Positions 1 through 64,000 of a DNA stretch of 64,000 nt are shown in pieces; positions within the stretch are counted from its first letter, which is position 1, and each line of letters opens with the position of its first letter. Both the position numbers and the translations under genes were made by a program. Under the pieces are notes generated by a model. That model did not search any database. It saw only the letters and a program-made list of their open reading frames with translations, and was not told the origin of the DNA. This DNA is from an uncultured Chthonomonas sp. (GTDB taxonomy: Bacteria > Armatimonadota > Chthonomonadetes > Chthonomonadales > Chthonomonadaceae). The stretch lies in assembly GCA_903859705.1 (NCBI GenBank), contig CAIONQ010000105.1, positions 62,001 through 126,000 of the forward strand, written 5' to 3'.

Positions 1-1065
1 GTCGGTGGCGGCGCGTGCCGATTTGTTTGTGGCTTCCAAATCTGCAGCGTCGAGAGGTGTTTCCAGTGCCAGTCTCTTGCGCATGGCAGAGGCAGCCGTG
101 TGGTTCCCGGTGCTATCCTCTATGGTTGCCAGCATCGCAAGGCAATCTGGATCGAGTGCAGATACTTTAAGACCCTTTTCCAGCGCCACTTTTGCCAGAT
201 GAGGCTCATTCATTGCAAGATATACCCGTGCCACAGGCACCTGAGCTTTAGGCAAACCGCACTTTGCGGCGGCCTCGGCATAATAGAGTGCATGGCCAAG
301 CGACTCTGGGTCGTGGTTTTGCGCCAGCATCATCATCGCAAGAGGTGCTCGTACCTGATACATATCGTACATTGGCGAAATCTTGATTCTGCCAAGCATC
401 ATGGAGAGCGCATCGTTGTACTTGCCGAGTTTTACTGCAAGCTTACTCAATGGCTCATAGAGGGCATCCTGCGTAGGATCAATATTCAACGACCTGATTA
501 ATTTGTCGTATGCCTCTTCTTCACGACCAACGTCGGCAAGAGCCTGTGACCATATCTGAACATTTACGCGCACATCTTCTTGTTGCTTACGTGCCCTATC
601 AATCTCTTCAAGCCCTTCATCCAGAAGACCGGCCTGAATCAGGATCGTGCCTGCTGTTGCGTGCCCTTCCGCGTAGCCAGGATTTAGTTTGCATGCTTTG
701 AGGTTTGCTTCGAGGGCTTCTGAAGCATGCCCGCAACCCGCAGCTGCAATTGCCAGTCCACGCCAGGCAGGGTATGATTCCGGGCTTTGCTTCACCGTTT
801 GCTTCATCACAGCGTAGGCTTCGGCATACCTGCCATCTCCTACCAGCTTTCGGCCCAATATTAGGTCTCGTTCGGCATCGCCTGGCGACTTTTTTGCCTC
901 CGCAAGTAACTCCTCTGTAGTTGCCTTCTGGAGGAAACGGGCATGCGCATCCCGGTTCATGGCGGTAAAACCCACCCCAACGGCCAGAATAGCGGCACAT
1001 ATGCCGACAATGCGCAAGTTGCGCTCTCTCTGAAAAGATATCGGGTTAGACTGGTACTCGCTCAT
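1..1065 (-). CDS. TPR-repeat membrane-anchored protein, partial (C-terminus beyond window)
   Basis: The minus-strand frame is open from an ATG at 1065 to the window edge, giving 355 codons with no stop. The N-terminus (MSEYQSNPISFQRERNLR) is followed by one hydrophobic segment near residues 18-35, then helical repeats with TPR spacing (for example YPAWRGLAIAAAGCGHASEA and DEGLEEIDRARKQ). I infer a protein anchored by one N-terminal segment with TPR repeats outside the membrane, used for protein-protein contacts. Its ATG overlaps the TGA of the upstream FG-GAP gene (ATGA), so the two are probably translationally coupled. It is the third gene of a TPR / FG-GAP / TPR operon. The specific function is unknown. 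Confidence 0.85.
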   Translation of the reverse strand, partial: MSEYQSNPISFQRERNLRIVGICAAILAVGVGFTAMNRDAHARFLQKATTEELLAEAKKSPGDAERDLILGRKLVGDGRYAEAYAVMKQTVKQSPESYPAWRGLAIAAAGCGHASEALEANLKACKLNPGYAEGHATAGTILIQAGLLDEGLEEIDRARKQQEDVRVNVQIWSQALADVGREEEAYDKLIRSLNIDPTQDALYEPLSKLAVKLGKYNDALSMMLGRIKISPMYDMYQVRAPLAMMMLAQNHDPESLGHALYYAEAAAKCGLPKAQVPVARVYLAMNEPHLAKVALEKGLKVSALDPDCLAMLATIEDSTGNHTAASAMRKRLALETPLDAADLEATNKSARAATD

Positions 1066-2804
1066 TGTTCTTTTATCGTTATATCGCCGGGCACGTGTGG
1101 GTTTTTGATCTCTGTAGTTTTACCATCTGGCCACGCCACTTTGATACAGTCCACATGGGTAGCTTTGTCAAGGCCAAAGTGCAGTCGCGGATCGCTTGCG
1201 GAGAGATAGCTGCCGCCGGTTGTACACTCAGCGCTCCAGGACTCTGAACCAGATTTTACAGTAACGTGTGCTCCAATCGCCATGCGGTTGCAGGTTGTGC
1301 CAACAAGCGATATTCTGAGCCAGTTATTGTGGTCCTCTGTGTGGTTAATCAGCACCCTTAAGTTGCCTTCCACATCCGTAACTACGATATCAACCAGTCC
1401 GTCATCATTAAGATCACCTGTTGCGAGGGCACGTCCTACAGCAGGCTTTGTAAATCCCGTTCCAGCTTCCAGGGTGCGATTGGCAAACGTTTTACCGCCG
1501 TCGTTTATAAACAGCTGAAGTGGTTGTGCATAAGAGCCAAGTTTATCTATTTTGGCCTGATTGTCGTGAATGTGCCCGTTGGCAATGGCAATATCAAGCC
1601 AGCCATCATTATTTACATCGATGAATTTAGTGCCGAAGCCCACAAAGTTTGAGGTAGCCGGGCCGATGCCGGTTTGTTGACTGCTGATGTTAAAGAGGGT
1701 GCCTTCACCATTGCGATACAGGCTCTTTTGTTCAAATTCAAATGTGGTAACAAACAGATCCGGGCGGCCATCGTGGTCATAATCTCCAAAGTCCACTCCC
1801 ATAGCACCCTGCATTTGCCCACTGCCAGACATACCAACACCGGATTCCACTCCTGTACTTCGGAACTTACGTCCCTTTTCAGTATGGGTGCCCAGGTTAA
1901 TAAACAGGTCCCCAGGCATTTCGTCGTTTCCCAGGTACATATCTGGCCAACCATCTCCGTTCACATCGGCAAATGCTACACCCAGTGTTTTGCCACGTGC
2001 CCCTTCCAATCCCCATTCGCGGGTTACATCCTTGAATTTGCCGCTTCCGATATTGCGATACATGCTGCCAATCTGAGGATCGTAGAATATTGGGCCGCAG
2101 GATGCCTTGAGGCCATAATCGCAGAACTGCAGGGTGTGGTCGTTAAACACCACGTATCGTGCAATATACAGATCCAGCTTGCCGTCACGATCCACATCTG
2201 CAAAGGCGGCGCTTGTTGCCCAGGAGGAGGAGGAGGGTGCTTCAAGTCCGCTGCCCTTTGTAATATCCTGAAACTTGCAGCCACCGAGATTTCGAAAGAG
2301 CTTTACCACACCATAACCAGTAATTACAATATCGGGTTTGCCATCGTTATCTATGTCCCCAACGGCGACACCCATGTAGTTTCCAGGGGCTTCCAGTCCG
2401 GAACCCTTAGTTACGTCTGTAAAGGTGCCATCGCCATTGTTTCGGTATAGGGCACACTTGCCCTTAGCAACCGGCCCATCCTGGCCAATAACTAGAATAT
2501 CCGCATGGCCATCGCCATCAAAATCACAAACTGCGCAACCGGGGCCCATCACCTCGAGCACGGTTAGCGGAGTTTTGCCATTGTGTCCCATAGTGCTGGT
2601 AACGCCGAGAGATTGGGCCGCATCTTCAAACCATGATTTGAACCCGGCAGGAAGCGTTCGGCTCTCAAGATACCTGTTGGCAGTGTTTGCAGGCGCTGGC
2701 TTAATTTGATCACGTGGCGAAGCCGTATGGCACCCCGCCACCCCCAGGGTTAGAGTTGCAAAGCAGCAGCGAGCCAGTACTCTAAGGGCAGGTGAGCAGG
2801 ACAT
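1062..2804 (-). CDS. FG-GAP/VCBS-repeat lipoprotein with C-terminal ASPIC/UnbV domain (CRTAC1-like)
   Basis: This is a 580-residue exported beta-propeller protein. The start at 2804 is preferred over an in-frame ATG at 2837. It lies one base after the TGA of the upstream TPR gene, has GGGAG eight bases upstream, and gives a clean lipoprotein signal ending in the lipobox VAGC. The longer form would put eleven extra residues ahead of the signal. Many calcium-binding-type loops of the pattern D-x-D-x-D-G are visible (DFDGDGHADI, DIDNDGKPDI, DVNGDGWPDM, DYDHDGRPDL), each next to RNxGDGTF-like strands, as in integrin-type propellers. The end carries an ASPIC/UnbV-like module (AIGAHVTV ... FGLDKATHVDCIKVAWPDG). 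Such proteins are secreted or surface-bound; the ligand is unknown. Confidence 0.9.
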   Translation of the reverse strand: MSCSPALRVLARCCFATLTLGVAGCHTASPRDQIKPAPANTANRYLESRTLPAGFKSWFEDAAQSLGVTSTMGHNGKTPLTVLEVMGPGCAVCDFDGDGHADILVIGQDGPVAKGKCALYRNNGDGTFTDVTKGSGLEAPGNYMGVAVGDIDNDGKPDIVITGYGVVKLFRNLGGCKFQDITKGSGLEAPSSSSWATSAAFADVDRDGKLDLYIARYVVFNDHTLQFCDYGLKASCGPIFYDPQIGSMYRNIGSGKFKDVTREWGLEGARGKTLGVAFADVNGDGWPDMYLGNDEMPGDLFINLGTHTEKGRKFRSTGVESGVGMSGSGQMQGAMGVDFGDYDHDGRPDLFVTTFEFEQKSLYRNGEGTLFNISSQQTGIGPATSNFVGFGTKFIDVNNDGWLDIAIANGHIHDNQAKIDKLGSYAQPLQLFINDGGKTFANRTLEAGTGFTKPAVGRALATGDLNDDGLVDIVVTDVEGNLRVLINHTEDHNNWLRISLVGTTCNRMAIGAHVTVKSGSESWSAECTTGGSYLSASDPRLHFGLDKATHVDCIKVAWPDGKTTEIKNPHVPGDITIKEQ

Positions 2805-2805
2805 G

Positions 2806-4104
2806 TCAATGGCTCCCGGCAGCATTTGGTGCCGCATTCAGCCCTGCCATGGGGCGTGGAGGCAACACGCCTCTCTTGATTAACTCATTTTCATATGTGG
2901 TCATCTCGGCACGCACTTGCGTATCTTCCGAACCTAAGTTTTGATAGGCTGCATACTGCTGAAGTGCGCTGCGGTCGTTTTCATACTTTCTGTATAGGCG
3001 TGCCATTCGTAATCTCAGGTCTCTCGACTTAGGCTCGGCCAGTATGCGTTTCTGAAGGTAGTCCACATCCCGTTTGGCTGTTTCCAGTTCGTTTGCGGCC
3101 CCCAGTAGTTTTTGCCCCTCTGCCGTTTGACCGTTTCGCACGAGCGATTCACCCAGGTAGTGCAGAGCCTTTTCGTCTGAAGAGTCCAGTTCGGTGGCCT
3201 TGCGGTAGTTTGCAATGGCGCTTGGATAATTTGCACTGCGCTGGTAGAGTTGACCGAGGCCAAAGTACGCCTCCTCAATCTGCGGATCGCGGGCTATTGC
3301 ACTCTGGAAGCACTGCTCTGCTTGCCCTCTGATTTTTGGTGTATCACCCATCTGAAGATACAGTTGTCCCAGCCACAAGTAGCTTTCAGGGTCATTCTGT
3401 GCGAAGTGGATCGCCTTCTTGAAGTCCTCTTCGGCTTCAGGTAGGTGGGCATAATGGCGCTCCAGTTGGCCCAGATCTCGCCAGTAGATTGCTTTGTTCG
3501 GGTCTACTTGAACTGCATGCTTTAGAGCGTCCAGAGCCAAATCCGATTCATGAGTGTCTCCGTACATTTTCCCGAGGAAATACCATGCTGGCCCGCTTCT
3601 GGGGTCTAATTCCAAAATCTTCTTTAGTGGCTCGGTAGCGTGAGAAACATATCCCTGGCGGTACAAAGTTTGGGCGACGCCAAGCAGTGCTTCTTTGTCT
3701 TTTGGATTCAGCACAGTCGCTTTCTTGAATGCTTCCAGGGCGTCATCCAACTTGTTCATTCTAAAGCGTGCACTCGCCATGCCAAGCACGGCTCTTTCAT
3801 TGCCAGGGTTCAGCTCTGAGGCTCGCTTAAACGCCTGTTCCGCTTCCTGAGCGTTGCCTGCCGTTATCAGAGCATTCCCGTAGTATAGAAATGTAAGGGA
3901 ATCATTCGGTTCATCTCGGATAGCAAGGGCGAGCTGTTCGAGTGACAGATTCTTGAGCATGCGCTCGCGCGCCCAGCTGCTATTGCGTACTCCAAGGCTA
4001 ATTAGAATTGCAAGAACTCCAACTATCAGAAGTACTATAGGCCGGGTCTGGGTTTTACGTAGTGAATTTTGCTGCGGTGGAACGGCAGGATGTGACTGCT
4101 GCAT
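2806..4104 (-). CDS. TPR-repeat protein with N-terminal membrane anchor
   Basis: This 432-residue protein has a short cytoplasmic Pro/Gln-rich N-terminus, one transmembrane helix (about residues 22-42, PIVLLIVGVLAILISLGV) and at least eight tetratricopeptide repeats (for example AEQAFKRASELNPGNERAVLG, LDDALEAFKKATVLNPKDKEALLG, SAIANYRKATELDSSDEKALHY). The C-terminus is Ala/Asn/Pro-rich. It is the first gene of the operon; the lipoprotein gene starts one base after its stop. I infer a scaffold in the periplasm or at the outer face of the membrane, possibly assembling with the propeller lipoprotein. The family gives no specific biochemical role. Confidence 0.9.
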   Translation of the reverse strand: MQQSHPAVPPQQNSLRKTQTRPIVLLIVGVLAILISLGVRNSSWARERMLKNLSLEQLALAIRDEPNDSLTFLYYGNALITAGNAQEAEQAFKRASELNPGNERAVLGMASARFRMNKLDDALEAFKKATVLNPKDKEALLGVAQTLYRQGYVSHATEPLKKILELDPRSGPAWYFLGKMYGDTHESDLALDALKHAVQVDPNKAIYWRDLGQLERHYAHLPEAEEDFKKAIHFAQNDPESYLWLGQLYLQMGDTPKIRGQAEQCFQSAIARDPQIEEAYFGLGQLYQRSANYPSAIANYRKATELDSSDEKALHYLGESLVRNGQTAEGQKLLGAANELETAKRDVDYLQKRILAEPKSRDLRLRMARLYRKYENDRSALQQYAAYQNLGSEDTQVRAEMTTYENELIKRGVLPPRPMAGLNAAPNAAGSH

Positions 4105-4164
4105 ATTGCGACCATACAGGCATGGTGCCTGTGTAAACGTTCGAAAATATAAAGAGCAAAGGGC

Positions 4165-4207
4165 AGATCAGCAGCCGTCCGGCGGTTACCGGGCCGGCTG
4201 CTGATCT
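4165..4207 (-). terminator. Strong hairpin downstream of the prepilin gene
   Basis: There is a perfect 13-bp inverted repeat (agatcagcagccg at 4165-4177 with cggctgctgatct at 4195-4207) and a 17-nt loop. On the minus strand it lies 28 nt after the prepilin stop and is followed by a T-rich stretch. It is probably a rho-independent terminator that separates the pilin pair from the TPR operon. Confidence 0.65.
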
Positions 4208-4234
4208 ATTCAAACAGTTTGCATCAGGCGAGCG

Positions 4235-5107
4235 TTAGTTAACGTTCCACTGCCATCCGGAGTTGCTGTTGTCCGGAATACAAACCTTGTTGTAGGGGTA
4301 GTTAGCTTCAAACCAACCAGGTGCAGCACCTGCGCCATTTGCATGGAACACGTTGTTGCCTGCCGCAACATTCGCATTGCTTACACCCTGCGGTGTCATC
4401 AGTTTGAATTTTACGTGGCCATCAGCGTAGGTGATGTTACCGCCGCCATTATGGCGGGGCAGTCCCCAGGTAAAGCCCTGCCAGCTGAGCCAACCGGTTA
4501 GCAGTGAGGCGTCGTTACCAAAGGTAGTGTCCTCAAGGTTCCAGATCGTCTGCGGGCGGCCCATCCAGTCAACACCGTCGCAGGCGTTGTGAGAAAGGTT
4601 GTTGCATCCCCAGTCCGAGTGGCCATCAAGCACCATCCACGTATCTGCAGGTGCATTCACCGTGGCAAGTTTCACCGGCTGGCGGTTCCGGCCAAGCTGG
4701 TTGTTATACAGGTAGCTAACCGGGTTGCGGTTCCAGTTCCAGCTGGTGGGGTCTGCTGGATCTTCCGTGTCATCACCAGAGCTCGGGCAATAATAAACGC
4801 CCTTGTTCTTAATGTAGGGTGCTGTGGAATTCTGCCAATCCCAGGTTCCGTCTCCAGAACCACTGGGGCCAGCAGGTCGCCATCCGCCAAATGGATAACG
4901 CTCATCATAGTCCTGAACATACATCAGGACACCAAGGCCCAGCTGTTTGCAGTTACTTGCACACGAAGCCGTTCGCGCCTTCTCCCGAGCCTGTGCGAAC
5001 ACAGGGAAGAGGATAGCGGCAAGAATCGCAATAATTGCGATGACGACGAGCAGCTCGATCAGAGTAAATGCACTGGAAGTCTGACCAAATTTCTTGCTAC
5101 TGTGCAT
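4235..5107 (-). CDS. DUF1559-type prepilin (type II secretion/type IV pilin-like, H-X9-DG)
   Basis: This 290-residue protein has a class III prepilin leader. A short basic N-terminus ([13 protein letters not shown]) precedes [19 protein letters not shown], the hydrophobic helix that packs pilin fibres, with Glu at +5. The residue before the cleavage point is Ala rather than the usual Gly. The C-terminal half has the H-X9-DG signature ([12 protein letters not shown]) typical of the large paralogous prepilin families of Planctomycetota and Armatimonadota. It sits 71 nt downstream of a small membrane protein gene on the same strand, an arrangement echoed at 40106-41155. I infer export and assembly by a pseudopilin system; the individual role of family members is unknown. 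Confidence 0.93.
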
Positions 5108-5178
5108 AAGGTCGCTCCTCTGTTGCGCCGTACCTCTAATGGATACGGTCTTGATCGATAATTCCTGGAAGCTACAGC

Positions 5179-5436
5179 TTAATTGCCTCCAGGGGTTCCG
5201 CCTGTATTACCTGGCGAAGAGGTTGGCATTCGGTATCCATTTGGGCCCGGACTTCCGTAACCCTGGCCACCGCCAGTTCCGCCGCCACTCATGCCAGGTG
5301 GTGGGCCTTTGTGATTGGCGTACGGGTTGGTTCCGGCGGATGGCTTGGCGAGGTTTCTAAAGCCGTACCATCCTATAAAAGCAACCAGAACCACGATCGC
5401 CGCCGCAATCACCGCGGGGCTAGCTTTCTGTTGCAT
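5179..5436 (-). CDS. Small single-pass membrane protein paired with prepilin
   Basis: This is an 85-residue protein. The start at 5436 is chosen because GGAGGAGG lies six bases upstream; a longer reading to 5508 lacks such a site. Residues 8-26 form one transmembrane helix ([19 protein letters not shown]). The rest is a low-complexity Gly/Pro/Ser/Asn tail with a PPPGM motif. It precedes the prepilin gene on the same strand. A similar small protein (one helix, short tail with HPGM) follows the second prepilin at 40106-40339. I do not recognise a named family. A role in pilin export or assembly is inferred only from the pairing. Confidence 0.75.
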
Positions 5437-5651
5437 CGACAGCCTCCTCCGCACCGAGCGTGCGGTTGTGTGCAGCAGATCATGCACAGTTTGGTGCGCA
5501 GTGCGCAACAGCTTTGCATGAGCGTGCGGGACGATTCGGCGACCAGAATTGCAATTCCTTCACACTTGTTAAAAATTTTTTACCTTAGTGTCATATACTC
5601 GTGCATGTGATCGCGTCAATAGTTGTTAGAATCACAAAATGGCAAAATCGA
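5437..5651. other. Noncoding divergent region upstream of prepilin pair and thiN
   Basis: No convincing gene is seen here. An AT-rich stretch lies at 5566-5600. At 5560-5572 the plus strand reads tcacacttgttaa, a motif repeated with one change upstream of the second prepilin (41397-41409). The region must hold the minus-strand promoter of the small membrane protein/prepilin pair, but I cannot place it with confidence. Confidence 0.5.
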
Positions 5652-5680
5652 TTAAATGAAGACGAGAGTGTTTGTATAAT
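5652..5680 (+). promoter_or_regulatory. Sigma70-type promoter of thiN
   Basis: A perfect -10 hexamer TATAAT sits at 5675-5680, 17 bp after a weak -35 (TTAAAT at 5652-5657). Transcription starting near 5687 would leave out the longest possible thiN reading frame (from 5601). This supports the ATG at 5709 as the true start. Confidence 0.55.
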
Positions 5681-5708
5681 AGTTCCGGGATTCACTGCGC
5701 GTAGTGCG

Positions 5709-6392
5709 ATGAAAGTACTTGAGGTATTTCGATTGATTTCACAACGATCCTTGCTAATTGTTGCTCACGGCGAATCGCCATCACATGCCCTGGCACAACG
5801 TATGGCAGCAACGCACCAAGCGGTGCTTGCAACGGATGGCGCCATTCGGGTAGCAAATGCGCTTGGTCTCAATGTGGATTATCTTAGCGGGGATCTGGAC
5901 TCCGTTACTCCTGAAGAGCTGACACAGCGTGCGGAGGGAGTTTTATTGATTCCCACTCCGGATCAAGAGCGAGCAGATCTCGAAAAAGCAATTCTGGAGG
6001 CGCAACACCTCGGCTTCGAATCCATTACGGTGCTTGGCGCTCTGGGGCGAAGGCCGGATCATACAATTGCCAACCTGGCCCTGTTACTTGCCCTTCCGCC
6101 AGAACCTACTGTGGTTTATGCTGATGATTATGGGTTCACACGGGCAATTTCCGCCAATGGCGGGGTTCGATCTGTCGCAATAGTAGCAGAGCCAGGCGAT
6201 ACCATTTCCCTGGTTGCAATGGCTACCGGGGTGGTGGTGAGTGCAGCTGGCGTTGAGTGGCCACTGCATGAAGAAGAGCTATTACCCGGCACACGGGGAG
6301 TTAGTAACCGCGCCGCAGACTCTGTTGTTACTATAACCGTTCACTCTGGGGCGTTATTCTTAATACATCTCAATCGAATCGCTACAGGTTAA
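5709..6392 (+). CDS. thiN: Thiamine pyrophosphokinase
   Basis: This is a 227-residue enzyme that transfers pyrophosphate from ATP to thiamine, giving thiamine diphosphate in the cytoplasm. Family motifs appear in order: ATDGA (residues 41-45), GDLDS (61-65), DQERADLEKA (85-94, in place of the usual DQ..TD.EKA) and GRRPDHTIAN (113-122). The length fits the family. A longer in-frame start at 5601 is rejected because it lies upstream of the predicted promoter and adds unconserved residues. The TAA stop shares bases with the proB stop on the other strand (the palindrome ttaa at 6389-6392), so the two genes converge end on end. Confidence 0.92.
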   Translation: MKVLEVFRLISQRSLLIVAHGESPSHALAQRMAATHQAVLATDGAIRVANALGLNVDYLSGDLDSVTPEELTQRAEGVLLIPTPDQERADLEKAILEAQHLGFESITVLGALGRRPDHTIANLALLLALPPEPTVVYADDYGFTRAISANGGVRSVAIVAEPGDTISLVAMATGVVVSAAGVEWPLHEEELLPGTRGVSNRAADSVVTITVHSGALFLIHLNRIATG

Positions 6393-7228
6393 TTTTCAGA
6401 ATGTGTTTGCGGTAAGAATGTAGTACCCACCACAGAGCCAAGTGCCACATCTTCAACAACTTGCGGCCGTCTGCCTCGCGCTATAACCGTTTTTATACCC
6501 GCCTCGGTTGCGAGCCGCGCAGCCTCAATTTTGGTGCGCATACCGCCGGTACCGCCCATGCTGGTTTCGCCGCCAGCCATCGCTTGAATTACTGAGTCCA
6601 CTTTTGTAACCAATGGGATGGGGGTGGCATCTTCGGCTCGGGGACCGCCGTTGGGGAACAAGCCCTCTACGTCTGAGAGAATAAGTAGGAGGTCGGCTTC
6701 AATGAGTCTGGCCACCATGGCAGCAAGGTTATCGTTATCACCGAATTTTATTTCGTCAACAGCAACGGTGTCGTTCTCATTGATAATTGGGATTACTCCC
6801 AGTGACAATAACATCCGCAGCGTGTTGCGGGCATTTTCGAGCCTGCGAGCATCCTCAATGTCTTCCCTGGTTAGCAGCACCTGCGCACAATCCACGTTAC
6901 GCCATGAAAAGGCTTCTGTATATGTATGCATGAGGCGGCCCTGCCCAATGGCAGCTGCAGCTTGTTTAAATGGAAGGGAATTAGTATCCAAGGCAGGTTT
7001 TCCGGAAGCGGTTTCCGGCAGGGCATGCGTGCGAGAATCTAAGGCCTCACGGCCAGCTCGGATTGCCCCGGACGTTACGAGGATTACGGACCAACCTGCC
7101 TGCTGCCTGGCTGCAAGTTGTGATGTCAGGTCGATAAGAAACGACCGATCCACGCGTCCAGATCGGTCGGTAAGAGTACTGGTGCCTACTTTAACCACCA
7201 GAACCGGCATACATTTATTATTTGCCAC
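6389..7228 (-). CDS. proB: Glutamate 5-kinase, short form without PUA domain
   Basis: ATP-dependent phosphorylation of glutamate, the first step of proline synthesis. Visible amino-acid-kinase motifs include VVKVGTSTLT, VTSGAIRAG, INENDTVA, FGDNDNLAA, SDVEGLF and GTGGMRTKI(E)AA. At about 279 residues it consists of the kinase domain only; the C-terminal PUA domain of E. coli ProB is absent, as in several other bacteria. I prefer the GTG at 7228 because AGGA lies eight bases upstream; ATGs at 7234 and 7210 are alternatives. It lies about 57 nt downstream of lepA on the same strand. No proA is in the window. Confidence 0.93.
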   Translation of the reverse strand: MANNKCMPVLVVKVGTSTLTDRSGRVDRSFLIDLTSQLAARQQAGWSVILVTSGAIRAGREALDSRTHALPETASGKPALDTNSLPFKQAAAAIGQGRLMHTYTEAFSWRNVDCAQVLLTREDIEDARRLENARNTLRMLLSLGVIPIINENDTVAVDEIKFGDNDNLAAMVARLIEADLLLILSDVEGLFPNGGPRAEDATPIPLVTKVDSVIQAMAGGETSMGGTGGMRTKIEAARLATEAGIKTVIARGRRPQVVEDVALGSVVGTTFLPQTHSEN

Positions 7229-7285
7229 GAACATATTCCTGCCGATTAGCCTTTTTGGTAGCCGGCATTAACCGGCCACCAGTGG

Positions 7286-9085
7286 TTATTCAGCAATCTT
7301 GAGCACGGAGAGAAACGCTTCCTGAGGTATTTCGATGGAGCCAACCTGCTTCATGCGCTTCTTGCCCTCTTTTTGTTTCTCAAGCAGTTTGCGCTTACGC
7401 GTAATGTCTCCGCCGTAACACTTGGCGATAACGTTCTTGCGGAATGCTTTTACGGATTCGGCAGCGATAATTTTACCGCCTATGGCCGCCTGTATACGAA
7501 CTTCGTATTGCTGGCGTGGCACAACCTCTTTTAGCTTCTCTACAAACAGTTTTGCTCGCGGGTACGCCTTATCTCTGTGAGTGATAAACGAGAGAGCGTC
7601 CACGGGATCGCCGTTCATCATTACATCGATTTTTACGAGCTTTGATTCCTGGTATTTGCCAAGCTCGTAGTCGAAGCTAGCATAGCCCTTGGTTCTGGAC
7701 TTGAGCTGATCGAAGAAGTCCATAAGGATTTCGGAAAGAGGGATCCGGAAGAACAGCATTACGCGTTCTGGCGCCGGGTACTCTACTTTAACGAATTCGC
7801 CGCGACGATCACGAGCCAGCTCCATCACAGTGCCGTAATACATGGATGGCAGCAGAACCGTGGCATCTACATAGGGTTCTTCGGTGTAGGCGATGAGAGT
7901 AGGAGATGGCATATCTGCAGGATTATCCACCTCTTCCATAGTTCCATCCGTTTTATGAACATGGAACACAACAGAAGGTGAGGTAGCTATCAGCGAAAGG
8001 TTAAACTCCCGCTCCAGCCGCTCTTGCACAACATCCATATGCAGCAAACCCAGGAACCCGCATCGAAAACCGAAGCCAAGTGCAGCGGATGTCTCCGGCT
8101 CAAAGGTTATTGCTGCATCGTTTAATTGCAGCTTTGATAGGGCTTCACGCAGGTTAGGATAATCCGCACCATCCATCGGGTAAAGGCCGCAGAAAACCAT
8201 CGGTTTGGCTTTGCGATAGCCTATAAGGGCATCGGTGGCAATATTCCCGGCAGAGGTTATGGTATCGCCAACATTGGCATCACCAATGGTCTTGATGCTG
8301 GCGGCTACGTAGCCAACTTCGCCAGTGGCAATACAATCGCCAATGCGGCGCTGCGGAGCAAACGTACCCACCTCAATTACGTCAAACTCTTTTCCCGTGG
8401 CCATAAACCGAATTTTCTGGCCCGGGCGAATCTCACCATCCACCACTCGCACGTAGCAAACCACGCCCATGTATTGATCAAACTTGCTATCAAATACCAG
8501 GGCCCGAAGTGGCTTTGTTGTGCTGCCACGGGGCGGTGGTATGTAGTGAACAACGGCCTCAAGAATTTCACTGATACCGATGCCTGCTTTTGCACTCGCA
8601 AAAATGGCATGCGAGGCATCCAATGTCAGCACATTTTCAATCTCATCCCGAACTCGTTCGGGCTCTGCTGCGGGCAGGTCAATCTTGTTGATAACCGGTA
8701 TGAGTTCCAGATTGTTCTGGTATGCAAGGTTCACGTTGGCCAGCGTTTGTGCTTCTACACCCTGTGCCGCATCCACAACCAGCAATGCCCCTTCGCAAGC
8801 TGCAAGCGAACGAGATACTTCGTATGTAAAGTCAACGTGCCCTGGAGTATCTATCAGGTTAAACTGGTACTCCTGTCCGTCTAAAGCTGTATAGTTCAGG
8901 CGGACCGCAGTCATCTTGATGGTGATGCCGCGCTCACGTTCCAGATCCATGGTATCTAGAAGTTGCGCCTGCATGTCGCGCCGCGCGATGGTGTTGGTCG
9001 CCTCCAATAGGCGATCCGCAAGTGTGGACTTGCCATGATCAACATGCGCGATGATACAAAAATTTCGTATATGGTCTTGATTCAT
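7286..9085 (-). CDS. lepA: Elongation factor 4 (LepA), ribosomal back-translocase GTPase
   Basis: This is a 599-residue translational GTPase. Near the N-terminus are the P-loop AHVDHGKST (13-21), the G2 region (RERGITIK), DTPGH (G3) and NKIDLP (G4). The C-terminal LepA-specific part is present ([18 protein letters not shown] ... [16 protein letters not shown]) and ends in SVLKIAE, typical of the family. The start at 9085 ([14 protein letters not shown]) matches LepA N-termini; an in-frame ATG twelve codons upstream adds unconserved residues. A -10-like TATACT lies about 30 nt upstream of the start on the minus strand. The gene is divergent from mreC and probably cotranscribed with proB. Confidence 0.97.
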
Positions 9086-9280
9086 AATGAAGCCATGACT
9101 CCCCGGGCAATAGTATAGCATATCACCAGATGCCTCATCGGGCTACAAAACTGTACACTGCGCAGTTACACGATGATTTCGAGGCGGGCTTCATTCTGAG
9201 GTAGTCTATTGACTGATATTTGTGCCGAATAGGGGTGGCATCGCCACCGGCAACGTTCTGTTCCCCCCGGAGTGTTCTGC

Positions 9281-10105
9281 ATGCGTTCTGAGCGGTCTCC
9301 TGCCGCAATCAAATACAGGGTAGTCCTTGCTCTTGTAGCAACGGGCGTAGTACTCGGCATCTGGCATAATCGCCAGGTGCATGCTGGTAGGCCAGATCCG
9401 GTTGCGGGCCTGGTCCGCGGCGTTTCTGCTGTACCTGCCAGGTTGTTCCGATCCGTTTCTGGCTTTTGCGGCAGGCAAACAGAGTGGATTTGGAAGCGGC
9501 GAAGCCTTGCCACTGAGAACCAGCGGCTCCGGCTAGAAAATGAAGAACTGCGAGGAAGAGTTAGTGCCCTCACAGAAGCTCAAATCAACTACGATCGATT
9601 ACGAGGTGATCTGAGCTTTGTTAAGCAGGCAAAGCCGCGCCTGCTTGCAGCAGATGTGATTGCCTTTAAGATCGATCCCAAGTTTGATACGATGATGATT
9701 AATCGCGGTACCTCTGATGGTATTGGCCCAAACAGCGTAGTAGTTACACGCGATGGTGTGGTTGGGAGAGTGTTTGAAGCGGAAGCGGGTACCGCCACAG
9801 TGCTAATGATCACAGATCAGCGTTCTGGTATTGGGGTGAGGGTGCAGCGGCCAGAATCACGCGCAAGCGCCGTTTGCGAGGGCGATAATACGAGCACTCT
9901 AGTGATGCTTGGTATGCCAGATTCTGGAGACGTACGCCAGGGCGATGTGCTTGTTACCTCCGGATTGGGAGGTGTGTATCCTTCCGGGTTGGTGGTTGGA
10001 AGCGTAGCAGATCTGCGCCCAGATACGGCGAACGGCGGCAGAATAATTCGGATTAAACCGCAGGTTGCCTTCGAGCGGCTGGAACAGGTGTATGTAATAA
10101 AATGA
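9281..10105 (+). CDS. mreC: Rod shape-determining protein MreC
   Basis: This 274-residue protein links the MreB cytoskeleton to peptidoglycan synthases from the periplasmic side. There is one N-terminal transmembrane helix (about residues 13-31), a coiled coil (LATENQRLRLENEELRGRVS region) and then the two beta-barrel MreC domains (VIAFKIDPKFDTMMINRGTS, GVVGRV, VLVTSGLGGVYPSGLVVGSV). The ATG at 9281 has GGAG eight bases upstream; a GTG nine bases earlier is less likely. The stop overlaps mreD (ATGA). mreB, rodA and the PBP2 gene are not in this window, so this is a split elongasome locus. Confidence 0.95.
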   Translation: MRSERSPAAIKYRVVLALVATGVVLGIWHNRQVHAGRPDPVAGLVRGVSAVPARLFRSVSGFCGRQTEWIWKRRSLATENQRLRLENEELRGRVSALTEAQINYDRLRGDLSFVKQAKPRLLAADVIAFKIDPKFDTMMINRGTSDGIGPNSVVVTRDGVVGRVFEAEAGTATVLMITDQRSGIGVRVQRPESRASAVCEGDNTSTLVMLGMPDSGDVRQGDVLVTSGLGGVYPSGLVVGSVADLRPDTANGGRIIRIKPQVAFERLEQVYVIK

Positions 10106-10659
10106 CACCCGAAGCTCGCCGCGCCCTATGGCTTGCCGTGTTCGGTGTTCTTTATGTGTGTGCGCAGTGCTCCTGGGCCAGCCACATGAGCCTGCGTGGT
10201 GGCAAGCCGGATTTCATCCTGGTTTATGCCCTGATATTCGCGCAGTTTAGCCCGCTTGCTTCAGCTGCTTCCGTAGGATTCGCGGCAGGGCTGTTAACCG
10301 CATCGCTTGCAGGGCCGGTAGCCTCCGGCGGCCCCATTGCGAGATCTATTGCTGTAACTGCATCTGGTGGATTTGGCAGCTTTATTGTAAGCAGAACCAT
10401 TGCTTGCTCCGTAGTTGGTTGGCTGGAAGAGCGTGTGTACAGAGAGCACATTTTGAGTTCAGTTGCCATCGCATTTGCTGGCACTTTGGGTGCAGAATGC
10501 CTGTTCTTTATATTTGATCCTCAGCGACACGCAACCGTGTGGGTGCGCCATCTGGCTTACGAAACCGTGCTAAACACACTGCTTTCGGTTCCTACCTATC
10601 TTCTAATCTACATGGCTTATAACCCGGGTAAGTTGTTTCGCAAACGCCAGCTCCTTTAA
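10102..10659 (+). CDS. mreD: Rod shape-determining protein MreD
   Basis: This is a 185-residue integral membrane protein with about five hydrophobic segments. Its position directly after mreC with a 4-nt overlap, the N-terminal pattern (ALWLAVFGVLYVCAQ, then GGKPDFILVYALIFAQFSPL) and its size all fit MreD. It binds MreC in the cell-elongation complex. MreD sequences diverge strongly, so the call rests largely on neighbourhood and topology. Confidence 0.88.
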   Translation: MTPEARRALWLAVFGVLYVCAQCSWASHMSLRGGKPDFILVYALIFAQFSPLASAASVGFAAGLLTASLAGPVASGGPIARSIAVTASGGFGSFIVSRTIACSVVGWLEERVYREHILSSVAIAFAGTLGAECLFFIFDPQRHATVWVRHLAYETVLNTLLSVPTYLLIYMAYNPGKLFRKRQLL

Positions 10660-10704
10660 CAGTGCGCTCGATGCTCCGGCATTGAAATTGAAAGGGTAGC
10701 CTCT

Positions 10705-11982
10705 ATGTCGTATCCATCCACTCTGTTTGATTATCTGGCGCTAGACTTTCCGGATTATACGTGGAAACAGCTAGGCGAGCCAACCCTTGTACTGGAGGGT
10801 GTTACGCGTTTAGATGTGCACCTGGTATCGCAGAAGTGGCAGGGCATTCTGTGGGCCCATCACCTGCACCTGTTTGTACCTGAGCTCCAAAGTACTGAGC
10901 TTTCAGACCAGGTGTTGCTTACCATCGCAGAAGATGGACCGGCATCACTTCATCATGCTGGCCGCTCTGCGGCTATGGCAGCAGCCACTGGAATGGTGTG
11001 CGCGGTTCTCTGCGACGTACCAAACCAGCCACTGTATGATGGCCTGGTAGAAGACGCCCTTATTGCACAGACATTTCTGAATCATCTGGATACGGGGGAG
11101 GCATGGTGGCCTCTGTTGCTGCCAATGGTACGTTCGGCCTCGGCGGCAATGAGTGCCATTCAAGAGTTGTGTGCCGAGACTGCAATTGGTGACGTTACAC
11201 GATTTGTGGTGACAGGTGCCTCTAAACGGGGGTGGACCACCTGGCTGGCGGGGGCGGCCGACAAGCGAGTAAGCGCAATTGCTCCGGTTGTTTTTGACAA
11301 TCTGAATTTCTTTACTCAGATGCCGCACCAACTGGATGTGTTTGACACCTACAGCGAAGAGATAAGCGACTATACAGCTTCTGGCATAGTGGATCGCATG
11401 ATTACACCGGACGGGTATAAACTGGTTAGCCTCGTCGATCCGTTTAGTTACCGAGAAGCCCTTGGATTGCCCAAGCTAATCATCAATGGAACCAACGATC
11501 CGTATTGGGCAACTGATGCCATCAATATCTATTGGGAGCAGCTAACGGGTGCAAAGAGCGTGTTGTACATACCCAACCAGGGGCACTTTCTCAAGGACGA
11601 AGTGCGATTCGAGCCTGCTCTTGCGGCATTTGCTTTAGAAACACATCGTGGTGCAGAACTGCCGGCTGTTTCGGCTTTGCTCACCAGCAAAGAAGATGCG
11701 GCAGGGGTTTCCGTAGTAATTCTAAATCGCCAGGTAGGCGCAGAAATTGGAGTGTGGTGGGCCAACACTGCCCCGGGTTCGAAAGATTTTAGGTTATCAA
11801 AATGGAGCTACGTGCGCCTTACCACCAATGCTGCTAAGGCCGAGGGGGTTATCCCGGGAACAATATCCCAGGGTAGCTGTGTTGCCGCATTTGCCGAGTG
11901 CACATTTGAAGGGCCGTTTGGCCAGTATAAGCTTTCGTCGCCCATGCAAGTGTTACGTCCGATGTACGGAGCAACCTCTTGA
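10705..11982 (+). CDS. PhoPQ-activated pathogenicity-related (PqaA-type) alpha/beta hydrolase
   Basis: This 425-residue serine hydrolase resembles the PhoPQ-activated protein family. The nucleophile elbow is GASKRGW with Ser173, preceded by RFVVTGASKRGWTTWLAGA and followed by a conserved DNLNF block. The likely acid is in INGTNDPYW and the likely histidine in NQGHFLKDE. No signal peptide is evident, although characterised relatives are often exported, so the enzyme may be cytoplasmic. The substrate is unknown. It ends in a TTGA overlap with the downstream DNA glycosylase gene, so the two share an mRNA. Confidence 0.85.
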   Translation: MSYPSTLFDYLALDFPDYTWKQLGEPTLVLEGVTRLDVHLVSQKWQGILWAHHLHLFVPELQSTELSDQVLLTIAEDGPASLHHAGRSAAMAAATGMVCAVLCDVPNQPLYDGLVEDALIAQTFLNHLDTGEAWWPLLLPMVRSASAAMSAIQELCAETAIGDVTRFVVTGASKRGWTTWLAGAADKRVSAIAPVVFDNLNFFTQMPHQLDVFDTYSEEISDYTASGIVDRMITPDGYKLVSLVDPFSYREALGLPKLIINGTNDPYWATDAINIYWEQLTGAKSVLYIPNQGHFLKDEVRFEPALAAFALETHRGAELPAVSALLTSKEDAAGVSVVILNRQVGAEIGVWWANTAPGSKDFRLSKWSYVRLTTNAAKAEGVIPGTISQGSCVAAFAECTFEGPFGQYKLSSPMQVLRPMYGATS

Positions 11983-12938
11983 GCCTGCTAGCGCCAGCAG
12001 TTGTGCAAGAGCATCTGAGTAATGTATGGCAGAAGCCGGGTGAGCCATTCAATGTATCTGCCACATTAGAAAGCGGGCAGGCGTTTCGATGGCGCAAAGA
12101 CGTGGCGGGCATCTGGTGGGGCACCGTTGGCAAAGTTGCTTTCGCTGTGTGGCAGGCGGAAGGGAGCCCGTTTTCTCCGGTTTTCTGGGAGAGCTTTCCA
12201 GTGGCCGGGCAAACAGAACTATTTGAGGACTTCTTTCGCCTGAGCCTGTCATTGCCGACGCTTTATGCTGAGTGGGAGTCGGCTGAGGCGGAAATGGATG
12301 CTTGCATTCAATCCTTCTGTGGTCTGCGCGTTCTCCGGCAAGATCCAGTAGAGTGCTTCTTTGGGTTTCAGTGTGCTTCTTGCAACACGGTTATCAAGAT
12401 CGAAAGATCTGTTCGAAAGTTGGCAGAGCGATATGGCCAACCCATCCTAATGCCGGAGTGGTGCCCCTTTGGCCCTGTTCTGTATGCGTTTCCAGAAGTT
12501 GAGAGCCTTACATCTGCCGATGAGGCAACGTTACGGGCGGATTTATGGGGCTTCCGTGCACCACGCGTAATTGCGCTGGCTTCCATTCTGGCAAGTGAAG
12601 GTGAGGGAGTACTTCACCGGTTACGATCTGTGCCTTACATGGAAGCGCATGCTTATCTGTGTTCATTGCAAGGCATCGGGGCAAAGGTTGCGGATTGTAT
12701 ATGTCTGTTTTGCCTTGACAAAGACTGTGCAGTTCCAATTGATACGCATACCCGGCAGATTGCGGTGAGGCTGTTCTCACCGGATTCGTCCTCCAGATCA
12801 CTTACCCCAAGAGTTTATGCAATGATGGCAGACGCCTACAGGGAACGGTTTGGGTTGTATGCCGGGTGGGCACAGCAGTACCTGTTTTTTGGTGAACTCA
12901 GACGCGCCGAACGATTCATGGATCCGAAGCTGGACTAA
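11979..12938 (+). CDS. ogg: 8-oxoguanine DNA glycosylase/AP lyase, OGG1 type
   Basis: This 319-residue base-excision-repair enzyme probably removes 8-oxoguanine opposite C. It carries the full eukaryote-like OGG1 layout: an N-terminal domain with SGQAFRW, a central FQCASCN segment (human OGG1 has a matching SSCN), then the helix-hairpin-helix LQGIGAKVADC (230-240) with catalytic Lys236 and the AVPIDTH strand with catalytic Asp255. The likely start is TTG at 11979, overlapping the TGA of the hydrolase gene; no good ATG lies before the SGQ motif. It is followed by a strong bidirectional terminator. Confidence 0.9.
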   Translation: MSLLAPAVVQEHLSNVWQKPGEPFNVSATLESGQAFRWRKDVAGIWWGTVGKVAFAVWQAEGSPFSPVFWESFPVAGQTELFEDFFRLSLSLPTLYAEWESAEAEMDACIQSFCGLRVLRQDPVECFFGFQCASCNTVIKIERSVRKLAERYGQPILMPEWCPFGPVLYAFPEVESLTSADEATLRADLWGFRAPRVIALASILASEGEGVLHRLRSVPYMEAHAYLCSLQGIGAKVADCICLFCLDKDCAVPIDTHTRQIAVRLFSPDSSSRSLTPRVYAMMADAYRERFGLYAGWAQQYLFFGELRRAERFMDPKLD

Positions 12939-12945
12939 ATGGTAG

Positions 12946-12978
12946 GGGCGTCGGCAGAGCTGTACTCTGCCGACGCCC
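12946..12978. terminator. Bidirectional terminator between ogg and the oxidoreductase gene
   Basis: A perfect 14-bp stem (gggcgtcggcagag at 12946-12959 with ctctgccgacgccc at 12965-12978) and a 5-nt loop, followed on the plus strand by gttgttt. It sits between converging genes and probably stops transcription from both sides, most clearly on the plus strand. Confidence 0.75.
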
Positions 12979-13011
12979 GTTGTTTGAGTAGGTATCGACT
13001 GCTGTTCGGCT

Positions 13012-14346
13012 CTATTTGTAGATAGGCAGCTTCCACGGGGCACGGTAGTGGCGATGGTAAAAGATTGAATCTTTGCCAGCTTTGCCCACAATATCCATTT
13101 TCTCTTTGCTGAAGGCTACCGACTGCTTCGCTTCCAGAGCAACGTTTATGAGGTGGCATACGATGGTGGTTTGTGCCATGGATGCGATGTTGGATCTTGG
13201 CTGCTCTCGGCTCTTAACGCAATCCACCCAGTTTTGCCAGTGATCGTTGGTTGGTGGCGTGTTCTCAATCGGAATGGCCTCACCGTAGGCATCAAACACC
13301 TTCAGGCCACCGCGCCATACACGCAATGTCTTGCCATCCGTGCTAACAAACTCAGTGCCATGATCCGGGCGGCCGGGCTGATCTTTACCTGTTTCCCAGT
13401 GCAACAGCAGATCAGGATCTTTAAAGTGCATAATCGCCTGCACCGTGTCTGCCATGTCGCGGTCATCATCCACAAATGTGAACTTACCACCAAAGGCGGC
13501 AACCTCGGAGGGCATAACAAGATCGGTATCCTTGCTGGCACCCAGCAGCCCGATATCGATCATATGAACGCCCCAGTCGCCCGTTTTGCCAGTACCAGTG
13601 TTCCTAAACCAACGCCAGGCATTGTGTACATGGTTTGCCATATACGGAAATGCCGCCGCCGGGCCAGTCCACATATCAAAATCCAGGTTAGTCGGCACTG
13701 GTGCGTTTACGCCACGGCCCGCGCCTCTCTCTTCAACTTTCCAACAATGGATTTTCGCCAGTTTACCGAGCTTGCCAGAGCGAACGTAATCAATTGCTGT
13801 AGTAAAATCGGCAGTGCTGCGTTGCCAGGTACCTACCTGCACTATTTTCTTGTGGTATTTAGCGGCATTCGCCATTGAGCGCGCTTCGGTGATATCATGC
13901 GAAATCGGTTTTTCGCAGTATGCATCTTTGCCAGCTTCCAGTGCATGAATTAAGTTAAGAGCGTGCCAGTGATCAGGGGTACCGATGATAACCCCGTCGA
14001 TATCTTTGCGCTCCAGCACCTTGCGGTAGTCGCTATAGAGATCCGGAGCTTTGCCGTACTTATCGGTAACCGTTTTGATATCGTTCGGCATACGGTTCTT
14101 ATCAACATCGCACAATGCAGCTATCTGCACCTCAGGCTTTTTAATCAGCTGCTTCATGTCGTTCGCGCCCATGCCACCGCAGCCAATGAGTGCCAGAACC
14201 AGTTTATCGCCTGCTCCGGGAGTTCGCTTGCGTGCTGATGACAGTGATTCGGCATGCACTGGGCGGATGCCCGCCGCAAGGCCAGCACCAATAGCGCTCA
14301 CTGCCGCAATAGCTTCGCGGCGAGATACCGCATTGCGTGTTTCCAT
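13012..14346 (-). CDS. Tat-exported Gfo/Idh/MocA-family oxidoreductase
   Basis: This is a 444-residue NAD(P)-dependent oxidoreductase-like protein. The start at 14346 has AGGAG about ten bases upstream and gives a twin-arginine signal (VSRREAIAAVSAIGAGLAAG). The Rossmann motif ALIGCGGMGAND follows. CEKPISHD is the family's EKP motif with the catalytic lysine, and a C-terminal Gfo/Idh/MocA domain binds the sugar-like substrate (WRWFRNTGTGKTGDWGVHMIDI). Exported relatives are common in Planctomycetota and Armatimonadota and use tightly bound cofactor. The substrate is unknown. Confidence 0.9.
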   Translation of the reverse strand: METRNAVSRREAIAAVSAIGAGLAAGIRPVHAESLSSARKRTPGAGDKLVLALIGCGGMGANDMKQLIKKPEVQIAALCDVDKNRMPNDIKTVTDKYGKAPDLYSDYRKVLERKDIDGVIIGTPDHWHALNLIHALEAGKDAYCEKPISHDITEARSMANAAKYHKKIVQVGTWQRSTADFTTAIDYVRSGKLGKLAKIHCWKVEERGAGRGVNAPVPTNLDFDMWTGPAAAFPYMANHVHNAWRWFRNTGTGKTGDWGVHMIDIGLLGASKDTDLVMPSEVAAFGGKFTFVDDDRDMADTVQAIMHFKDPDLLLHWETGKDQPGRPDHGTEFVSTDGKTLRVWRGGLKVFDAYGEAIPIENTPPTNDHWQNWVDCVKSREQPRSNIASMAQTTIVCHLINVALEAKQSVAFSKEKMDIVGKAGKDSIFYHRHYRAPWKLPIYK

Positions 14347-14603
14347 CTTAGATACTTCTCCTGTGTCTGGTGGAACGGCGCCTGGCACCAGATTCCTTAC
14401 TTTCACGCAACGACTATTCGACTCTTACTGGCGTGGTTACTGCCCAATTTTCAAATATGAGTATCAATTCCAGCATTACGGCCAATCTCGCATCCAGCAA
14501 TAGTTGCATTGACGTGTTAACCTTTGCACATAGTTCACGTCAAATGAAACTACAGAAGGGAACATGCGTCAATCAGGATAACTGTTGGGGGAAGGGGAGA
14601 CAG

Positions 14604-15002
14604 ATGAGTGCTGAACTGATATTTTCTGTACCTGATTCCAGTAACACTGCACGCGAGCGCTGCCTGCAAGCTATCCGACAGCTTGGAGCGCCGCTGAAAT
14701 CTGATTCAGGACACTTTATAACGGGCGTCATTTCTAGCGGACATAACAGCATAGAGCTAAGAGTAACATGGCTTGCGGCTGGAACTGGAACGCAGATCAC
14801 TGTTACTACCGCCCATGAAGATCTGCCAGATTATGAGCTGCAGAACGCGGCAATGCGGTTCCGCAACGAGTATGTGAGCCACACGCAGGTAGGCAAAAAA
14901 CAACGTAGTGGCTTGAATATTGGCGGGTTCCTGATAATAGTCGGCGCTGCAGCCGCAGTGGCCATGTTTGTGTTTGCGCTTATGCATCAAAACGCGCACT
15001 AA
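14604..15002 (+). CDS. Small hypothetical protein with C-terminal membrane anchor
   Basis: This is a 132-residue protein of no family I recognise. The start at 14604 follows GGGGAGACAG, a good ribosome binding site; the frame is open further upstream but without such a site. The soluble N-terminal 95 residues (for example [20 protein letters not shown]) are followed by a basic linker (GKKQRSG) and one transmembrane helix (about 108-127, [20 protein letters not shown]). The topology suggests a tail-anchored protein with the globular part in the cytoplasm. It lies between divergent and co-oriented metabolic genes that give no hint of its role. Confidence 0.7.
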
Positions 15003-15099
15003 TAGTAATTTCACGTACCGCGCTATCGCTTTTCAATACCAATCTCCCCGGCCAGTGGCCGATGGGAGGCTGAACTGTACCTTTCCCGGAGCCTTAATA

Positions 15100-16086
15100 A
15101 TGCAATATCGTACACCTGGCCGCACTGGCCTGCGCGTTTCTGCCCTTGGTTTAGGTTGTATGGGCATGTCGGAGTTCTATGGAGAAGCCGACAGGGCAGA
15201 ATCCATATCTGTTATCCACGCTGCGCTTGAATCTGGCCTTAACTTTCTTGATACTGCCGATATGTATGGCATCGGCCACAACGAAGAGTTGGTTGGAGAA
15301 GCCATTGCTGGGTGTCGGGATGAGGTGTTTCTTGCAACCAAGTTCGGTGTTGTTCGAAGTAAGAGCTCGCCGGATCGCCGGATTGATGGCTCGCCGGCAT
15401 ATGTGAAGCAGGCTTGTGAGGCCAGTCTGAAGCGCCTAAACGTTGATACTATCGACCTTTATTATCAGCATCGAGTTGACCCTAATACACCAATTGAAGA
15501 CACAGTTGGTGCGATGTCAGAACTTGTGAAAGAGGGTAAAGTCCGCTACCTCGGCCTTTCCGAAGCCAGTGCTACAACCCTGCAACGCGCGTGTGCCATC
15601 CATCCAATTGCTGCTCTCCAAACGGAGTACTCGCTGTTTAGCCGGGACCCTGAAGTTGGCCTGCTGGAAGCTTGCCGGGAACTGGGTATAGCATTTGTGC
15701 CATACAGCCCACTTGGACGAGGGATGTTAACAGGACAGATTAGAACCACTGATGGGTTAACTTCAGACGATTTTCGCCGCGTTCAGCCGCGCTTTCAGGG
15801 CGATAACCTTACAAAGAATCTGGAATTGCTGGCGAAGGTTGAAGAGATTGCTGCAGAAAAGAGTTGCACGCCCGCACAGTTAGCGCTTGCCTGGCTGCTT
15901 GCGCAAGGCGAAGACATCGTTCCTATCCCAGGCACGCGGCGCCTCAAATACCTGTATGAGAACATGGAGGCCCTTGAGGTATCGCTTTCGTTTCAGGATC
16001 TTCAGCGAATAGAAGCGGTGGCACCGCGCGGTGCGGCCGCCGGTGATCGCTATCCTGAAGCCGGGATGAAGATTGTTAACGGGTGA
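15100..16086 (+). CDS. Aldo/keto reductase (YghZ/YajO-like)
   Basis: This is a 328-residue NADPH-dependent reductase with a TIM-barrel fold. It starts [22 protein letters not shown], a classic family N-terminus, with GGAG eight bases upstream. The catalytic tetrad can be placed: Asp51 and Tyr56 (DTADMYG), Lys81 (ATKFGV) and His124 (YYQHRVD). The C-terminal NADPH site reads [13 protein letters not shown]. The substrate is probably a small aldehyde or ketone. It is followed closely by a short conserved gene (16105), probably in the same transcript. Confidence 0.93.
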
Positions 16087-16104
16087 TTGAGGAAGAGGGA
16101 CCGT

Positions 16105-16515
16105 ATGAAGATTCGATGGACCGAAAACAGCATTCGTCTTAGGATATCGCCTTCAGAGTTGGATGCACTGCTGGATAATCAGATCGTGCGAGAATCGGTT
16201 CACCTTGCGAGCGGTGGATGGTCTACAAGAATATTGCCCGGCTGTGCATCCACAGATTGTGGGCTGGTTGATGGCGACCTTCTTGTGTATCTCAGCTCTG
16301 TAGATGTGCACGCACTGGCCGAACCCACAAGTGAAGGGGTTTATTTCAAATTCGATACATCTGTGGGTTCCGAAGTGCTGGTGTACATCGAGAAAGACTT
16401 CCCATGTGCCCATCCAAGGCCCTCTAAAGTGCCGGAGGCGGCAGTTAGCGAAACATTTGCTCCTACCCAGAGCTATTTGAGCCGGCAGGGCACAGAGGCC
16501 AGTTCATTGACCTAA
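16105..16515 (+). CDS. Short conserved protein (possibly DUF7009-like)
   Basis: This is a 136-residue soluble protein beginning MKIRWTENSIRLRISPSELDALL. The N-terminal pattern (Kxx-xxNSIRLRxSxSE) reminds me of a small conserved bacterial family (DUF7009 type), but I cannot confirm this. The ATG at 16105 follows GAGG at a suitable distance; a TTG at 16087 directly after the preceding stop is less likely. The C-terminus, after a Cys-His-Pro stretch, is Ser/Thr/Pro-rich and probably disordered. Function unknown. Confidence 0.75.
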   Translation: MKIRWTENSIRLRISPSELDALLDNQIVRESVHLASGGWSTRILPGCASTDCGLVDGDLLVYLSSVDVHALAEPTSEGVYFKFDTSVGSEVLVYIEKDFPCAHPRPSKVPEAAVSETFAPTQSYLSRQGTEASSLT

Positions 16516-16542
16516 ATAGCCTCCCGTATGCGAACAAGCAAA

Positions 16543-16580
16543 AAAGACCGGGGCAACCACAATAGCGTGCCCCGGTCTTT
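16543..16580. terminator. Bidirectional rho-independent terminator
   Basis: A perfect 13-bp stem (aaagaccggggca at 16543-16555 with tgccccggtcttt at 16568-16580) with A-rich sequence on the left and T-rich on the right, so each strand has a U tract after the hairpin. It separates two converging genes. Confidence 0.88.
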
Positions 16581-16607
16581 CTATGTCAGATTGATACTGA
16601 CAACAAT

Positions 16608-19358
16608 CTATTTGCGATCGTCGTCGTCGTCGTCTTGCGCATCACGCCGAATTGAAACGGTGTGGCGGGCCTTCTGGTAGTCTGGATCTTTTGGATCCTT
16701 GGCCTTTTCCGGATCGAAGATGCGCGGATCTACACCCACATGGGTGTAAGGTGTGAAGTCCGGGGTGGTAGTAAAGCAATCCGAAAAGTCATTAGCCAGG
16801 CCATCAAACATATTGAGTGCGGGCAGGCCAAGTATCTCGTAAAGGGTTCGGTGCATGCTCACAATGGTAGTGTGCCTGTGAGATACCGTTCTGTGCTTTA
16901 CCCACGGGCTAATCACAAGCAGCACGCTGCGCTGTGTATCCACATGGTCTGGCTCACCACCGCTGTCATCCTGAGTAACAAAGATGGCCATGTTCTTCCA
17001 GTACGGCGTGTGAGAGAGGAAGTCAACGATTCGCCCCAGGGCCAGATCATTGTCTGCCATCCACGATGCCTTGTATGGATAACCACGTGCGGCGTTCGGG
17101 CCAGTGCCGTGATCGTTGCAGATAGCAATATTCACGAAGGAAGGCATCGGCTTGCCACGATCCAGAAACAGCTTTGTGAAGTCCTGCTCAAACCAGTAGG
17201 CACGGTACTGATCCGGGATATTCATGTTAAAGATAGGGAATTCGCGGCAGGTGTTATCATACAGCACCTTGCTCATCGGGAAGTTCACGAGCTCGCGTGC
17301 GCCGGTATGCCCCTCATCAGGGTCTTCATTAACGCCCGCAAACTCAAAGCCTTCGCCATAGTTTCTGAAGGTTTTGCCGAACCGCGCCAGGTGCTCCCAC
17401 ATCGAACCTGCTTCAGGATAGTCTTCAGGTGCAATGGACCCGTTGGAGTCGAACGATGCGAGCCGCCCAGGCGCTTTGCTGTTCTCTTTAAACTGCCAAC
17501 CCAGAGTATAGGTCATCTGGCAGAAGTTGTTTGGCTGAACGCCAACCAACCACCTGTGGCCCACGCCCGAAGCTTCGGGCTCCATATAGAAGTTATCACT
17601 TATCGTAAATTGCTTCGCCAGTGCGTTGTGGTTCGTCATAACCGCAACGTCTTCCAGGGTAGGCTGCCCATCGGCCTTAATTGTCTGATGGTAGCCCCAC
17701 TGCAGCAGCGATGGATCGTCGTTTGCCCCCGGTACATGATCAAAGATTGCATCGTACGAGTGGTTCTCTTTGGTGATGAACACAACGTACTTAATCTCTT
17801 TGGAGGGCACGCCCGGAATGGCAGGGATAACTGGTGATCCAAGCTTCGCCTTATCGGCACGCTTGTCCACAATGCCAGCATATTCCAACGCATTCTTCGT
17901 CATCTGGTTAAGGGCTGTGGCGGATGTGGGGGTATCCATTACCGTGAACACACCCTGCATTCCAGCAAATACGCTGTTCGGGCGATTTTTTCCGCCGTTT
18001 GGCCCACTGCCGAAACCCCGGAAGTTAATAACTCCAAGGTGCTTGCCATCCCTTGTAAGGGCTACACGGTAAGGGTACCAGGCTGTTGGGATCTGGCCCA
18101 ACACCTTTCCAGTGGTGGTATCGATTACGCCAATGGCATTCAACCCAGACTCGGCAACATATAGCCTGTCGCCAGCCGGAGATATCGTCATACCAGATGG
18201 ACCAACTCCGCGCAGCTTTGCAACAAGCGGGCTTGGAATGATCCGGGTATTCATCGTAATCTTGCCGGTGGCTATATTGATCCGCTGGATAGTATCGTTG
18301 TTGCCATTAGAAACATATAAAGAACCGCCGTGGACCGCCACAAAGTTCGGTGCAGAGCCGCCAACGGTTTTGCCGTTATCAGAGGGTGCCCCAACAAGCA
18401 GGCCGGTTTTGGTTCTGGATACGATCTTTGGATGAAGCTGATCTTTTGTCTCTACACCCCAAACCGAGAACGAATCTGGCACGTTAGGATCGCCCAGCCC
18501 TTTAATGTTCCGGCCTTCACGTCGTACACCATCTCGTGCTTCTTTTGAAGGGAATGCAAAGGGCGGGAATGTCAGGCCACGGGGATCGATGGTCTCTTTT
18601 TTCTCGTCGCCATCTGGATCATTGGCCGAAACCGCTTTCGCCACGGCCTTCTTATCTGGCTGAGGAATAGCCGTGTACTCAAACATACCGATGTTAGTAA
18701 CGTACACTTTGCTGCCGCTAACTGCCAGGGCATAAGGGTATCGGCCAACACGAATGGAGCTCGCCACCTTGTTAGATGCAGTATCAATGATCGCTACACG
18801 GAAGTTGCAAACATCTGCTGCATAAACGCTCTTACCGTCTGTGCTTAGCGCAAGATCCATCGCAAAGCTATCGGTAAACGTGGTGCCACCGGTTGTTGTG
18901 TTGAGCGCAATAGATAGCTTTATCGTCTGTGTGGCAACATCCACAACATACACTTCGCCGCTATCACCACTGCTCCAGTAAAGTGTTTTGCCATCCTTGC
19001 TGAATGCCGCGCCGCCAGCACTGGAGCGTCTCCGCTTTCCAATAGCTACTTTCACAACTTCCGGGTTGGCTGTAGCCCAGCCTTTAACAATCTGCCCTGT
19101 GCCGTCGGCACAGGCGATAAAGGCGGTGTTGCCATCCTGTGTTAGAACCAGGTTGTGTGGCCAATGTGGAGTGGGGGTGCTTTTCCCAACCGGTTTAAGA
19201 TACCGGCCAGTGGATAGAATAGTTGTGCCGCTGGGATCGTGCTTGGCATAGGTGTCGATGGAGGGCGCATGCAGATAAGGGATATTCTGCGCCCCCGCTG
19301 TGGATGCGGCTGCCGCCAGCATTGCTGCTGCTGCAACCATGTTCTGCTTAAGCTTCAC
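16608..19358 (-). CDS. YncE-like beta-propeller fused to phosphoesterase (PF04185-type) domain, secreted
   Basis: This is a 916-residue exported protein. I choose the GTG at 19358: AGGAGA lies upstream and the product begins with a signal peptide (MKLKQNMVAAAAMLAAAA, cleaved near TAGA-QN). Residues about 30-490 are YVTN/YncE-type propeller repeats (VYAADVCNFRVAIIDTASN, LYVAESGLNAIGVIDTTTG). Residues about 540-880 are an alkaline-phosphatase-superfamily phosphoesterase like acid phosphatases and phospholipases C (FITKENHSYDAIFDHVPG, GYPYKASWMADNDLALG, FVTQDDSGGEPDHVD). The tail is an Asp-rich acidic run. The family suggests phosphate-ester hydrolysis outside the cytoplasm; the natural substrate is unknown. 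Confidence 0.9.
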   Translation of the reverse strand: MKLKQNMVAAAAMLAAAASTAGAQNIPYLHAPSIDTYAKHDPSGTTILSTGRYLKPVGKSTPTPHWPHNLVLTQDGNTAFIACADGTGQIVKGWATANPEVVKVAIGKRRRSSAGGAAFSKDGKTLYWSSGDSGEVYVVDVATQTIKLSIALNTTTGGTTFTDSFAMDLALSTDGKSVYAADVCNFRVAIIDTASNKVASSIRVGRYPYALAVSGSKVYVTNIGMFEYTAIPQPDKKAVAKAVSANDPDGDEKKETIDPRGLTFPPFAFPSKEARDGVRREGRNIKGLGDPNVPDSFSVWGVETKDQLHPKIVSRTKTGLLVGAPSDNGKTVGGSAPNFVAVHGGSLYVSNGNNDTIQRINIATGKITMNTRIIPSPLVAKLRGVGPSGMTISPAGDRLYVAESGLNAIGVIDTTTGKVLGQIPTAWYPYRVALTRDGKHLGVINFRGFGSGPNGGKNRPNSVFAGMQGVFTVMDTPTSATALNQMTKNALEYAGIVDKRADKAKLGSPVIPAIPGVPSKEIKYVVFITKENHSYDAIFDHVPGANDDPSLLQWGYHQTIKADGQPTLEDVAVMTNHNALAKQFTISDNFYMEPEASGVGHRWLVGVQPNNFCQMTYTLGWQFKENSKAPGRLASFDSNGSIAPEDYPEAGSMWEHLARFGKTFRNYGEGFEFAGVNEDPDEGHTGARELVNFPMSKVLYDNTCREFPIFNMNIPDQYRAYWFEQDFTKLFLDRGKPMPSFVNIAICNDHGTGPNAARGYPYKASWMADNDLALGRIVDFLSHTPYWKNMAIFVTQDDSGGEPDHVDTQRSVLLVISPWVKHRTVSHRHTTIVSMHRTLYEILGLPALNMFDGLANDFSDCFTTTPDFTPYTHVGVDPRIFDPEKAKDPKDPDYQKARHTVSIRRDAQDDDDDDRK

Positions 19359-19794
19359 GGGTATAGCTGTCTCCTGCCAGATTTCGTAACTGATTCTCCG
19401 AAGCGATAGATCCTGCCGCGCACTCTTAGGAGAGCGGACTGCCTGTAAATCAAGCCAACACGGCAAAAAGGCGCCGCATCGGCAATAGTGCTCAGATTCT
19501 ACCCGCATGGGGGAACGATTATTCCGAAATTTTCGGCAGTATGTGTGGGAATTGAAAATGGGTTCTCGAAACCGCCTATGCCATTTAGCCTAATTCTTTA
19601 TATGCATTCATAAAATTTTCATAATCCACAGATATAATACATGTGTGTTAAGCAAATAACCAATACTTGATCTGTTATTGGCAAACCTCAGAGCATGGCG
19701 TTTGCTGAGGCCTGATACTGCAGTGCGGAGGGTGGGGAGGCCCGATGTGCAGCAGTTGCCAGGTCTCTGCAAACGCCATTCGCGTTTTATGAAC
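19359..19794. other. 436-nt noncoding region with AT-rich segment and a structured element
   Basis: No gene is seen. The right-hand part contains the inverted repeat at 19695-19779 described separately. The central part (about 19590-19680) is AT-rich and probably holds the promoter of the propeller/phosphoesterase gene on the minus strand. I cannot place the promoter hexamers reliably. Confidence 0.5.
19695..19779. other. 85-nt fold-back element, possible structured RNA
   Basis: Perfect 11-bp arms (atggcgtttgc at 19695-19705 and gcaaacgccat at 19769-19779) enclose 63 nt that contain further complementary pieces (ctgca/tgcag, gcct/aggc). On the minus strand it begins 15 nt after the stop of the glycosidase-like gene, so it may be a 3'-end structure. 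It lacks a clear T tract and does not match a tRNA or SRP RNA core. Confidence 0.4.
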
Positions 19795-20772
19795 TTAAGA
19801 GTAAGCGCTCCTTAATAGCGCGGGGTTATCTCTTTCAATTCGATATCGCCGTGTACAGTGTGAGCCATCCTCAGATTCCACTTCTGCATAAATCCATATC
19901 TCATCCCCTACCCATAGCCATTGCGAATACCTCCATACGGGAATTCTGCCGTACTCTGGGCTCGCGATAAGTGGCCGTTCCGGGGTGATATCAGTAATGG
20001 TATGCAGATCCAGTGTATAACCCAGTCCCGTTGCTATGCAGTAGGTAGAATCTGGCCAGCGCGTATCGGATCCCTCATATATAAACAAATACCCAATACC
20101 CATGGGTAACACACTTGCGGGGCGAACCGCATAGTTGTGCCAGCGGGTAAGTGGCAATATGGGTTCACAGGGGTCGCCAACAGGAACCCATGTTTCGCCA
20201 TCATCACTTACGTGGTGAAAGGTGCGCTCTGCCTTCAAAATACCAATTGTGTAACAGTGGAACTTGCCGGCAGCGTGGATTATAACCGGATCCTTGTAAC
20301 CGGTAGGAGTGTTAGGCCCGCCCGTAATCCGTGGTAGCGGCTCCAGAACTGGATGTGCCGTTGATGCATCAAACTGATCTGGAGAAGCTGCATCGGCAAA
20401 TTTGATGATGCGCCAATTCGTATCTATCGGGCAGCAAGCGTACAGCTTAAATTGCCCGGTGTTAGGGTCTATAAGCAGGCACGGCCTTTCAAACCCCTCA
20501 ATCTTGGCTTCTTCCCGTGTTATGCTCAGTGCTTTTGTAAAGTTCAGGCCATCTTCACTGCGCATAATACGAATTTCGTAACCACGCAGGCCAAGAGGGG
20601 CATCGGCAGTGCGCATCCTCAGCGCCATCCAGAAAGTGCCAGCCGAGTCCCTTGCCACCGATGGCGAGCCTGCCCACCACTCTGGCTCCTGCCTATCCGG
20701 CACGGCCACTACATTGCCGATCATAAACTCCCCGGGCATCTCCGCCAGGGTTTGCCGCCAGAACTCTTTCAC
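19795..20772 (-). CDS. Five-bladed-propeller glycosidase-like protein
   Basis: This is a roughly 325-residue protein with features of five-bladed beta-propeller glycosidases or phosphorylases (GH43/GH130-like folds). Repeated blades read as SxDGxxF/W (RSEDGLNFTKA, VSDDGETWVPVG), with ERPCLLIDPNTGQFKLYAC, YKDPVIIHAAGKFHCYT and GYLFIYEGSDTRW. No signal peptide is seen. A GTG at 20772 has GGAG nine bases upstream; an ATG at 20850 would add 26 residues without a clear ribosome binding site. It may act on cytoplasmic oligosaccharides, but the catalytic residues cannot be assigned by eye. Confidence 0.72.
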   Translation of the reverse strand: MKEFWRQTLAEMPGEFMIGNVVAVPDRQEPEWWAGSPSVARDSAGTFWMALRMRTADAPLGLRGYEIRIMRSEDGLNFTKALSITREEAKIEGFERPCLLIDPNTGQFKLYACCPIDTNWRIIKFADAASPDQFDASTAHPVLEPLPRITGGPNTPTGYKDPVIIHAAGKFHCYTIGILKAERTFHHVSDDGETWVPVGDPCEPILPLTRWHNYAVRPASVLPMGIGYLFIYEGSDTRWPDSTYCIATGLGYTLDLHTITDITPERPLIASPEYGRIPVWRYSQWLWVGDEIWIYAEVESEDGSHCTRRYRIERDNPALLRSAYS

Positions 20773-20966
20773 TTCAGATCTCTCCAACCAGGATTTTGTG
20801 AGTTGTAGTTCACAGCTGATTTCTCTCGATGTTGCGGTTTTTATGCGCATGAAATAGTGCTGCGTCGGGAGAATTACATTCGCATGTTATCGCCCGGAAG
20901 CCACGGCGCATCGCGTTGCTTTCCGCCTCCTTATCTCAACCGAAGGCGATTAGAAGAGGACCCACT

Positions 20967-22277
20967 GTGGTAACGCCATCCAGATTTGATCTAACACAGG
21001 CCGATATTCCTTCTGCCTGGTACAACCTCAACGCCGATTTTCCGGAGCCGCTGCCTCCGCCGCTACATCCCGGCACCATGCAGCCCTGTCCGCCAGAGAT
21101 GCTGGAAGCCATCTTCCCGTCAAATCTCATTGCCCAGGAAGTGTGCGCCGATCCGTATGTAGAGATACCGGAGCCTGTCAGGCAAATCTATGCCCTATGG
21201 CGCCCAACGCCCCTGTTGCGTGCAATACGCCTCGAGAAGGCACTGAACACTCCTGCTCACATCTACTACAAGTATGAAGGCGCCAGCCCTGCCGGCAGCC
21301 ATAAAGTCAACACCTCCGTGCCACAGGCCTACTTTAACAAACTGGCTGGCACAAAGCGCCTGGCTTCCGAAACTGGAGCTGGCCAATGGGGCTCCTCGCT
21401 TGCTTTTGCCTGCAGCCAGTTCGATCTGGAATGCTGCGTTTATATGGTGCGCGTGAGTTACGATCAAAAGCCGTATCGACGAATGCTTATGCACACATGG
21501 GGAGCAGAAGTTCACGCAAGCCCAAGCCCGCTGACGGAGTATGGCCGAAAACTGCTGGAGGCCGATCCGGATTGCCCTGGCAGCCTCGGCATTGCTATTA
21601 GCGAAGCGGTTGAAGATACGGTGAAGACACCTGGAACCAAGTACTCTCTTGGCAGCGTGCTAAACCATGTTTGCCTGCACCAGACAGTGATTGGCGAAGA
21701 AACAATTAAACAGATGGAGATAGCAGGCGAAGAGCCCGATGTTATCTTCGGATGTTGTGGGGGTGGCAGCAACTTTGCTGGCCTTGTATTCCCATTTCTT
21801 CGTGGCAAGATTAAGGATGGTAAGAAGTACCGGGTTGTTGGCGTAGAACCATCTGCGTGCCCATCGCTCACTAAGGGCGAATTGCGCTACGACTTTGGAG
21901 ATACGGCGCAAACAACCCCACTCATGATGATGCACACGCTGGGGCACGACTTCATGCCGCCATCAATCCATGCTGGCGGATTGCGCTACCACGGAATGTC
22001 TCCCATGGTGAGCCATGCCTTAAAGCTTGGGCTCATCGATGCCGAGGCATATCCACAGACTCAGGTGTTTGACGCGGCAGTGCTATTTGCACGCAAAGAG
22101 GGGATTGTGCCAGCGCCGGAATCATCGCATGCCATTGCGGCAGTTGTTAACGAAGCAATCCGATGCCGGGAAGCAGGCGAGGAGAAGGTGTTGCTATTCA
22201 ACCTATCCGGGCATGGCCTGTTGGATCTGGCTTCTTATGAGAAGTACCTTCAGGGCGGTATTACCGACCTCGGTTAA
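20967..22277 (+). CDS. trpB: Tryptophan synthase beta chain, TrpB2 type
   Basis: This is a 436-residue PLP enzyme of the TrpB2 group, which joins indole and serine. Lys113 in GSHKVNTS is the Schiff-base lysine, and [11 protein letters not shown] binds the PLP phosphate. The longer N-terminus and the [11 protein letters not shown] and [11 protein letters not shown] blocks distinguish TrpB2 from TrpB1. The GTG at 20967 has GAGG seven bases upstream; a TTG at 20916 is less likely. No trpA is adjacent, which is usual for TrpB2; it may salvage indole or serve with a distant TrpA. The stop is two bases from the end of the converging kinase gene. Confidence 0.93.
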
Positions 22278-22279
22278 GG

Positions 22280-24886
22280 CTACACCACTTTGTTGGAGGC
22301 GCTTGCAAACTCGCAACCCGCCTCCACATGCCCCGCGCCCAGCCCACAGCCACTCAAATCGCTGTGGGCAACATCTCCAGAGCATGCCCCTGAAGCCCTC
22401 AGCGCATACTCGCCACACCCTGTTAATCTAGATTTGTTGATAGAAATTGAGCACCCATCCATAAGCCGAACGGCATCCAGCTTGAATCCCGTAATGGAGC
22501 AATCATCAATAATCCCGCGGGCATGATCCCAGAAGGCCACTCCAACCTGATCACCATCCGAAAGTGTGCTGGCGGATAGCAGCACTTTACTGCCTTCCCC
22601 AACGGCAACTGCAGGCAATGGGCAGCGGGAGATAGTGCAGCTTTCCACAACCGCTTCTGACCCTTCTCGCACCAATATCGCGGGCTGATGGTTACCACTA
22701 AGTGTGCATCTCTGAAGAGTTGGCGCTCCGCCACGAAGCACTTCTATACCTGCCCCGGCATTTTCACTAATCTCACAACTCATAAGCTTTGCCATGCCAG
22801 AGCAGTTTATACCTTGCTCATGCCCGGCTATAAACTGGCAGTTGCGTGCATCCACGTGGCCGCCCTCTTCAATAAGCATTCCCGCCAGCAAGTTGCGTTC
22901 AAAAATGCAGCTGGTTAGGTGCGCAAGGCCACCATCCTGCACATCAAGCCCGCTCCTACGGCCATCCTTAAACGTACAGGTGTCGGCAGTTAGCTCACCT
23001 CCATGGGATAATTTCAGGCCAGCAAAACCATTGGATGAAACGTCGCACTGTAGCAACTCACATCGGGATCCATCCGAAATTGAGATTCCATTTGATCGAC
23101 TATCATGAACTTTGCATTCGCGAAATACAACCGCTGCTCCGCCAGCAATTGCCGCACCTGTTAGCACGTTACGGGTGATATCGCAGTGTGTTAACTCGGC
23201 CCTGCAACGCCCACGAAGTGAGATGCCGGTTTGATTATTTTCATAGATGGCACTACCGGAAATATGGGCCTCTGCCGCCTCAGTTAATGTGATACCGGAT
23301 CCTTCATTGGAATAAAACCCACAGGATACGATCTCGGCATGCGCAGATTTATCGAGAACAAGCCCTGATTCGTGCGAGGTGTATACATCACAATCGTGTA
23401 GCGTTAGCCTGGCACTCGTAAGGCAGTGTATGCCTGACCCCCCATTGTGTGCGATGTGGCTGGCTATCAGGTTGGCAGAGGTTCCCGCTTCCAACTCCAG
23501 TCCAGCCGATCGCCCGCCAGTAACCGTGCACTTGATCAGTGTAAGTTGGGATCCTTCAGCCCTAACCCCCACTGCCGCCAGAGATCCTCCAGATACTAAG
23601 CATGCATCCAACTGTGCCGCGTGTGCACCAACCACTGCAACTGCATCATGGCGAGTTTGCTGCGTATCTGGCCGGCTAATGGCCTCTATACCGCTTATGC
23701 GCACATCTCTACCAGTTATCGTAATCGCTGGCTCACCCGTAGTTTCGATGCGTGCTTTTGGCCCTGTTTCATCAAGTTCACAAAATAGAGTTACGGATCG
23801 TTTGATCGTTACGCCGCCACGGTACACTCCGGGCAACAGGCAAACATGCCCGCCAGGCAGTGTGCGATCTATCGCCTCCTGAATCGTGAATACACCTGTG
23901 CTGCCGTCTGGTGCAACAAGAATTGATGTTTCAGTGGGAACAATATCGGGCTCAGAAATGCCATGTGAGTGTATGGGAGTGTCCGCAACGGACGCGACGC
24001 TTTGCCGTCTTCTGGATGGTTCTGGCGCTTTCTCTTGCTCATACCGCCAATTTGCCATACCATTGTCCAATTGTTCCAGCTTCTCAAGGGCCTGTTCTGC
24101 TGTGGGGCGGTCGGCAAGGGTTTTTGCCAGGCAGGCTTCTATAATGGCTTTCAAACCAGGTTCCAGTGCGGCATCCAAAACCGGAGGTTCATTACATATT
24201 GCACGCATTAGTTGCTGTGGCGTTTCACCATGGAAAGGCAGGCGGCCAGTTGCTGCCTCATAAAGGGTAACTCCAAGTGACCAGATATCCCATGCAGGAG
24301 TGATCAGGCCATCAAATGCCTCGGGCGGCGCGTACTCTGCAGTACCAACAAAGGTGCGAGTTCGTACGCCCTCTTTTGCAGCCACGGCGCGCATTAGTCC
24401 AAAATCGGCAACCTTCCAACGGCCACCTGTAATAACAATATTATCAGGTTTGATATCCCGGTGAACCAGCGGAACTGGGAGGCCATGCAGGTACGAAAGA
24501 GCAGTGGCAATACAGATGCCAACATCCCGGCTTTCATCGAGGTTTAGCGGGTAATCTGGCAGCCGAGAGTTCAGGGGTGCGTCCGCAAGTTCAGAAGGCA
24601 GATAGATCAGCCGAATGCCGTTCAAATCACATGTGCCGGGCGCAAAGGATCGAACCAGAGAAGGGGAGCTGAGCCCCGCGTACACCGTGAGATCTTTCAG
24701 CTGTTGATCGTATCGTAACGAATCTCGGATCATGAGCTTTATGGCAACGCGCCGTGAGACGCCATCTTCGGTTAGATGTTCGGCCGCAAAGGTTCCGCCG
24801 TGGGCACCAGCACCTATAAGCGCAGAAAGGTGGTACCGGCCATCAATGGTTAGTCCCGAAAACTGTTGCCACAGCTCACTATGCAT
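22280..24886 (-). CDS. Serine/threonine protein kinase fused to a right-handed beta-helix
   Basis: This is an 868-residue protein. Residues 17-270 are a Hanks-type kinase with all key elements: IGAGAHGGTF (24-33), Lys50 in VAIK, HRDIKPDN (142-149), DFG (161-163) and APPEA (186-190). A basic/Ser-rich linker (SRRRQSVASV) leads to about 540 residues of 23-residue repeats of the NosD/pectate-lyase kind (for example AGLELEAGTSANLIASHIAHN, SGIHCLTSARLTLHDCDV). There is no transmembrane helix or signal peptide, so the beta-helix is cytoplasmic. It could be a scaffold or ligand-binding module; the linker may be autophosphorylated (inference). No phosphatase or FHA partner is nearby. Confidence 0.93.
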   Translation of the reverse strand: MHSELWQQFSGLTIDGRYHLSALIGAGAHGGTFAAEHLTEDGVSRRVAIKLMIRDSLRYDQQLKDLTVYAGLSSPSLVRSFAPGTCDLNGIRLIYLPSELADAPLNSRLPDYPLNLDESRDVGICIATALSYLHGLPVPLVHRDIKPDNIVITGGRWKVADFGLMRAVAAKEGVRTRTFVGTAEYAPPEAFDGLITPAWDIWSLGVTLYEAATGRLPFHGETPQQLMRAICNEPPVLDAALEPGLKAIIEACLAKTLADRPTAEQALEKLEQLDNGMANWRYEQEKAPEPSRRRQSVASVADTPIHSHGISEPDIVPTETSILVAPDGSTGVFTIQEAIDRTLPGGHVCLLPGVYRGGVTIKRSVTLFCELDETGPKARIETTGEPAITITGRDVRISGIEAISRPDTQQTRHDAVAVVGAHAAQLDACLVSGGSLAAVGVRAEGSQLTLIKCTVTGGRSAGLELEAGTSANLIASHIAHNGGSGIHCLTSARLTLHDCDVYTSHESGLVLDKSAHAEIVSCGFYSNEGSGITLTEAAEAHISGSAIYENNQTGISLRGRCRAELTHCDITRNVLTGAAIAGGAAVVFRECKVHDSRSNGISISDGSRCELLQCDVSSNGFAGLKLSHGGELTADTCTFKDGRRSGLDVQDGGLAHLTSCIFERNLLAGMLIEEGGHVDARNCQFIAGHEQGINCSGMAKLMSCEISENAGAGIEVLRGGAPTLQRCTLSGNHQPAILVREGSEAVVESCTISRCPLPAVAVGEGSKVLLSASTLSDGDQVGVAFWDHARGIIDDCSITGFKLDAVRLMDGCSISINKSRLTGCGEYALRASGACSGDVAHSDLSGCGLGAGHVEAGCEFASASNKVV

Positions 24887-25080
24887 TATCCTGTCTCCGT
24901 GGCTGATACGCCCATGCTTGCCAGATGCCAGCCGATTAAAATAGCATTCACAGTTCTTAGTTACCGAAGAGCATACACTATCCCTTCTGAGGTGCCACTA
25001 CTTGCCACTTCTCACGCGTAATGTATAACTGTCTGCATGTGCGAAATGCAGGAAAGATATTTGAGAGGATGGCTAAACAC

Positions 25081-26109
25081 ATGGAATATAGACTGCTGGG
25101 TGGCAGCGGGCTTCGGGTGCCTGAATTGACGTTTGGCACCGGCACATTTGGTGGTACAGGTGCCTTCTTTGAGGCCTGGGGATCCAGCGATGTGCAGGAG
25201 GCAACACGCATTGTGGATGTGTGCCTCGAACACGGCCTCACAATGTTTGATAGCGCTGACGTGTACTCACAGGGCGCCGCCGAATCCATTCTGGGTGAGG
25301 CCATTAAGGGCCGACGAGATAAGGTGCTAATCTCCACAAAAGGTGGTTTTCGTACCAGCCCGGATTACAACGGCACCGGATCTTCCCGATTTCACATTAC
25401 CCAGGCAGTGGAATCGAGCCTTAAACGGCTCGGAACAGATTACATTGATCTGTACGAACTGCATAGTTTTGACGCTTTGACTTCCGTAGAAGAGGTACTG
25501 AGCACGCTGGATAACCTTGTTAAACAGGGCAAAATCCGCTATATCGGGTGCTCCAATTTCTCGGGCTGGCACCTCATGAAGTCCCTCGCAATCTCCGATA
25601 AGTATGGTTGGAGCCGGTATGCTGCGCATCAGGCTTACTATTCGCTTGTTGGCCGCGACTACGAGTGGGAGCTCATGCAGGTAGGGATGGATCAGAAGGT
25701 TGGAGCAGTTGTATGGAGCCCGCTTGGCTGGGGCCGCCTAACTGGCAAAATTCGCCGTGGAAGCCCCATTCCGGAAACCAGCCGCCTGCGGAGCCAGGTT
25801 GTAATTGATAACGGGCCGCCAGTGGACGATGAGTACCTGTATACCGTTGTTGATGCACTGGAAGAGGTTGCAGCCGAAGTAGGCAAAACGGTGCCGCAGG
25901 TGGCGCTTAATTGGCTGCTGAGGCGGCCCACGGTTTCCTCCGTTATTATAGGTGCCAGGAATGAAGAGCAGCTACGCCAGAACATAGGCGCAGTTGGGTG
26001 GAAGCTTACTCCAGAGCAAGTAGCAAAGCTGGATGCCGCCAGCGACAAGCCTAAGGCCTACCCTTACTGGCATCAGTACGGATTCGACCGTAACCCATGG
26101 CCAGTGTGA
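25081..26109 (+). CDS. Aldo/keto reductase (voltage-channel beta-subunit-like group)
   Basis: This is a 342-residue TIM-barrel NADPH oxidoreductase. The start MEYRLLGGSGLRVPELTFGT is typical; an ATG four codons upstream abuts GAGAGG and is possible. Tetrad: Asp57 and Tyr62 (DSADVYSQG), Lys87 (STKGGF), His128 (YELHSFD). The C-terminal cofactor-binding stretch is IIGARNEEQLRQN. It is divergent from the kinase gene. The substrate is unknown, probably a sugar or other carbonyl compound. Confidence 0.93.
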   Translation: MEYRLLGGSGLRVPELTFGTGTFGGTGAFFEAWGSSDVQEATRIVDVCLEHGLTMFDSADVYSQGAAESILGEAIKGRRDKVLISTKGGFRTSPDYNGTGSSRFHITQAVESSLKRLGTDYIDLYELHSFDALTSVEEVLSTLDNLVKQGKIRYIGCSNFSGWHLMKSLAISDKYGWSRYAAHQAYYSLVGRDYEWELMQVGMDQKVGAVVWSPLGWGRLTGKIRRGSPIPETSRLRSQVVIDNGPPVDDEYLYTVVDALEEVAAEVGKTVPQVALNWLLRRPTVSSVIIGARNEEQLRQNIGAVGWKLTPEQVAKLDAASDKPKAYPYWHQYGFDRNPWPV

Positions 26110-26132
26110 TAGTGTAATAGTTAATGCAAAAC

Positions 26133-26162
26133 AGGGTTGGCTGGTCATTGTCAGCCAACCCT
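26133..26162. terminator. Rho-independent terminator between converging genes
   Basis: An 11-bp stem (agggttggctg at 26133-26143 with cagccaaccct at 26152-26162) and an 8-nt loop, followed on the plus strand by atcttgtttttt. It ends the aldo/keto reductase transcript and may also act on the minus strand, where TGTTTTGC follows. Confidence 0.88.
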
Positions 26163-26182
26163 ATCTTGTTTTTTGATAGAGA

Positions 26183-27232
26183 TTAAAGCCTACTGTTAAC
26201 AGTTACCATGGCACCCGTACGGGCAGATTCCAGCCCGGCAAGCATAATCTCTGTAACGTGCCGTGCTGTACGCGCATTACAAATCTCTGGCTGTACTCCT
26301 TCACGAATGCAGCGCAGCCAAAGGCTGTGGCTGTTCTCGTTTATCAACCCTGAAGTATCCAGTGCGTGCGGAATTGCCGGTTCATCTTCTCTGGTATAGC
26401 TACCGGGTTGCCAGCGTGTAATACCAGAACCCGTTGCACCTGGCGTGGTGATTTTCCCTGCCGTGCCATGGATAGAAAGCATGTATGAGCGTGCCGGATC
26501 ACACCAGCCAGTTTCCGCGGTACCGATAGCCCCGTTTTCAAATCTGAGGATTAGGGATGCCGTATCCTCCAGTGTTGTGGCTTTATCCACAGTGGCAGTT
26601 TGGCCCATAACCGCCGTTACGGAGCCCATAACAGTGGTTATTGCTCCAATAGCATATACTCCCATATCAAACAGGGCACCAACTGCGGCCTCACCGGCCT
26701 CAAAAAACCACAGGTCGCCGGCCACTTCCCCAAAGTAATCCCGTATCTCCGCATAGTAAACTTCCGGGCCACCATGGCTCACGCGGCAATGTGCTGAAGC
26801 GAGCTTGCCAATTTCGCCACTTTGTGCCGATCGGCGCATAGCCAGGATATCTGGGCCATAATGAGGAAGAGCAACCACTATTCTATCAGATTTCTCTGCC
26901 GCTTCCACAAAGGCATCAGCTTCCTGCATATTGCCGCAAAGCGGCTTCTGCATCAGCACATGCTTGCCAGCCTGCAGGGCTCTAATACCGGCAGCAACGT
27001 GCATGGGGTGGGGGGTAGCAATAATCACCCCATCCACGTTTGGGTCGTCGATAATCTCGTCCGTATTAACTGTTACATTCGGCACGTCGAAATCTGTTGC
27101 CAGCCTATTGAGCCTATCCAGCTTCCTTCCGGCAAGGTGCGTTACTCTAACGCCCTGATCCTTTAACTCCGCAATCTGGGGTAAGTGAAGTTTTCGTGCT
27201 ATGCCGCCGGCGCCGATGATGCCTATATTCAA
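26183..27232 (-). CDS. Gfo/Idh/MocA-family oxidoreductase
   Basis: This 349-residue cytoplasmic NAD(P)-dependent dehydrogenase-like enzyme starts directly with the Rossmann motif GIIGAGGIARKLHLP. IIATPHPMH and QKPLCGN (the EKP-equivalent, with Gln for Glu before the lysine) follow, then a substrate-binding domain (LFDMGVYAIGAIT). The family oxidises or isomerises sugars and related polyols; the substrate here is unknown. It lies 55 nt after the small membrane protein gene at 27288-27800 on the same strand. Confidence 0.92.
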   Translation of the reverse strand: MNIGIIGAGGIARKLHLPQIAELKDQGVRVTHLAGRKLDRLNRLATDFDVPNVTVNTDEIIDDPNVDGVIIATPHPMHVAAGIRALQAGKHVLMQKPLCGNMQEADAFVEAAEKSDRIVVALPHYGPDILAMRRSAQSGEIGKLASAHCRVSHGGPEVYYAEIRDYFGEVAGDLWFFEAGEAAVGALFDMGVYAIGAITTVMGSVTAVMGQTATVDKATTLEDTASLILRFENGAIGTAETGWCDPARSYMLSIHGTAGKITTPGATGSGITRWQPGSYTREDEPAIPHALDTSGLINENSHSLWLRCIREGVQPEICNARTARHVTEIMLAGLESARTGAMVTVNSRL

Positions 27233-27287
27233 ACGTTATGATCTCCTTGTCTCGTTATTAAAATCAGTGGTACCCTGCGATGCCGTG

Positions 27288-27800
27288 TCAGTAGTCACCG
27301 TAGTTCGCAAGGTCCGGGCCGGTGGTTTCGGCCCGAGTAATACGCCAGTCCATAGTGTGGTACAAACCAAGCAGGTGGGGCACCTCTACCTGGCGCATGT
27401 GCAGTGTTATGTGGCCAGAATAGTCTATACCATCACCTTCGGCCATGTGGTGTTTCACCTCAAGATCGAAATCTGCGGTAGCATCTGTTTCAGAGGGATG
27501 AAGCTCAAGCTTGGTGAACTCGGCCTGAAGTTTACCACTCTGGTGGAATGCCCTGTTTAGCAGCAATCGGGTTTGATCCTGATTTAGCCGGGAGATTCGG
27601 GTTTCTGGCGCTTCATCAACAAAGCTCATGATGCCGCGCACATCTTTGTGTTCCACGGCGGTTTTCATGGCGGTAAGCATGTGTGTTACATGCTCTTCCG
27701 TAAAGCCGGGTGCTGGTTTCTGAGTTAAGGAGTAAACTCCCCACAACCCCAACAAAAGCACCACACAAGCGCCGATCATGAGCCAGGAACTCTTCTTCAT
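27288..27800 (-). CDS. Membrane-anchored hypothetical protein
   Basis: This is a 170-residue protein. The start at 27800 has AGGAG seven bases upstream; the frame continues upstream without a site. Residues 4-24 form a signal anchor (SSWLMIGACVVLLLGLWGVYS). The exported part reads HVTHMLTAMKTAVEHKDVRG, then alternating strands (AEFTKLELHP, ADFDLEVKHHMAEGDG, YSGHITLHMRQVEV), which could form an NTF2-like or similar cone fold; this is only an impression. It is probably cotranscribed with the Gfo/Idh/MocA gene. Function unknown. Confidence 0.78.
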   Translation of the reverse strand: MKKSSWLMIGACVVLLLGLWGVYSLTQKPAPGFTEEHVTHMLTAMKTAVEHKDVRGIMSFVDEAPETRISRLNQDQTRLLLNRAFHQSGKLQAEFTKLELHPSETDATADFDLEVKHHMAEGDGIDYSGHITLHMRQVEVPHLLGLYHTMDWRITRAETTGPDLANYGDY

Positions 27801-28163
27801 GTCGATCTCCTCGGTTGCAGCGCCAGGTGCGGCTGCAACGCAAACGGTACGCATGCCCCCGCATCGGGGTGGCTGGTGCAGTATAACATGATACCAGCAG
27901 GGGCTGTCTGTCCCGGTATTTACACCATAACTGTTGTGTTATCAACAACGGGAAAGCACCAACAATGCGTCATTATGTTTTGAAACTACGAATCAAATGC
28001 AGCAAGTGAACCTTTTTTGCAAGTTGAACTACCAAAGAAATGTGAAGACGCGTTCCGCATCTTTTTCGCTGGTCCCTCTTTTGGTAGTTTCCTGCCGAAG
28101 GAAGCGTTTCGCAGTTTGCGGAATCTGTGGGGCAATGCAATCCTCTGATTATCACTGGCGGAC
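27801..28163. other. Noncoding divergent region upstream of the ECF sigma gene
   Basis: No gene is evident. An inverted repeat (aactaccaaa at 28027-28036 and tttggtagtt at 28080-28089, 43-nt loop) lies within 140 nt of the sigma factor start. Upstream of it is GTGAACC (about 28005-28011), which resembles ECF-type -35 elements. It may contain an autoregulated promoter. Confidence 0.4.
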
Positions 28164-28178
28164 GTGACTTACACAACT

Positions 28179-28748
28179 ATGACAGCAAAAGAAGAACAGC
28201 TCCTGGTGCAACGGATACAGGGCGGGGACTCAAAAGCGTTTGAACAGCTAATGGACGCTTACGAAACTCGTGTGTATCGGCTTGCGTTACGTTTTACTGG
28301 GAATGCAAGTGATGCTGAAGATGTAACCCTGGAAGTTTTTCATGGTATCTATCGCAGCATCGCGAGATTCCGAGGCAACTCTGCGCTTGGCACCTGGATA
28401 TACCGTATAGCAATGAACCACTGCCTGGAGTTCCGGCGCAAGCGCCGACTAGAGGTGGTTCCATACGATGAAGAGATCCAGTTGCAGAGTATGAACTGGG
28501 AATCAGATCCCGTACAATCAGCGGGAAAACAAGAGCTCTCTGAGCAGGTTGAGGCCGCGATTAACAGCCTGTCGCCCATCCATCGGGATGTTGTGGTTCT
28601 GCATGAACTACAGGGGCTAACGTATCAAGAGGTGGCCGCAACCCTCAATGTGCCGGTAGGAACTGTTAAGTCCAGGCTTTCGAATGCGTTCAAACGGCTT
28701 CGAGAGCAACTCGCTGGCTACGTTTTTGAAGGAAGCAGCACCGTATGA
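28179..28748 (+). CDS. RNA polymerase ECF-type sigma factor
   Basis: This is a 189-residue group 4 sigma factor. Region 2 contains KAFEQLMDAYETRVYRLALRFTGNASDAEDVTLEVF and region 2.4 around FRGNSALGTWIYRIAMNHC. Region 4 has the helix-turn-helix GLTYQEVAATLNVPVGTVKSRL. An in-frame GTG at 28164 is an alternative start; neither has a clear ribosome binding site. The stop overlaps the anti-sigma gene (ATGA), the usual layout for a sigma/anti-sigma pair responding to envelope or redox stress. Confidence 0.94.
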   Translation: MTAKEEQLLVQRIQGGDSKAFEQLMDAYETRVYRLALRFTGNASDAEDVTLEVFHGIYRSIARFRGNSALGTWIYRIAMNHCLEFRRKRRLEVVPYDEEIQLQSMNWESDPVQSAGKQELSEQVEAAINSLSPIHRDVVVLHELQGLTYQEVAATLNVPVGTVKSRLSNAFKRLREQLAGYVFEGSSTV

Positions 28749-29803
28749 GCACCAACAGCCAAAAAACTGGCGGATGTGGGATGGTTAAATCCGATCTGAA
28801 GGCCTACCTGGATGGAGAACTATCCACACCGCGCCGCATGTTGGTGACCTTCCACCTTACTCGATGCACGGATTGTAAGGAAGAGATTGCATGGCTGCAG
28901 CGGCTTGGCCGCAGCATGAGTTCGCTGGAAGGCGCACAGCCTTCGCCTCAGCTGCGCACCCGCATTTTGGCCACACTGCCGCCCATGGAAATGGATGTAC
29001 CTGCCAGACAGCCACAGCGAGACTCGCTGGCTAATCGTCGCCCAGTACGCGGCCTGGTGTTTGCGGCCGCTGCGTGCTGCGCACTTGCATTAATGGTATC
29101 GCCAGTATTGATTTCGCGCCATCAATCCCTATATACCGCGAATGGGCAGAATAGTGCGGTTGTAAAGGGTATTGGCAAGCTGCCGGGCCAAAAGCCAACC
29201 GAAGTCGGGAATTCAGGTTCGCCGGCAGAAGTAGCTCCATCACCGGTTACCGATCCTACAAGCGCCGCTGCAGACAGGCTTGTTGCCGAGGAAGCGCATC
29301 AAGAAAAAATTAGGATTGCCAAACAGATGCCCGGGTTGTGGAGTAAAGCTGTTAATGCAGCGAAGGCTGCCGACCAGGCTGGTGGCCATAACTTTAGCCC
29401 TCCGGTTGTGATGGTTGCCCTGAACGTAGGGGATACACACAAAGCCGAAGTGAATCTGCGTAAATGGGCAGAATCTGCTGGCGCCGTGGTCCAGTATGCG
29501 GGCGGAGAGCTTGTTCTTCGGTTCAATCCAGAGAAAGCCTCATCCCTGCTTACATCATTGCGGCAACAGGGCGAACTGGCCTCCGTTGGCACTTCAGGCG
29601 TTACTAATATTGGTGCACCAGCGGGCCCAGGTGAGCACCGCCCTATGCCGGCTGTGCCGGGCGATGACCATACTGCCGCGCCAGCGGCACTTAATGCGCC
29701 GGGCGGTTCTGCCAGGCTATCTGGCGCTGTACCTCATACGGATACATCGGCCTCGCACACCGCAAAGATGATTACAGTCGTTGTTATGCTGGGCCATATC
29801 TGA
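28745..29803 (+). CDS. Transmembrane anti-sigma factor with N-terminal zinc-finger domain
   Basis: This is a 352-residue protein. The N-terminal ZAS-type domain has His37, Cys41 and Cys44 (HLTRCTDC), with Cys11 a possible fourth ligand; it should bind the sigma factor. One transmembrane helix lies near 103-123. A long low-complexity Pro/Ala/Gly linker follows, then an extracytoplasmic domain of about 80 residues (HKAEVNLRKWAESAGAVVQY ... LTSLRQQGELASVG) that resembles the paired beta-alpha-beta folds of DUF4349-like sensor domains. Signal-dependent release of the sigma factor is inferred from family knowledge. Confidence 0.9.
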   Translation: MSTNSQKTGGCGMVKSDLKAYLDGELSTPRRMLVTFHLTRCTDCKEEIAWLQRLGRSMSSLEGAQPSPQLRTRILATLPPMEMDVPARQPQRDSLANRRPVRGLVFAAAACCALALMVSPVLISRHQSLYTANGQNSAVVKGIGKLPGQKPTEVGNSGSPAEVAPSPVTDPTSAAADRLVAEEAHQEKIRIAKQMPGLWSKAVNAAKAADQAGGHNFSPPVVMVALNVGDTHKAEVNLRKWAESAGAVVQYAGGELVLRFNPEKASSLLTSLRQQGELASVGTSGVTNIGAPAGPGEHRPMPAVPGDDHTAAPAALNAPGGSARLSGAVPHTDTSASHTAKMITVVVMLGHI

Positions 29804-29830
29804 TATTCAGCTGGCAGCAAACCCTAAACA

Positions 29831-29869
29831 AAAGAGCCCGATCGCATATTGATTGCGATTGGGCTCTTT
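29831..29869. terminator. Bidirectional terminator between anti-sigma and sdhB
   Basis: A 16-bp stem with one mismatch pair (aaagagcccgatcgca at 29831-29846 with tgcgattgggctcttt at 29854-29869) and a 7-nt loop. Terminal A and T runs allow it to work on both strands. Confidence 0.88.
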
Positions 29870-29892
29870 CAATTGTGTTGCCTGTTTAGGCG

Positions 29893-30696
29893 TTAGCTGA
29901 TGATCTTAGTGAGGTCGTTTGGCACGCTGCTCAGAGGCGCTTTATTGCGCTTCTTGATTAGGCCAATGGCAATCAGCCCCTTGCGAACGGGATCGTAATA
30001 ATCATCCACAACGCGCTCTTTCAGCGGGATGATTGCGTTATCCGTAATATGGATAGACTCCGGGCAGACTTCGGTACAACACTTGGTGATGTTACAGAAG
30101 CCTACGCCAGCCTCGCCCTTCAGCTGTTCACGTCGATTGAGGCTATCCATAGGATGCATCTCAAGCGATGCGATACGAACCATCTGGCGCGGGCCGAAGA
30201 AGGCATCGGTGCGCTCGTGGTCGCGCAGAATGTGGCACACGTTCTGGCACAGGAAGCACTCAATGCACTTCCGGAACTCCTGAACCCTGTCTACATCAAT
30301 CTGCTGCATGTTGAAGGGCTTCCCTGCCGTCTCCTTGGTGGGAGTAAGCGGTGGGATTTTGGCTGCCATGCGGTAGTTCCACGATACGTCTGTAACCAGA
30401 TCTTTAACCAGTGGGAATGTGCGCAACGGTGTAACCGTAATGGAGTCGCCGGCACAATCGTGCACCTGAGTTTTGCACATCAGGGCTGGTTTGCCATCAA
30501 TTTCTGCACTGCACGATCCGCACTTGGCGGCTTTACAGTTCCAGCGGCAAGCCAGAGAGCTATCTTGCTCTGCCTGGATCTTGTGGATAGCATCCAGTAC
30601 AACCATGTTCTCAAAGGTTTCGACCTTGTACTCGACGAGTTCGCCGCCCTTGTCGTCCCCTCTGAAGACGCGCAGTGTGATAGTTTTGGATGCCAT
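29893..30696 (-). CDS. sdhB: Succinate dehydrogenase/fumarate reductase iron-sulfur subunit
   Basis: This is a 267-residue electron-transfer subunit of complex II. Its clusters are visible: [2Fe-2S] in CRWNCKAAKCGSCSAEIDG... MC, then CIECFLCQNVC and CNITKCCTEVCPE for the [4Fe-4S] and [3Fe-4S] centres. The ATG at 30696 overlaps the sdhA TGA by one base and has GGAG eight bases upstream. The closest resemblance is to menaquinone-type B subunits of the MFR/SdhB kind. No membrane anchor gene adjoins it. Confidence 0.95.
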   Translation of the reverse strand: MASKTITLRVFRGDDKGGELVEYKVETFENMVVLDAIHKIQAEQDSSLACRWNCKAAKCGSCSAEIDGKPALMCKTQVHDCAGDSITVTPLRTFPLVKDLVTDVSWNYRMAAKIPPLTPTKETAGKPFNMQQIDVDRVQEFRKCIECFLCQNVCHILRDHERTDAFFGPRQMVRIASLEMHPMDSLNRREQLKGEAGVGFCNITKCCTEVCPESIHITDNAIIPLKERVVDDYYDPVRKGLIAIGLIKKRNKAPLSSVPNDLTKIIS

Positions 30697-32510
30697 CACT
30701 TGTACTCCTCAATAATTGCCTTGATTTCATCGGTCATCGGGGTAATAGGCCTTTCGACAATGTTAACCCTGTCGCTGCCCTTGGTAGCAATAAGGTTCTT
30801 TTTGCCCCATTCGGCATCCAGCGAAGGATAATCGAGGCGCCACTGGGCTCCTCGGCTCTCTTTGCGCTGCAATGCACACCGAACGATGATTTCCGATGTT
30901 GCAAGCATAAACCGAATGTCGCGTGCGGCATGCCATCCCGGATTGAAGGCGGTGCCACCGGATACCTTTAAGGTTTTAGCACGTGCCTTCAGTTCTTCAA
31001 CCTTCGCAAGTGCGCGGCTCAAGCCCTCTTCAGTTCGTGCAATCATGCAGTCGTTCTGCATGGTTTCTTGCAGCTCCGAATGAATTGCATACGGGCTCTC
31101 ACCCGTGGTTGCACTCAACGGCGCCATCAACACTCCAAGCTCTTCTTCTATCTGGGCGTTATCGATTTTGCCAAGCTTTGCGGTTTTTGCAAAAGCGGCT
31201 GCGCCTTCACCCGCGCGCTTCCCGAACACCAGGATATCAGAAAGGGAGTTGCCACCCAGGCGGTTTGCGCCGTGCAATCCGGCAGCTACCTCACCGGCAG
31301 CAAACAGGCCAGGAACGGAAGTTGCACAGCCCTCTGGCTCTGCCCACACACCGCCCATGGTGTAATGGATGGTGGGGTACACCTCCATCGGCTCTTTAGT
31401 AATATCTACCGCGCCCAGTGCGTGGAACTGCTCATACATGCTCGGCAGCTTGCGCTTGATGTACTCTGCACCACGGTGAGTAACATCCAGGTAAACGGCC
31501 TTGTGCTCGGTTCCTCGGCCCGCTTCCACCTCTTTGTAGATGGCTCGCGCAACAACGTCTCGCGGTAAAAGCTCCGGTGGGCGGCGGTTTGCTTTCTTAT
31601 CGTCCAGCCATCGGGCTGCCTCTTCCGGGGTTTCTGCAAACTGGCCTTTGTACAACGCCGGGGTGTAATCCGGGTTGAACATAAACCGCTCGCCCTTATT
31701 ATTCTTTAGGATTCCGCCCTCACCACGCACGCCTTCGGTAACAAGAATGCCGCGCATTCCTGGAGGCCATGCCATGCCCGTTGGGTGGAACTGAATCATC
31801 TCCATGTCCATCAGTTCAGCACCAACGTTGTAGGCCATCTGCAGACCATCGCCGGTACCTTCCCAGGAGTTGGAGGTGAACTTATACATGCGGCCCCAGC
31901 CACCTGTTGCAAGCACAAACGCCTTGGCGCGGAATACAACAAATTTGCCGTTATCGCGGTGATACCCGAAGGCTCCAACAACGCGGCCATCTTCTGTTAG
32001 CAGGCGGGTAAGCGTTACCTCCATGTGTACCGACATACCAACGCCAACAGCCTTATCCTGCACTGTGCGGATAAGCTCCAGGCCGGTTCGGTCTCCAACA
32101 TGGTTGAGCCGGCGATATTTGTGCCCACCGAATGGGCGCTCAGCAATCAGGCCCTCCGGGGTGCGATCAAATACCGCGCCATACTGCTCAAGCTCCAGAA
32201 CGCGCTCGGGAGCCTCTTTGGCGAAGATCTCAACGGTTCGGGGGTTGTTAAGAAATGCACCGCCCTTAAATGTATCGGTGAGGTGCACTTTCCAGCTGTC
32301 TGGCTCATTCTGGCCATCCAGCGATTTCATGTTGCCGAGCGCTGCGGCAACGCCGCCTTCTGCCATAACGGTATGGGCTTTACCAAGCAGAGATTTGCAC
32401 ACAACACCAACGCTGCAACCGGCTTCCCGGGCAGCGATAACGGCGCGCAAGCCCGCTCCTCCTGCACCAATCACCAGGACATCGTACTCAAATGTCTCGT
32501 AAGCTTCCAT
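30696..32510 (-). CDS. sdhA: Succinate dehydrogenase/fumarate reductase flavoprotein subunit
   Basis: This is a 604-residue FAD protein that interconverts succinate and fumarate. Dinucleotide-binding VLVIGAGGAGLRAV stands at the N-terminus. AHTVMAEGGVAAALGN contains the histidine position that carries covalent FAD. Active-site blocks HPTGMAWPPGMRG, TEGVRGEGG and RDVVARAI are present, and the C-terminal FAD-binding region reads GGNSLSDILVFGKRAG. The start at 32510 has AGGT upstream and fits the family; an ATG 22 codons upstream is unlikely. It is translated ahead of sdhB. A cytochrome b/SdhC-D anchor is missing from both sides. Confidence 0.96.
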   Translation of the reverse strand: MEAYETFEYDVLVIGAGGAGLRAVIAAREAGCSVGVVCKSLLGKAHTVMAEGGVAAALGNMKSLDGQNEPDSWKVHLTDTFKGGAFLNNPRTVEIFAKEAPERVLELEQYGAVFDRTPEGLIAERPFGGHKYRRLNHVGDRTGLELIRTVQDKAVGVGMSVHMEVTLTRLLTEDGRVVGAFGYHRDNGKFVVFRAKAFVLATGGWGRMYKFTSNSWEGTGDGLQMAYNVGAELMDMEMIQFHPTGMAWPPGMRGILVTEGVRGEGGILKNNKGERFMFNPDYTPALYKGQFAETPEEAARWLDDKKANRRPPELLPRDVVARAIYKEVEAGRGTEHKAVYLDVTHRGAEYIKRKLPSMYEQFHALGAVDITKEPMEVYPTIHYTMGGVWAEPEGCATSVPGLFAAGEVAAGLHGANRLGGNSLSDILVFGKRAGEGAAAFAKTAKLGKIDNAQIEEELGVLMAPLSATTGESPYAIHSELQETMQNDCMIARTEEGLSRALAKVEELKARAKTLKVSGGTAFNPGWHAARDIRFMLATSEIIVRCALQRKESRGAQWRLDYPSLDAEWGKKNLIATKGSDRVNIVERPITPMTDEIKAIIEEYK

Positions 32511-32880
32511 TGGGACCTCGTGCGTCACAAAATGATGCCGGACTTCATAAGCCCGGCCCGTTAGTAAATGACGCATTCCTTAATGTGGGGCACGCGCAAG
32601 CGTGCTGCACCCATTATCGTACCCGTTTTGAAGCTTATTTAAGAATGCAACCGGGCTGTTGTGCGTGGATTTGCATGCAAATTATTGCGCCACCGGCCCA
32701 AATGGGTATGTTTGCTGCCCGATTGCCGGGCCGGCTGGCGTAACGCACCTGAGGTATACTGTAGTCTGTTTTACGCAGGGCTGCATACTGCACTCCGTCT
32801 TAACACCGGGTCCTGCTGCCAACTTTACGTGGCCCGTAACAGCGAATGTATCGCCGCCACCACGGACCCAAGGAGAAGAC
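32511..32880. promoter_or_regulatory. Divergent intergenic region between sdhA and a LolA-like gene, with 14-bp palindrome
   Basis: No gene is seen in these 370 nt. The sequence holds a perfect 14-bp palindrome atttgcatgcaaat (32669-32682), a small hairpin gcacgc-gcaa-gcgtgc (32590-32605) and a -10-like TATACT (32755-32760) for the plus-strand gene. The palindrome is a candidate operator serving one or both divergent promoters. Confidence 0.4.
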
Positions 32881-33684
32881 ATGTCTGTTCGTAAAGCTCT
32901 GACCGTTGCGGGCGCAGCGGCCGCTGTTTTCGCATTCGGCCAGCCCGTTAACGCTGCCGAAGATCCGGGCGCAATCCTAACCAAAATGGCGCGCAACTAC
33001 CAGAGCGCCAAAGCCTATTCTGCAACCATTATTACAAAGCAGAAGGGCAAAACCAAGGATGGTAAATCCTTTTCGTTAACAAAAACGCAATCTATTAAGT
33101 TTAAGGCTCCCAACCTTGTCAGCGTTTCTGTAGTTTTCACCGGCGAAGGCGCCGCTGCAGGCCAGGTTGCACAAAACAACCAGCTGGTGGTTGCAGATGG
33201 TAAGATCCTTACCGCCTACAGCCCAATGCGCAAGGTTTATATGAAGAAGCCTGATCTACCCACTGTTAGTGTTATGGATCTGCTGGAAATTTTGAAGCGC
33301 CTTCCACTTGCGGGTGGCAAGAATGTATCGATGCTTGCAGCTACTACGGTTAATGGCCGTTCCGCTTATGTAATAGAAATCCGCCCAATGATGCCTGCAA
33401 ACCTCACGCCAGATCAGCAGGCAAAGTGGAAAGAGGCCGCCGCAAAGGCCAACCCGTTGCACCTGATTGTGGACAAGCAGAACTACCTGCTATTGAAGAT
33501 TACTGAATCCGCAACGCTAGGCAGCGTGGACGTTGCCCTCAACGATCAGCTTCTCAATGGCGTTATTCCGAATTCTGCATTCACGTTTACTCCTCCTGCA
33601 GGCAGCAAAGAAGTTGTGCAGCCTGCGCCAGGCGCCCCTGGTGCGGGTGGCCCAGCAGGAGTGCCCGGAGCACCACGCAGGTAA
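32881..33684 (+). CDS. LolA-like exported protein (outer-membrane lipoprotein-sorting family)
   Basis: This is a 267-residue exported protein. The start at 32881 follows AGGAGAAGAC, and the product has a signal peptide (MSVRKALTVAGAAAAVFAFG, cleaved near VNAA-ED). Alternating strands (YSATIITKQKGK, SIKFKAPNLVSVSVVF, NQLVVADGKILTAYSPMRKVYMKKPD, YVIEIRP, LHLIVDKQNYLLLKIT) fit the half-barrel of LolA/LppX-type carriers and DUF2092-like relatives. It may bind a lipid or lipoprotein chain in the periplasm. The C-terminal 35 residues are Pro/Gly/Ala-rich. The next gene begins right after its stop. Confidence 0.82.
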   Translation: MSVRKALTVAGAAAAVFAFGQPVNAAEDPGAILTKMARNYQSAKAYSATIITKQKGKTKDGKSFSLTKTQSIKFKAPNLVSVSVVFTGEGAAAGQVAQNNQLVVADGKILTAYSPMRKVYMKKPDLPTVSVMDLLEILKRLPLAGGKNVSMLAATTVNGRSAYVIEIRPMMPANLTPDQQAKWKEAAAKANPLHLIVDKQNYLLLKITESATLGSVDVALNDQLLNGVIPNSAFTFTPPAGSKEVVQPAPGAPGAGGPAGVPGAPRR

Positions 33685-34359
33685 GTGGCAGAAGACAGAC
33701 TGACAATCTACCTTGTAAGACACGGTGTGACCACCTGGAATCGGGAAAACCGAATGCAAGGTCACACCGATGTCGTTCTGGATTCCACCGGCATCGAGCA
33801 GGCCGTGGCTGTGGGTAGCCGCCTTGCTGGCTCTGGTAATGCTCCCGTGGCGGTATATTGCAGCGATCTTTCGAGAGCAAAAGATACGGCTGCAGAAATT
33901 GCCCGGCCCCTTGGGCTGGAGCTAAACATTGATTCTAACCTGCGAGAAACCTGCCTGGGAGACTGGGAAGGGCTAACAGGGGAAGAAATTGTAGCGCGCG
34001 GCGATGGCGCATTGCTACAGAAGTACCGAGAAGATGCTTACCACAATCGCCCGCCGAATGCCGAAACAATGGATTCGGTGTGGGAGCGTATGTTGGCTGC
34101 ATATCGCGGTATATATCTTCAGCATTCAGCGGGCAGAAGCGCCATCGCAATTGTTGGCCATGGGGGCAGCCTGCGGGCTTTATTGTGCCAGGCCATGGGT
34201 GCAAACGTAACCTCTATGAAGCATCTTTGGCTTTCAAACGCGGGAGTATCCATTATAGAGTGCACCCGCCCAATTCGGCAGGATGATAACAGCATGCCGT
34301 TTCAGCGGATAACTCTGCTAAACGATACTAGCCACCTGCCATCGCACCTCTCTACGTAA
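33685..34359 (+). CDS. Histidine phosphatase family protein (phosphoglycerate-mutase-like)
   Basis: This is a 224-residue cytoplasmic phosphatase. The family signature LVRHGVTTW has the nucleophile His13; other active-site parts are CSDLSRAKDTA, ETCLGDWEG (acid Glu) and VGHGGSLRALL (second His). The GTG at 33685 comes directly after the preceding TAA, so it is translated from the same mRNA. Alpha-ribazole phosphatase or a general sugar-phosphate phosphatase are the usual roles; the sequence does not decide. Confidence 0.9.
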   Translation: MAEDRLTIYLVRHGVTTWNRENRMQGHTDVVLDSTGIEQAVAVGSRLAGSGNAPVAVYCSDLSRAKDTAAEIARPLGLELNIDSNLRETCLGDWEGLTGEEIVARGDGALLQKYREDAYHNRPPNAETMDSVWERMLAAYRGIYLQHSAGRSAIAIVGHGGSLRALLCQAMGANVTSMKHLWLSNAGVSIIECTRPIRQDDNSMPFQRITLLNDTSHLPSHLST

Positions 34360-34383
34360 TATCTGCCGATCGGCGGTAACTGC

Positions 34384-35523
34384 ATGGCTTCGCCTCTTAG
34401 CCCCTTAACCTACTTTCGGCGTTGCCCCGGGCGCACGCTGCCCATGGCTTTTGTTATTGTGCTTGCGGTTGCGGCGGTTGCCTCGGTGGTAACCATCGTC
34501 CACTCAATCGATCTCACCGTTTTTACTCTCTACGGCTACAACCGCTACCTTACCGGCCTTACACCCCGCAACTCGCTTACCATTCCAGAAGATCAGATGG
34601 CGGCCGTGCGTAAAATTCCGGAAATGGGAGAAATCTGCCCCTCGCACTCTTATCAGGTGATGGTTAAAACCATATTTGGCAAAATGGTGTTTCCGGTTTT
34701 TGGGCTGGATTCCCCTGGCCGAGACCTGGTAATGCATCGTGCCGGCGTAACACTTGCCCGCGGAAGAATGGTAGAAGATGGCAAAGCCGAAGCCGTGCTT
34801 AGTGAAGATGTTGCCCACAATCTCAACCTCAAAATAGGGGACGTTGTTTCCAGCCCTGATTCACAGGATGCATACGCACCAATCCCAATTCGCCTGGTTG
34901 GTACATTAAAGGGCCGTGTGTGGCTGGGGCTAACATCTAAGGCGCTTGCAGATGCCAATTCACCATTCACCTTTACGGGCTGCCTTATGTTTTCTAAAAC
35001 GCCTAGCCTTGCCGAACAGCGCAAGCTGGATAGAGCTGTTGAGAAAGCGATTGATAAAGGGCAGGCGCGTGAGTGGCAGTATGCAGGGCTGGTTAAGGAA
35101 ACACGTAGTGCCCTGAGCAATCTTTACCTTATTCTGGATTTGGTAGTGGGGATTATAGTATTTGCCATCTCCCTTGTGTGCGGCTTGCTCTCCAACATCT
35201 ACTTCACTCAGCGCCTTCCAGAGATAGCCACTCTATCAGCAATTGGTTACCGTAGACCCTGGTTAATGATGCGTGCCGGAGCAGAAACCGCGCTGCTTTG
35301 CACCGTGGGCTGGGCAACCGGCTGCGTGGTTACCGTGTGTTTGCTTACAGTGCTGAAAGCAGTTTTCATGACCCCGAAAGGGCTGTTGCTTAACACCTTC
35401 GATCTCTCCGCATTCGTGCTCACAACACCATTGCCGCTTTCAATAACCCTCTTCGCATTCTTCACCATATATACTCGCCTTCGCACATTGGACCCGGTAA
35501 GCATTATCGAACGCCGTCAATAG
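34384..35523 (+). CDS. FtsX/MacB-type ABC transporter permease, no adjacent ATPase
   Basis: This is a 379-residue membrane protein. A first transmembrane helix (about 20-42) is followed by a periplasmic MacB-like domain (about 43-235) and three C-terminal helices (about 248-270, 300-325, 345-365), the standard FtsX-family topology. The ending LRTLDPVSIIERR is the common motif of these permeases. Members move lipoproteins, peptides or lipids, or transmit mechanical signals. Its neighbours include a LolA-like protein, which could hint at lipid or lipoprotein traffic, but the required ATPase gene is not in the window. Confidence 0.87.
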   Translation: MASPLSPLTYFRRCPGRTLPMAFVIVLAVAAVASVVTIVHSIDLTVFTLYGYNRYLTGLTPRNSLTIPEDQMAAVRKIPEMGEICPSHSYQVMVKTIFGKMVFPVFGLDSPGRDLVMHRAGVTLARGRMVEDGKAEAVLSEDVAHNLNLKIGDVVSSPDSQDAYAPIPIRLVGTLKGRVWLGLTSKALADANSPFTFTGCLMFSKTPSLAEQRKLDRAVEKAIDKGQAREWQYAGLVKETRSALSNLYLILDLVVGIIVFAISLVCGLLSNIYFTQRLPEIATLSAIGYRRPWLMMRAGAETALLCTVGWATGCVVTVCLLTVLKAVFMTPKGLLLNTFDLSAFVLTTPLPLSITLFAFFTIYTRLRTLDPVSIIERRQ

Positions 35524-35582
35524 AGTGCGAATATCCGCGCAGGAGTTGACGATGACAAAGAGAAATGCTGAAGTGCAAGGTG

Positions 35583-35615
35583 GGGCACAATGTGCCCGCA
35601 TAGGGCATATTGCCC
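35583..35615 (+). promoter_or_regulatory. Two tandem small palindromes in the universal-stress-protein leader
   Basis: Two perfect short dyads, gggcac-aat-gtgccc (35583-35597) and gggca-tat-tgccc (35603-35615), stand 5 nt apart, 74 nt before the start codon. They could be operator half-sites or leader hairpins. The 165-nt region otherwise holds no convincing gene. Confidence 0.35.
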
Positions 35616-35688
35616 GGTGTTGTACAGGACGTAAGGATTTAAAGTGTGGCTTTTGCCATACATGGTTTGAAAGAGAGCAGGTGCCGAG

Positions 35689-36132
35689 ATGTTTACAAAG
35701 ATTTGTTTGTGTACAGATGGCTCCGATTACGCCGTGCATGCCGCCAAAACTGCGGCAAGTCTTGCTTCCAAATATGGCTCCGAGCTGCTGGTGCTTTCGG
35801 TGTTTAACCCCGCTGTAGTGGCCATCCCTCCAATAAGCATGGCAGAGGCCTCCGTCTTGATGGGTTACGAAACCGATACGATAGCCGAGGCTATCCACAC
35901 CCAGGCCGAGAAGGCCATAGAGCCCACGCTGGCGGCAGCTGGCGTTAAATACACGCTGTGCAGGGAGATAGGGCACCCCGTTGATAGGATAACAGGCTTT
36001 GCCGCAGCAGAAGGCTGTGACCTAATTGTGATGGGTAGCCGCGGTATGGGAGATTTCAAGTCACTTCTGCTGGGAAGTATCTCGACTGGCGTATTGCATC
36101 ACAGTCAGTTGCCGGTGCTCATAATCAAGTAG
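35689..36132 (+). CDS. Universal stress protein (UspA family), ATP-binding type
   Basis: This is a 147-residue cytoplasmic protein with a single Usp domain. N-terminal ICLCTDGSDYAVHAAKTA and the C-terminal ATP-binding motif GSRGMGDFKSLLLGSIS (the G-2x-G-9x-G-S/T pattern) are intact. Such proteins bind ATP and help cells survive stress and stasis. It stands alone, between the permease and a hydrolase. Confidence 0.94.
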   Translation: MFTKICLCTDGSDYAVHAAKTAASLASKYGSELLVLSVFNPAVVAIPPISMAEASVLMGYETDTIAEAIHTQAEKAIEPTLAAAGVKYTLCREIGHPVDRITGFAAAEGCDLIVMGSRGMGDFKSLLLGSISTGVLHHSQLPVLIIK

Positions 36133-36279
36133 GTTGGAAGTGCCTGTTGGATGGGTATTGGATTTATTGTGGCTCCATACCCCAGAGTAGATATGCGTAC
36201 TCGCGCGTTATACCCTTCGGGCTTGCAGCGAGAGTGGCATTAGACGTCCGATATCTTACGCTTGATGTGGAGGTTGGAG

Positions 36280-37758
36280 ATGGTAGGGATCGTTGCGGCA
36301 GCAATTACAATGCTCTTCACCACGACTGGCGGTGTTCAATCACCTCAGTGGAGTGAGAAGCTGTTCCCTCACACATTGGCACCGGATCAATGTGAGAATC
36401 GCTTAAGCCGATTGGAAGCCCACGAGAAACTTGCCGGGAGCAGCACTATAGGTGTGGTTACCACCGGGTTTATCTGCCGAAATATGGATGGGGGAGATGA
36501 GAGCGGACAGGCTCGGTTCTATCTTCCTGCTGCGCTCATTAGCGGTGGAATCCAGAATGCTCCCCTCATCTACAACGCTGGATATGAGCTTGATGAGAAT
36601 GGAGCATCTAAACTGGCTGCAAAGGGGTATGTGGTTTGCACCCCGCATGCCCATCCCGCTCATCCGCTTGTACGTGGACCTTATCTGGATCTTGCTTTAT
36701 TGCACGCTGCCCGCGGCCTGAGCTGGGTTGATCCACTAAGAGTAGGTATTCAGGGTGGCAGTGCGGGTGGGTGGATGGCGCTGCTCCTCACCGCAGAGTC
36801 TTTTCCTGTTTTGTGGAGCACGCCAGATGTCCCTCCCATCCACTGGGGCTACAACGCCGGTTATCTACGCGCTAATCTGGATATCGCCGCGACTCCTCCC
36901 GGCTCTACAACGCCGGTTATGCCCTATCTCTACGGGGTGGCTCAAATTGCAGATCCGTCTATGAAGGGGCTGGGTACTCGCTTTGATAGCCCATCGGCCC
37001 TGGCTGTGTCTCCCCTCGCACATATGGATACAATCACAGCGCCAGTACAAACCTATTTCTCCACAGCAGATGTGCTGGTACCCCTTAACCAGGTTTCGCA
37101 CTCGCTTGTTAAAAGGCGCATTAGTGCGAATATACCTGCTGACTACAATCCCGATATGTTGGATTGCTATGCTGCGGTACATGGCAACCGTACACTGCTG
37201 GATGTGCTGCCACGCCGGGCCTACGAGCTGTTTACCGTTGCAGTGCCAACGGGATTGGGGCGTGTGCCGCCTGTAGGCAAGGCGGGGACGGGCAAGTCTG
37301 GCACTATCGTTCTGCCGTTTTCAAAACGCAAAACATGGAGTATTGCAATTGTGGATGAGGGAGCACCAGATGCTGAATGTGCCCACACTAAGTACCAGTG
37401 GGGAGCGGATCATGAGCCCTTCATACATTGGGCCGAAGCTCAGGGGATATCTGAGGATCAACTTACGGCACCAAAGCTTGAGAGATTGATGAAACGGCTG
37501 TTGGGTGAACCGTGGCGCAAGATGGAAATGAAAACTCCCGGCAGTAAAACGGTTACTCGCAGAGAGTTGATGGATTTTCCTGCTGCAGAACGCACTGATG
37601 TGTTGCGTGGCCTCAAAGCTTTCGCACTTGAGGATGGCAGAGCTGCCCACCTGGGGCAGCTATATATCCGTTTGCCAAAGAAACTTAAGGTACTTGGGCC
37701 ACAACTGGGTGATGGCACATCGTTAGGCGTAAGACAGGCCCTTGAACCGCTCAGGTAG
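36280..37758 (+). CDS. Secreted alpha/beta hydrolase (prolyl-oligopeptidase-like core)
   Basis: This is a 492-residue exported hydrolase. The ATG at 36280 has GGAGG six bases upstream and starts a signal peptide (MVGIVAAAITMLFTTTGGVQ). The hydrolase core has the nucleophile elbow GIQGGSAGGW (Ser161), an acid candidate in YFSTADVLVP and a His candidate in CYAAVHGNRT. The C-terminal 150 residues (KTWSIAIVDEGAPDAECAHT onward) look unrelated to the core. I do not recognise a named family. An exported esterase or peptidase is the most that can be said. Confidence 0.78.
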   Translation: MVGIVAAAITMLFTTTGGVQSPQWSEKLFPHTLAPDQCENRLSRLEAHEKLAGSSTIGVVTTGFICRNMDGGDESGQARFYLPAALISGGIQNAPLIYNAGYELDENGASKLAAKGYVVCTPHAHPAHPLVRGPYLDLALLHAARGLSWVDPLRVGIQGGSAGGWMALLLTAESFPVLWSTPDVPPIHWGYNAGYLRANLDIAATPPGSTTPVMPYLYGVAQIADPSMKGLGTRFDSPSALAVSPLAHMDTITAPVQTYFSTADVLVPLNQVSHSLVKRRISANIPADYNPDMLDCYAAVHGNRTLLDVLPRRAYELFTVAVPTGLGRVPPVGKAGTGKSGTIVLPFSKRKTWSIAIVDEGAPDAECAHTKYQWGADHEPFIHWAEAQGISEDQLTAPKLERLMKRLLGEPWRKMEMKTPGSKTVTRRELMDFPAAERTDVLRGLKAFALEDGRAAHLGQLYIRLPKKLKVLGPQLGDGTSLGVRQALEPLR

Positions 37759-37939
37759 GCGTTGCGACTCCAGGATGTGCCGGTGTGTTATATACAAATG
37801 CCCTGGCCTCCAACATTTGGCGCCAGAGATTTGTATCATATAGTTTCCGAAATAGTGCCGAATGTCTTCCGCACCAATCCGTGGCTGCATGACATTCAGT
37901 GGTGCCTATGCGCGTTTCAGCGGGATGGGAATGCGTTTG

Positions 37940-38587
37940 TTACCCTGCGCCTGGCACAAACACTTCAAGAAAACCCTCCAGTTCATCCACATCAAATCCA
38001 TACGGCCCTTTCCCACACTGGAAGGCCACCCTCCCATGCTCATCAAGCACATACAGGCGCTCTGGCCAGGCTCCATAAATTCTCTGGGCCAGGTCATCGA
38101 TGGTATCCACAAGTATGGGTACTGTAAGGCGCAATCCAAGGGCGCACGCCAGGGCAGCATCAGCCCGGGCGGATAAGCTCACATGGTTTGCAATTAGCAC
38201 CTCATCGGCAATATTGGATGGGACTTGCCAACCGTCTGTGGAATGTGCTTCGCTAATGTAGATAAGGTAGCTGTCTATGGATAATAGGTACCGCTGGTAT
38301 ATTTCCTCCAGGCGCCCGGCCTGGCGTCGAAATGGTGGTCAGGTATAGCTCCCAAAAATAAGCAGCATCGGCTTTGCAGTTGCACCGCCAATGCGAATGG
38401 ATGTGGTGGCATCCAGTGTCCTTAGCTCAATTAACGGTACAGAACTGCCAACTCGTAAGCTATCTGGCTCGAAATAGCCCACATTTATCAGTATCTCGCC
38501 AGCAAATTCTGGAACTCCTGGCGGCAGTTGGATCCTGGCTGCTTCAGTATTAGAGGTACTCTCCACTGCTTCTATCTTCCGTTTCAC
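37940..38587 (-). CDS. Iodothyronine-deiodinase-like selenoprotein (in-frame UGA = Sec83)
   Basis: If the single UGA at 38339-38341 is read as selenocysteine, one 215-residue protein results. Residues 78-86 read FGSYTUPPF, the deiodinase active site (animal enzymes: FGSCTUPPF). After it come YLIYISEAHSTDGW, matching the conserved YIEEAHxxDGW with its histidine, then ERLYVLDEHGRV and GKGPYGF near the end, all in the same order and spacing as in PF00837 proteins. The fold is a thioredoxin-like redox protein. The GTG at 38587 overlaps the permease TGA (GTGA); a GTG at 38566 has GGAAG upstream and is an alternative. A SECIS-like hairpin follows the UGA. The natural substrate is unknown; bacterial homologues are not shown here to act on iodothyronines. 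A mere nonsense mutation is the alternative. Confidence 0.85.
38302..38332 (-). promoter_or_regulatory. Candidate bacterial SECIS element in the deiodinase-like gene
   Basis: In the minus-strand RNA, 14 nt after the UGA, ccaggc pairs with gcctgg (6 bp, 38308-38324) around the 5-nt loop cgggc, which has G at the second position. A lower helix uuuc/gaaa (38329-38332 with 38302-38305) extends it. Twenty nt separate the UGA from the apical loop. These features fit the published bacterial SECIS model (G among the first two loop bases, loop about 16-37 nt from the UGA). Confidence 0.72.
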
Positions 38588-40053
38588 GCGCGGTTTGCCG
38601 CTTGCGAGGGTTGGTGCAGCTGGCCCTTGACGCGCCTGATAGCAGCATACACTGTTCTGCCGATTAGTAACCATAGTCCCAGTGCAGCCAGATTCATTAA
38701 TGGCACAGCCACTATCATCATGAGGCATATTAGTACGCCAGCAACCGGTACAATTGGCCCGCCCATTATATGGAACTCTGGTTGAACTGTGCTCTGGCGC
38801 CGACGCAGTATCAGAACAAAGACGCATACGGAAATGTATCCTGCCAGCGTACACGTCATAACAAAATCCATCAAAATCCGCAGTGGCAGCAACGCGCTGG
38901 CAATGCAGGCAATAACGCCCACACATTGAATACTTCGGTATGGTGTGTTAAACCTGGTGTGGGTGCGGCCAAACCAGCCTGGCAGCAATCCACCTTGAGA
39001 GATGCCGAAAAGTACGCGAGGCAAACTCATTACGAGAACTAATAGAACAGAACTCATGCCAACCACTGCACCAAAAGCCACAAGAAGTTGTGCCCAATCC
39101 ATGTTAATGGTTCGGAAGGCATCGGAAATTGGCGCGGAAATGCTGATCTTTGAGCTGGGTATCATGCCGGTGAGGGCTATCGCCACCGCAATGTAGATGC
39201 TTGTGATGGCACCAATAGTGGCGATGACGCCCCGAGGAACATCCGTTTGAGGGCGTTTGCATTCGTGCGAGTATGCGGATAGCATCTCAAACCCGCCAAA
39301 TGCAAAGAAAACCATGGCCGCACCCGCCAGAACCCCTGCAGATCCATGTGCGTTGGTATCTCCGGATTTGTCGCCAGGGCCAATTCCACCCCAGCCATAG
39401 GGTGCAAATGGCAACCAGTTTGCCAGCCGGAAGTGGGCGAGGCCAACTGCCACTACCACCAGCAATGTTGTGAGCTTCAATCCCAGCAACAGATTGTTAA
39501 CGCCCATGCTCATTTTTATTCCGCGGTAGGCGATGATGGAAACTATCGTGAGTATTAACACGGCGGGGAGGTTAAGCATTGCTCCGCTCGCTACAATGCC
39601 GCCATGTACCTGATCTAAATCTATGGGAGCGCCCCCGAATCGTGCTGGCCATCCATATCCCAGAGCGCCCAGAAAGCTCTGGAAGTAGCCCGACCATCCT
39701 TGAGCAACGGCTGCACCTGCCAGGAAATAGCAGGTAACGAGGTTCCATCCGGAAAGCCAGCCACCAATTTCACCCAGGGCTGCGCGCCCATAGGCATAAG
39801 TCGATCCAGCAATTGGGATCCGCGAGGCGCACTCGCAGTAACAGAGCGCAACTGCGATGCAGGCTATCGCTGCAATTAAGAACGACACGATTATTGCCGG
39901 GCCAGCCTTGTCATGAGCTGCAATACCAATAGATACAAAAACACCGGCACCTACCACGCCTCCCAGGCCGAGTGACACCAATGAGCCTGGTCCCAGTGTT
40001 CGGGGTGTCGCATCGTCTTGCGCTTCTGGTTGCAATTCGAGATTACCGCTCAT
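38584..40053 (-). CDS. APC-superfamily amino-acid permease
   Basis: This is a 489-residue cytoplasmic-membrane transporter with about 12-14 helices. The N-terminal motif GLGGVVGAGVFVSIG is the substrate-binding unwound helix 1 of APC transporters. Further family stretches are AGSTYAYGRAALGEIGGWLSGW and FFAFGGFEMLSAYSHE. It resembles the cationic amino-acid transporter branch. The start at 40053 (MSGNLELQPE) fits the family better than the longer frame to 40095. It lies 52 nt after the small membrane protein and overlaps the deiodinase-like gene by four bases. Confidence 0.92.
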   Translation of the reverse strand: MSGNLELQPEAQDDATPRTLGPGSLVSLGLGGVVGAGVFVSIGIAAHDKAGPAIIVSFLIAAIACIAVALCYCECASRIPIAGSTYAYGRAALGEIGGWLSGWNLVTCYFLAGAAVAQGWSGYFQSFLGALGYGWPARFGGAPIDLDQVHGGIVASGAMLNLPAVLILTIVSIIAYRGIKMSMGVNNLLLGLKLTTLLVVVAVGLAHFRLANWLPFAPYGWGGIGPGDKSGDTNAHGSAGVLAGAAMVFFAFGGFEMLSAYSHECKRPQTDVPRGVIATIGAITSIYIAVAIALTGMIPSSKISISAPISDAFRTINMDWAQLLVAFGAVVGMSSVLLVLVMSLPRVLFGISQGGLLPGWFGRTHTRFNTPYRSIQCVGVIACIASALLPLRILMDFVMTCTLAGYISVCVFVLILRRRQSTVQPEFHIMGGPIVPVAGVLICLMMIVAVPLMNLAALGLWLLIGRTVYAAIRRVKGQLHQPSQAANRA

Positions 40054-40105
40054 ACATATCCATGTCCGTGAAGTGCGCAGTAGCTCACAACACAATTAAG
40101 AATTA

Positions 40106-40339
40106 TTACTGGCCCATGGGCGCGCTAGCGCTGGCCTGCGTTGCAGCATGCGTCCTGGCCTCAGACCTTAAGTCATACATGCCAGGATGCACTTGCATAC
40201 GCGGGCCGGCGTCTGGCTCTGTGGATGTTGTTATCCGCCAGCCAACATAACCGAGAACAATTGCGATTAGTCCCGCTGCAGCAAAGATGACCCATGGACC
40301 CATCTCTCGCCTCATTGCCGGTTTTCTACCTTCGCTCAT
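40106..40339 (-). CDS. Small single-pass membrane protein paired with second prepilin
   Basis: This is a 77-residue protein with GGAG eight bases before the ATG. A basic N-terminus (MSEGRKPAMRREMG) leads to one transmembrane helix (about 15-35, PWVIFAAAGLIAIVLGYVGW) and a polar tail with HPGM, rich in Ala, Thr and Gln. Its position 21 nt after a prepilin gene mirrors the pairing at 4235-5436, though in the opposite order. Function unknown. Confidence 0.75.
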   Translation of the reverse strand: MSEGRKPAMRREMGPWVIFAAAGLIAIVLGYVGWRITTSTEPDAGPRMQVHPGMYDLRSEARTHAATQASASAPMGQ

Positions 40340-40360
40340 TTAGGAACTCCGCATGTTCAG

Positions 40361-41155
40361 TTAGTTGGTGTTCAATCCCCAGCTGCCATCCGGGTTCTGG
40401 AATGGAATGCCGCGAAGCTCGGGGCGGTTTTGGTAGGGGCCAGCATCTGTTAGCAGATAGTAATTGATGGCTCTGCCATCTGGCTGATGCCCGCTAATTT
40501 GAACTCCCGATGCATTGGTCCAGGGTTTAGCACGCATTACCTTGGCGTGCCCATCTACAAAACACGAATTCAGCATCAGCTGATGCCGTGCCTGAACCGG
40601 TTCATCCATAAGACTGAAGTATGCGTCCGGCAGCGTTCCAGAGGAGTCGCTCCACAGAGATGTATTTACCGGGAAGTCAATCTGTGCAAGTGTTTTCGTC
40701 GGCCGATTGTTTGGCCCGAAGATGTTGCTGGGGCTGCCCCAATCGATGATCGAGAAGTTAGGCATATAACTTATGTACACCAGTGATGGGCTGCTGGTAC
40801 ACGCAGGCGGCATACCAATAGTCGCCATCATAGGCGGGAAGTTCATTGCCGTTGGGTTTGATGGGCAGGTATAGATCTGGGTGTTCTTTGTATACGGCAA
40901 AATGGCGGTCCAGGCCGAGAACACGCACGGCGAAGGTATGTCGCCAAAGTAGAGGTTCATGGGAAACGTCTCATCGTAATTCTGAACATACATGCTCGTG
41001 GCAAGGCCGGTCTCTTTCATGTTCGAGAGGCAAGAAATCGACCTTGCTTTCTCTCTCGCTTGAGCGAAAACTGGAAATAGAATTGCTGCAAGTATTGCTA
41101 TAAGTGCTATTACTACTAATAGTTCAATTAATGTGAAACCCATGCGTCTGCGCAT
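40361..41155 (-). CDS. DUF1559-type prepilin (H-X9-DG)
   Basis: This is a 264-residue prepilin with the canonical leader MRRRMG, cleaved before [19 protein letters not shown]. The Gly before the cleavage site and Glu at +5 are both present. The H-X9-DG motif is [12 protein letters not shown]. The body ([35 protein letters not shown]) aligns by eye with the other prepilin at 4235-5107 but is clearly divergent. It is probably the first gene of a four-gene transcript with the small membrane protein, permease and deiodinase-like selenoprotein. Confidence 0.93.
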
Positions 41156-41676
41156 AATAGGACCCTGCCTTCCTGCGATGGTGAATGTGGTGGGACGATT
41201 ATGAGGTGGTGATGCATAAACAACGCAATTATCGGTAAGATTGCTTAAATATGGATTAGTTTTGTGTTAATAATTGTTAATCAAACTAATATGTTGGCTC
41301 GTTGGTGAGTGCAAGTGTGCTGCTGCACTGGAGTGAGTGCGCAGCCGATCTGGCAATGATGAGCATTTGCCTCAATTCTTGCAGGTCACAAAATCGTCAC
41401 ACTTTTTAACGTAGAGCACCGCTGGTTGTTTCCGTCAGAGCACTTCACACATGCTTCAACAGCACGATAGTCACAAATTTGTCCTGGCAAATCATTTACT
41501 ATTATTGTGTCCGGCAACACGCATTTGAGCCCGATAAAGCGGGCTCAAATGCGTAACAGGTCCGGCAATTGTGCGGCTGGCAGCAAGAACATGCGAACAG
41601 AGGCTGCAATGTCCGGATGCAGTCCTCGCTTTTGCCTGTAGGACGGCATGCCTGCATGAAAGGGAGCTAAATTCTC
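41156..41676. other. 521-nt noncoding divergent region
   Basis: No gene is evident. The left part serves the prepilin promoter on the minus strand and contains an AT-rich dyad (attagttt at 41255-41262 with aaactaat at 41283-41290) and the motif tcacactttttaa (41397-41409), shared with the other prepilin's upstream region. The right part holds a perfect hairpin flanked by direct repeats (41509-41568), reported separately. Confidence 0.55.
41509..41568 (+). promoter_or_regulatory. 15-bp perfect hairpin bracketed by a 9-bp direct repeat, upstream of PEP-CTERM gene
   Basis: acgcatttgagcccg (41519-41533) pairs perfectly with cgggctcaaatgcgt (41540-41554) over a 6-nt loop. The copies of gtccggcaa at 41509-41517 and 41560-41568 bracket it. 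It stands 109 nt before the PEP-CTERM start codon. It could be a terminator of an upstream leader, a protein-binding site or the trace of a small mobile repeat; no T tract follows. Confidence 0.55.
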
Positions 41677-42621
41677 ATGATTGGTCGAACTCTATTCACG
41701 ACCGTAGCTGCCTGCTGCATTCTCGCAGGTATAGCAGGCGGCAGCCGCACTGCAGTTGCTGATGATCTTTACGTTGCAACACTTACGGGTGTTACTCGCT
41801 TCTCACCATCCGGAGTAGGATCCGAATTCCTATCGAACCTGCCGGCATTTTCACCTCTTGGCATAGCATTTGATGCCACGGGCAACTTATATCTTTCGCA
41901 CCACGGAATAGACTCTTTAACGGAATATGCTCGGGATGGCTCAACCAGCGTGATTGCAAGTTACCTGAATGCACCCTATGAACTTGCTATGGATGCCAGC
42001 GGTAACTTCTACACCGCGAAAGATTTCAACCAGATCGCAAAAGTTACCAGAACCGGTGACGTTACTACGGTAGTTTCCGGGTTATCTAGCCCAAACGCGG
42101 TTGCATTTGGAACGGATGGTAGCACCCTGTACTATGCTGATATAAACGGGCTGTACAAGCTTGCCGGCGGCATATCTCCAACACTTGTAGCACCAAAATC
42201 AGCGTTTCCGGGCGGTGCCGGCCCTGTTTACATGGCGTTCGACAGGTTTGGAAACCTATTTGTATCTGATTACCATAATGGCTCTGTAGACAAAGTCACC
42301 CCCGACGGAACTGTTTCGGTTTTTGGTTTGATCAGTGGCAGGCCAGAGGGGCTTGCGTTTGATAATGCTGGGAACCTGTTTGTTGCCGAATACGAAGACA
42401 TCATTGCCAATGGTCGGATATTAGAGTTTAACCAGAGCGGTGTCATGACTGTGTTCGCAACCGGAGTTGTTGCGCCAGAAGGTATAGCATTTGGCCCGGG
42501 TAGTTCGGAGTTGTCTACACCAGAGCCTGGTGCAACAGCCTTGTTGGGTGTGTTGTGCCTGGGGGGCCTTGCGGTACGGAAACGGACGCGTATAACAAGC
42601 GCGCTAGCAAAGAAGAGTTAG
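41677..42621 (+). CDS. PEP-CTERM sorting-domain protein with NHL/SMP-30-like propeller
   Basis: This is a 314-residue exported protein. The signal peptide (MIGRTLFTTVAACCILAGIAGG) is cleaved near VADD. Six or so propeller repeats follow (PLGIAFDATGNLYLSHHGID, PEGLAFDNAGNLFVAEYED, PEGIAFGPG). The C-terminus is a PEP-CTERM signal: PEP, then a hydrophobic helix (GATALLGVLCLGGLAV) and a basic end (RKRTR). By family knowledge such proteins are processed by exosortase/archaeosortase-type enzymes and end up in the matrix or surface; no exosortase gene is in the window. Confidence 0.92.
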   Translation: MIGRTLFTTVAACCILAGIAGGSRTAVADDLYVATLTGVTRFSPSGVGSEFLSNLPAFSPLGIAFDATGNLYLSHHGIDSLTEYARDGSTSVIASYLNAPYELAMDASGNFYTAKDFNQIAKVTRTGDVTTVVSGLSSPNAVAFGTDGSTLYYADINGLYKLAGGISPTLVAPKSAFPGGAGPVYMAFDRFGNLFVSDYHNGSVDKVTPDGTVSVFGLISGRPEGLAFDNAGNLFVAEYEDIIANGRILEFNQSGVMTVFATGVVAPEGIAFGPGSSELSTPEPGATALLGVLCLGGLAVRKRTRITSALAKKS

Positions 42622-42837
42622 ATGCAGGTGCGGTAGGATTTTTTGTGAGTGGACTGAGTGGTGTGGCCCTGCCGATACATCTGCCTGGAATTAAGTGGTT
42701 GCCAGGCGAGAATATGTACAGCCATAGAAGAGATAGCACTGCTTATTGTTTTGCAGCCTTCGCCAGTTCCAAAGTTCAACTGCTTCGCCCTGGCCAATAC
42801 CTCAACTCTCGCCAAGGTTTGCAGATACCTGAAACAT
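42622..42837. other. Noncoding stretch after the PEP-CTERM gene
   Basis: Short open frames exist on both strands here, but none has a ribosome binding site or recognisable content. I see no feature before the hairpin that begins at 42838. Confidence 0.4.
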
Positions 42838-42880
42838 CGCTCGCCTCTGCTGGCAATTGCATTGCCGGCAGAGGCGAGCG
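42838..42880. terminator. Long hairpin between converging genes
   Basis: A perfect 13-bp outer stem (cgctcgcctctgc at 42838-42850 with gcagaggcgagcg at 42868-42880) contains an inner helix ggcaat/attgcc. On the plus strand agctttt follows. It is probably the terminator of the PEP-CTERM gene and perhaps also of the His-rich gene coming from the other side. Confidence 0.65.
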
Positions 42881-42913
42881 GAGCTTTTAACTGGCTATTG
42901 GGTGCAGAAAGGG

Positions 42914-43174
42914 CTAGCCTTTGCGTCCTCCGCCTTTGGTATGATTGGAGGCGAGGCCGGCCGTAGAGCTGTTTCTATCCCGGCGGGCGGCTTCCTGTAC
43001 TTTGATGTCTTGCTCAGAACGGTGATTGTGAGCAATCGCTTCTTTGCCCAGTTCGTGCTCATGCTGGTCGGGCTGAGGCAGCAATGCCTCGGGCATAACC
43101 TGCTGCAGGCCAATTACCGATGTTACGGTATCCATTGGCGGGGCGGGGTGATCCTGATGTTTTTTGTGTGCCAT
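42914..43174 (-). CDS. Small His-rich hydrophilic protein
   Basis: This is an 86-residue protein, MAHKKHQDHPAPPMDTVTS onward, with GGAGG seven bases upstream of the ATG at 43174, one of the better ribosome binding sites in the window. It is rich in His, Gln, Lys and Arg, has no signal or transmembrane helix and ends in a basic tail (KGGGRKG). I recognise no family. The clustered histidines might bind metal or nucleic acid (inference). Confidence 0.6.
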   Translation of the reverse strand: MAHKKHQDHPAPPMDTVTSVIGLQQVMPEALLPQPDQHEHELGKEAIAHNHRSEQDIKVQEAARRDRNSSTAGLASNHTKGGGRKG

Positions 43175-43287
43175 TTCGGCACCTCCGTGGTGGATCTGTC
43201 TGCGCCTGTTACGGTGTTCGCGGCATCCCACAGCACACTCTTAAAATCGTGCGCCTCTCAAGATTCAATACGCATCAGGTTGCCCAA

Positions 43288-43956
43288 TCAGCACCGTTTC
43301 AGTGCCCACTCCACACCATTCTTGAATAGTTTTTGCCAGCTGGCATCTTCCATGGTGGTGGGGTTGTGTCCCAGCGAAAGGTAGAATACGCGACCGTCGC
43401 CCTGTTCGCGGGTCCAGCACAGAGGAACCGGGCCATTATCATCGTAGGAGTGGGTTTGCGCCAGTAGGTGAACTCGTGCCGGATCGTAATCTGTAAACAG
43501 GTACAACTCATCTCTAACGGTAAATGTGCCAACCCCCTCTGTGATGGGATGTGCCGAATCTGTAACCTCAAGCGTGATATCTAACTGCGCGGGATGTGTA
43601 CGGAATTTGCCACCGAAAAGCGATACATAAGCCGGGTCGTCGGCGAAGGTATCGGTAGCGCAATGTATACCGACAAGGGCACCGCCCTTTTCGGTCCAGG
43701 CAATCAAATCGGCAACGTTGGCTCCAAACCGTTCGGTTCCAGTCGTGAACAGCACAATCAGATCATACTCTTCCAGAAATGGGTTTGCCAGCATGGAGTA
43801 TCCACCAAGATAGCGCTCATCGCCATCAGGGTGGTAAATGCCGCTTACGTCCACGGTAACTCCAAGTGCCTCAAGTGCGGATCTAACCGGCGGCTCCGCT
43901 GGTTCCAAACGATGGTAGCTGGCGGGGCATCCGCCTACAAATAGTGCGCGTGTCAT
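43288..43956 (-). CDS. ThuA-like domain protein
   Basis: This is a 222-residue cytoplasmic protein with a glutamine-amidotransferase-like fold of the ThuA (trehalose utilisation) family. Visible are an N-terminal LFVGGCPASYHRL strand-turn, GGALVGIHCATDTF, and YLSLGHNP near the end (the family's GHDP with Asn for Asp). Members take part in sugar metabolism, often next to Gfo/Idh/MocA dehydrogenases, as here (the next gene upstream). The exact reaction is unknown. Confidence 0.9.
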   Translation of the reverse strand: MTRALFVGGCPASYHRLEPAEPPVRSALEALGVTVDVSGIYHPDGDERYLGGYSMLANPFLEEYDLIVLFTTGTERFGANVADLIAWTEKGGALVGIHCATDTFADDPAYVSLFGGKFRTHPAQLDITLEVTDSAHPITEGVGTFTVRDELYLFTDYDPARVHLLAQTHSYDDNGPVPLCWTREQGDGRVFYLSLGHNPTTMEDASWQKLFKNGVEWALKRC

Positions 43957-43968
43957 GGCTTCTCCTGA

Positions 43969-45051
43969 TTATGCGTTGCCAGATGCGGGTACACATATTT
44001 CGGGCTGGCCAGATGCGGCAGACGCCAGGCCAGCAAGAGTGAACTGAAGTACTGGCCACACAGTGTGTGGCTCGGATGCAATCACTGCTCCCTCCCGAAG
44101 AACCTTTATAAAGGCGGTATCTGGAGTATCGTTTATGGCATCATCCGGGTGAACCAGTTCATCTGGGAAGGGCGCTTCCTGTTTGGCACCATCTGCCCAG
44201 AACAGTTTTGTATCGTGCAGAATAAAGTCTGCACCCTCAGTTTGAATGCGTATCTCTTCGCTCCAGTGGCGAGCGTGGCCAGCAAACATAAAGGTGAAGG
44301 GAATGCCATCTGGCGCGAATTCCGGATTGGGCTGGCCCGGCGTGCTCAGGCGAGATTCTCCCCAGATCACCATCGGGTTGGGAGTGCCACGGTTTTGCAT
44401 GGTTGCGCGCACCCAGTCTGGCTGCATGCCAGTAAGCCAGAAAAGCAAATCTATTTGGTGGCCGTTTGCATCGGCAAAAAAGCCTCCCGGGCAACGTGAA
44501 GGATCATGCCGCCAGGTGCCGACATTCGGTGTAATCCAGTCTTCGCAGGTGAAAACACTGATGGAGGTAACTTTGCCCCATTTGCCCGATTGAATGCATC
44601 GGCGCAGAATGCGGTTGTCGCGGCGATAGCGTGACTGGTACCCTACCATTACTTTGCGGCCACTTGCCTTAGTTGCATCGATAACGCGTTGCACCTGTGC
44701 AGGCTCCATGCTAAGTGGCTTTTCGCACAGCACATCCAGGCCAGCCTCCAGAGATGCCAGTATCTGTTCCACATGCCACGGGTTGGGGGAGCTGATGCAC
44801 ACGGCATCCAGCTCTGCCTCTTTCAGCATTTCGTGGTAATCGGCAAAGCGCGCGATTGCTGGCGAGCCTTCTGGGTTCTTGGATGCTGCAATGGTGTTAT
44901 CCATTGCGCTTTCTGCGGGGTCGGTAACGGCTGCCACGGTAACACCGGGGATGGCTGTCAGGCGCTCGGCGTGCACTACGCCCAACAGGCCGCAGCCTAT
45001 CAATCCAAATCGGATTGGCCGCACGCCCGATGCATCAGTTGCGTTGCTCAT
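43969..45051 (-). CDS. Gfo/Idh/MocA-family oxidoreductase
   Basis: This is a 360-residue dehydrogenase-like protein with Rossmann motif GLIGCGLLGVVHAERL, ISSPNPWH and CEKPLS (the catalytic lysine in EKP), then GGFFADANGHQIDLLFWLTG in the substrate domain. I place the start at 45051; an ATG at 45069 inside the end of the upstream gene is possible. It lies between the amidohydrolase and the ThuA-like gene, all on one strand with short gaps, so the three are probably one operon. Sugar or cyclitol oxidation is the family expectation. Confidence 0.92.
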   Translation of the reverse strand: MSNATDASGVRPIRFGLIGCGLLGVVHAERLTAIPGVTVAAVTDPAESAMDNTIAASKNPEGSPAIARFADYHEMLKEAELDAVCISSPNPWHVEQILASLEAGLDVLCEKPLSMEPAQVQRVIDATKASGRKVMVGYQSRYRRDNRILRRCIQSGKWGKVTSISVFTCEDWITPNVGTWRHDPSRCPGGFFADANGHQIDLLFWLTGMQPDWVRATMQNRGTPNPMVIWGESRLSTPGQPNPEFAPDGIPFTFMFAGHARHWSEEIRIQTEGADFILHDTKLFWADGAKQEAPFPDELVHPDDAINDTPDTAFIKVLREGAVIASEPHTVWPVLQFTLAGLASAASGQPEICVPASGNA

Positions 45052-45056
45052 ATCTG

Positions 45057-46451
45057 CTAAGGTCTCCATTCGCGCATTGTCTGCGCTGCGTTTCTTAGTT
45101 GTTCTCTGGCCGGGGATATGTCCCTTCCAGGAAACTGTTCAGAAGGAGGCGCATCGGCATCGTAATGCAGCTCTCCATCAATCCAGGTCTGCTGCACGTC
45201 GGATGCGCGTGCGGCATAAACTATCGCGTTAATCGGTTCGTAGGTGGGGGCAGAGTGCAGCCCATCCAGTTTAACCACGCATATATCGGCGCATTTGCCC
45301 GGCTCCAGCGTGCCAATGCGGTTATCCATCCCCAGTGCCCGCGCGCCGCCAAGTGTCGCCATTTCAAAGGCCTGCCCCGCATTCATTGCAGCGATTTTGC
45401 GGCGTGCGGCACGCTGCATCAGTACAGCAAATCGCATCTCTTCAAATAGATCCATGGAGTTGTTGCTGGCAACGCTATCGGAGCCAAGCCCAATAGCGCC
45501 GCCTTTTCCCTGGCTAACAAGGCCGAGCATTGGCAGGCTGGCAACGCCATTTCCAAGCTTCGCGTTGGATTTTGGGCAGTGCGCCCAAGCCGTATCGGTT
45601 TGCCGCAGGGCTTCTCGCTCTTCGGCAGCCAGTTGCACTCCATGTACCAGCAAAGTATTCGGCCCTAGTATGCCAAGGTCGTGAAGATAGTTCGCCGCTC
45701 CTTTGCGGGGCACATTCCATGCAATCCCACGGCGCGTAAACATTTCGGCAAATGGACCCGTGCCAGAGCGCAGCAATTCCACCTCGGCCTGAGATTCCGA
45801 CGCATGGATGCAAATCCGCAGGTTCTCAGCAAGTGCGTACTCTGCAAGCGCGCGCATCAGCTCTGGGCGCACGGTGTAGGGCGCATGCGGAGAGATACCT
45901 ACCGATAGCCGAGAGCCATCCGCTTCTGCATTCAGGTTAATTACTCTTTGCTTCAACTCCTGCAGAATGGCAGCAACCGGCCGGGATTCGTCGATGCCGA
46001 AAACCTCTTGATACACGATTCCACGCAGCCCCAGGGCGATTGCACCAGTCAATGCGGCACCACTATCGCAGCAGTCTCCGATGGTAGTTATGCCAGATGC
46101 AACCGCCTCCGCAGCACCGCACGTTGCGGAAGCAATCCAATCCGCCTGTGTTAGAGCCGCTTTACGGGCTGTTAGCTCTCTAATCCATGGGAAAAATTCC
46201 ACATCCTCCAGCAGGCCGCGCATCAGGGTGTAATCCAGATGCGTGTGCACGTTCACCAGGCCGGGTAGAAGGGCGCAATTGCCAATGTCTATCACCTGGT
46301 CTGTACCAGCAGGGCGTTGCGGGCCAACATATTCCAGTGTGCCGTTCTCAAACACGATCTCGCCATTTTCAATGGCGGAGCCTTCGGCAGAAGTGGGCAT
46401 AATCCAACGGGCGCGAAGGTGCACCGGTTTATGGGATAATCTTGCATTCAT
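45057..46451 (-). CDS. Metal-dependent amidohydrolase/deaminase (TrzA/AtzB/MtaD group)
   Basis: This is a 464-residue cytoplasmic zinc or iron deaminase with a TIM barrel. Metal ligands are visible: His69 and His71 (HTHLD), HASESQAE with its histidine and glutamate, VHG and GSDSVASNN with the aspartate. The composite C-terminal domain is GTLEPGKCADICVV. The group includes deaminases of guanine, S-adenosylhomocysteine, methylthioadenosine and 6-amino-6-deoxyfutalosine. Because mqnE is present in the same window, an aminofutalosine deaminase role is worth considering, but sequence alone does not settle it. Confidence 0.88.
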   Translation of the reverse strand: MNARLSHKPVHLRARWIMPTSAEGSAIENGEIVFENGTLEYVGPQRPAGTDQVIDIGNCALLPGLVNVHTHLDYTLMRGLLEDVEFFPWIRELTARKAALTQADWIASATCGAAEAVASGITTIGDCCDSGAALTGAIALGLRGIVYQEVFGIDESRPVAAILQELKQRVINLNAEADGSRLSVGISPHAPYTVRPELMRALAEYALAENLRICIHASESQAEVELLRSGTGPFAEMFTRRGIAWNVPRKGAANYLHDLGILGPNTLLVHGVQLAAEEREALRQTDTAWAHCPKSNAKLGNGVASLPMLGLVSQGKGGAIGLGSDSVASNNSMDLFEEMRFAVLMQRAARRKIAAMNAGQAFEMATLGGARALGMDNRIGTLEPGKCADICVVKLDGLHSAPTYEPINAIVYAARASDVQQTWIDGELHYDADAPPSEQFPGRDISPAREQLRNAAQTMREWRP

Positions 46452-46519
46452 GCTAAAGAGTCTACCCGTGGATAGTGTATCTGTACACCTGTGCGGGCAG
46501 GCTTTCCCGGGAGATACAG

Positions 46520-47383
46520 ATGCGTGGTGAGCCCAGCGTCTCTGCAGGCTTTAAAGCTGCAGTGGTACAGTTTGATCCGAAAATAGGGGAGCTTTCTAAC
46601 AATCTGGCACACATGCTCGCCATGCTGGAAGAGGCTGCCGCCACAGGCGCTAGCCTTATTGTGTTTCCTGAGTGCGCGCTCTCCGGCTATGTATTTGATA
46701 GTGCCGAAGCGGCTATGCCCTTTACGGAAATGGTTCCAGGCCCAGCCTCTGATGCGTTTGCTGAGGCCTGTGCGCGCCTCAATGTGTATGCAGTGGTAGG
46801 GTTGTTGGAGCGGGATGGCGATGTTATTTACAATGCGGCATTTGTAGTTGGGCCGCAGGGGCTACTGAAAAACTACCGCAAGTGTCACCTTCCAATCCTT
46901 GGTGTGGATCGATTTACCGCAAAGGGCGACGAAATCCCGGTAATCGATCTTCCATTCGCCCGAGTGGGTGTGCTCATTTGTTACGACTTGCGCTTTCCGG
47001 AGGCACCTCGTTCACTTGCTCTGCGCGGTATCGATCTGCTAATTATTCCTACCAACTGGCCGGAGGGTGCGCAGAGTTCACCGGATTTTCTGACGAGTGC
47101 ACGCGCCTGGGAAAACCGCGTTTACCTGGCCGCATGCGATCGTATAGGCACCGAGCGTGGAACCACTTTTATCGGCAGAAGCCAAATACTGGATGTGGAT
47201 GCCTCTGTGCTTGCCGAAGCCGATGCCACCAGCGAAATCATCCTCTATGCAGATATTCTGCCGGAACGCGCTCGTCAGAAGCGCCTCGTGGTACGCCCCG
47301 GGTTTGAATTCGACCTGTTTGGTGGCCGCAGGCCAGAGCTCTATGGCGCAATTACACAGGAGAGTGCCACCGATGGCAGCTGA
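46520..47383 (+). CDS. Carbon-nitrogen hydrolase (nitrilase superfamily amidase)
   Basis: This is a 287-residue enzyme with the Glu-Lys-Cys catalytic triad in place: Glu51 (VFPECALSGY), Lys121 (NYRKCHLP) and Cys154 (GVLICYDLRFPE). The start at 46520 has GGGAG seven bases upstream. The family hydrolyses amides and nitriles; the pattern resembles amidases of the omega-amidase or N-carbamoyl branches, but the substrate is undetermined. It is divergent from the amidohydrolase gene (68-nt gap) and 9 nt upstream of the FG-GAP gene. Confidence 0.9.
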   Translation: MRGEPSVSAGFKAAVVQFDPKIGELSNNLAHMLAMLEEAAATGASLIVFPECALSGYVFDSAEAAMPFTEMVPGPASDAFAEACARLNVYAVVGLLERDGDVIYNAAFVVGPQGLLKNYRKCHLPILGVDRFTAKGDEIPVIDLPFARVGVLICYDLRFPEAPRSLALRGIDLLIIPTNWPEGAQSSPDFLTSARAWENRVYLAACDRIGTERGTTFIGRSQILDVDASVLAEADATSEIILYADILPERARQKRLVVRPGFEFDLFGGRRPELYGAITQESATDGS

Positions 47384-47392
47384 GGTTTCAGG

Positions 47393-49636
47393 ATGAGATT
47401 ACAACGGAGTTTCATGCTCGGCGCTGCCGCCTTCGGCATCTTCATTGCAGTGGGCTGCCACTCCCGCAGTAGTAAGTCCGCCCCGCCCGTAGGTGCTGCA
47501 TCCACCGATCGGTTTGCCTCTAATAAAGAGATGGCAAAGCTGCTTCAGGAAGTTGCGGCGCAGGTAAACCCGGAAGATACGAAGATTCTGGTTAACCGTG
47601 AGCGGGCAGCCATGTTTAAAGGGCAGCTGCAAACGGCTGCTGACGACTCCTCGGGTGCCGATCTGAGGCTGCAATACGCCAAAGAACTTCTTGCGGCAGG
47701 TGATACTGAAGAGGGCATTATAGAGCTTGGCAATCTGGAGGCGCAGCTAAAGCGTATTAGTCCTGCGCTGTGGAAATCCAATAAGAGAACAGTGCGCGTG
47801 TGGCAGGCCATCGGCTGGATGCGCATGGGAGAGCTTCAGAACTGCTGCTCTATTAACACCCCGGATTCTTGTTTGTTGCCGATTAAAGGGCAGGGTCTGC
47901 ACACTCGGCGCGAAGGTTCCGCGAAGGCCATTGCTCTGTTCTTAGAGGTTCTTACTGAGCATCCAGACGACATGGAGGCACGGTGGCTGCTAAATGTTGC
48001 GAGCATGACACTGGGTCAATATCCTGCAGGCATTTCCTCCAGGTATCTTATTCCACCCTCAGCTTTTGCCTCGGAATATGATCTCGGTAAGTTTCCGAAT
48101 GTCGCTTCCCGCGTAGGTCTTAACCTGCTAGGCCGATCTGGCGGATGCATTATTGAAGACTTTGACGGCGATGGCATGCTTGATATTATGATCTCTGGCA
48201 TCGGCTTTCAGGATCCGTTACGGTTCTTTCACAACAACGGAGATGGCACCTTTACCGAGCGCAGCCATGAGGCCGGGCTCGATGGCATTACAGGCGGACT
48301 GAATATGTTTCAGGCCGATTATGACAACGATGGTCACCCAGATGTGCTCCTGCTGCGTGGTGGCTGGATGGATAGAGCAGGCAACTTCCCGCCCTCTTTG
48401 CTGCATAACAATGGGGATGGCACCTTTACAGATGTAACCAAAAAGGCCGGGTTACTGAAAATGGCCATATCGCAGTCGGCAGTTTGGCTGGATTATGACA
48501 ACGACGGCAAACTGGATCTGTTCGTTGGCTACGAATCTGGCAAATCCGGCTCGCATCCGTGCTCCCTTTATCACAATAATGGCGACGGCACGTTTACCGA
48601 TGTGGCAGAAAATGCAGGCGTAGACTTCAGCGGATATGTGAAGTCTGCTGTGAGTGCCGATTATGATAACGATGGCTGGCCAGATCTGTTTGTATCTGTA
48701 TTCGGCGGCAAGAAGCTGCTTTACCATAACAACGGCAATGGCACCTTTACCGAGTGCGCTGAAAAAGCCGGAATAACCGGGCCAAAATTTAGCTTTGGAT
48801 CCTTCTTCTTCGATTACAATCAGGATGGCTGGCCAGATCTGTTTGTGTGCGGTTACAAGGCAGACAATGTTGGAGATATCGCCGCAGAATATGTTGGCAA
48901 ACCCTCCAGTGTGGAGAAGCCACGCCTCTATCGCAACAATAAGAACGGCACCTTTACGGATGTAACTGCAGAGATGCACCTACAGCGCTCCATAACCGGC
49001 ATGGGACTCAATTTTGGAGATATGGATAACGATGGGTATCCTGATTTCTATATAGGCACTGGCAATCCAGACCTTGCGGCGCTCGTACCCAACCGTGCCT
49101 TCCGAAACGATGCAGGCAAACGCTTTCAGGAAGTAACCACTTCAACAGATACCGGGCATCTGCAAAAAGGGCATGCAGTTGTGTTTGCCGATGTGAATAA
49201 TGATGGCCAGCAGGATCTGTTTGCACAGCAGGGCGGAGCTTACTATGGCGATATAGCCTTCAGTTGCCTGTTCGCCAACCCTGGCCACAAAAATCACTGG
49301 ATTGTGCTGAAGCTGGAGGGGGTGCATTCCAATCGCAGCGCCATTGGTGCCCTTGTTAGAGTAGTAGTTAAGCAGCAACGTGGGCTGCACACGGTGTACC
49401 ACACCATCGGTACCGGAGGAAGTTTTGGCGCGAGGCCACTGCGTGCCGAAATTGGACTAGGTGCTGCTGAGGCAATAGGTCATATTGAGATAACCTGGCC
49501 CGTTACAAGAGCTGTTCAGCAGATCCCTGGAAGTGCTGTGGCACTGGATTCTTTCTGGGATATCCGCGAGGGCAATGCACCGGTGCGAAGTAGTGTTAAG
49601 AGCTTTGCCTGGCCAACGGCAACCCCAGGAAAGTAA
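47393..49636 (+). CDS. FG-GAP/VCBS-repeat lipoprotein with helical N-domain and UnbV-like C-terminus
   Basis: This is a 747-residue exported lipoprotein. GAGG lies seven bases before the ATG. The signal ends in the lipobox AVGC (Cys22). Residues about 45-215 are helical with TPR-like spacing (LQYAKELLAAGDTEEGIIEL, AKAIALFLEVLTEHPDDMEA). Residues about 235-610 hold seven or more propeller units with D-x-D-x-D-G loops (DFDGDGMLDI, DYDNDGHPDV, DYNQDGWPDL) and HNNGDGTFT strands. The end is an ASPIC/UnbV module (SAIGALVRVVV ... IGHIEITWPVT). It combines in one chain what the 1-4104 operon spreads over separate TPR and FG-GAP genes. Confidence 0.92.
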   Translation: MRLQRSFMLGAAAFGIFIAVGCHSRSSKSAPPVGAASTDRFASNKEMAKLLQEVAAQVNPEDTKILVNRERAAMFKGQLQTAADDSSGADLRLQYAKELLAAGDTEEGIIELGNLEAQLKRISPALWKSNKRTVRVWQAIGWMRMGELQNCCSINTPDSCLLPIKGQGLHTRREGSAKAIALFLEVLTEHPDDMEARWLLNVASMTLGQYPAGISSRYLIPPSAFASEYDLGKFPNVASRVGLNLLGRSGGCIIEDFDGDGMLDIMISGIGFQDPLRFFHNNGDGTFTERSHEAGLDGITGGLNMFQADYDNDGHPDVLLLRGGWMDRAGNFPPSLLHNNGDGTFTDVTKKAGLLKMAISQSAVWLDYDNDGKLDLFVGYESGKSGSHPCSLYHNNGDGTFTDVAENAGVDFSGYVKSAVSADYDNDGWPDLFVSVFGGKKLLYHNNGNGTFTECAEKAGITGPKFSFGSFFFDYNQDGWPDLFVCGYKADNVGDIAAEYVGKPSSVEKPRLYRNNKNGTFTDVTAEMHLQRSITGMGLNFGDMDNDGYPDFYIGTGNPDLAALVPNRAFRNDAGKRFQEVTTSTDTGHLQKGHAVVFADVNNDGQQDLFAQQGGAYYGDIAFSCLFANPGHKNHWIVLKLEGVHSNRSAIGALVRVVVKQQRGLHTVYHTIGTGGSFGARPLRAEIGLGAAEAIGHIEITWPVTRAVQQIPGSAVALDSFWDIREGNAPVRSSVKSFAWPTATPGK

Positions 49637-49778
49637 GTTGGGGTGGGGTGTTTATATCGCAATGTTCCGAAGGAAACTAAGTTAACAATGCGGAACACAC
49701 AGAACTGAAGCGCGTGATTTAACGTGAAACTAAAGTCTGGCTGCATCGCTGGAGCCAGCATCTGAGGGAGTGACTGGC

Positions 49779-51806
49779 ATGAGATTTGTAACCGCACTTG
49801 CTGCCATGGTACTTGCCGCCTGTTACACATCCGCAATTGCTGCTGCACCGGTGCACCGTGGAAGGTATCCCAGGGTGGAAACCACGTTCCACCTTACGCA
49901 TATTACAGGCAACCCCTTTGATGCAGATGCCAACGACGTGGTGGTGTCGTTTAAGCTCCCGGATGGCAGCCATATTAAGATCCCCGCCTTTTTTGATGGT
50001 GGCGATGTTTGGAAAGCTCGATACTCGCCATCCATTTCTGGTGTGCTCAAGGCCGAGGCGGTGCTGCGCAACGGAGTGATTGTGCCTGCCACCGAGGCGA
50101 AGCCAGAGCCCTCCACATTTCAGGTAAGCGGAACATCCGGCACAGGATTTGTTCGTATCAGCGGTCTGTTCCCGTACCAGTTTGAGCTTGAGAGTGGCGC
50201 GCCGTACTATCCCATTGGCATTGATGTAGCATGGCGGCAGAGCGAAACCATTGATGTGCCGGATGTGTTTGAACACATGGCAGAAGCCGGCATGAACTGG
50301 TCTCGCGTGTGGATGTGCCACTGGGATGGCAAAAACCTGGATTGGCCTGCCGAGCCACAGGGTGAAGGCTTTCTGAACCTGAAAGCGGCGCGCCGCTGGG
50401 ATGCAATTCTGGAAGCCGCCGAACTGCGGGGCATAAAGTTTCAGATGACCTTGCAGCACCACGGGCAGGTATCTACCACTACAGATCCCAACTGGCCCGA
50501 GAACCCATGGAACCGAAAAAATGGTGGGTTTCTTACGCGCCCGGAAGAGTTCTTTACCAACGACCATGCCCGTGCATTAACGCGCAGCAAATACCGCTAT
50601 TACATTGCTCGCTTCGGGTACTCGCCAGCCATTATGGCCTGGGAGCTATTCAACGAAGTGGAAGGCACTGATGCGGCTCATAACAAGCAGTTTGCCCAGA
50701 TTGCTGCCTGGCATAAAGAGATGGCGGCATACCTGCGCGCTCATGATCCCTTTCACCATCTCATTACCACCAGTTCCGACATGCAGATGCCCGGCCTATA
50801 TGATGCCGTGGATTATTGCCAGCCACACACCTATTCGCCTGATGCTGTTGCGGCCGTTGAGGCGGTTGATCCCACAGCAGGTGGCAAGCCAATCTTCTTC
50901 GGAGAGATCGGCCCACCAGGCAATCCCACTTCCGATCTGCCATTCCTGTCTTCCGTGCTTTGGGCCAACTTGATGACTGAAAATAGCGGCATGGCGCAAT
51001 ACTGGTTCTGGGACAGGTTTATGTCTCAGGATCTGCGCAAGCCGTATGCTGCCCTAACCGGGTATGTTCACAGATCTGGGATCGACCGCAGACGTACCCT
51101 CAAAGTGCGATCCGTGGCGGTTGCGTGCAGCGAGCCCGGCAGCCTTGCCTTTGGCCCCGGAGCGGGCTGGGCCACCGCCAGGCAAACCACGTTTCAGATA
51201 GCTGCCAATGGCACGGTTAAAGGCATCGGCGCAATGCCCGCTTTCTTCCAGGGGCGAAGCCATAGGGAGATGTTTCCCGAGTTACGGTTTGAGGTGGAGT
51301 GCGTGAGACCTGCAGAGTTCCGTATTGTTCCCGGATCGATTTCACGCGGCGGTGCGGCGCTCAAAATCCTGGTGGATGGCAAACCGGTAGCGGAACAGGT
51401 GTACCCGGCAGGAGAACCCTCTGCCCAGGTACTTACGCCGGTGGTTGCAAAGCTGAATGTAGGCAAGCATCAAATTCAGGTGGTGAATGATGGCGACGAC
51501 TGGGTAAACATCTCACGCTTTGTGCTCACTCCCTACGGTTCGGCGCTTTCAGCCCGTTGCAAGGCCAGCCGAGACTATGCGGCCCTGTGGGTATTCCGTA
51601 CGGGTGCGCCTGCGGATGTGGTGCCCATTTCGGGCAAGATCGATCTTGCCGATCTAACGCCCGGAGAGTGGCGTGTAACCTGGTGGAACACACGCACAGG
51701 TGCTGTAGATACCGTAAGTACAGAGCATGTTGGACCACAGTGCACGCTCACGCTCACTACCCCCTCCGTTCGAGATAGCATTTCCGTGTGGTGCGAAAAG
51801 CTGTAG
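49779..51806 (+). CDS. Secreted glycoside hydrolase, clan A type with N-terminal DUF5060 domain
   Basis: This is a 675-residue exported enzyme. The ATG at 49779 has GGGAG eight bases upstream and begins a signal peptide (MRFVTALAAMVLAACYTSA). A beta-sandwich resembling DUF5060 (about 25-120) is followed by a GH5-like TIM barrel (about 135-430) with acid/base Glu293 in WELFNEVEG and nucleophile Glu376 in FFGEIG. C-terminal beta domains (about 440-675) could bind carbohydrate. It probably acts on plant or microbial polysaccharides. It converges with the giant secreted protein gene at 51818. Confidence 0.88.
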   Translation: MRFVTALAAMVLAACYTSAIAAAPVHRGRYPRVETTFHLTHITGNPFDADANDVVVSFKLPDGSHIKIPAFFDGGDVWKARYSPSISGVLKAEAVLRNGVIVPATEAKPEPSTFQVSGTSGTGFVRISGLFPYQFELESGAPYYPIGIDVAWRQSETIDVPDVFEHMAEAGMNWSRVWMCHWDGKNLDWPAEPQGEGFLNLKAARRWDAILEAAELRGIKFQMTLQHHGQVSTTTDPNWPENPWNRKNGGFLTRPEEFFTNDHARALTRSKYRYYIARFGYSPAIMAWELFNEVEGTDAAHNKQFAQIAAWHKEMAAYLRAHDPFHHLITTSSDMQMPGLYDAVDYCQPHTYSPDAVAAVEAVDPTAGGKPIFFGEIGPPGNPTSDLPFLSSVLWANLMTENSGMAQYWFWDRFMSQDLRKPYAALTGYVHRSGIDRRRTLKVRSVAVACSEPGSLAFGPGAGWATARQTTFQIAANGTVKGIGAMPAFFQGRSHREMFPELRFEVECVRPAEFRIVPGSISRGGAALKILVDGKPVAEQVYPAGEPSAQVLTPVVAKLNVGKHQIQVVNDGDDWVNISRFVLTPYGSALSARCKASRDYAALWVFRTGAPADVVPISGKIDLADLTPGEWRVTWWNTRTGAVDTVSTEHVGPQCTLTLTTPSVRDSISVWCEKL

Positions 51807-51817
51807 CCCAACCGGTA

Positions 51818-54800
51818 CTACCTGAATTCAAAGCTGCCCCACAATGTGGGGCTCAGCTCAGCTTCGCTGGGCACATCGGCAACAATGCCTGTTGCCTTGT
51901 TGGACCAGTACACACGTTGCAGAGTTTGAAAACCGTTGCCGCGAAGTATGCCGAGATCGCCTTTAATGGTTGCACCCGTGGCCGGGTTAAGCCCCAGGAT
52001 TACCAGCGGTGCGGACAACTGATAGTTGCCTTTGCCATCATCGGTAAGCTCCACCTGGTTGCTTACGTCTTCCACGCTATCAAACCGCAGGGTGCGCCAT
52101 GGCGAGCTAAATGCCATCGGTGCCCCGTGCGGTGTTGTGCCTTTCTGCCGGTAGAGCACTGCCAGCGTTTTGCCCTTAACACGTGTTACAAGCAGGCGCT
52201 CTCCACCATCCACCGCACCCAGCATCAGGTCCAGCGCTCCGCCGGTTTTGAACGCCGCCAGAGGGTTATCGCCGCTGTTTCTAAGTAGTTCCGGGTCGGC
52301 AGTACGGAAGGCAGCATACAGCCTGTCGCCAGATACGGAGATTGCAGCCGATACATTGTATGGCTTCGAGTTGCTATCAAAGAAGGCAGCAACGCCACGT
52401 TTGTCGATGCTGGCCCACTCTGCTGAACTCCAGTCCTTAAGCTCATTTGATAGTGTGGGCGGTGACGAGAGCTTGTTGACAACAATTCGCTGAACTCCTC
52501 GCTGCTTCTGCCTCTCTATTTCCAGCAATCGAATGCTTTCGGCAGAGCGCTTTAGGTCTGCCACAGTTACATGGATCGTAGCTTCAGGAAGCCGGCGAAC
52601 AGATTCCAGGCCATCCACGCGAACGAGGCTCGGGTGGCTTGCATTCAGGTAGATGTTTCCATCTTCAGCCTGCATGATACTCGGCCAGAAGTTCTCATCA
52701 TGCAGGGTCAGAGCGTTTAGCAGCATGCCGCGCGGTGCGCTCGGCATTGTCCAAGTGGCGCCCTGCCGTACATCCTGAAAGAGAGTAGATACAAACATGC
52801 CATCGGCGGTAAGCATGTACATGTTGCCCATATTGCCGTTAATGCAGAATACTGGCCCGGCATTGCCACGTGTAGGGGTAACAAAGCCACCGAGCAACCT
52901 TGTTGTGCCAATTAGCTCCCCGGGAAACTCTGGCGCTGGAGACTCATGGGATGCATGAAGGCCGGGCCATAAACTGGGATAGCTCCAGAGTGGCACTCCA
53001 TTTTTTGCACCACCGATACCATAGGGGCTGAAAGGTTTGGGTGCGTTGGTCAAAATGGTCCAACCGTTTTGGGTAAGCGCCTGGTCACCACCACTGGATA
53101 CGGCCCCCTGGGCTCCTTTGACAAGAGCTTTCCCTGTTGGCGAATATACGGGAACATCTGCGGCAGTGTAATTCTGAGGTGAGAATGCGGTTGCAACGTC
53201 ATTCAGGCGAGAAGTAACGAAAGTGAGATCGGGCATTACGGTGATTCCGCCAATACTGCCCTTCCACATTGTTACCTCAGCTGGTTGAACCTGCCCATCG
53301 CCGTTTTGATCGTACCACTGGAATACCGTTTCGTTTTGCCAGGTGTCTCCTTTGAGGTTGATGCCTGTGGGCCATCGGTGCTTAAACGGATCGGTTTTCA
53401 GCAGGCTCCACTCATTAGCTCTGCCCATGGCTGCAACAGGTTTTGCTATTGCCGCTTGATAGAGCCAGAGCATGGCAATGGGAGCGCCATTTGTGGGGTT
53501 GGAGTTGTAACAGTTGGAAAGGTAGCGCTTGCCATGTGCGTATACTGGTGTTTCTGGCGGAGCACCAACGCCAAACCCATCAGGATATGGGAAGTTTGAG
53601 CCCTCTGGCCGATAGAACACGGTAGTAAGCTGGCTGGTGCCTGTTTTCCAGTCCAGCTTAAACTCCATTCCGTGGAACAGGAAGCGAGACTTATCTCGCG
53701 GATCCAGTGTGCCGCCACCGCCGTACTCTGCGGGGCCATAAAAGGCCTGCAGCAGTTTGCCTTCTGCACTCCATACCGAGAGGCGCTTGGGCTGAAAGTC
53801 GTTTTCTGCTACCCATATCTTGCCAGCGTTATCTATGGTTACGCCAAGGGGATGGTTCATATGCAAAGGATCGTAGGTACCCGGTGCCGGCGCGCCGGCA
53901 TGCCCGATGTTTCTTACAACCTGGCCAGTTTTTGAGAATACCTTCACCTGGTGGCTGTTGCCCTGATCGGTGATGTAGATCTGATCGGCATCGTCCAGGG
54001 CGATTCCCTGCGGATCCTCCAACTCAGAACCTATGATCCGCTGTGGTGTGCTCATCAACCGTTGTGCCACTGTGCCAGGAGCGAAGCGTAGGAGAGACCT
54101 GCCAGAGAGCACCAGCAGGCCACCCTCTTTATCAAACGCAATACCACGCGGATCGTTAACTGGTATCGTACCAATCTGTTTGCCGGCTCGAGCGTCTACA
54201 ACAAATAGCCGAGAAAGTTTTGGAAGTGCGGCCACCAGTATTCCGTTGTGCACGGCGATGCCGGTAACTGCAGAGTTCGGATTATGATCGTCCTGTGGTT
54301 CCCCCGGAAACTTATAGGTTGGCTGCAGTACAGGTGTATCGCCGCTTTTCTTAAGGGCCGTAAGGCGAAGCTCACCCCAGGCGGCGGCTGCGTAGGCGTA
54401 AACGTCCGGCACCGGGTGCTCGCCCCGATCTCGCGCAAGATAGGGTGCGCCGGTCCAGTTGCCGCCGATCCATCCTTTGCCGTCGCGTTTCCGCCCATCC
54501 AGATCCAGCCATGCCAGCCCACTGCCGCCTTCCGTAACATAGCTGCCTGCCAGGATAGTGGGTTTGTCTGGCGCCTGCGGCACAAACAGTACCGAACTGG
54601 GCGGTGTATGGTTGGAGAGCCAACCGCCGGTGTGATCTGCCGTTTCCCAAACCGGATGCCCCGCACTGTACAGTGAAAACTCGTATCGCAGTTTTATCCC
54701 GGAATGCACCAGCCCTCGCACATGGTAAACGCCGGGCTTAACTTGCGTGGTGGGGATGTGGTAGATACCGTGGCGTGAGGCATCGGGATCTCTGCCGAGA

Positions 54801-56089
54801 TCATCGGTGCCATCCCACCACACCGTATTGGCACCGGCCGGGAATGAAGCATCTGAAATCAGATTGCGAACCCGTTTTCCGCTCGGATCCTCAATTACAA
54901 GCGTCACATGGCCAGCAGATGCCAGCTTGAAATGGATCGGAATTTGTGCTGGAACCGCAGCTGGCGGAGGCGGCGGCAGAGATGTAGCGAGATCTGGGCC
55001 AGTAACCGCATGTATCGCAAGCAGTTCACCGAGCCAGATGCGGGTGCCATTTTTTATGTTGCCATTTAGATGAGGGTGCTGCTCACGGGTGGGTGCCGTG
55101 ATAAGCAGGCGCAGCGCGCGGGTGGTTACGGTGCGCCCAAAATCCAACCAGTTGACACCAAGCGAGCGTGGATACTGGTTATCGAGCGTGGAAAACGACC
55201 GAATACTCTTCCAATCTGTTTCCACGCTCAGTGCGGGATGGCGGTTGGCTGGCCCAATATACTCCTGCACATCAACGGCGCCAAATCCAGCCCACAGGGC
55301 GTTTAGCCCGGTAAGCGTAACGGGTGTTGGCCAGGTCAGTCGAATCCACTCCGGGCGATCCGGAGCGATGTGAAAGGCAGCATCGGAGGTGTTGTCCCAG
55401 GCATTCCAGGTGTTGTTATTGCTTTCATCAATAATGCGGCCAGCTTTTTCGGAATTTGCCCTTGTTTCCACCGTGGCTGCCGGGGCAACATTACACAGGC
55501 GCTGTGGCAAAACATAGGCGCCGCCCAGCCAACCTGCAAAACTGGTATCGGTTAGCTCGGCGTTGTGTGTAAACCGAACGGCTCGCGAGGTTGTGCCGGG
55601 CGGCAGCACCCACAGGGCATACTCTTCTTGCTGAGGCTGTAGAGCGGTTTGCCGCCTGCCTTTTAGGCGGAATGCAGATATCCATTGGGTATCGTTTGCA
55701 AGCACACCAGGATAGGCCGCCGAAGCACGTAATACGCTCACCGTTATGTCGCCTCGGGTGAGGATCGTGCCAACTGAGATTGCGGATTTCCAGCCAATTC
55801 TGAGATGCCTCTTGCCAGGGGATTTTCCCTCGCCGAAGTGAACTCCGTCCCACTGTGGAGCGGTAGAAGCGGTCCAAAGTGCGTGGGTAGGTCCATCCTG
55901 AGGCAAGCCTACAGCAGTTTCTGTGCCGTTTGCCCACACGGCATAGGCAGTTGGGTCCACATTTGCAGCAAGCACCGGTGTGGCAAACGTCCCCGGCTCT
56001 GGCTGGGCCATGGTGCGTGCATTCGCGCAGGCAAACATTGCTGCTGCTGCCCCAATACCCATAAACAATCTGAAACGGTTGGAGATCAT
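51818..56089 (-). CDS. Giant secreted multidomain protein with NHL propeller and CBM9-like end
   Basis: This is a 1,423-residue exported protein. The start at 56089 follows AGGAACTGCCA and opens a signal peptide (MISNRFRLFMGIGAAAAMFA). A discoidin-like stretch (RIIDESNNNTWNAWDNTSD ... IRLTWPTPVTLTGLNALW), a FlgD-type Ig fold (GHVTLVIEDPSGKRVRNLIS) and NHL repeats (DPQGIALDDADQIYITDQGN, HPLGVTIDNAGKIWVAENDF) follow in order. The last 210 residues resemble CBM9/DOMON domains (NVSAAISVSGDRLYAAFRT). I infer binding or handling of polysaccharide at the cell surface, next to the converging glycosidase. No catalytic motif is recognised. Confidence 0.85.
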   Translation of the reverse strand: MISNRFRLFMGIGAAAAMFACANARTMAQPEPGTFATPVLAANVDPTAYAVWANGTETAVGLPQDGPTHALWTASTAPQWDGVHFGEGKSPGKRHLRIGWKSAISVGTILTRGDITVSVLRASAAYPGVLANDTQWISAFRLKGRRQTALQPQQEEYALWVLPPGTTSRAVRFTHNAELTDTSFAGWLGGAYVLPQRLCNVAPAATVETRANSEKAGRIIDESNNNTWNAWDNTSDAAFHIAPDRPEWIRLTWPTPVTLTGLNALWAGFGAVDVQEYIGPANRHPALSVETDWKSIRSFSTLDNQYPRSLGVNWLDFGRTVTTRALRLLITAPTREQHPHLNGNIKNGTRIWLGELLAIHAVTGPDLATSLPPPPPAAVPAQIPIHFKLASAGHVTLVIEDPSGKRVRNLISDASFPAGANTVWWDGTDDLGRDPDASRHGIYHIPTTQVKPGVYHVRGLVHSGIKLRYEFSLYSAGHPVWETADHTGGWLSNHTPPSSVLFVPQAPDKPTILAGSYVTEGGSGLAWLDLDGRKRDGKGWIGGNWTGAPYLARDRGEHPVPDVYAYAAAAWGELRLTALKKSGDTPVLQPTYKFPGEPQDDHNPNSAVTGIAVHNGILVAALPKLSRLFVVDARAGKQIGTIPVNDPRGIAFDKEGGLLVLSGRSLLRFAPGTVAQRLMSTPQRIIGSELEDPQGIALDDADQIYITDQGNSHQVKVFSKTGQVVRNIGHAGAPAPGTYDPLHMNHPLGVTIDNAGKIWVAENDFQPKRLSVWSAEGKLLQAFYGPAEYGGGGTLDPRDKSRFLFHGMEFKLDWKTGTSQLTTVFYRPEGSNFPYPDGFGVGAPPETPVYAHGKRYLSNCYNSNPTNGAPIAMLWLYQAAIAKPVAAMGRANEWSLLKTDPFKHRWPTGINLKGDTWQNETVFQWYDQNGDGQVQPAEVTMWKGSIGGITVMPDLTFVTSRLNDVATAFSPQNYTAADVPVYSPTGKALVKGAQGAVSSGGDQALTQNGWTILTNAPKPFSPYGIGGAKNGVPLWSYPSLWPGLHASHESPAPEFPGELIGTTRLLGGFVTPTRGNAGPVFCINGNMGNMYMLTADGMFVSTLFQDVRQGATWTMPSAPRGMLLNALTLHDENFWPSIMQAEDGNIYLNASHPSLVRVDGLESVRRLPEATIHVTVADLKRSAESIRLLEIERQKQRGVQRIVVNKLSSPPTLSNELKDWSSAEWASIDKRGVAAFFDSNSKPYNVSAAISVSGDRLYAAFRTADPELLRNSGDNPLAAFKTGGALDLMLGAVDGGERLLVTRVKGKTLAVLYRQKGTTPHGAPMAFSSPWRTLRFDSVEDVSNQVELTDDGKGNYQLSAPLVILGLNPATGATIKGDLGILRGNGFQTLQRVYWSNKATGIVADVPSEAELSPTLWGSFEFR

Positions 56090-56203
56090 TGGCAGTTCCT
56101 GATGGCTCACGTATGTGCACGGATGCTGATGAAGCGATATACTACCGAGTGCTATTCGCAGCCACCGGCAAAGTCCCTGTTGCTTGAATACCCTAAAAAC
56201 GTT

Positions 56204-56236
56204 GGCTTCCGCATTGCCTGGGGCAGTACGGAAGCC
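56204..56236 (-). terminator. Terminator of the BlaI/M56 operon
   Basis: An 8-bp stem (ggcttccg at 56204-56211 with cggaagcc at 56229-56236) has further pairing inside the loop. On the minus strand it is followed by AACGTTTTTAGG, a short T tract, 53 nt after the M56 stop. Confidence 0.6.
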
Positions 56237-56288
56237 ATGAATTTGCATCTTATGCTGTTTTGTGAGCGAAATACTTGCCGATAGTCAC

Positions 56289-59243
56289 TTACTTTCTATC
56301 CACAATCTTAAAGGTGAGGGGCGCGGTTTTCATGCGGAAACCCGGTTCAAGCCATTCTTTGCCATCTCTGCCACGGACAATAGTTTCACGATGCGCCTTC
56401 TCATCCACCCGATGCCCCATGCCGTCCTCGGTCCAGAGGCGATAGGTGCCCGGGTGGCTGCGCCAGTATCTGTGAGGTTCTAACACGTTTTCAGGTTGCC
56501 CGGGATCGGAAGAAGGGGCGAGGCAACTGCAAACTTTTACAATTTCGCCGGGCTGCAGTATGAGTGGAGCTACCTTAACCATTCCGGCCGGGCCATGGCC
56601 AGAGGTAAGCGGTGCACCCAACGGAGAGGACCATTCAACAGGCTGCCCGGTGGGCAGGAATTCATGCGCTGGATCTGCCTCGGGCGAAATGTGCAGGGCG
56701 TGGTAGTCGCCAGGTTGACGCAAATAGGAGTATTTGAGTGTCTCGTTTGTTGTGTTCCGGAGGAAGATATCGACCTGAATTGCATCGCCTGAATAAAAAG
56801 TGTCTCTTCCACCAACAGTAGCTACTCCCACCTGAATTCCATTGACTGGCGCACCCCAGCGTGCAAACTGCCGGTTATCCCGCACTTCAAACTCCAGAAC
56901 GGTTGCATCTTCTGGCCTGGAGTTACTCTGCTTAACGCGGTACTGGCCCGGTTCCAGCCTGGCCCCTGGCATATCTGCCGCAGAAAGAGAGAAGCGCCCA
57001 ACAGCCACCTCTTCAGAGCGTACCGTTTCCAGAGTTTTTCCGCTCGGAAGGATGAATGGTTCTACCTTCAGATTTTGTGCGTTTACGATCGCTAATTCAC
57101 CGCTCGGAGTTGTAATCTGCAGGGGAGTGTGGATGAGCATCGCGGATGTATCTACCCGAGAACCGGTTCCTGCCTTTTGGCTGCGTTTCAGCAGATACTC
57201 CAGCATCACCGGCTCGCCTTCGAAAAACACCTGCTTACTGAAGGCAGTGCGGATGCCGGTTTGCCAACCCATGGTTGGCGAGCCCCAGGCTACAGCTCCT
57301 GTAGCGCTTATTGAAACTGGGATGGTGCCAGTTTTTACCAGAAGAGATGGTATCGAACCCATGATATAAACCTTAACATCCTGATTCAGCACGTATCTTC
57401 CGGGTGAGGCGACGACGTATTGAGAGCACCCACCGATATCTAAGCCTGACTGTTCCGGGCCAGCCTGTAGAAGCCCAAGCCTGGAAGTTCCTGCAAATAC
57501 TGTTTGCCCGGGCTGAAGCACATATACCAGCATGAACGTAGTTTGCTTTTGGTCATGCCGTACAATGCCTTCGCCGATATTCACAGTGGGTCCAGGGATG
57601 TTAATGCGATAATCCAAACTGCCAGACACGACGTAAAAATTTGGATTTAGTTCTTCCGGACGTTGCCTAAATCCTACCTGAATTGACTGGGATGAAGTGT
57701 TCTTAAGGTACACCTCTAACGAGATTAACTCGCCAGCATGGAAGCTTCTGCCAACCGCAGGTGACATTAGTCCAGCTGTAAGCCCGGATGCCGAAGGCAA
57801 GCCCCAGGCAATGCCGCTGCTATCAGGATTTGTGATCTGAGGCAACAATAATTGTACACGCTTAGCTTTTGGGAGGGATACCGACTGTTGTGTGGCCGCT
57901 TGAGTCAAGACGGCTGGCATGCGCGATAGATCGCTAACAGCAGATTGATAGTTAGGATCATTCTCGGTATTGGATTGTAATGCAGGCGCGCTGGTTACAT
58001 GAGTTGGTGCTACAGAAGGGAGCTTCTCAATTGAGGCATATCGGTTATGGACTACCGGCCTATCAGCACGTGCATCTACATGTAATAGGCCCAACGTAAA
58101 GCTGCTGGCCAGGAACAACAGAACGCCGACAGATGCACGTAGCTTATTCAGGCGTGGAGGGGCACCAGAAATTCCCATCAGGCGAAGCAGGCGCTGCTCC
58201 AATTTGCCAGAATTCTTACTGGCAGCCATCGAAACAGTAAGGGTAAGCGCAAGAGCAACGCCCGCTGAAACGCTAATGCCACTACGGCAATTTGCCGCGA
58301 TGGCCAGTAAGTGCCCCGCATAGTCGGCACCTGGCATTCCCTGCGCAAGCACACATTCGTCACAGGCAATCTCCGTTTCAATACGCAGCCGTGACCGCAA
58401 CAGCCATAGGAGCGGGTGAAACCAGAGCAAGCAACACAACATGGAAACGGTGGTCAGAATCGGCCAGTCTCGCCGGGTAATATGGGCTGCCTCATGCAGA
58501 ATGGCCGCCTTCAACCGCTGTGTATCCCAGGTGCTGGCATCGGTAGGAAGCAGAATGGTTGGAGAACGCCAGCCAAAGGCCATAGGGCAAAGAGGCTGTG
58601 TGGATGAGTACATACATACTTGAGTGCCCTCTGGAATATGGGCAGAAATCTCAGAACCAGGAATCCAGGTAGTGGCATTACTGCGGATCTTAAAAATTTG
58701 AACAAAGCCGAACAGCATTCGTGGGAGAAACAGCAGGGCACCCGTTGCCCAGATGGCAACAATTATCGTCACAGTATTGAATAGGCCGTTGCGTTTATGA
58801 ATCAATATTGAGGTTGCAGAGATAGCGGACGGTGTAATGGCTGCCAATTCAGGAAGGTTTAAAGGCCGCTTTGGCTCACTAACAGTGGGATGCGCTGTTT
58901 GGGCTTGCTGATCGGTAATCGCCGCTAGCGGCTGTTGCATTGACATGCTGTATGTGGTGACTGCTGGCGGTGCCGCTGCGGTGCGTGCGGTTGCAATCGG
59001 TTGCACGGTGGAAGCGTAACGAAACGGGACGACAACCCGGTATCTGCTGAACTGCACCACAGGCAGAATTGCCATACATACAAACGCTGTCACGCAAATC
59101 ATAGACCGAGCAGCGGCCGATGATCGGCGCATGGCTGCGAGCAGCCCACCACATGCAAGGAACAGAAGCAGGGACTTAGTTATGAGTTCAACCGCAAACA
59201 GGGCATTGCCACTTAGCAACGCTTGCATGGAGAGTGGATTCAT
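56289..59243 (-). CDS. BlaR1/MecR1-like M56 membrane metallopeptidase with three extracytoplasmic repeats
   Basis: This is a 984-residue sensor peptidase. There are transmembrane helices near 18-38, 47-65, 155-180 and 262-283, and a further one near 369-388. The cytoplasmic M56 zinc site is HEAAH (250-254) with the third-ligand region ETEIACDE (289-296). Instead of a penicillin-binding sensor domain, the exported part (from about 390) carries a Ser/Thr/Pro linker and three related modules starting at about 478, 651 and 794 with (A/R)WG-x-P...G and FxxGExIxLEVxLKNT-like strands. The signal it senses is unknown. The ATG overlaps the repressor stop (ATGA). Confidence 0.92.
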   Translation of the reverse strand: MNPLSMQALLSGNALFAVELITKSLLLFLACGGLLAAMRRSSAAARSMICVTAFVCMAILPVVQFSRYRVVVPFRYASTVQPIATARTAAAPPAVTTYSMSMQQPLAAITDQQAQTAHPTVSEPKRPLNLPELAAITPSAISATSILIHKRNGLFNTVTIIVAIWATGALLFLPRMLFGFVQIFKIRSNATTWIPGSEISAHIPEGTQVCMYSSTQPLCPMAFGWRSPTILLPTDASTWDTQRLKAAILHEAAHITRRDWPILTTVSMLCCLLWFHPLLWLLRSRLRIETEIACDECVLAQGMPGADYAGHLLAIAANCRSGISVSAGVALALTLTVSMAASKNSGKLEQRLLRLMGISGAPPRLNKLRASVGVLLFLASSFTLGLLHVDARADRPVVHNRYASIEKLPSVAPTHVTSAPALQSNTENDPNYQSAVSDLSRMPAVLTQAATQQSVSLPKAKRVQLLLPQITNPDSSGIAWGLPSASGLTAGLMSPAVGRSFHAGELISLEVYLKNTSSQSIQVGFRQRPEELNPNFYVVSGSLDYRINIPGPTVNIGEGIVRHDQKQTTFMLVYVLQPGQTVFAGTSRLGLLQAGPEQSGLDIGGCSQYVVASPGRYVLNQDVKVYIMGSIPSLLVKTGTIPVSISATGAVAWGSPTMGWQTGIRTAFSKQVFFEGEPVMLEYLLKRSQKAGTGSRVDTSAMLIHTPLQITTPSGELAIVNAQNLKVEPFILPSGKTLETVRSEEVAVGRFSLSAADMPGARLEPGQYRVKQSNSRPEDATVLEFEVRDNRQFARWGAPVNGIQVGVATVGGRDTFYSGDAIQVDIFLRNTTNETLKYSYLRQPGDYHALHISPEADPAHEFLPTGQPVEWSSPLGAPLTSGHGPAGMVKVAPLILQPGEIVKVCSCLAPSSDPGQPENVLEPHRYWRSHPGTYRLWTEDGMGHRVDEKAHRETIVRGRDGKEWLEPGFRMKTAPLTFKIVDRK

Positions 59244-59632
59244 GACTCGAGGTCCTTTCCGGCCTTCGCCGCCTCAATAATCTCGCCCAACCGATTCAGC
59301 TGTTCTACAGAGAGGTTACGCTCTTCCGTTGAGAGCAACGTAGCTACGACACTCTCTGTGCTTCCACCAAAAAATGTATTCACAAGCTGTGATAGCGCAG
59401 ACTGTGCTGCTTCTTTACGGGGTGTGGCTGGAGTGTAAAGGTAGCGCGAACCATCCTTTCTATGAGAAACATGGCCCTTTTGCTCTAGAATGGCCAGCAA
59501 TGCACGCACAGAGGAGTAGCTGGGCGGATCCGGCATCTGCTCCAGCACTTCGGAAACAGTAGATGCTGAGCGCCTGTACAGCACTTCCATAATCTCTCGC
59601 TCACGTCTGCTGAACTTGCCGTTAACTGTCAA
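59240..59632 (-). CDS. BlaI/MecI-family transcriptional repressor
   Basis: This is a 130-residue winged-helix repressor with SRREREIMEVLYRRSASTVSE, PSYSSVRALLAILEQKGHV (recognition helix) and the wing SHRKDGSRYLY. The C-terminal helices allow dimerisation and contain the region where M56 partners cut. By analogy with BlaI/BlaR1, cleavage by the downstream M56 peptidase would relieve repression of this operon. Two matching dyads flank its promoter. Confidence 0.94.
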   Translation of the reverse strand: MTVNGKFSRREREIMEVLYRRSASTVSEVLEQMPDPPSYSSVRALLAILEQKGHVSHRKDGSRYLYTPATPRKEAAQSALSQLVNTFFGGSTESVVATLLSTEERNLSVEQLNRLGEIIEAAKAGKDLES

Positions 59633-59653
59633 CTAAATACCCCCGAATCGTAA

Positions 59654-59669
59654 TGCTAAGATTTTAGCA
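59654..59669. promoter_or_regulatory. BlaI-type operator O1
   Basis: The 16-bp dyad tgctaa-gatt-ttagca overlaps the -10 element of the minus-strand promoter, so a bound repressor would block RNA polymerase. It begins 22 nt before the repressor start codon and matches O2 in both 6-nt arms. Confidence 0.78.
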
Positions 59670-59689
59670 GTGAGTCTTTGTTGTGTCAA
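59661..59689 (-). promoter_or_regulatory. Promoter of the BlaI/M56 operon
   Basis: On the minus strand TTGACA (59684-59689) and TAAAAT (59661-59666) are separated by exactly 17 bp: a perfect -35 and a one-mismatch -10. It is framed by the two operators. Confidence 0.8.
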
Positions 59690-59695
59690 TGGAAT

Positions 59696-59711
59696 TGCTA
59701 AAAATTTAGCA
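59696..59711. promoter_or_regulatory. BlaI-type operator O2
   Basis: The 16-bp dyad tgctaa-aaat-ttagca is identical to O1 in both arms. Its centre is 42 bp from that of O1, four helical turns, so two dimers would lie on the same face. It sits just upstream of the -35 and 130 nt before mqnE, so it might touch that promoter too. Confidence 0.78.
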
Positions 59712-59774
59712 TGGAATGTGAGCGGGAGTTTGTGGGCAATTATCCATTTTGGATTGGCGTGCAATTCGCTAAGG

Positions 59775-59790
59775 TATAATTTCGTATAAT
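59775..59790 (+). promoter_or_regulatory. Candidate -10 elements of mqnE
   Basis: Two TATAAT hexamers stand ten bases apart (59775-59780 and 59785-59790), about 55 nt before the start codon. TTGGCG (59754-59759) is a possible -35, but its spacing to the first hexamer is short (15 bp). Confidence 0.5.
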
Positions 59791-59841
59791 GCATGTCTAA
59801 ACGGACAGTTTTCGCATCAGTTGAAGCAGGGAGTCGATTGT

Positions 59842-61032
59842 ATGTCTCTCATTGAGCGCCAGATTAACGATATCGCCAGAGCGCGCGCCATTCGCCTTGT
59901 TGGGTCCGACCTGATTGACATTTACGACCGCGTAATGTCTGGCGAGCGACTCACGGTGGAAGACGCGATTCGTTTGTACAAAGCTCCGAACTTATCCGGT
60001 GTGGGATTTATGGCAAATCTGGTTCGGGAGAGCCTGCATGGCAGCAAGGCCTTCTACGTTCGCAACCAGCACATTAACTACACCAATATCTGCAACAAAT
60101 TCTGCAAGTTCTGCTCCTTCTACGCCAAGAAGGGTGGCCCGGCCCCCTATGAAATGGATATGGCTGAGGTTCGCCGCCGACTTATGGAACACATAGATGT
60201 GCCAATCACAGAAGTACATATGGTTGGTGGGATTGATCCGCGCCTGCCGTACCAGTACTACCTGGATCTGTTGCACACAGTTAAGAGCGTTCGCCCAGGC
60301 GTACACATCAAGGCATTTACAGCCGTTGAGCTGGTAGAGATACAGCGCCAGGCCGGCAAACCGCTGCAAGATGTTATGCGTGAGTTGATGGATGCCGGCC
60401 TGGATTCACTGCCCGGTGGCGGCATCGAAATACTCTCGGACAGGGTGCATCGGGAACTGTTTGACCGTAAGCTCGATGGCGATGAGTGGATGGAAGTTGC
60501 CCGCACCGCTGCAAAGGTGGGGCTAACCCAGTACGCCACCATGCTGTATGGCCACATAGAAACCATTGAAGAGCGGGCCGAGCATCTGATAAAGTTGCGC
60601 GCCCTACAGGATGAAACTGGCCACTTTGTTACCATGACGCCACTTTCATTCCATCCAGAAGGCACGGAACTGGAGCATGTGCCGCATCCTACTGGTTACG
60701 ATGATCTGAGAAATATAGCGGTGGCCCGCCTGGTGCTGGATAACTTCCTGCACATCAAGTCTTTCTGGATCATGAACACGCCACAAGTTACGCAACTGGC
60801 GCTGTGGTATGGTGCGGATGATGTTGATGGCACAGTGCATGAATACGAGATTACGTACAAAGATGGCGACCACGGGAACAAAAAACAGGTGCTTACCCGC
60901 AAGCAGATGATTAAGCTGATTGAAGAGGCTGGTAGAACTCCAATAGAGCGAGACAGTCTTTACAACGAGGTTGCCTCGGTGGAAGAGACGGTGCCGCCTA
61001 AGAAGTTTATTCCGCTGGCGGTGCGCCAGTAA
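59842..61032 (+). CDS. mqnE: Aminofutalosine synthase (radical SAM, menaquinone pathway)
   Basis: This is a 396-residue radical SAM enzyme of the futalosine route. It joins 3-(1-carboxyvinyloxy)benzoate and S-adenosylmethionine to make 6-amino-6-deoxyfutalosine. The cluster motif CNKFCKFC gives Cys84, Cys88 and Cys91. MqnE-type blocks follow: MVGGIDPRLPYQYY, IKAFTAVE, LDSLPGGGIEIL, ATMLYGHIET and LSFHPEGTELEH. These fit MqnE better than the related MqnC. The start at 59842 has GGGAG eight bases upstream. An LD-carboxypeptidase gene follows after 16 nt. Confidence 0.93.
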   Translation: MSLIERQINDIARARAIRLVGSDLIDIYDRVMSGERLTVEDAIRLYKAPNLSGVGFMANLVRESLHGSKAFYVRNQHINYTNICNKFCKFCSFYAKKGGPAPYEMDMAEVRRRLMEHIDVPITEVHMVGGIDPRLPYQYYLDLLHTVKSVRPGVHIKAFTAVELVEIQRQAGKPLQDVMRELMDAGLDSLPGGGIEILSDRVHRELFDRKLDGDEWMEVARTAAKVGLTQYATMLYGHIETIEERAEHLIKLRALQDETGHFVTMTPLSFHPEGTELEHVPHPTGYDDLRNIAVARLVLDNFLHIKSFWIMNTPQVTQLALWYGADDVDGTVHEYEITYKDGDHGNKKQVLTRKQMIKLIEEAGRTPIERDSLYNEVASVEETVPPKKFIPLAVRQ

Positions 61033-61048
61033 GTTCAGAGGAAAGCGA

Positions 61049-61981
61049 ATGTCGCTTAAACCCAGGGCCCTTAAACCGGGAGACACCATTGGTATCGTTA
61101 GCCCGTCCAGTCCGGTTGAACAAGTAGATCTGGAAAAGGGAATAGAATGCATTACGGCCCGGGGCTACCACGTAGTTCTCGGGCCGCATGTTCTGGATCG
61201 GCTGGATACCTGTGATTACATTGCTGGAACAGATGAAAACAGGGCAGCCGATATTAATGCGATGTTTGCCGACCCCGCAATTGATGCCATATTCTGCGCC
61301 CGCGGCGGATATGGCTGTTTACGCCTGTTAGATAGAATCGACTGGCAAGTGATAGGCAGATCCCGAAAGCCTTTTGTTGGTTATAGCGATATCACAAGCC
61401 TGCATTTGGGTGTTGCAAAGACTTCCGGACTGCCAACATTTCATGGGCCGATGGTTGCAGCGCATGCTCGGATGACCGATGCAACGAGAGAGCAGTTCTG
61501 GGCCTTGCTGGAATCGCCGGAACCAACCAGCATTCAGGACAGTGAAAGAAAACCTACCACCCTTGTTCCAGGCCAGGTTGAAGGGGAACTTGCTGGCGGA
61601 TGCCTTTGTTTGCTGGCGCATGCCTGCGGAAGCCGTTATGAGCCGAATTTTGATGGCAAGATCGTGTTGATTGAAGATGTTGGTGAGGCAGTTTATCGTG
61701 CAGATAGAGCCCTCTGGCAGTTGAAAAATGCGGGGCTGCTGGATAGTGCAGCAGGCTTTGTGGTGGGCACAATTACAGGGTGGAAGAAAGAAGAGGCGGA
61801 TCCGCCAAAGAATGACCCCGTCAGAATGTTTGAAGAGATTCTTGGCCCATTAAATAAACCTACCGTTCTCGGTTTTCCTTTTGGACACGAGCCAGACCCA
61901 TTGTTAATGCCGCTTGGAGCCAGAGTGAGGCTGGATGGAACCGCAGGTACGTTAGAGCTGCTTGAAGGCGTTGTGGAGTAG
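61049..61981 (+). CDS. LD-carboxypeptidase (peptidase family S66)
   Basis: This is a 310-residue serine peptidase that removes the terminal D-Ala from murein tetrapeptides during cell-wall recycling in the cytoplasm. Nucleophile Ser113 lies in VGYSDIT, the Glu candidate in LIEDVGEAVYRADRAL and the His in GFPFGHEPDP. No signal peptide is seen, as expected for the cytoplasmic LdcA type. AGAGGAAAGCGA before the ATG is a good ribosome binding site. It is probably cotranscribed with mqnE. Confidence 0.93.
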   Translation: MSLKPRALKPGDTIGIVSPSSPVEQVDLEKGIECITARGYHVVLGPHVLDRLDTCDYIAGTDENRAADINAMFADPAIDAIFCARGGYGCLRLLDRIDWQVIGRSRKPFVGYSDITSLHLGVAKTSGLPTFHGPMVAAHARMTDATREQFWALLESPEPTSIQDSERKPTTLVPGQVEGELAGGCLCLLAHACGSRYEPNFDGKIVLIEDVGEAVYRADRALWQLKNAGLLDSAAGFVVGTITGWKKEEADPPKNDPVRMFEEILGPLNKPTVLGFPFGHEPDPLLMPLGARVRLDGTAGTLELLEGVVE

Positions 61982-61995
61982 GGGGATTGTTCCAC

Positions 61996-62364
61996 TCAGG
62001 CCGAAGGCGGCGTTTGCGAAGGATTGGTAATGTGGTGTGAAAGCACTTCGGGCGTGGCCCCTTTGAGTGCACTGAAGTAAAGCTTGATGCCACTTTGTGA
62101 AATCAGTGAGCCAGCGATCGACATGATAAACAGATAAACGATTCTGAGGATAAGCGCACCAAACTGAGCGCCTATTGCGGTGGCTGTGGGATCTGTCTTA
62201 ACGTTGCCCGTAATAGGCAGGCCAAGTGCAGCTGCGGGGTTTGTGTTGAATAGCTTATACGCGATTTGAAAAACCGTGCAGAGGAGCCCAACACCCAGCA
62301 CGAAGACGAGCATTCCGATAATTCGTCCCGTCAGGTCGCTTCGTAACTGGATGCCAGAGCTCAT
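61996..62364 (-). CDS. Small two-helix membrane protein of unknown function
   Basis: This is a 122-residue membrane protein with AGGA upstream of the ATG. One helix lies near 14-36 (IIGMLVFVLGVGLLCTVFQIAY) and one near 66-90 (FGALILRIVYLFIMSIAGSLIS); a short soluble part follows, ending in Pro/Ser-rich residues. It follows nuoN on the same strand but is not a complex I subunit as far as I can tell. I do not recognise the family. Confidence 0.78.
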   Translation of the reverse strand: MSSGIQLRSDLTGRIIGMLVFVLGVGLLCTVFQIAYKLFNTNPAAALGLPITGNVKTDPTATAIGAQFGALILRIVYLFIMSIAGSLISQSGIKLYFSALKGATPEVLSHHITNPSQTPPSA

Positions 62365-62384
62365 TGTATTATCCTGGGAGGGAA

Positions 62385-62403
62385 GGCACCGAAAGCCGGT
62401 GCC
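62385..62403 (-). terminator. Small hairpin between nuoN and the membrane protein gene
   Basis: A 7-bp stem (ggcaccg at 62385-62391 with cggtgcc at 62397-62403) has a 5-nt loop. It follows the nuoN stop by 14 nt on the minus strand and is trailed by TTCCCTCCC. It may attenuate read-through from the nuo operon into the next gene. Confidence 0.45.
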
Positions 62404-62417
62404 ATTACCCGTTCCGC

Positions 62418-63953
62418 CTACGGGCGGAGAACTGTAGATGCAGCATCCATAAGAGAGTGCAGGAGGCCAGGGGCCACTCCGAACAGCAGGGTAGCAGCAG
62501 CGCTTGCAATCAGCGAAACAACCACACCACCAGAGGCAACGGCTCGGCCGGGTGCCACGGCATTTTCATCAGGTTCGGTGAAGCACATCACCCATACTAC
62601 CCGCAGGTAGTAGTAGATGGATATTATGCTTGCCAGCGCCAGCGTTACTGCCAGCCATAGCTGCCCTGCCTGCAATGTTGCGTAGAACAGGAACCACTTA
62701 CCCATAAAACCCATGGTTGGCGGGATGCCACCAAGGCTCAACATAAAGATGAGCATGGTGTAAGCCGCTACCGGATCCGTTTTAACGAGCCCCTTCAGAT
62801 CATTGAGTGTCTGTACATCGCGGCCTCTGCGCGATATCCAGATCAGCACCCCGAATGCACCCATCGTCATGATGCCATACGCAAGCAGATAGAAAGTAAT
62901 TCCACCCATTGCCGCGCTATGTGCTTCTGCCTTCAGGGCATCCGTAGCTGCACCGCTGCCAGTGAGGGCAGAAATGCCCACCATAAGGTAACCAGCGTGT
63001 GCGATAGAAGAGTACGCGAGGATGCGCTTAACGTTGTCCTGAACTACCGCAAGGATGTTACCACCGAACATGGTAGCAACCGCCAGGACCTGGACGATGA
63101 TCAGCCAGTATTCAGAGATCGGGATAAAGGCGTTGAACACTCGCAGGATAGCCGCAAATGCCCCTACCTTGGCCGCAGCTGCCATAAAGGCAGTTACAGA
63201 GGTTGGTGCGCCTTCGTACACATCCGGGGTCCACATATGGAATGGAACCAGAGCCGCCTTAAACGCCAGCCCCACCATCAGCAGTGCGGTACCCGCAATA
63301 AACATCTGGTTGGGCGCGGGCATCTGATGCAGGTAGATGCCCAGGGCGCGCAGGTTGGTTGTGCCTACCTGTCCCGGCACTATGCTGGAAGAACCACCGT
63401 AGATAAGTGCGATGCCGTAGAGCAGGAAGCCGCCAGCAAATGCACCCAGCAGGAAGTACTTCAGCGCTGCCTCTTCAGACTTGCGCTCAGTTCGAGCGTA
63501 TCCCGCAAGAACGTACAGTGCAACCGAGAGAATCTCCACCGCAACAAACAGCACAATCAGCTCAGAGGCGGCGGCCATCAACATGGCACCGCTGGTAGAG
63601 AAGAGCACCAGCACATAGTACTCGCCGTGCTGCAGGCCGCGGTTCTCCAGATAGGTTGCAGAACCCATTACCGCCAGCGCGGCAATCACTGCAAGGATGA
63701 TGTTGCAAGCCTGTGAAAATGCATCGGCAGTGAGTGCACCGCTGAATGCCAACTGCTGGCCGCTTGTTCCGATGAGGGAGCAGGCAAGGGCGGCAGAAAC
63801 AACCAGGCCAAGCACCGAGATAGTGGGGCTAACCCACTTTGCCTGGCGCCACAGTTTGAGGCAAGAATCGCCGAGCAGGACGATCATGCCGGTAATCATT
63901 ACGGCGAGAATAGGAGCGATTGCCGCAAGACTGGCTCCGTTTGACAGGATCAT
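62418..63953 (-). CDS. nuoN: NADH-quinone oxidoreductase subunit N
   Basis: This is a 511-residue antiporter-like proton-pumping subunit of respiratory complex I with about 14 helices. Typical stretches are the helix with VAVEILSVALYVLAGYARTERKSEE (shown only in part here: EILSVALYVLAGY), the lysine helix AALVPFHMWTPDVYEGAP and ALKYFLLGAFAGGFLLYG. GGAGG lies seven bases before the ATG. It is the last gene of the nuo operon, as usual, with an upstream gene ending in an ATGA overlap. Confidence 0.95.
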   Translation of the reverse strand: MILSNGASLAAIAPILAVMITGMIVLLGDSCLKLWRQAKWVSPTISVLGLVVSAALACSLIGTSGQQLAFSGALTADAFSQACNIILAVIAALAVMGSATYLENRGLQHGEYYVLVLFSTSGAMLMAAASELIVLFVAVEILSVALYVLAGYARTERKSEEAALKYFLLGAFAGGFLLYGIALIYGGSSSIVPGQVGTTNLRALGIYLHQMPAPNQMFIAGTALLMVGLAFKAALVPFHMWTPDVYEGAPTSVTAFMAAAAKVGAFAAILRVFNAFIPISEYWLIIVQVLAVATMFGGNILAVVQDNVKRILAYSSIAHAGYLMVGISALTGSGAATDALKAEAHSAAMGGITFYLLAYGIMTMGAFGVLIWISRRGRDVQTLNDLKGLVKTDPVAAYTMLIFMLSLGGIPPTMGFMGKWFLFYATLQAGQLWLAVTLALASIISIYYYLRVVWVMCFTEPDENAVAPGRAVASGGVVVSLIASAAATLLFGVAPGLLHSLMDAASTVLRP

Positions 63954-64000
63954 CGAGAGCCCTCCAGTTTCTTTGCATTAAGGCTCTTTGATGTAGCGGT
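63950..64000 (-). CDS. Possible C-terminal end of nuoM, partial
   Basis: Seventeen codons (ending ...LNAKKLEGSR, then TGA) lie in the frame whose stop overlaps the nuoN start (ATGA). The order nuoM-nuoN is standard, so this is probably the NuoM tail. The stretch is too short to recognise, and another frame ends at a TAA near 63981, so the assignment is tentative. Confidence 0.3.
   Translation of the reverse strand, partial: TATSKSLNAKKLEGSR

Follow-up and report, generated by a model that had tools for sequence, protein, structure and literature searches.

The window, the whole stretch of 64,000 nucleotides analysed here, carries on its minus strand a reading frame from GTG 38587 to TAA 37940 whose sole interruption is a UGA at 38341-38339. 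With this UGA translated as selenocysteine (Sec), the frame yields 215 residues with one internal UGA. The features of the locus are as follows.

37940-38587, minus strand: read-through open reading frame of a deiodinase-like selenoprotein, GTG 38587 to TAA 37940; 215 residues with predicted Sec83.
38584-40095, minus strand: gene of a multi-pass permease, of the APC amino-acid-transporter type by reading of the sequence.
38342-38350, minus strand: Ser80-Tyr81-Thr82, the predicted relay Ser and Thr, with Tyr81 at the proximal-Cys place of Dio1 and Dio3.
38339-38341, minus strand: in-frame UGA, predicted Sec, residue 83 in the 215-residue numbering; aligns with the catalytic Sec of Dio2 and Dio3.
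38308-38324, minus strand: putative bacterial SECIS hairpin CCAGGC-CGGGC-GCCTGG, nucleotides 18-34 from the U of the UGA, from a fold of the 42 nucleotides after the UGA.
38243-38260, minus strand: Tyr110, Glu113 and His115 (YISEAH), predicted proton relay, invariant in alignments A2 and A3.
38183-38185, minus strand: His135, counterpart of Dio2 His182 in the PDB-match alignment.
38144-38146, minus strand: Cys148 (U+65), proposed resolving Cys, from its conservation.
38009-38011, minus strand: Lys193, counterpart of Dio3 Arg275 and Dio2 Lys241 by alignment, with an offset of 113 in the 4tr3 chain numbering.

An earlier note on this DNA had described two same-frame, minus-strand open reading frames split only by the TGA at 38339-38341, and the sequence confirms this arrangement. 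All the motifs it had named, FGSYT-U-PPF, YISEAHSTDGW, ERLYVLDEHGRV and GKGPYGF, were found in the read-through product. Its proposed extent, 37940-38587, holds for the frame but less well for the start. In the closest relative, which belongs to the same genus (G043), an ATG lies exactly 75 codons 5' of the UGA, and GTG 38566 is an in-frame start at the same distance here; GTG 38566, giving 208 residues, is thus likely to be the true start and is favoured over GTG 38587. The latter and the stop codon of the upstream permease gene overlap as GTGA; given this overlap, GTG 38587 is retained as an alternative. A restart at GTG 38200 was considered and rejected.

The order of the permease and deiodinase-like genes is the same in G043. 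Clustering of gene neighbours identified no partner gene that members of this group share above the level of the genus and none hinting at a substrate, and the largest cluster proved to be an antisense artefact. A dienelactone-hydrolase-like gene, assigned by reading, lies near the Sec deiodinase-like gene in eight Chloroflexota loci, including L077 2701-3468. An Rfam search at the locus gave no match, and no relative of the deiodinase-like gene was found in phage records. Two pseudopilin-like proteins in the window (4235-5107 and 40361-41155), which we take to be of the DUF1559 type, have a shared type of start. The attribution of the DNA to an armatimonadote was borne out by a scan of 84,980 species, in which the nearest named organisms were 'uncultured Chthonomonas sp.', the closest of them, and other Armatimonadota.

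The translation, aligned with PF00837 as had been proposed, matched the family with E = 2.2e-28 and 99.6 bits (cut-off 27) over residues 70-208. Because this match spans the UGA, it is not a matter of chance. The only sequence matches in the PDB were mouse Dio3 (4tr3, 5e-23) and Dio2 (9h48, 7.7e-20), iodothyronine deiodinases of the kind that switch thyroid hormone on and off in animals. An AlphaFold2 model built from 56 sequences reached a mean pLDDT of 92.8, and a structure search with this model returned Dio2 (Z 21.7) and Dio3 (Z 21.5), both superposing with an rmsd of 3.0 over 171-172 aligned residues, with the next match at 16.7. ResA-like chains occupy the next rank, peroxiredoxins including AhpE share the fold, and Pfam AhpC-TSA scored 15.7 bits, under its cut-off of 26. 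The gene product is very probably a selenoenzyme with a thioredoxin fold that belongs to the iodothyronine deiodinases (PF00837); we assign it to PF00837 and to no UxxC group. By reading, residues 1-45 contain no hydrophobic stretch and hence no N-terminal membrane anchor. The protein is probably cytosolic, and many relatives carry an apparent signal peptide.

Within Armatimonadota, 19 of 291 genomes encode a PF00837 protein whose catalytic position is an in-frame UGA. A selA match over cut-off is present in all 19, against 138 of the 291 phylum-wide, and in none of the five genomes with a clear stop-free relative, whose proteins carry Cys at the Sec place (FGSISCPVF and FGCITCPVY types). Although shared ancestry keeps these genomes from being independent samples, none of them departs from the division into UGA with selA and Cys without selA. 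With selA in about half of the phylum, Sec use was probably lost or gained several times. A wider scan, covering one genome per species with patterns that did not include the UGA codon, returned 298 encoding stretches, and the best 80 of these were examined. TGA occupies the catalytic place in 80/80 of them. These best 80 of 298 come from nine phyla, namely Chloroflexota (many SAR202), Acidobacteriota, Armatimonadota, Planctomycetota, Pseudomonadota, Myxococcota, Actinomycetota, Verrucomicrobiota and Poribacteria. Within the clade that the best 80 of 298 represent, UGA appears to be the usual codon at this position; since the query was itself of the Sec type, the uniform result points to a large Sec clade and not to a rarity of Cys forms. 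In the tree, the Cys-type PF00837 proteins of the phylum form a separate branch (100%). Dio3 falls beside the Armatimonadota branch, but its own branch is long and was flagged as unsafe, and we therefore draw no conclusion from it about where animal Dios came from. Another armatimonadote carries three tandem Sec-type deiodinase-like genes on one contig (L061; G123 C134:3160-4939) and a weak fourth match elsewhere in its genome. The Cys-type proteins of G262, G263, G276 and G281 continue, by reading, into an alpha/beta-hydrolase-like domain (LDAYLPEEGGPHPVLV...HGG; L021-L024).

In the codons that follow the UGA, pN/pS is 0.29 for the pair G000-G043 (G000 being the window's genome), 0.15 for G039-G041 and 0.07 for G134-G135, and the differences lie mostly at third codon positions (35/25/89 in G000-G043). 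The low pN/pS and the third-position bias indicate that these codons are under purifying selection, and hence that the part 3' of the UGA is translated.

The putative SECIS was evaluated against synonymous-codon shuffles, which keep the amino acids. The folding excess of this single gene is weak (z -1.26). In the family, an excess occurs directly after the UGA only, with a mean z of -0.92 and 48% of genes below -1, while ten other offsets gave means from -0.31 to +0.09. The family hairpin loop starts mostly about 17-18 nucleotides after the UGA and contains G in 83 of 90 genes, often as GGU. Bacterial SECIS elements have been described as having a small apical loop with a guanosine (PMC1088965), in agreement with this pattern. 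The register of the hairpin differs between this subclade and other relatives, and the loop moves by 1-2 bases between lineages; a fixed-register covariation analysis of the SECIS performed no better than slid controls, which were as good or better. A SECIS in this gene is likely, the z of -1.26 being that of this gene alone.

The genome of the window is a 6.24 Mb draft in 179 contigs, 95.7% complete. No selA, selB, selC or selD had been seen in the window, which is correct: these genes sit on other contigs of the same genome. On contig 149, selA (467.5 bits) is followed by selD and then tRNA-Sec, all within 2.7 kb. The tRNA-Sec scores 63.9 bits and was also called by ARAGORN as tRNA-Sec with anticodon TCA. 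selB lies on contig 107 with 387 bits; its profile also matches other translation GTPases (291/291 genomes at E <= 0.001), and only matches over cut-off were used. The selD gene (G000 C149:20127-21071; L070 about 8100-9100) scores 350.9 bits and has an in-frame TGA in the motif CAGUASKIG, which marks it, as judged from its sequence, as a second, independent selenoprotein gene (GUASK). Absence of Sec machinery, which the earlier note had named as grounds for abandoning its reading, is thus not what the genome displays, selA, selB, selD and tRNA-Sec all being present. The UGA at 38341-38339 is very probably decoded as Sec by the genome's own SelA, SelB, SelD and tRNA-Sec with the putative SECIS just downstream, Sec83 being the catalytic residue. 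Because the UGA is conserved, the codons after it are under purifying selection, a SECIS-like hairpin follows and the Sec machinery is encoded, we infer that the UGA is old and that the gene encodes a genuine selenoprotein and has not been broken by a mutation. The claim of a Sec-containing, deiodinase-like redox enzyme is likewise backed by the Sec genes and by the UGA conserved in relatives.

The relay residues of Dio2 are Ser127, Thr129, Tyr157, Glu160, His162 and His182 (PMC11592359), and alignment and offset matched all six, to Ser80, Thr82, Tyr110, Glu113, His115 and His135. The offsets of Tyr110, Glu113 and His115 from Sec equal those of Dio2 Tyr157, Glu160 and His162. His is present at the place of His135 in 50 of 97 bacterial sequences. 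Lys193 occupies the place of Dio3 Arg275 and Dio2 Lys241, for which a contact to the substrate carboxylate has been proposed (PMC11592359). The proximal Cys lies two residues before Sec in Dio1 and Dio3 and is missing from Dio2 (PMC9141512). Of 88 distinct bacterial sequences, 79 have Tyr at the proximal place and just one has Cys, and 86 carry a distal Cys between U+63 and U+68, in nearly every case at U+65. The one sequence with a proximal Cys, that of G121, is among the two that have no distal Cys. Cys148 lies in predicted helix 138-151, eight residues before the place aligned with Dio3 Cys239, and the two are therefore not the same cysteine by alignment. From its conservation, Cys148 is the candidate to resolve oxidised selenium.

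A mechanism is proposed with its steps in falling order of support. Sec83 would owe its protons and reactivity to Ser80, Thr82, Tyr110, Glu113, His115 and His135, and would attack an electrophilic small molecule in the cleft. Cys148 would then resolve the oxidised Sec83 to a selenenyl sulfide, where Dio1 and Dio3 instead use the proximal Cys (Tyr81 here), and a cellular thiol or thioredoxin would reduce the selenenyl sulfide. Hydroperoxides are the favoured substrate class, ahead of dehalogenation and then disulfide chemistry, a prediction that we hold with middling confidence; none of the neighbours and domains decides between these classes.

A reductive dehalogenase is a possible but doubtful alternative. 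Halogenated phenols or diphenyl ethers would lose their halogen to Sec83 by abstraction, as iodine is lost to Dio, and peroxides would not be reduced. The six relay residues, the Lys at the Dio2 Lys241/Dio3 Arg275 place and the position of Dio2 and Dio3 clear of all other structures in the search agree with such a role. However, the Phe258 gate of Dio3 aligns with Pro175 here, peroxiredoxins such as AhpE have the same fold, no halogen-related genes were seen among the neighbours in the gene-neighbour comparison and thyroid hormone is not expected in bacteria (PMC1088965). A thiol-disulfide oxidoreductase of the ResA/TlpA type, acting on disulfides or sulfenic acids, would accord with the ResA-like chains that come next in the structure search and with the many relatives that look secreted. 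We consider it unlikely, as no CxxC or UxxC motif was found, U+3 being Phe here and Phe or Tyr, never Cys, in 88/88 distinct sequences, and as the relay residues are of the deiodinase type.

Two further alternatives concern the codon itself. The reading of the codon is drawn from sequence, and a UGA serving as a sense codon, through a code change or near-cognate read-through, would give a full-length protein without selenium. This is highly improbable: TGA terminates the adjoining permease gene and 11 of the 34 long stop-to-stop frames in the window (antisense frames among them), the UGA falls exactly at the catalytic Sec place, and in the phylum it is found only with selA (19/19), with Cys there in relatives that have no selA. 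A code change was rejected on this use of TGA as a stop and on the tie between UGA and selA genomes. An isolated nonsense mutation, pseudogene or sequencing error in a former Cys-type gene would agree with two open halves that would be annotated as two ORFs and with the existence of Cys forms in PF00837, but its probability is negligible, being refuted by the same UGA in G043 and in the best 80 of 298 relatives across many phyla, by purifying selection 3' of the UGA and by the lack of any close relative with Cys. The earlier note had singled out close strains with Cys as evidence for such a mutation; the relatives keep the UGA, and the genomes with Cys are all more distant and selA-negative.

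With the UGA read as Sec, what standard gene calling would annotate as two ORFs are the halves of one real catalytic protein, in line with the expectation that the gene would be split or missed. Many draft genomes, from nine phyla or more, probably contain genes split in the same way. The complete proton relay of animal deiodinases in a bacterial protein is noteworthy, as is a bacterial clade that almost never has the proximal Cys of Dio1 and Dio3 and yet has a nearly invariant Cys at U+65. A more speculative proposal, to which we give little credence, is that the bacterial UPPF clade comprises Sec-dependent dehalogenases of halogenated aromatics that work without cobalamin or Fe-S, a chemistry ancestral to that of the animal Dios, with distal-Cys resolution perhaps lost in Dio.

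Compared with known systems, the protein shares with Dio2 and Dio3 (9h48, 4tr3) the fold, the TUPPF motif, the Ser-Thr-Tyr-Glu-His-His relay and the Lys at the Dio2 Lys241 place. In contrast to Dio1 and Dio3, it has Tyr81 where the proximal Cys stands, and in contrast to Dio3 its distal Cys is at U+65 and not at the Cys239 place, with Pro175 replacing the Phe258 gate. Unlike vertebrate Dio2 and Dio3, it has no membrane anchor, and its bacterial SECIS would lie inside the coding sequence. Peroxiredoxins (AhpE, PrxQ/BCP) have a similar thioredoxin-type core with a chalcogen nucleophile where helix 1 begins, but their structural match is weaker (Z about 16) and AhpC-TSA remains below cut-off. The Cys-type PF00837 proteins of the phylum (G262, G263, G276, G281 and G273) belong to the same fold family but have Cys (FGSISCPVF type) and come from genomes without selA. 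The family appears in current selenoprotein lists, those of two reviews, with its redox motif printed as UxxC (PMC13188914, PMC9312934); the protein here and its 88 distinct relatives are instead of the UPPF type, with no Cys at U+3. No description of a deiodinase-like selenoprotein in Armatimonadota was found in the literature searched, which covered few subscription journals. In 2005, Zhang, Fomenko and Gladyshev described Sec and Cys deiodinase-like proteins of bacteria from the Sargasso Sea and considered them likely redox proteins with another role (PMC1088965). That selenoprotein likewise belongs to PF00837, with a catalytic Sec, a bacterial SECIS after the UGA and Cys homologues. Thus, the bacterial family has been known since 2005, and the gene described here adds to it a well-supported case from Armatimonadota.
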